This document shows, in pieces, positions 1-15,499 of a stretch of 15,499 nucleotides of DNA. Made by a program: the position numbers and the translations under genes. Source of the DNA: Clostridia bacterium (GTDB lineage Bacteria; CBDUZB01; JAGLHV01); assembly GCA_030595925.1 (NCBI GenBank), contig JAUVLC010000059.1:1-15499 (forward strand). The letters are read 5' to 3'. The first letter of the stretch is position 1. Each line of letters starts with the position of its first letter. The notes under the pieces were generated by a model. That model saw only the letters and a program-made list of their open reading frames with translations. It was not told the DNA's origin and searched no databases.

Positions 1-422
1 GAATTTGCAATCACAAAATCAATAAAAAAATTTGAAAATAAAATACTCGGCTTATAATTTTTTATTCCTCTGTCATGCCATATTATTTTTGGTTTTTTTC
101 CAAATAATGTAAATCTTGCCAAACAACTCATTACTGTCGGAATAACCGACTGCGAATGAACTATCCCAATATTATATTTTTTTATAATATTTTTTATATG
201 TTTTGCCCCTAAAAGTATATGCCACGGTTTTCTTCCTTGAATTGGAGATAAGATAATTTCTACAGAATTAACAATAAATTCTTGTAACATAAGACCACCG
301 GAAGTCATAACATACACATTATGTCCACTCTTTTTAAGTTCTTTAGCCAAAGAAAGAGTAGATAATTCCTCTCCCCCCACTCTCAAACACGGTGATACTA
401 GTAAAATATTGTATTTTTTCAT
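1..422 (-). CDS. GT4-type glycosyltransferase, N-terminal part (cut by window edge)
   Basis: Reading down from an ATG at 422-420 the frame stays open to base 1, giving 140 residues. The start MKKYNILLVSPCLRVGGEE is the classic opening of GT-B fold, GT4-type glycosyltransferases: a first beta strand, then a glycine-rich loop (here RVGGEE, residues 14-19) before a helix. A second strand (HNVYVM, 34-39) and a later IVHSQS-type strand (88-92) fit the acceptor-binding domain. The C-terminal donor domain lies outside the window, so the sugar cannot be guessed. An AAGG ribosome site lies inside the end of the upstream gene, 9 bases before the ATG, and only 4 bases separate the two genes, so they are almost certainly cotranscribed and probably translationally coupled. 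Confidence 0.85.
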   Translation of the reverse strand, partial: MKKYNILLVSPCLRVGGEELSTLSLAKELKKSGHNVYVMTSGGLMLQEFIVNSVEIILSPIQGRKPWHILLGAKHIKNIIKKYNIGIVHSQSVIPTVMSCLARFTLFGKKPKIIWHDRGIKNYKPSILFSNFFIDFVIAN

Positions 423-426
423 TTAT

Positions 427-1593
427 TTAAACCTTAACTAATGATTTATAAACATCAATATATTTATCTACAATTTTATCCCAGGTAAATTCCTTAACTA
501 TCTCTTTGCTTTTCTTTCCAAACCGTTCTGCTAAATCAGGATTTTCCAGTACATTTATAATGCCACTTGCTAAATCTTCTGGAGAATCGGGTTCAACTAA
601 AATAGCATTCTCTCCCTCTTTAACAACTTCAGGCACACCTCCCACTCTGGTTGCTACAATTGATTTAGCTACCGCCATTGCTTCCAACAAAACAATGCCA
701 AAAGCTTCTTTTCTTGATGGTAAAACAAAAATTTCACAACCCCTTAAAAACATTGGAATTTTTGAATGTTTTATTTTACCTAAAAACTTAACTGAATCCC
801 CAATACCAAATTCAGAGACAATTTTCTCACATTTTGTCTTTCCTGAACCTTCACCTACAATTAATAAATTTAAATCCGGACACTTAAAGTGTACCCTATT
901 AAACGCCTTAATGAGAATATCAAAACCTTTATTGAATGAAATATTACCTATACTTAAAATATATTTTGAATTATTCTTATATTTATCAAAATTATCAAAA
1001 CGTTTTAAATCAATACCATTTTCAACTCTCCTTGATTTTACTGCTACTTCTGGACATATTTTCTTTGCCTGACACAACAAATAATCGGAATTAGAAAGCA
1101 CATAATCCGCCTCTTTCAATGTTATTCTTGTTAACCAACGGGCAAAAAAAGAACGCTGTAAACATCTATCTATATCTGAACCATGAATATTTACTATAAA
1201 TTTGGATTTCAAAAACTTTCTCACAACCAAATAAAAAAAAGCATTTTCCGCAATATAATGAAGATTTACTATATCCGGTTTTATTGATTTTATAATCAAC
1301 CCTAATTTAATCAAAGTTAAAGGAATTATCAATGGACTAATAATAGACTTTAACAAACTTAATACTGCTCTTTTATATCCACACCTTAGAACAATTCGAG
1401 GAAGGATAAAAGGCATACGATAAACACAAATTCCACCTTCTTCCATCTTTTTAGAATAACTAATAGCCGATGTTCCTGACACCACTGTTACTCTATGCCC
1501 CTTTTGCGATAATTGATGTGCAATATTATAAACTGCTATTTCCAATCCTCCTAATTGTGGTAAATATGAATTTGTTAGCAGAAAAACCTTCAT
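427..1593 (-). CDS. GT4 family glycosyltransferase
   Basis: A 388-residue protein of normal GT4 length. The N-terminal half opens with MKVFLLTNSYLPQLGGLE, with the glycine loop at 15-16, and carries an HGSD segment at 137-140. The C-terminal half has the nucleotide-sugar donor domain: GNISFNKGFD at 216-225, the IVGEG strand at 245-249 and a full EX7E motif (E296 and E304 in EAFGIVLLEA), followed by the VGGVPEVV loop near 317-324. It should transfer one sugar from a nucleotide or lipid donor to the growing lipid-linked glycan at the cytoplasmic face. The donor is not predictable. The ATG at 1593 is preceded by GAAGG with 6 bases of spacing, a strong site. The next gene starts 4 bases after the stop. 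It lies downstream of the cassette-like insert at 1733-2482, and a candidate promoter stands in its own leader. Confidence 0.93.
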   Translation of the reverse strand: MKVFLLTNSYLPQLGGLEIAVYNIAHQLSQKGHRVTVVSGTSAISYSKKMEEGGICVYRMPFILPRIVLRCGYKRAVLSLLKSIISPLIIPLTLIKLGLIIKSIKPDIVNLHYIAENAFFYLVVRKFLKSKFIVNIHGSDIDRCLQRSFFARWLTRITLKEADYVLSNSDYLLCQAKKICPEVAVKSRRVENGIDLKRFDNFDKYKNNSKYILSIGNISFNKGFDILIKAFNRVHFKCPDLNLLIVGEGSGKTKCEKIVSEFGIGDSVKFLGKIKHSKIPMFLRGCEIFVLPSRKEAFGIVLLEAMAVAKSIVATRVGGVPEVVKEGENAILVEPDSPEDLASGIINVLENPDLAERFGKKSKEIVKEFTWDKIVDKYIDVYKSLVKV

Positions 1594-1659
1594 TATACAC
1601 CTTCATTAAACTAATCTATTCCATAAAAAGATTTTTTCATCTTATTAAAAAAACCTTCT

Positions 1660-1687
1660 ACTATAAGTACCTGAATGTCTCTTTCAA
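1660..1687 (-). promoter_or_regulatory. candidate sigma70-type promoter ahead of the distal glycosyltransferases
   Basis: On the minus strand TTGAAA (1687-1682) and TATAGT (1665-1660) are separated by 16 bases, each matching the sigma70 consensus hexamer at 5 of 6 places. Transcription would begin near 1653, leaving about a 60-base leader before the ATG at 1593. It lies just downstream of the attC-like hairpin and a ten-base T run (1718-1709 on the minus strand), where a fresh start of transcription would be useful. In such AT-rich sequence matches of this quality occur by chance, so this is only a candidate. Confidence 0.3.
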
Positions 1688-1726
1688 CAACAAAAAATTA
1701 TATCTTATAAAAAAAAAACCGGAAAT

Positions 1727-1790
1727 AGCTAACGACCAAACTCACTTGCCGCTATGGAACATAGCGCTCAAGTACAATATCTTGTTAGGC
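1727..1790 (-). other. attC-like (59-base-element-like) recombination site
   Basis: On the minus strand this 64-base element begins GCCTAAC (1790-1784), a match to the R'' consensus RYYYAAC, and ends GTTAGCT (1733-1727), matching the R' consensus GTTRRRY at all but one place. Five base pairs join the two ends. Then come 7 unpaired bases on each side, then an inner stem of ACTTG with CAAGT and CGCTATG with CATAGCG around a TTC loop. The two stem segments are separated by a 2-by-1 bulge, resembling the extrahelical base of integron attC sites. The TAA stop of the upstream methyltransferase lies inside the GCCTAAC box, exactly as in many integron cassettes. Seen directly: the boxes, stem and stop overlap. 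Inferred: recombination function. No integrase is in the window. An ordinary intergenic hairpin remains possible. Confidence 0.55.
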
Positions 1791-2482
1791 TTTCTCGTAT
1801 ATGTAAAAATCAGAAAGCGAACTTTCTTCATTATTGCCATTGTACGGTAGTCTATTTGGTATATGATGTATCAAGTTCCAGTCAGATTTGTTTGTTTCAA
1901 CCCACCTAGTGAACTGCCTACGCTTCTCATGGTATTGTTGTTCTTTATCGTAATTTGATGAATATATAATCACAAATCGTTCCGAAGAGTTAAATAACCT
2001 TTCCATATAAAAATAATAAACGTTATCTTCTATTAAGTGATAAATCACATCCAGGGAAAGCGTCAATTGGGCCGTTTCTCCTTTATATTCAGTCATTAAC
2101 CTGAAGCTTTTGGTTTTGTCGGACTGAAAAATATCCTGGCAAAGTGCTATTGCTTTTGAACTTACATCAAAACCGATACATGATGGGTATTCTGCAAGTT
2201 TCAATTGATTCCCATCGCCACAACCATATTCTATGATTGTGGTAACATTGTTATTTTTCACAAAATGGTTGATTATCTCGGCCTTGAATTCTGCAAGACG
2301 GTTGTATGAACCTGCTCCGGAATTTCCATCTGAATTGTATCTCTGGGTCCAATAATCCTCAGAACCTAGAAACGGTTTTAGGTTGTTAAATAACAAACTA
2401 TAAACCTTTCTGGCGAAAATTCTAACAATTGGTATTCTCTTAATGATTTCTTTCATATCCTGATTTCCAAAATAAGGACTAA
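1733..2482 (-). mobile_element. putative single integron-type gene cassette carrying a methyltransferase
   Basis: If the attC-like site at 1727-1790 is real, the cassette would start after the G of a GTTAGTC sequence (2483-2477 on the minus strand), about 26 bases before the methyltransferase ATG. It would end at the G of GTTAGCT (1733). Both junctions read G followed by TTAG. The resulting 750-base unit holds one gene, a short leader and a terminal attC, the standard cassette build and size. No palindrome precedes the first junction, so this would be a lone cassette at a secondary site, not part of an array. The higher G+C inside than outside (see the gene entry) supports a foreign origin. 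Integrase and neighbouring cassettes are absent from view. Confidence 0.45.
1785..2456 (-). CDS. class I SAM-dependent methyltransferase, probable foreign cassette gene
   Basis: A 223-residue protein. After a basic, partly hydrophobic N-terminus (1-28) it has SEDYWTQRYNSDGNSGAGSY (32-51), a head I associate with small methyltransferases of surface-glycan loci. SAM motif I follows as IIEYGCGDGNQL (74-85), with the acidic end of the next strand at GFD (95-97) and a post-motif SLDVIYHLIED (134-144). Likely role: methylation of a sugar or glycan intermediate in the cytoplasm; substrate unknown. Its TAA stop lies inside the attC-like box GCCTAAC. A hand count of four 60-base rows in the gene (starting 2041, 2101, 2221, 2281) gives 91 of 240 G+C, against 43 of 180 in rows 901, 2581 and 3361 of neighbours. 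It is separated by 61 and 191 bases from genes that otherwise lie close together. All this fits acquisition from elsewhere. Confidence 0.85.
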   Translation of the reverse strand: MKEIIKRIPIVRIFARKVYSLLFNNLKPFLGSEDYWTQRYNSDGNSGAGSYNRLAEFKAEIINHFVKNNNVTTIIEYGCGDGNQLKLAEYPSCIGFDVSSKAIALCQDIFQSDKTKSFRLMTEYKGETAQLTLSLDVIYHLIEDNVYYFYMERLFNSSERFVIIYSSNYDKEQQYHEKRRQFTRWVETNKSDWNLIHHIPNRLPYNGNNEESSLSDFYIYEKA

Positions 2483-2517
2483 CTTAATAACTCGGCTTAT
2501 AATAACCAACGTAACTC

Positions 2518-3759
2518 TCATGCTACTACTCCTTTTCCCATAATCTTATTATTAAAAACCGCATCTTTTTTTTCAAGTTTCTTTTCTAATATTTTTTTTG
2601 CTGTTCCATAAACCTCATTTACTGTAATTAATTTCATACATTCATTACTTTGACAAGACATTTTTTGGCATGGTGAACAAGAAACATTATGCCTAATTAT
2701 GGCTACATTTTCTGAATCCTGATAACAATTCCAATGAGCAATCTGACCCGGACCAAACAAAGCCACAACAGGTAGACCAATAGCTGCAGCCATATGCATT
2801 GGACCAGAATCATTACATATAAATAATTTCAACTCTGACATCAATGCTGCCAATTGGCGTATTGTTGTTTTACCATTTAAAATAATTGGTTTATACTTCA
2901 TCAAATTACTTACTTGAAGAGACAAATCCATTTCATTATACGACCCGATTAGTACAACTTCCACTCCAAAGTCTTTAATTAAAAAATCAGCCACCCGAGC
3001 AAATTTTAATGGTGCCCAACATTTTGTCGATTGTTTAGAACCCGGATGTAAACCAACCAAAATTTTATCCGGTGAAATTCGAAGATCATTATAAAGCAAC
3101 CTCTGCATATATGCTTTATCCGATTCGTAAATCCAATATTCAGGATTGCTCCTTACATTTTTAAAATTTAAAAATTTTAATAGTTTCAAGTTTTGCAAAA
3201 TTTCATTTTGACAATAATCAAATTTTACGCATACATCTAGTAAGCGTGTATCCTCTTTTGCCCGAAGTTCACCAAATCTAATTTTTTTATCAAAACCGAT
3301 GATATATTTCACTCCCATAAAAGCACCGGCATAAGCAAATCCTGTTTCTGCAGAGGAAACAATAAATAAATCAAAGTGTTCCTTTCTTAAACTAACTATT
3401 TGCTTCAGTCTCTTTAACAAGGATTTTTCAGATTTAAATTTTATAATTTTATTTATATAAGAACAACCATCTAATGTTTCTATTCCTAATTTTTCCTCAG
3501 CCAATACGCATATATAAGAATCCGGCAAATTTCTTCTTAGTTCCCTTAAAAACGGAATAAATACTATCATATCTCCCATACATTGAGAACGAGTAACCAA
3601 AATTCTTTTTATTGTACCATTTCTTATAGCTTCATTAATTCCTTTCAAACCAAATAATTTTAGTGCTTTTTTCCTTATTCCCCAATAATATCTAATGAAA
3701 AAAAATCGTATCAAAAAAATAGGAATTGTTTTTATCAATATATTTATTTTGTTTTTCAT
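2518..3759 (-). CDS. GT9 family glycosyltransferase (ADP-heptose:LPS heptosyltransferase-like)
   Basis: A 413-residue protein of the heptosyltransferase family. KRILVTRSQCMGDMIVFIPF (51-70) is the GT9 N-terminal strand and GDxxxxxP loop, with D63 at the place of the catalytic aspartate. The donor domain has LHPGSKQSTKCW (237-248), the NDSGPMH loop (316-322) and GLPVVALFGP (328-337). Close to the C-terminus a cysteine group, C361, C364, C369 and C374, followed by M375, matches the pattern often seen in this family. An extra roughly 50 residues precede the core and include a hydrophobic, basic stretch (10-30) that may hold the enzyme at the membrane. It starts by an ATGA overlap with the upstream GT4 gene (four shared bases), so translation is coupled. 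The family uses ADP-heptose most often, but GT9 members in such loci can use other donors. Confidence 0.92.
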   Translation of the reverse strand: MKNKINILIKTIPIFLIRFFFIRYYWGIRKKALKLFGLKGINEAIRNGTIKRILVTRSQCMGDMIVFIPFLRELRRNLPDSYICVLAEEKLGIETLDGCSYINKIIKFKSEKSLLKRLKQIVSLRKEHFDLFIVSSAETGFAYAGAFMGVKYIIGFDKKIRFGELRAKEDTRLLDVCVKFDYCQNEILQNLKLLKFLNFKNVRSNPEYWIYESDKAYMQRLLYNDLRISPDKILVGLHPGSKQSTKCWAPLKFARVADFLIKDFGVEVVLIGSYNEMDLSLQVSNLMKYKPIILNGKTTIRQLAALMSELKLFICNDSGPMHMAAAIGLPVVALFGPGQIAHWNCYQDSENVAIIRHNVSCSPCQKMSCQSNECMKLITVNEVYGTAKKILEKKLEKKDAVFNNKIMGKGVVA

Positions 3760-4931
3760 AGCAAATTTTTATAAATCATCAATAATGGCTTTAAGGTCTG
3801 TTGCCACGTAAGTTCTTTCTCAATCATTTTTTTTGCATTAATTGATTTCTTCTCCCAGATGTCCTTATTATTCAACTTTTTTATTGCATTTGCAAATTCC
3901 GTTGGGTCATTTCTTTTAACAACAATTCCACAATCATATTTTTTAATCAATAAACTAATTTCACTCACATCGGTTATGATTATAGGCAAACCACACGCGG
4001 CATAATCTAAGGATTTTATAGGAGACGAAATTTGGTTGCCAACATTATCGCATAGTGGACAAATTCCTACCTGCATTGTACTTAGTACTTTTAGAGTTTC
4101 TTTTCTGTTTTTAAATCCTAAGTAGGAAACATTTACATGTTTTTTATTAATATAATCGATTATTTCATTTCTAAGAGAACCATCCCCTAAAATATAAAAC
4201 TCGTAATTTCCATTATTAAGAATTTCAGCCGCTCTGAGAAACGCAAGTATATTATATTTGCGTTCAAATCCCCCAGCATAAATTATTTTGAACGGTTCAT
4301 TAAAATGTGCTTTAGCTTCCAACAGCTGTGTTCCATTAGGTGCAACAAATATTTCATTTTCCGGTTTATCGTAACTATTAGATAAATAACTTCTGGCAGA
4401 TTTACTTACCGCAGTTACAAATTTTGCATTTAAAACTGCTTTGCTCTCTATTTCCCGATAATACTCTATTTTTCGTGGAGAAGCACCATAAGCACTAAAA
4501 GCTGCTACATTAGAATCATGTAAGTCTAAAATATATGGTTTATTAAGTTCTTTCTTAATCATACGGCACAAATAACCACACCATATGTCTTCTGCATGAA
4601 GTACATCACATTCTTCCGCCGCCTTTAATAAATTCTTATATTCTCCCTTTAGCATCATCTTGTACTTCTTAGCAAGATTGTTGAAAGATATTTCATTTAT
4701 TATAGAAGACACGCTTTGTCTAAAGAAAAAACCCTTCATTCCCGTGAGGGTATTTGCAATATTTACATAGTGAAATATACTCTTTCCCTTGTATGAACTC
4801 TCTAAATACTTGTTTTCCTCTATTAAAATATCTTTACCATCCATTCCATTAGAAACTAAAAGATCATAAATGGCAGAATTACGAACATTTACAGCGAAAT
4901 GTCCCTTTAAATGCACAAATCCTATTTTCAT
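3756..4931 (-). CDS. GT4-like glycosyltransferase with atypical EX7E region
   Basis: A 391-residue GT-B fold protein. The N-terminus MKIGFVHLKGHFAVNVRNSA is the acceptor domain. LHDSN (137-141), VTAVSKSAR (172-180) and the VAPNGT loop (196-201) are typical of GT4 enzymes, as are YAGGFERKYN (218-227) and YILGDG (246-251). The usual EX7E motif is altered: in SSPIKSLDYAACGLPIIITD the second acid is D309 and the first position, 301, is isoleucine. The S-P-x-K pattern replaces it, a known variant among glycan-locus GT4 proteins, so it is probably active. The start has a strong GAAGGGG site 7 bases upstream. Its stop overlaps the start of the GT9 gene. Substrate unknown. Confidence 0.9.
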   Translation of the reverse strand: MKIGFVHLKGHFAVNVRNSAIYDLLVSNGMDGKDILIEENKYLESSYKGKSIFHYVNIANTLTGMKGFFFRQSVSSIINEISFNNLAKKYKMMLKGEYKNLLKAAEECDVLHAEDIWCGYLCRMIKKELNKPYILDLHDSNVAAFSAYGASPRKIEYYREIESKAVLNAKFVTAVSKSARSYLSNSYDKPENEIFVAPNGTQLLEAKAHFNEPFKIIYAGGFERKYNILAFLRAAEILNNGNYEFYILGDGSLRNEIIDYINKKHVNVSYLGFKNRKETLKVLSTMQVGICPLCDNVGNQISSPIKSLDYAACGLPIIITDVSEISLLIKKYDCGIVVKRNDPTEFANAIKKLNNKDIWEKKSINAKKMIEKELTWQQTLKPLLMIYKNLL

Positions 4932-5014
4932 TCTTTATCCCCTTCAACTACTCTATGATATCGTCTATTTTATTAATTGAACCCTTAACAACATTGTCTT
5001 ACACAACACCTACT

Positions 5015-5713
5015 TTATTTTTTCCTCAAAATAAAGATGAATTGATAAGTATATTTCAAAGGAAGAAAAATCCACCATACTTTATAAAGTAGTCTTCTCA
5101 GAGCTTGTAGTAAATTGCTTGATGAGAATATATCTATTTGCTTCATTTTCCACTTATCTTGATAAATCTTCAATATCTCAAAGCCATTTTCTTTAAATAT
5201 TTTCTTCCATTGTTTCAAAGATGCCAAATGTTCATTAATATCCTGTTGATTTGTACCACATTTACCGTTAATTTTGTAAAAAAAATAATTGGAATTAGGA
5301 ACCATTATACAAAACATCGCATTATCTTTTGCAACTCTTTTTATTTGCTGAAGTCCTTGTTTCATATCCAAGAAATGTTCTAAAGCTCCGAGACAAGTCA
5401 CATAATCAAAAGTATTATCTTCAAATTTTAAATCCTCACCTTTCCCAACAAAGACAACGGACTTGGGAGAAACAGTTTTTGTTGTTTTTATTGCCTCTTC
5501 AGAAATATCAACACCAAAAGTTACAAGACCCCTTTTAGTGGCGGCTTTAAGTAAAAATCCGGTTCCACAAGCAACATCCAAGATATTTTTTCCTGCTTCT
5601 ACTCTTAAAAAATCCAAGAAGATGGGATAATACTCATAAGATTGCATAGTATTTATTCCTTCCGCTTTATACCATTGGTCGTACCAATTCTTGACTTCTT
5701 GTTCCATAGGCAT
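5015..5713 (-). CDS. class I SAM-dependent methyltransferase
   Basis: A 232-residue protein. SAM motif I is NILDVACGTGFLLKA (43-57), the second-strand acid is in FGVDIS (66-71), and motif II-like FDYVTCLGALEHFLD (102-116) carries the LEH signature of UbiE/Methyltransf_11 type enzymes. The C-terminus (205-232) is aromatic and basic with a hydrophobic helix, suggesting loose membrane contact near the lipid-linked substrate. The first of two near ATGs is preferred because AAGGAAG lies 6 bases upstream of it. It is unrelated in its head region to the other two methyltransferases of the window. Likely O- or N-methylation of a sugar in the polymer, inferred from context. Gaps of 83 bases (downstream) and 59 bases (upstream) contain no clear terminator. 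Confidence 0.9.
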   Translation of the reverse strand: MPMEQEVKNWYDQWYKAEGINTMQSYEYYPIFLDFLRVEAGKNILDVACGTGFLLKAATKRGLVTFGVDISEEAIKTTKTVSPKSVVFVGKGEDLKFEDNTFDYVTCLGALEHFLDMKQGLQQIKRVAKDNAMFCIMVPNSNYFFYKINGKCGTNQQDINEHLASLKQWKKIFKENGFEILKIYQDKWKMKQIDIFSSSNLLQALRRLLYKVWWIFLPLKYTYQFIFILRKK

Positions 5714-5772
5714 ATTTATCTTCCTTTCGTTCGTCCTTTTAATTTAAATTATCTTTTATAAAAGTGTGATAC

Positions 5773-6741
5773 TCAATCAAGTTTAAAAACGTTGTTAGTT
5801 TGTTCATGTTCTATCGAACACAACTTTAAGATTTCGCGATCGGACAACACACGTGAATGATTACTATCTCGTCTCTTCTTTTTTATAAGCTCAGGCAATT
5901 GTTTTAAAGCTAATAAAAATCCAAGTAAGTAACACCTGTTAAGCCATTTGGGAAATAATAATGCCCACAGTAAACGCCATACCGTTAGGAATAAATGACA
6001 AACCCAAAATCGCTTATCAGTTATGTTTTTCCATTGGAATAGAAAATGATTCTTTGTAAAAATTACATCTCTTCTAAATGGCATAGCCACTGTTTTTATA
6101 GTTGCACTATTTTCATGATAGACCTCTACCTGAAAATCACATATACATATCAATCCCCGTTTCCAAGCATTATAACAAAGATCCGTCTCTTCCCAATAAA
6201 ATGGTCTATAGAGCTCATCAAAACCACCCACTTCAATAAATTTCGTCTTATCACAAACAAAAACTGCACCACTAACATATAAAGATAGCCCCCCTTTCTC
6301 CCTAAAAATGTGATTGAATAATCCCTGACCAAGACTACCTGAAATAGCAGCTCTCTGTATACTCCCTTTCTGTATATCTAATACTTTTGGTCCTACTGCA
6401 AATACCCGTGGATTATCAAAGTGTGACAGTAATGGTTTCAAAAATTTTTTATTCACCTTAATATCGTTATTTAAAAAGATAATGTAGTTATTATCAACAT
6501 GTTTTATCGCGTCATTATAGGTAAATAGAATATTGTTTCTCTCATAAGCCAAAATCCGAACAATAGGAAATTTTTTTTTAACAAAGAAAATACTCTCGTC
6601 ACTACTTGCATTGTCAACAACAATTATTTCATGTTCACCTCCATTATATTTAACTGCCTCAATGACTGATGGCAAGCATTTTTCTAAAAGATGCCGACCA
6701 TTATAATTAAGTATCATTATTGAACACTTTCGGGTAAACAT
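5773..6741 (-). CDS. GT2 family glycosyltransferase
   Basis: A 322-residue GT-A fold enzyme. SIMILNYNGRHLLEKCLPSV (7-26) and IIVVDNASSDES (39-50) form the nucleotide-binding start. FLNNDIKV (89-96) holds the DXD-equivalent acid (D93), and VGGFDELYRPFYWEETDLCY (171-190) contains the WEETD motif with the likely catalytic base, as in rhamnosyltransferase-like GT2 proteins. The tail (245-283) is hydrophobic and amphipathic, suggesting attachment to the inner membrane. It probably adds one sugar of the repeat unit using a nucleotide donor. The ATG at 6741 follows AAGGGG at 9 bases; an internal ATG at residue 9 has no better site. Confidence 0.93.
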   Translation of the reverse strand: MFTRKCSIMILNYNGRHLLEKCLPSVIEAVKYNGGEHEIIVVDNASSDESIFFVKKKFPIVRILAYERNNILFTYNDAIKHVDNNYIIFLNNDIKVNKKFLKPLLSHFDNPRVFAVGPKVLDIQKGSIQRAAISGSLGQGLFNHIFREKGGLSLYVSGAVFVCDKTKFIEVGGFDELYRPFYWEETDLCYNAWKRGLICICDFQVEVYHENSATIKTVAMPFRRDVIFTKNHFLFQWKNITDKRFWVCHLFLTVWRLLWALLFPKWLNRCYLLGFLLALKQLPELIKKKRRDSNHSRVLSDREILKLCSIEHEQTNNVFKLD

Positions 6742-6834
6742 AAAAATTGGCCCCTTACATTTCCTTTAAAATTTAGTCTCACATACTGCTAATTTAAAAC
6801 CGCGTTTTCGCAAATTCAATTAACAGAATGACTC

Positions 6835-8247
6835 CTATTTTAAAGTATTCCTCTCAACTTTCTCTAAATTTTTAATTCCCACAATAATTCCGATCAATAC
6901 CCAGAAATATAACCTAGGAGAAAACATTTGATAACCACCATTCCCAAACGCACCAAAGATTACTTCTCCAGCTAAAGCGGTAATAGAAAAACCAAGTATC
7001 GTTGCTAAAAAAGAAGCAACGATACTTTTAAAAAATTTATCCTGAGTAAATTTATACACCAAAAATGTTTCTCGCCATATATTCCAAAGAAACCAAAAGA
7101 AAAGTAATATTCCTACTATTCCTATATTGACACCAATTTGAAGATAGTCATTATGAGCAGAACACATTGGTCTCGAATACCCAGACAAACCCCTATAGTA
7201 ATAATGAGTATAATTTCTATAGTTATCTAATCCAACACCAAAAAGAGGATATTTTTTTATTATCCTGCATGCATCCCTTGCAATATCTATACGAGCCCCG
7301 GTTCCTTTTATAGAATAAGTGTCAACTATGGGTGAAACAATTCTTGGATATATTAAAAATAAAATACTTAAACAAAACAAAATACTAGCAATGAATTTTT
7401 TATTTTGCAAAAAAATAAGAACAGAAATTGATGCTACAGTTGCAATAAAAACTGCTCTGGCAAAAGTTATTATAATATTAAACAATAAAATGATTACTCC
7501 TAAACCTATCAAAATTTGTTTTATTTTATCTTTTTTATAATAAAAAAATAAATTAACCAATAAAAGAAACACCATTAAGTAATAAACACTTAAAAATCCC
7601 CCCGAAAAAATTGAACTAACTCTATCAAAATATCCAATTTTCATATTTGCTTGAGTAAAGAAAAGATAATATTGATACATGCTCATAGGAACACTAGATA
7701 TAATAATGGAAAATATCATATATTTCACTACCTGTTTACTAGAAATGTGATTTGCGATAATAAAATATGAAACAATGGTAAAAAATAACATTATAAATGC
7801 ATTTATCTGATATTTATAAGTTTCTGAAACTACAACACCTCTATGTTGAGCTCCTATCATTGAAACTACTGACCATAATAGAATTAATAACAAAGGTTTA
7901 TTGATTGGTGAAGAAACAAATTTTCTACGGTAAATTAATATTGAAATACCCCAAACAAAAAGCAAAATCGTAAGCATAACCTCCACGAAGTATATTGGAG
8001 GAATTCCGGGTAAATCAAAACTAAAAAGCCCCCCGATTATGCTTAATAACAAAATAATATAAATACCATATTCGAATTTCACAAAGGCCAGTAATCCCAA
8101 AATGCTTATGGCATACAATAATAAATTTGTTGATAAAGAAAATATATTCAACATTGTTCCCAATAATAAAGCTATAAAAACAGAAATCATTATCGGAAAA
8201 AAACTTTGAGTACTTTTTATTACTGATAAATCAAGTATTTTATTCAT
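6835..8247 (-). CDS. O-antigen polymerase/ligase-like polytopic membrane protein (Wzy type)
   Basis: A 470-residue protein with about a dozen hydrophobic segments from residue 17 to 459. The large periplasmic loop and flanks carry the Wzy_C/WaaL-type signature: PLFGVGLDNY (334-343), then SAHNDYLQIGVNIGIVGILL (363-382), with the conserved HNDYL at 365-369. R264 in TFARA is a candidate for the conserved arginine of the family. It would either polymerise repeat units or transfer the glycan to an acceptor at the periplasmic face. This cannot be separated by sequence alone, and a second family member lies at 10886-13318. The ribosome site is weak (only AAG or AGAAAG ahead of the ATG), which may keep expression low, as is common for Wzy proteins. 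Confidence 0.88.
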   Translation of the reverse strand: MNKILDLSVIKSTQSFFPIMISVFIALLLGTMLNIFSLSTNLLLYAISILGLLAFVKFEYGIYIILLLSIIGGLFSFDLPGIPPIYFVEVMLTILLFVWGISILIYRRKFVSSPINKPLLLILLWSVVSMIGAQHRGVVVSETYKYQINAFIMLFFTIVSYFIIANHISSKQVVKYMIFSIIISSVPMSMYQYYLFFTQANMKIGYFDRVSSIFSGGFLSVYYLMVFLLLVNLFFYYKKDKIKQILIGLGVIILLFNIIITFARAVFIATVASISVLIFLQNKKFIASILFCLSILFLIYPRIVSPIVDTYSIKGTGARIDIARDACRIIKKYPLFGVGLDNYRNYTHYYYRGLSGYSRPMCSAHNDYLQIGVNIGIVGILLFFWFLWNIWRETFLVYKFTQDKFFKSIVASFLATILGFSITALAGEVIFGAFGNGGYQMFSPRLYFWVLIGIIVGIKNLEKVERNTLK

Positions 8248-8296
8248 TTCTTATTTTTTTACTTTCTGTATTCTACCGCTTTTAGAGTAGATACTG

Positions 8297-9352
8297 TCAA
8301 TTAATAGACTGTTTTTTAATTGCTTTTATACTAAAACAGCCCCCTCTATAAAAATAATCAATAAAATGTAATAAAAAAGAAAGCCCAACCTGTTTTATTT
8401 TCCTGATTGGACCTTTTAACCCTACAGAATTCCAAAATTTATTTACCCATTCTAAAGATAATTTTATATCAGAAATTCCTTTATGTTTAGCAATTGTTAT
8501 ACACTGAAAACCACAAATTTCAAGCATTTTTTTTAATGTCTCTGGAGAAAAATGGAAATAATGGCGAGGGGCATCTATTCCTGCCCATTTATCTTTTAAT
8601 AACTTACACCCAATAGAATCAAAATTAGGAATTTCGATAATAACCTTTCCTCTTTGCTTTGTTATACGGAATACCTCTTTTAAAACTCCTAAAGGATCGG
8701 AAATATGTTCAAGAGTATGTCCTATCCTAACTATATCGAAATAATCATCAGGAAAAGCAACACTTGTTAAAGTTCCCTCTTTCACTTTCAATCCACCTTC
8801 AAGAGCATACTTTAGAGCTTTTCTGTCAATGTCAACCCCAAAGCAATCAATTATTTTTTTCCCAACAAGCCAATCCTGTTTAATATTATACAAATAACTG
8901 CCATTTCCACATCCAAGATCAAGAAGCCTACCACTTTCACCGATCAAACCCCGTCTATTCTTTGTATAAATACGTTTATTAAACAATAATATAATAAAAA
9001 CAGAAAGAAACCTTTTCCACCTCGGACTTTTTCCATAATAATAATTTATAAGAAGAGACTTTATCTTTTCTTTTATTTTAATTATCAAATTAAATTTATT
9101 GGTACTATTAGCGAAATCTTTGTTGGAAACTAAAGGAACATGAGTATAATAATCTTTCGGATAATAATTGCTTATTGCTTTTGAAGTTAAACGTGGATTT
9201 AAATAAACCAAACCACAATTTTTACATTTCACCACTGGAAATTCTCCAGGCATTTCAAAAAACCAATCTTTTGCAGTAAATAAAAAATCGTAAGATTTAG
9301 AATTGCATAAATTACAAGATATATGTTCAAAATCCAAATTTGAAATGTCCAT
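8297..9352 (-). CDS. zinc-ribbon plus SAM-dependent methyltransferase
   Basis: A 351-residue protein using the ATG at 9352. The N-terminus has a CxxC pair (C13, C16) and a second CxxC pair (C43, C46, in KCKNCGLVYLNPR), a zinc-binding finger typical of sugar-modifying C- and O-methyltransferases. SAM motif I is RLLDLGCGNGSYL (142-154). HTLEHISDP (212-220) and the DAPRHYFHFSPETL segment (261-274) match the Methyltransf_23 type. A basic hydrophobic stretch near 100-125 links the domains. An in-frame ATG at 9400 would overlap the flippase gene by 41 bases and add 16 residues unlike the family head. The start at 9352 leaves 7 bases after the flippase stop and has GGAG 11 bases ahead, so it is preferred. 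Substrate probably a nucleotide sugar or glycan. Confidence 0.87.
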   Translation of the reverse strand: MDISNLDFEHISCNLCNSKSYDFLFTAKDWFFEMPGEFPVVKCKNCGLVYLNPRLTSKAISNYYPKDYYTHVPLVSNKDFANSTNKFNLIIKIKEKIKSLLINYYYGKSPRWKRFLSVFIILLFNKRIYTKNRRGLIGESGRLLDLGCGNGSYLYNIKQDWLVGKKIIDCFGVDIDRKALKYALEGGLKVKEGTLTSVAFPDDYFDIVRIGHTLEHISDPLGVLKEVFRITKQRGKVIIEIPNFDSIGCKLLKDKWAGIDAPRHYFHFSPETLKKMLEICGFQCITIAKHKGISDIKLSLEWVNKFWNSVGLKGPIRKIKQVGLSFLLHFIDYFYRGGCFSIKAIKKQSIN

Positions 9353-9359
9353 TTTATTT

Positions 9360-10886
9360 TTATCTCCAATAAAGTATCTTTTTTGCATAGTGCAATACAA
9401 GATTTTTATCCATATCTTCTAAATCCCAAAAATAAACTATTAAAAAATACAACATCGAAAGTAAAACAAAAGTTAATATTAAGCTTAGCAAAGATTTAAT
9501 TAAAGCTGTTAAAAAAAAAGCTAATACCATAATTCCTATTCCAATAATTAAAGGTTTTACAAAACTATAATTTAATAATTGTCTTACGCTAATGTGTAAT
9601 AAAAAATGGCTAACAATAAAAATCAGAAGTGGTATCAATATAAAACGATATGATGACCACGCTAAAGCAGCTCCTACAATGCCCCATCGAGGTATCAACA
9701 AAAAACAGAGACCCACATTTAAAAATGCTTCCCCTAGTTGAAACTTTGCTGGTATATCCGGTCTATTTAATCCTTGAGCTGCAACAACAGAAGTATACGC
9801 CCAACAGCTTAAAATGTATCCACTTGTAATGATCTGAAGAGGTAAAGTGCTTTTTTGAGCAAACTCAGGCCCTATCCAAAAATAAAGAAATTTTCGAGCA
9901 AATATAATAAAAACCAAAATTATAGGTATTGTTGCGATAACTACATATTTTGTTGATCTTAAATAAAGTTCTTTTAGTGTCTTTTTTTTATTCATAGTGT
10001 TCAATTCACTAAAACTGGGAAAAATTGCTGTTGATATACTGCCAGGAATCATCTGCACTTTTGAACCTAAATTATAGGGAACCACATAATAAGTTAACTG
10101 TGATATAGGTAAAAAAACACCAATGATAAATTTATTAATCTGTGTTGAAATTTGTACAGTTATTCTACTTAGAGCTACAAATCCTCCAAACTTGAATAAT
10201 TTAATAAACATATTTTTGTCAAAAGCGGGTTTAAATCGTATTTGTGTCAAAAGTTTTTTTGACACAAGCACATAAACAAATATACTAAACATACTTACTA
10301 AAAGATTCATAATCACAATTTGTTTAAGAAAATATCCTAAATAGAGAAGAAAAGCAGTAAGAAGTAATTGTAATGAACCAAAACACATTTTAATTTTATT
10401 GGCAATATCAAATCTCTGCAAGGCCATGGGAATAGAACCAAACACATTAAGAGGCATATTAATTAAAAACCCCAAAGCACCTATGTAAAAAACAAAATAA
10501 GAAATATTTGTTAAATTAGAAGGAATTTTTAATAGTTTGGTAACTAATAGCCCCGTTAAAGAAGCAACAACTATTGCACCAATTAAACCCATTAAGAAAT
10601 AAACAACTAATGCAGTACTAATTATTTTTCTTATAGTGTCATAATCTTTCTTCGCGTAATATTCCGATACATATTTTATTATTGCCTGCCCCAAACCCAA
10701 ATCTAAAAAACCAAAATAACCAATAACAACACTCACTATGGATAAAACACCATAGGCATCTGTTCCCAACTTATGAATAATATAAGGTGTTGTCACAAAA
10801 GCTAAAATTAAAAACCAACCCTGTGAAAGAAAATTCCACAAAGTATTACGAATAAGAATGTGACTACGAGGTCTTGATGTTTCCAT
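9360..10886 (-). CDS. Wzx-type polysaccharide flippase (MOP superfamily)
   Basis: A 508-residue protein with about 12-14 hydrophobic helices. The start IRNTLWNFLSQGWFLILAF (12-30), then YIIHKLGTDAYGVLSI (35-50) and GFLDLGLGQAIIKY (59-72), match the first helices of Wzx/RfbX-like transporters, including the conserved G-x-x-x-Y-G turn. It should flip the lipid-linked repeat unit from the cytoplasmic to the periplasmic face for polymerisation. The start overlaps the stop of the upstream gene by one base (TAATG), so translation is coupled to the TPR-fused polymerase, a natural functional partner. Confidence 0.93.
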   Translation of the reverse strand: METSRPRSHILIRNTLWNFLSQGWFLILAFVTTPYIIHKLGTDAYGVLSIVSVVIGYFGFLDLGLGQAIIKYVSEYYAKKDYDTIRKIISTALVVYFLMGLIGAIVVASLTGLLVTKLLKIPSNLTNISYFVFYIGALGFLINMPLNVFGSIPMALQRFDIANKIKMCFGSLQLLLTAFLLYLGYFLKQIVIMNLLVSMFSIFVYVLVSKKLLTQIRFKPAFDKNMFIKLFKFGGFVALSRITVQISTQINKFIIGVFLPISQLTYYVVPYNLGSKVQMIPGSISTAIFPSFSELNTMNKKKTLKELYLRSTKYVVIATIPIILVFIIFARKFLYFWIGPEFAQKSTLPLQIITSGYILSCWAYTSVVAAQGLNRPDIPAKFQLGEAFLNVGLCFLLIPRWGIVGAALAWSSYRFILIPLLIFIVSHFLLHISVRQLLNYSFVKPLIIGIGIMVLAFFLTALIKSLLSLILTFVLLSMLYFLIVYFWDLEDMDKNLVLHYAKKILYWR

Positions 10887-13318
10887 TATTTTTCCAATTC
10901 CCTTTTAGCTATCCGTTTAGCATCTGAGTCTGCATTTTTTAAATTAACAATCTCCTGCCACATTGTTTTTGCTTCTTCTTCTTTAGCTAAACTTTGATAT
11001 ATCAGTGCTAAACTAAAGTATGGCCAACTGTTATTTTTATCTAAATTTGATGATATCTTGAAATACTTTATAGCTAAATCTATCTTTCCTAATTGTCTAT
11101 AGCTATCTGCAAGGTTGTGATAAATCCAACTTTTTTGTAAACCGTATTCAATAGCTTTATTATATACCTTTATTGCTTCTTTAAAATCTCCAAACCTATG
11201 ATACACTTGTCCTGCTTTTTCATAAACTGCTCTTTTATCTTTTAGTGAAGAAATTTCAGAAGTTAATTTAGATAATATAATTTTTTCTTCCTTTAAAGAT
11301 TTTCCTTTTACTCCTTTTTCAAGAAAATAATTTATTAAAACTAAATGTCCATCAGCAGTATCGGGGATTATTTCTGATAATAAATTATAGTTTTGGGTTG
11401 AGTTGTAACAAAGTTCGAGAGCTTCCGTAATTAATTTTGGTTTTAAAGTAAGTACCTTTCTATATTCGGCGATTCCTTTTTCGATGTTTTCTTTAGTGGG
11501 ATGAGCAAAAAGCCAATCAGCATAATTTTTATGTCCATAGGAAGTATTGGGAGCTAAATAAATTGCTTGCTGAAACTCTTGATAAGCTAATTTTATGTAA
11601 TCTTCATTTGATGGACGATGAGTAATAGGCCAATTTACCAGTTGGCTGTAGAGCATGGCAAGAGTCAGATGATACTTTGGATTTGTTGGATTAAGAGATA
11701 TTGCTTGCTTTATTTCTTTTAAAGAATTTTTAATGTATTTGTTTTGGGGTTTTTTCTTTAAATATTCTAAAGAAAGTTTATGCCGATATAATGCATTTAA
11801 AGAGTTTAAATTTACTGCTTTTTCTAAATTTGAGATTGCTTCGTTGTTTATACTCCTCGCAATGACATAGCGATTGTAATAATGAGTGGCTCTGGCTGGT
11901 TTTATTAATATTATTATTAAAACCACAGAAATAATGGCGGTAATTCCTCCTGCAAGCGGCTTTTGCCATCCAGCAAGGAAAATATTATAAACTCTTAAAT
12001 TGTTCCCCCTCACCCTACCCTCTCCCTCAAGGGGAGAGGAATCTTTGTTTTCATTTCTAAGTTTTAATATTTGGAGAGTAAGAGCGATAATAACAATAAA
12101 AAGTAAAACATTGGGGCCTATTTGTAAATTGAAATCAACGAAACTATGTAATAACATTGAAAATAAGGCAGTGATAGTACCACAAGATATTGCTATGATA
12201 TAAGGATTTCGTCTTTTATAAAATTTTTTAAGGATATTACGAAAATAATAAAACCCACCTAAAAACAGAATAAGAAAACCTATAATACCTGTATTTAGAA
12301 GAATCTCTAAGTAATCGTTATGGGCATATCTAAATTCTCTGTTTATTCCGGGAGGCCTGAATTTTGGAAAGACATAACGAAAGGTACCCAGTCCTGTACC
12401 AAATAACCAGTTTCCCTTTAGCATTTTTATGCTTGCTTTCCATACGGGCCAGCGGGATTGAAACGATTCTGATTGATTAAATCGAAAGAGCTGAGATGCC
12501 TCTTCTTTTATCGGATTAACCCCCAGCCAAATAACACCCATAATAACCAGACAAAGAACAGCAGCAATAATCCATTTTCCTTTTTGAGTGGATTTTCTGC
12601 TGTTTAAAAAAATAAAAAGAAAAATCATTGCTCCTATAAAGGAAACTATTCCCCCGTTGGAAAGAGAAAATAAAAGCCCTAAGGCCATAATTATTCCCAA
12701 AAACCAGAATAATAGTTTTTTACTTTTTTTTATTTCAGCTAATCCCATTCCTATAGATAGGGGAACAATCATTCCTAAATAGGCAGCAAAATGATTACCG
12801 TTGATATAGGGACCAAAAAACTTAGACCTTGCATACATAGGTTTTATACCCAAAAAAGTATTACCGCCTTTACTCAAATGTTGCAAAATACATAAAAAAC
12901 TTAAAGTAAAACCCATAAAAATTATTACGGTTAAAAGGCGATTTATCTGGGATTTTTTAGTAAAATTATTTATTATTACCAAAAAAATTATTGATAAACT
13001 TAAAATATCTAAGATTTTTAGTATGGTGGGATATTGATAAACAGTGGAAGGAATACATAATAAATTTTTATTAAAACCTATGACCTGTAAAATTCCTAAA
13101 AAAAGAAAAGATAAAATGAGCCAGTTTAATGGGGATTTAACAATGGTTATTTTTCCGGCATAAATCATTTTGGTCATCCAAAGCATAAGGAGTATTATTG
13201 CTATAATGTTGGTTATTGTGGATGCATATTCCCGTAAAGGAACAAAAATAAAAGGGGTGATGATGATTAGGAAAATAATTAGTGCTTCTATTATTTGGTT
13301 GAATATTTTTGTTTTCAT
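10886..13318 (-). CDS. O-antigen polymerase/ligase-like membrane protein fused to C-terminal TPR repeats
   Basis: An 810-residue two-part protein. Residues 1-420 hold about ten membrane helices and the Wzy_C signature: NWLFGTGLGTFRYVFPKF (303-320), then RYAHNDYLEILLNTGIIGFL (330-349) with HNDYL at 333-337. A last helix lies at about 455-473. From about 478 to 810 the protein is helical and soluble with TPR-like units, clearest at 532-545, 573-590, 697-728 (with FKEAIKVYNKAIEYG) and 730-762 (LADSYRQLGKIDLAIKYFK). Such fusions are common in surface-glycan loci of uncultivated bacteria; the TPRs may bind a partner or the glycan acceptor. Residues 427-438 and 485-497 are encoded by dispersed palindromic repeats (see separate entries). 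The ATG at 13318 has AGGA upstream at about 6 bases. Polymerase versus ligase cannot be decided. Confidence 0.9.
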   Translation of the reverse strand: MKTKIFNQIIEALIIFLIIITPFIFVPLREYASTITNIIAIILLMLWMTKMIYAGKITIVKSPLNWLILSFLFLGILQVIGFNKNLLCIPSTVYQYPTILKILDILSLSIIFLVIINNFTKKSQINRLLTVIIFMGFTLSFLCILQHLSKGGNTFLGIKPMYARSKFFGPYINGNHFAAYLGMIVPLSIGMGLAEIKKSKKLLFWFLGIIMALGLLFSLSNGGIVSFIGAMIFLFIFLNSRKSTQKGKWIIAAVLCLVIMGVIWLGVNPIKEEASQLFRFNQSESFQSRWPVWKASIKMLKGNWLFGTGLGTFRYVFPKFRPPGINREFRYAHNDYLEILLNTGIIGFLILFLGGFYYFRNILKKFYKRRNPYIIAISCGTITALFSMLLHSFVDFNLQIGPNVLLFIVIIALTLQILKLRNENKDSSPLEGEGRVRGNNLRVYNIFLAGWQKPLAGGITAIISVVLIIILIKPARATHYYNRYVIARSINNEAISNLEKAVNLNSLNALYRHKLSLEYLKKKPQNKYIKNSLKEIKQAISLNPTNPKYHLTLAMLYSQLVNWPITHRPSNEDYIKLAYQEFQQAIYLAPNTSYGHKNYADWLFAHPTKENIEKGIAEYRKVLTLKPKLITEALELCYNSTQNYNLLSEIIPDTADGHLVLINYFLEKGVKGKSLKEEKIILSKLTSEISSLKDKRAVYEKAGQVYHRFGDFKEAIKVYNKAIEYGLQKSWIYHNLADSYRQLGKIDLAIKYFKISSNLDKNNSWPYFSLALIYQSLAKEEEAKTMWQEIVNLKNADSDAKRIAKRELEK
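11832..11867 (-). repeat. dispersed repeat (TGTCATTGCGAGG...GAAGCAATCTC family) inside a coding sequence
   Basis: On the minus strand the segment begins TGTCATTGCGAGGAG and ends CAACGAAGCAATCTC, with ATTGC and GCAAT as inverted ends. I recognise this from memory as a widespread intergenic repeat of many bacterial genomes. Here it is read in frame as residues near VIARSINNEAIS (485-496) of the TPR-fused polymerase, just after its last membrane helix and running into the first TPR helix. One of the other frames gives CHCEEYKQRSN, close to the familiar spurious peptide CHCEERSDEAIS produced by this repeat. Confidence 0.75.
12005..12041 (-). repeat. dispersed repeat (CTCTCCC-loop-GGGAGAG family) inside a coding sequence
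   Basis: On the plus strand this reads CCCCCTCACCCTACCCTCTC followed by CCTCAAGGGGAGAGG. It is a near-perfect hairpin (CTCTCCC with GGGGAGAG around TCAA) plus the CCCTCACCCTACCC arm, which I recognise from memory as a common interspersed repeat of bacterial genomes. It is read in frame as SSPLEGEGRVRG (427-438) in the linker between the membrane core and the last helix of the TPR-fused polymerase. Its high G+C stands out sharply from the surrounding sequence. Confidence 0.78.
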
Positions 13319-13340
13319 TTGGTTTCCTGATTTTAAAATA

Positions 13341-13356
13341 GCAGAGCAAGCTCTGC
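13341..13356. repeat. short palindromic repeat, GTAG-flanked type, copy 1
   Basis: GCAGAGC-AA-GCTCTGC is a perfect 7-base-pair hairpin. On the minus strand it is preceded by GTAGTC. It pairs by build with the next palindrome at 13369-13386, which has GTAGCT in the same place, so the two are units of one dispersed family with a variable stem. Confidence 0.7.
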
Positions 13357-13368
13357 GACTACGATAAG

Positions 13369-13386
13369 GCAGGCCAAAGGGCCTGC
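13369..13386. repeat. short palindromic repeat, GTAG-flanked type, copy 2
   Basis: GCAGGCC-AAAG-GGCCTGC forms a 7-base-pair G+C-rich hairpin. On the minus strand it follows GTAGCT. The flank is conserved with the copy at 13341-13356 while the stem sequence differs, as expected for a family kept by structure. Confidence 0.7.
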
Positions 13387-13403
13387 AGCTACCAAAACAA
13401 CTA

Positions 13404-13431
13404 TAGATTCCGCATCAAGTGCGGAATGACA
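13404..13431. repeat. TAGATTCC...GGAATGACA palindromic repeat, copy 1
   Basis: The stem ATTCCGCA (13407-13414) pairs with TGCGGAAT (13420-13427) around TCAAG. The flanks TAG and GACA are shared with the unit at 13441-13468. From memory this is a common dispersed bacterial repeat (minus strand TGTCATTCCGCA...TGCGGAATCTA). Confidence 0.75.
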
Positions 13432-13440
13432 GATATTTCA

Positions 13441-13468
13441 TAGATTCCTGTTTGCACAGGAATGACAT
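13441..13468. repeat. TAGATTCC...GGAATGACA palindromic repeat, copy 2
   Basis: The stem ATTCCTGT (13444-13451) pairs with ACAGGAAT (13456-13463) around TTGC. It has the same outer sequence as copy 1 and starts 9 bases after it, but the inner stem has changed with compensating changes on both sides. Confidence 0.75.
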
Positions 13469-13507
13469 CTTTTCATTACACAAGTCCTAATGTTGTTGAC
13501 ACGGTAT

Positions 13508-13530
13508 TTGTGCAGCAATTTGCTGCACAA
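13508..13530. repeat. 10-base-pair perfect hairpin
   Basis: TTGTGCAGCA (13508-13517) and TGCTGCACAA (13521-13530) are exact inverse complements around a 3-base loop ATT. There is no T run on either side that would make it a clear intrinsic terminator, so it is listed as a repeat-type palindrome of unknown family. Confidence 0.65.
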
Positions 13531-13566
13531 CAATCCTTCTTTTGGAAATATCTTTTTTATCCATTT

Positions 13567-13621
13567 TCATCCTTGTATGTTAGGACACTTTCTATCAAAT
13601 TCATCCTTACATGTTAGGACA
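13567..13621. repeat. 21-base direct repeat, two copies 34 bases apart
   Basis: Copies at 13567-13587 and 13601-13621 both start TCATCCTT and end ATGTTAGGACA, and differ only at two central bases (GT versus AC). Each is partly self-complementary (CCT...AGG around ACATGT in the second copy). Either a dispersed repeat family in tandem or a paired binding site. Confidence 0.65.
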
Positions 13622-13658
13622 ATATATAATATGTTTTTTGTCAAGCTTTTTCAATGTG

Positions 13659-13687
13659 TGTCATCCTTCGGCCATGCTCAGGACAAG
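13659..13687. repeat. CTTGTCCTGAGC...CCGAAGGATGACA dispersed repeat
   Basis: On the minus strand it reads CTTGTCCTGAGCATGGCCGA then AGGATGACA, which matches from memory a widely scattered bacterial repeat (CTTGTCCTGAGC...CGAAGG). One copy, surrounded by AT-rich sequence. Confidence 0.65.
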
Positions 13688-13718
13688 TTCATGTCATACC
13701 TACGAACTGTCTTTTTCT

Positions 13719-13752
13719 AAATCCCCCTAACCCCCTTTTTCAAAGGGGGAAA
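13719..13752. repeat. CCCCCTTT/AAAGGGGG palindromic repeat, full copy
   Basis: On the plus strand AAATCCCCCTAA leads to the stem CCCCCTTT (13731-13738), the loop TTC and AAAGGGGG (13742-13749), then AAAC. This is a frequent interspersed repeat of bacterial genomes, recognised from memory. It lies about 75 bases past the kinase stop in the direction of transcription and could weaken read-through, but lacks a T run after the stem. Confidence 0.75.
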
Positions 13753-13783
13753 CTGTAAACCATGTTTGTGTTGCACATTTAGT

Positions 13784-13801
13784 CTTTTTCAAAGGGGGAA
13801 A
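13784..13801. repeat. CCCCCTTT/AAAGGGGG repeat, truncated copy
   Basis: CTTTTTCAAAGGGGGAAA repeats 18 bases of the full copy at 13719-13752, but the left arm with the five Cs is missing, so it no longer forms the hairpin. A remnant of the same family. Confidence 0.65.
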
Positions 13802-13824
13802 ATTCGTTCGTGTCATATGTTGTA

Positions 13825-15499
13825 CTAGGTTTCTTCGGGGGTTTCTTTTTTTTCGTCTTCTTTGCCGTAATACTGATAATTGTAGTAATAGTAATTATAA
13901 TATCCGCTTCTTTCCTGACGGAGATTATTAATACATACTCCTAATATACGTGCCTGGGCATTTGTTAATAACTGTCTTATTCTGGGAATTATATTTCTGG
14001 AAGTTTTACCTCCTTGAAATACCAGTATAACCCCGCTTACTATTTTGGCTAAAATATTAGCATCTGTGACTACTCCCAAAGGCGGAGAATCAAATATTAC
14101 CTTATCAAATTTCTCAGTGGCTTCCCTGATAAAATTGGCCATTTGCGGAGAAGTAAGTAACTCAGACGGATTAGGCGGACGAGGCCCGCAAGATATTACG
14201 GATAAATTTTGAATTCCTGTTTCTTTAACAATTTCATCCAGTCCTGCCTGCCCTACTAAAAAATTACTTAAGCCAATATCATTTTTCAAGTCAAATATTT
14301 TATTTACCCTGGGTTTACGCATATCGGAATCAACTAAAAGAACCCTGCTTCCTCCTACAGCCATAGTTATACTTAAATTAGATGCTGTAATAGTCTTTCC
14401 CTCTCCCGGTCCCGGGCTGGTAACTAAAATACTTTTGGTAACTACCTGGTCAGAGGAAGAAAAAAGAATACTGGTGCGTAAAGTACGGTAAGCTTCAGCC
14501 ACCCCTGACTTAGGCTCTAATTGAACAATTGTATCTTTTTGCTCGGATTCTATTGCCGGAATATATCCTAAGAAAGGATATTGGACATATTTTTCCACAT
14601 CCTCGGGTGTCTTAATACTGTTATCTAAATAATCAAAGAAAAAGGCTAGACCTATTCCTCCTACAGCACCTACCAGGCAGGCCAGAATGATATTTAATTT
14701 TTTCCGGGGTTTTATTGGTATTAAAGGAGTTTTAGCCCGTTCCTGAATACTGATATTGTTTGCCTTTATTGTTTCAGATAAGGTAGTTTCTTTTACCCGT
14801 TTTAATACAGACTCAAACAATTCTTTATTGCTTCTTACTTCTCTTTCCAGCACCCCATATTCTATAGCTTTTCGTTCGTAATCCAGGGCACTTTTTCGTT
14901 CCCGGGCTAAACTTTTTCCTAATTCATCAAGTTCTTTCTTTAAGCGAATCATCTTGGGATTTTTATATTTATATATTTTTTTGTATTCGACAAGTTTTGT
15001 CTGCATCATTAAATATTCATTAGTCAGTAAACTTAATGCCTTATTAATTACCTCTTCTTTTTCATCCAGGGAAATAATATTGTTTTGCACACGATATTGC
15101 TGAAGGGCTTCTTCTGATTCTTTTACCTTGTTTTTGAGACGGTCCAATTCTTGAGAAAGCCATTCATTAGCTTCAACTGAAACAACCATTTGGCGGTTTA
15201 AATTTTTAGAGATATAAGCATCAGCAATACCATTAGCAATTTCTGATGCATATTGAGGAGCAGCATCTTCTACATTGATTTTTACCAGGCGGGTATTTCT
15301 GATATTTTCTACATTTATTTTTTTCTGCAAAAGCTTAAGGGGTTCATTTGATTCTCTATACTCAGGCTGAAGAGAAAGGTTTAAATCTTCGTATACTTTC
15401 TTGATAATCGGCCTGCTGGTAATAACAAATTTCTGGGTTTCCAGATAATCTTTATAGGCATAATAATCGGGTGAACCCAGGGTCATTACATCTTTAACG
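13825..15499 (-). CDS. Wzz/BY-kinase polysaccharide chain-length and tyrosine autokinase protein (N-terminus outside window)
   Basis: The frame stays open past the ATG at 15486 to the window edge, so the true start and the first membrane helix are missing. Numbering from that ATG: the Wzz-type periplasmic part with long coiled coils runs to about 245, the P-rich TPLIPIKPRKK (253-263) precedes the second membrane helix (264-285), and the cytoplasmic kinase follows. It shows Walker A SPGPGEGKT (357-365), Walker A' LLVDSDMRKP (383-392) and Walker B VIFDSPP (463-469). The tail carries nine tyrosines between 529 and 540, the autophosphorylation cluster. EAYRTLRTSI (331-340) is the oligomerisation-type motif of BY-kinases. 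It controls polymer length and export through cycling phosphorylation at the inner membrane. It heads the visible locus and is separated from the next gene by the repeat-rich gap. Confidence 0.95.
   Translation of the reverse strand, partial: VKDVMTLGSPDYYAYKDYLETQKFVITSRPIIKKVYEDLNLSLQPEYRESNEPLKLLQKKINVENIRNTRLVKINVEDAAPQYASEIANGIADAYISKNLNRQMVVSVEANEWLSQELDRLKNKVKESEEALQQYRVQNNIISLDEKEEVINKALSLLTNEYLMMQTKLVEYKKIYKYKNPKMIRLKKELDELGKSLARERKSALDYERKAIEYGVLEREVRSNKELFESVLKRVKETTLSETIKANNISIQERAKTPLIPIKPRKKLNIILACLVGAVGGIGLAFFFDYLDNSIKTPEDVEKYVQYPFLGYIPAIESEQKDTIVQLEPKSGVAEAYRTLRTSILFSSSDQVVTKSILVTSPGPGEGKTITASNLSITMAVGGSRVLLVDSDMRKPRVNKIFDLKNDIGLSNFLVGQAGLDEIVKETGIQNLSVISCGPRPPNPSELLTSPQMANFIREATEKFDKVIFDSPPLGVVTDANILAKIVSGVILVFQGGKTSRNIIPRIRQLLTNAQARILGVCINNLRQERSGYYNYYYYNYQYYGKEDEKKETPEET

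Follow-up and report, generated by a model that had tools for sequence, protein, structure and literature searches.

A single integron-type gene cassette within a chromosomal polysaccharide operon of an uncultured bacterial phylum

Results

A cassette unit between two glycosyltransferase genes

In the window (the whole 15,499-nucleotide stretch analyzed here), a 750-bp unit made up of one predicted methyltransferase gene and one attC site separates two glycosyltransferase genes of a polysaccharide locus (Table 1), and the unit probably originated as a gene cassette of the host genome's own pool that an integron integrase placed in an intergenic gap of the operon, using a secondary (attG-type) site. 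As judged from the sequence and Pfam matches, every gene of the locus lies on the minus strand, and the encoded products include a Wzc-like kinase, an O-antigen ligase-like protein, and a flippase (names read by eye from the sequences), together with glycosyltransferases and methyltransferases. The host is a metagenome-assembled genome (MAG) with 193 contigs totaling 2.60 Mb and a completeness of 97%. Its phylum is represented in the comparison by three genomes; two congeners of the host were compared.

Table 1 Positions of the cassette, its attC site, and the flanking genes in the window
Feature	Position	Strand	Basis
attC site, 64 bp, R''-L''-L'-R'	1727..1790	-	two covariance models and bottom-strand fold
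R'' box GCCTAAC, holding the methyltransferase stop TAA	1784..1790	-	sequence; likewise in L015
R' box GTTAGCT	1727..1733	-	sequence; cleavage at GTT of GTTRRRY (PMC10127599)
Bottom-strand hairpin: L stem 1744-1748/1769-1773, inner stem 1750-1756/1760-1766, loop 1757-1759	1744..1773	+	fold
Gene cassette unit, 750 bp, TTAGTC to G of R' (T2482-G1733)	1733..2482	-	G|TTAG at both junctions
5' junction box GTTAGTC; G2483 on the target side, TTAGTC on the cassette side	2477..2483	-	sequence
Flanks joined if the cassette is removed: ...GAGTTATTAAG|TTAGCTATTTCC...			reconstructed from the window
Class I SAM-dependent methyltransferase, 223 aa, cassette cargo (predicted)	1785..2456	-	AlphaFold model and fold matches
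GT9 glycosyltransferase, upstream neighbor of the cassette	2518..3759	-	Pfam PF01075
Group 1 (GT4) glycosyltransferase, downstream neighbor of the cassette	427..1593	-	Pfam PF00534

Covariance models identify a genuine attC site

An Rfam scan of the window gave no match near threshold, so covariance models were made for the purpose. The generic model (R1) comprised 32 attC sites, drawn from gammaproteobacterial genomes with an integrase and from plasmid-borne class 1 integrons, with 117 two-sided changes in support of its structure versus 39 in shuffles. The host-trained model (R2) comprised 11 attC sites from the host genome and two from a congener, the window site being excluded, and showed 41 two-sided changes versus 17 in shuffles. 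R1 gave the window site 21.1 bits (E of 0.002 in the window and 0.35 genome-wide; next-best place in the window, 8.4 bits) and also matched much stronger attC sites elsewhere in the host genome, up to 60.6 bits. With R2 the window site reached 42.0 bits (E of 6e-8 in the window and 1e-5 genome-wide; next-best place, 10.5 bits), and no second attC site was detected in the window. In a search of 22 genomes with R2, 13 yielded no match at E<=5, indicating that the models do not fire at random. Positions 1790 to 1727 of the minus strand are a real attC site.

The plus strand, corresponding to the bottom strand of the attC site, folds with six end pairs, a 5-bp L stem, a 2x1 internal bulge, a 7-bp inner stem, and a 3-base loop, at an energy of -10.4 kcal/mol that was equaled by one of 200 shuffles. 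The R''/R' and L''/L' boxes, the extrahelical base, and the bottom-strand fold that characterize attC sites are all found here. Pairing of R' with R'' is imperfect, and two pairs of the L region are G-T in the top strand and A-C mismatches in the bottom strand; from these mismatches, the site may be decayed. An earlier note, made from the sequence, had described the GCCTAAC, GTTAGCT, and GTTAGTC boxes and a 64-base palindrome with an attC plan, and each of these elements is present. Its end pairs, 2x1 bulge, and 3-base loop also held, while the spacers are 9+9 rather than the 7+7 it gave. The covariance-model check that it had proposed for the attC reading was passed with both R1 and R2, neither of which contained the window site among its training sequences.

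Boundaries, composition, and orientation of the cassette

The unit runs from T2482 to G1733 with G|TTAG at both junctions, as the earlier note had outlined, and the 5' junction box stands 20 bases upstream of the methyltransferase start codon. At its sixth base, each GTTAG box departs from strict GTTRRRY; with these deviations, one gene and its attC site form a unit between crossover points of the G|TTRRRY type. At the 3' junction, G1733 belongs to the cassette, and TTAGCT (1732-1727) would belong to the target. The unit has a GC content of 35.6%, and the methyltransferase gene has a GC3 of 0.353, compared with 0.198–0.294 in the other ten genes tested. Both flanking glycosyltransferase genes are intact and co-directional, and 35 bp separate the end of the GT9 gene from the 5' junction. 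The cassette is oriented in the direction of the operon, and hence the methyltransferase gene is readable with it. A search for terminator-like sites at the cassette found none, making co-transcription plausible.

A 14-base exact repeat, ACTCGGCTTATAAT, occurs at window positions 45-58 and 2490-2503, the second copy lying 6 bases from the 5' junction box. Two matches to this repeat were found in three of 200 shuffles.

Probable insertion at a secondary site

To insert a cassette, an integron integrase uses the folded bottom strand of attC and cuts it between G and TT; off-target or secondary-site insertion at GNT/GTTRRRY outside integrons is also documented (PMC10127599), and attG sites are described as secondary insertion sites by Loot et al. 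2024 (cited in PMC12444791 and PMC12901181). In the proposed event, a circular cassette bearing one methyltransferase gene and an attC site of the kind found elsewhere in the host genome would have been the substrate, and a G|TTAGCT sequence in the previously empty gap of roughly 175 bp between the GT9 and GT4 genes would have been the target. The integrase would act on the folded attC bottom strand and cut between G and TT, and replication would then resolve the insertion, leaving the cassette in operon direction, where it could plausibly be co-transcribed. Insertion at AAG|TTAGCT explains both junctions, the single attC site, and the lack of a site upstream. The arrangement has the attributes of a secondary site, with neither attI nor attC 5' of the cassette and with GTTAGCT as a GTT core. 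Since there is no att site at its 5' end, the cassette would be poorly excised and may thereby have become fixed in place.

The window contains no integrase, attI, or array at the place of the cassette. Together with the attC scores, the single attC site in the window, and a homologous cassette in another phylum (locus L015, below), this supports the suggestion of the earlier note that a cassette was captured outside an integron.

Further attC sites in the host genome and the search for an integrase

A genome-wide search with R2 (E<0.02) found at least 18 attC sites on 12 contigs of the host genome, in small arrays and as singletons; 11 of these are R2 training sites and seven are not, the window site being among the seven. 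The cassette described as lone in the earlier note is therefore lone in the window, which has no other attC site, and not in the genome, where the search for further sites that it recommended found at least 17 others. Contig C50 carries five attC sites within 8 kb, and contig C159 carries two, together with genes for ParA, a conjugation-type ATPase (both named by eye), and a small tyrosine recombinase; on each of these contigs, at least two attC sites lie close together without intI, as in a CALIN. The short contigs C21, C48, and C155 resemble fragments of an array, and singleton sites occur on C8, C25, C121, C135, and C136. Most sites in the examined stretches come after the stop codon of a small gene, and among the cargo are an AAA_13 protein, a MutH-type nuclease, and RhuM and DUF488 proteins. 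The singleton cassette on C135 (L139:6989-9423) holds an AAA_13 (anticodon-nuclease-like) gene and adjoins nif-like genes.

One attC site is kept at the same place in two species (G000:C8, L140:5320-5380, in the host; G002:C339, L186:6199-6259, in a congener), indicating that lone attC sites can be inherited across species divergence. An attC array likewise occupies the same chromosomal place by FtsX-like genes in both species (G000:C104, L184; G002:C201, L185) with different cassettes, and the host contig C104 ends at its array.

No match to an integron integrase exceeded the family cut-off in the 97% complete host MAG, the outcome of the intI search that the earlier note had also called for, and none did so in the two congeners. 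Two recombinases of the host genome were considered and rejected as integron integrases, one on C53 that is XerC-like and the one on C159, a minimal tyrosine recombinase of 174 aa. An intI gene with the integron-specific extra region, accompanied by attI, was thus not found in the host genome. Assemblies break at array ends, so a missing intI is no proof of absence, and the gene could be unassembled, the array contigs being short.

The arrays bear on an alternative in which the window preserves the remnant of an integron or CALIN that shrank to one cassette, a rearrangement having brought polysaccharide genes alongside. Such a history is compatible with the several small attC arrays of the host genome and with the array at one place in two congeneric species with different cassettes. 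However, upstream of the 5' junction, which is 35 bp from the end of the GT9 gene, there is no attI or attC half-site; no second attC is found in the window, and the two glycosyltransferase genes are intact and run in one direction. We consider this history improbable.

Origin of the cassette

Among 56 attC sites compared, that nearest to the window site is on host contig C21, which matches it at 52 of 64 positions and shows, in the L boxes, a paired C-G to T-A change. Taken together, host attC sites were not significantly nearer to it than foreign attC sites (p=0.09), and it is just the single best match that comes from the host. DNA and protein searches of the two congeners for an empty site returned only distant paralogues of the flanking genes, with no orthologue of the GT9 gene (<=34% identity within the genus) or of the GT4 gene.

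The lack of the locus in the congeners, as well as the scattering of the methyltransferase family across many phyla, would also be expected if the whole polysaccharide locus had been transferred horizontally with the cassette already inside, the insertion having taken place in another host. This account is unlikely, given that the nearest relative of the window attC site is a host-genome site and that the host-trained model scores it at 42.0 bits versus 21.1 for the generic model, a gain that low GC alone could partly account for.

The methyltransferase and its relatives

The AlphaFold model of the cargo protein has a pLDDT of 90.4, and Foldseek matched it to many class I methyltransferases, the chitooligosaccharide N-methyltransferase NodS being among the best TM-scores. 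Its Pfam match to Methyltransf_23 was below cut-off, and a sequence search of solved structures gave no match. Relatives at 44-68% identity are scattered across many phyla and do not track species relations. At least five (L014, L017, L019, L021, and L025) adjoin glycosyltransferase genes, and no attC site was detected near the methyltransferase gene in these five loci. A plasmid search with the protein gave homologues in Sinorhizobium, Pantoea, and Priestia alone, the highest identity being 51%, and a phage search gave none. On gene content, the window cassette sits in a type of locus where relatives of its cargo often lie, and a sugar or glycan intermediate made by this polysaccharide locus is its probable methylation substrate.

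In a Desulfobacterales MAG, which belongs to another phylum, a homologue with 62% identity is an attC-bounded cassette (L015:462-1230), showing that the methyltransferase gene does travel as a cassette. Its attC site scores 36.5 bits, GTTAGGC lies 21 nt upstream of the ATG, the stop codon is inside R'', and the cassette adjoins acyl-CoA ligase-like genes. About four attC sites, and no integron integrase over the cut-off, were found in that genome. The L015 cassette also lies beside housekeeping genes, near a contig end.

As to ordinary operon membership with conserved flanks and no palindrome, which the earlier note had set against its own reading, the methyltransferase family is commonplace in glycosyltransferase loci elsewhere, and the data contained no relative with the same flanks. 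That the palindrome arose by chance or is a transcription terminator, with the methyltransferase an ordinary operon member, could draw on such attC-free relatives beside glycosyltransferases and on the generic model's genome-wide E of only 0.35, but is highly improbable in view of the host-trained score (42.0 bits, genome-wide E of 1e-5), the lack of any terminator-like site in our search, the stop codon within R'', the G|TTAG at both ends, and the cassette homologue in another phylum.

Discussion

Insertion of single cassettes outside integrons is already known from plasmids and experiments, an example being aadB in RSF1010 (Recchia and Hall 1995, as cited in PMC10127599 and PMC12444791). Natural cases in a gene cluster that fits the cargo are rarely documented, and the window adds one with good support, from a glycan operon on the chromosome of a bacterium in an uncultured phylum. 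It shares with secondary-site (attG-type) insertions a lone cassette and attC outside an integron, G|TT junctions, and no 5' att site. Unlike the known cases, it is natural, chromosomal, and from an uncultured phylum, no integrase was found in the host, and its cargo is a non-resistance gene of a family common in such loci. A CALIN likewise has attC without intI; the window, however, holds one attC site, whereas default reporting needs two. IntegronFinder 2.0 by default reports clusters from two attC sites, with single sites noted as possibly real (PMC9024848), surveys commonly omit single attC sites as likely false positives, and an archaeal survey left singletons out. The mutual resemblance of attC sites within one genome and the arrays of small accessory genes at other places in the host genome recall a sedentary chromosomal integron, but the place in the window has no intI, attI, or array.

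A single attC site can thus be verified by a model trained on its own genome and can flag a gene that a chromosomal operon has captured. Should lone cassettes prove common, integrons would supply genes to core and surface-glycan loci as well as to arrays. As a tentative possibility, cassettes may serve some uncultured lineages as genome-wide delivery, with single cassettes repeatedly dropped into fitting operons, selected, and inherited, and with the integrase rare, external, or lost. In the host and several other searched genomes, attC sites are spread over many contigs and the search returned no bona fide integron integrase, a scattered pattern worth a survey. Large-scale cassette spread is seen in the Ca. 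Thiosymbion genome that contains L025 (G070), with 113 attC matches scattered over most large contigs, alongside an intact integron integrase gene and two interrupted ones. A genome from another phylum (G003, 59% complete) has 19 R2 matches on many contigs, and short integrase-like gene fragments at C44:2911-3190 and on C82 that look like remnants.
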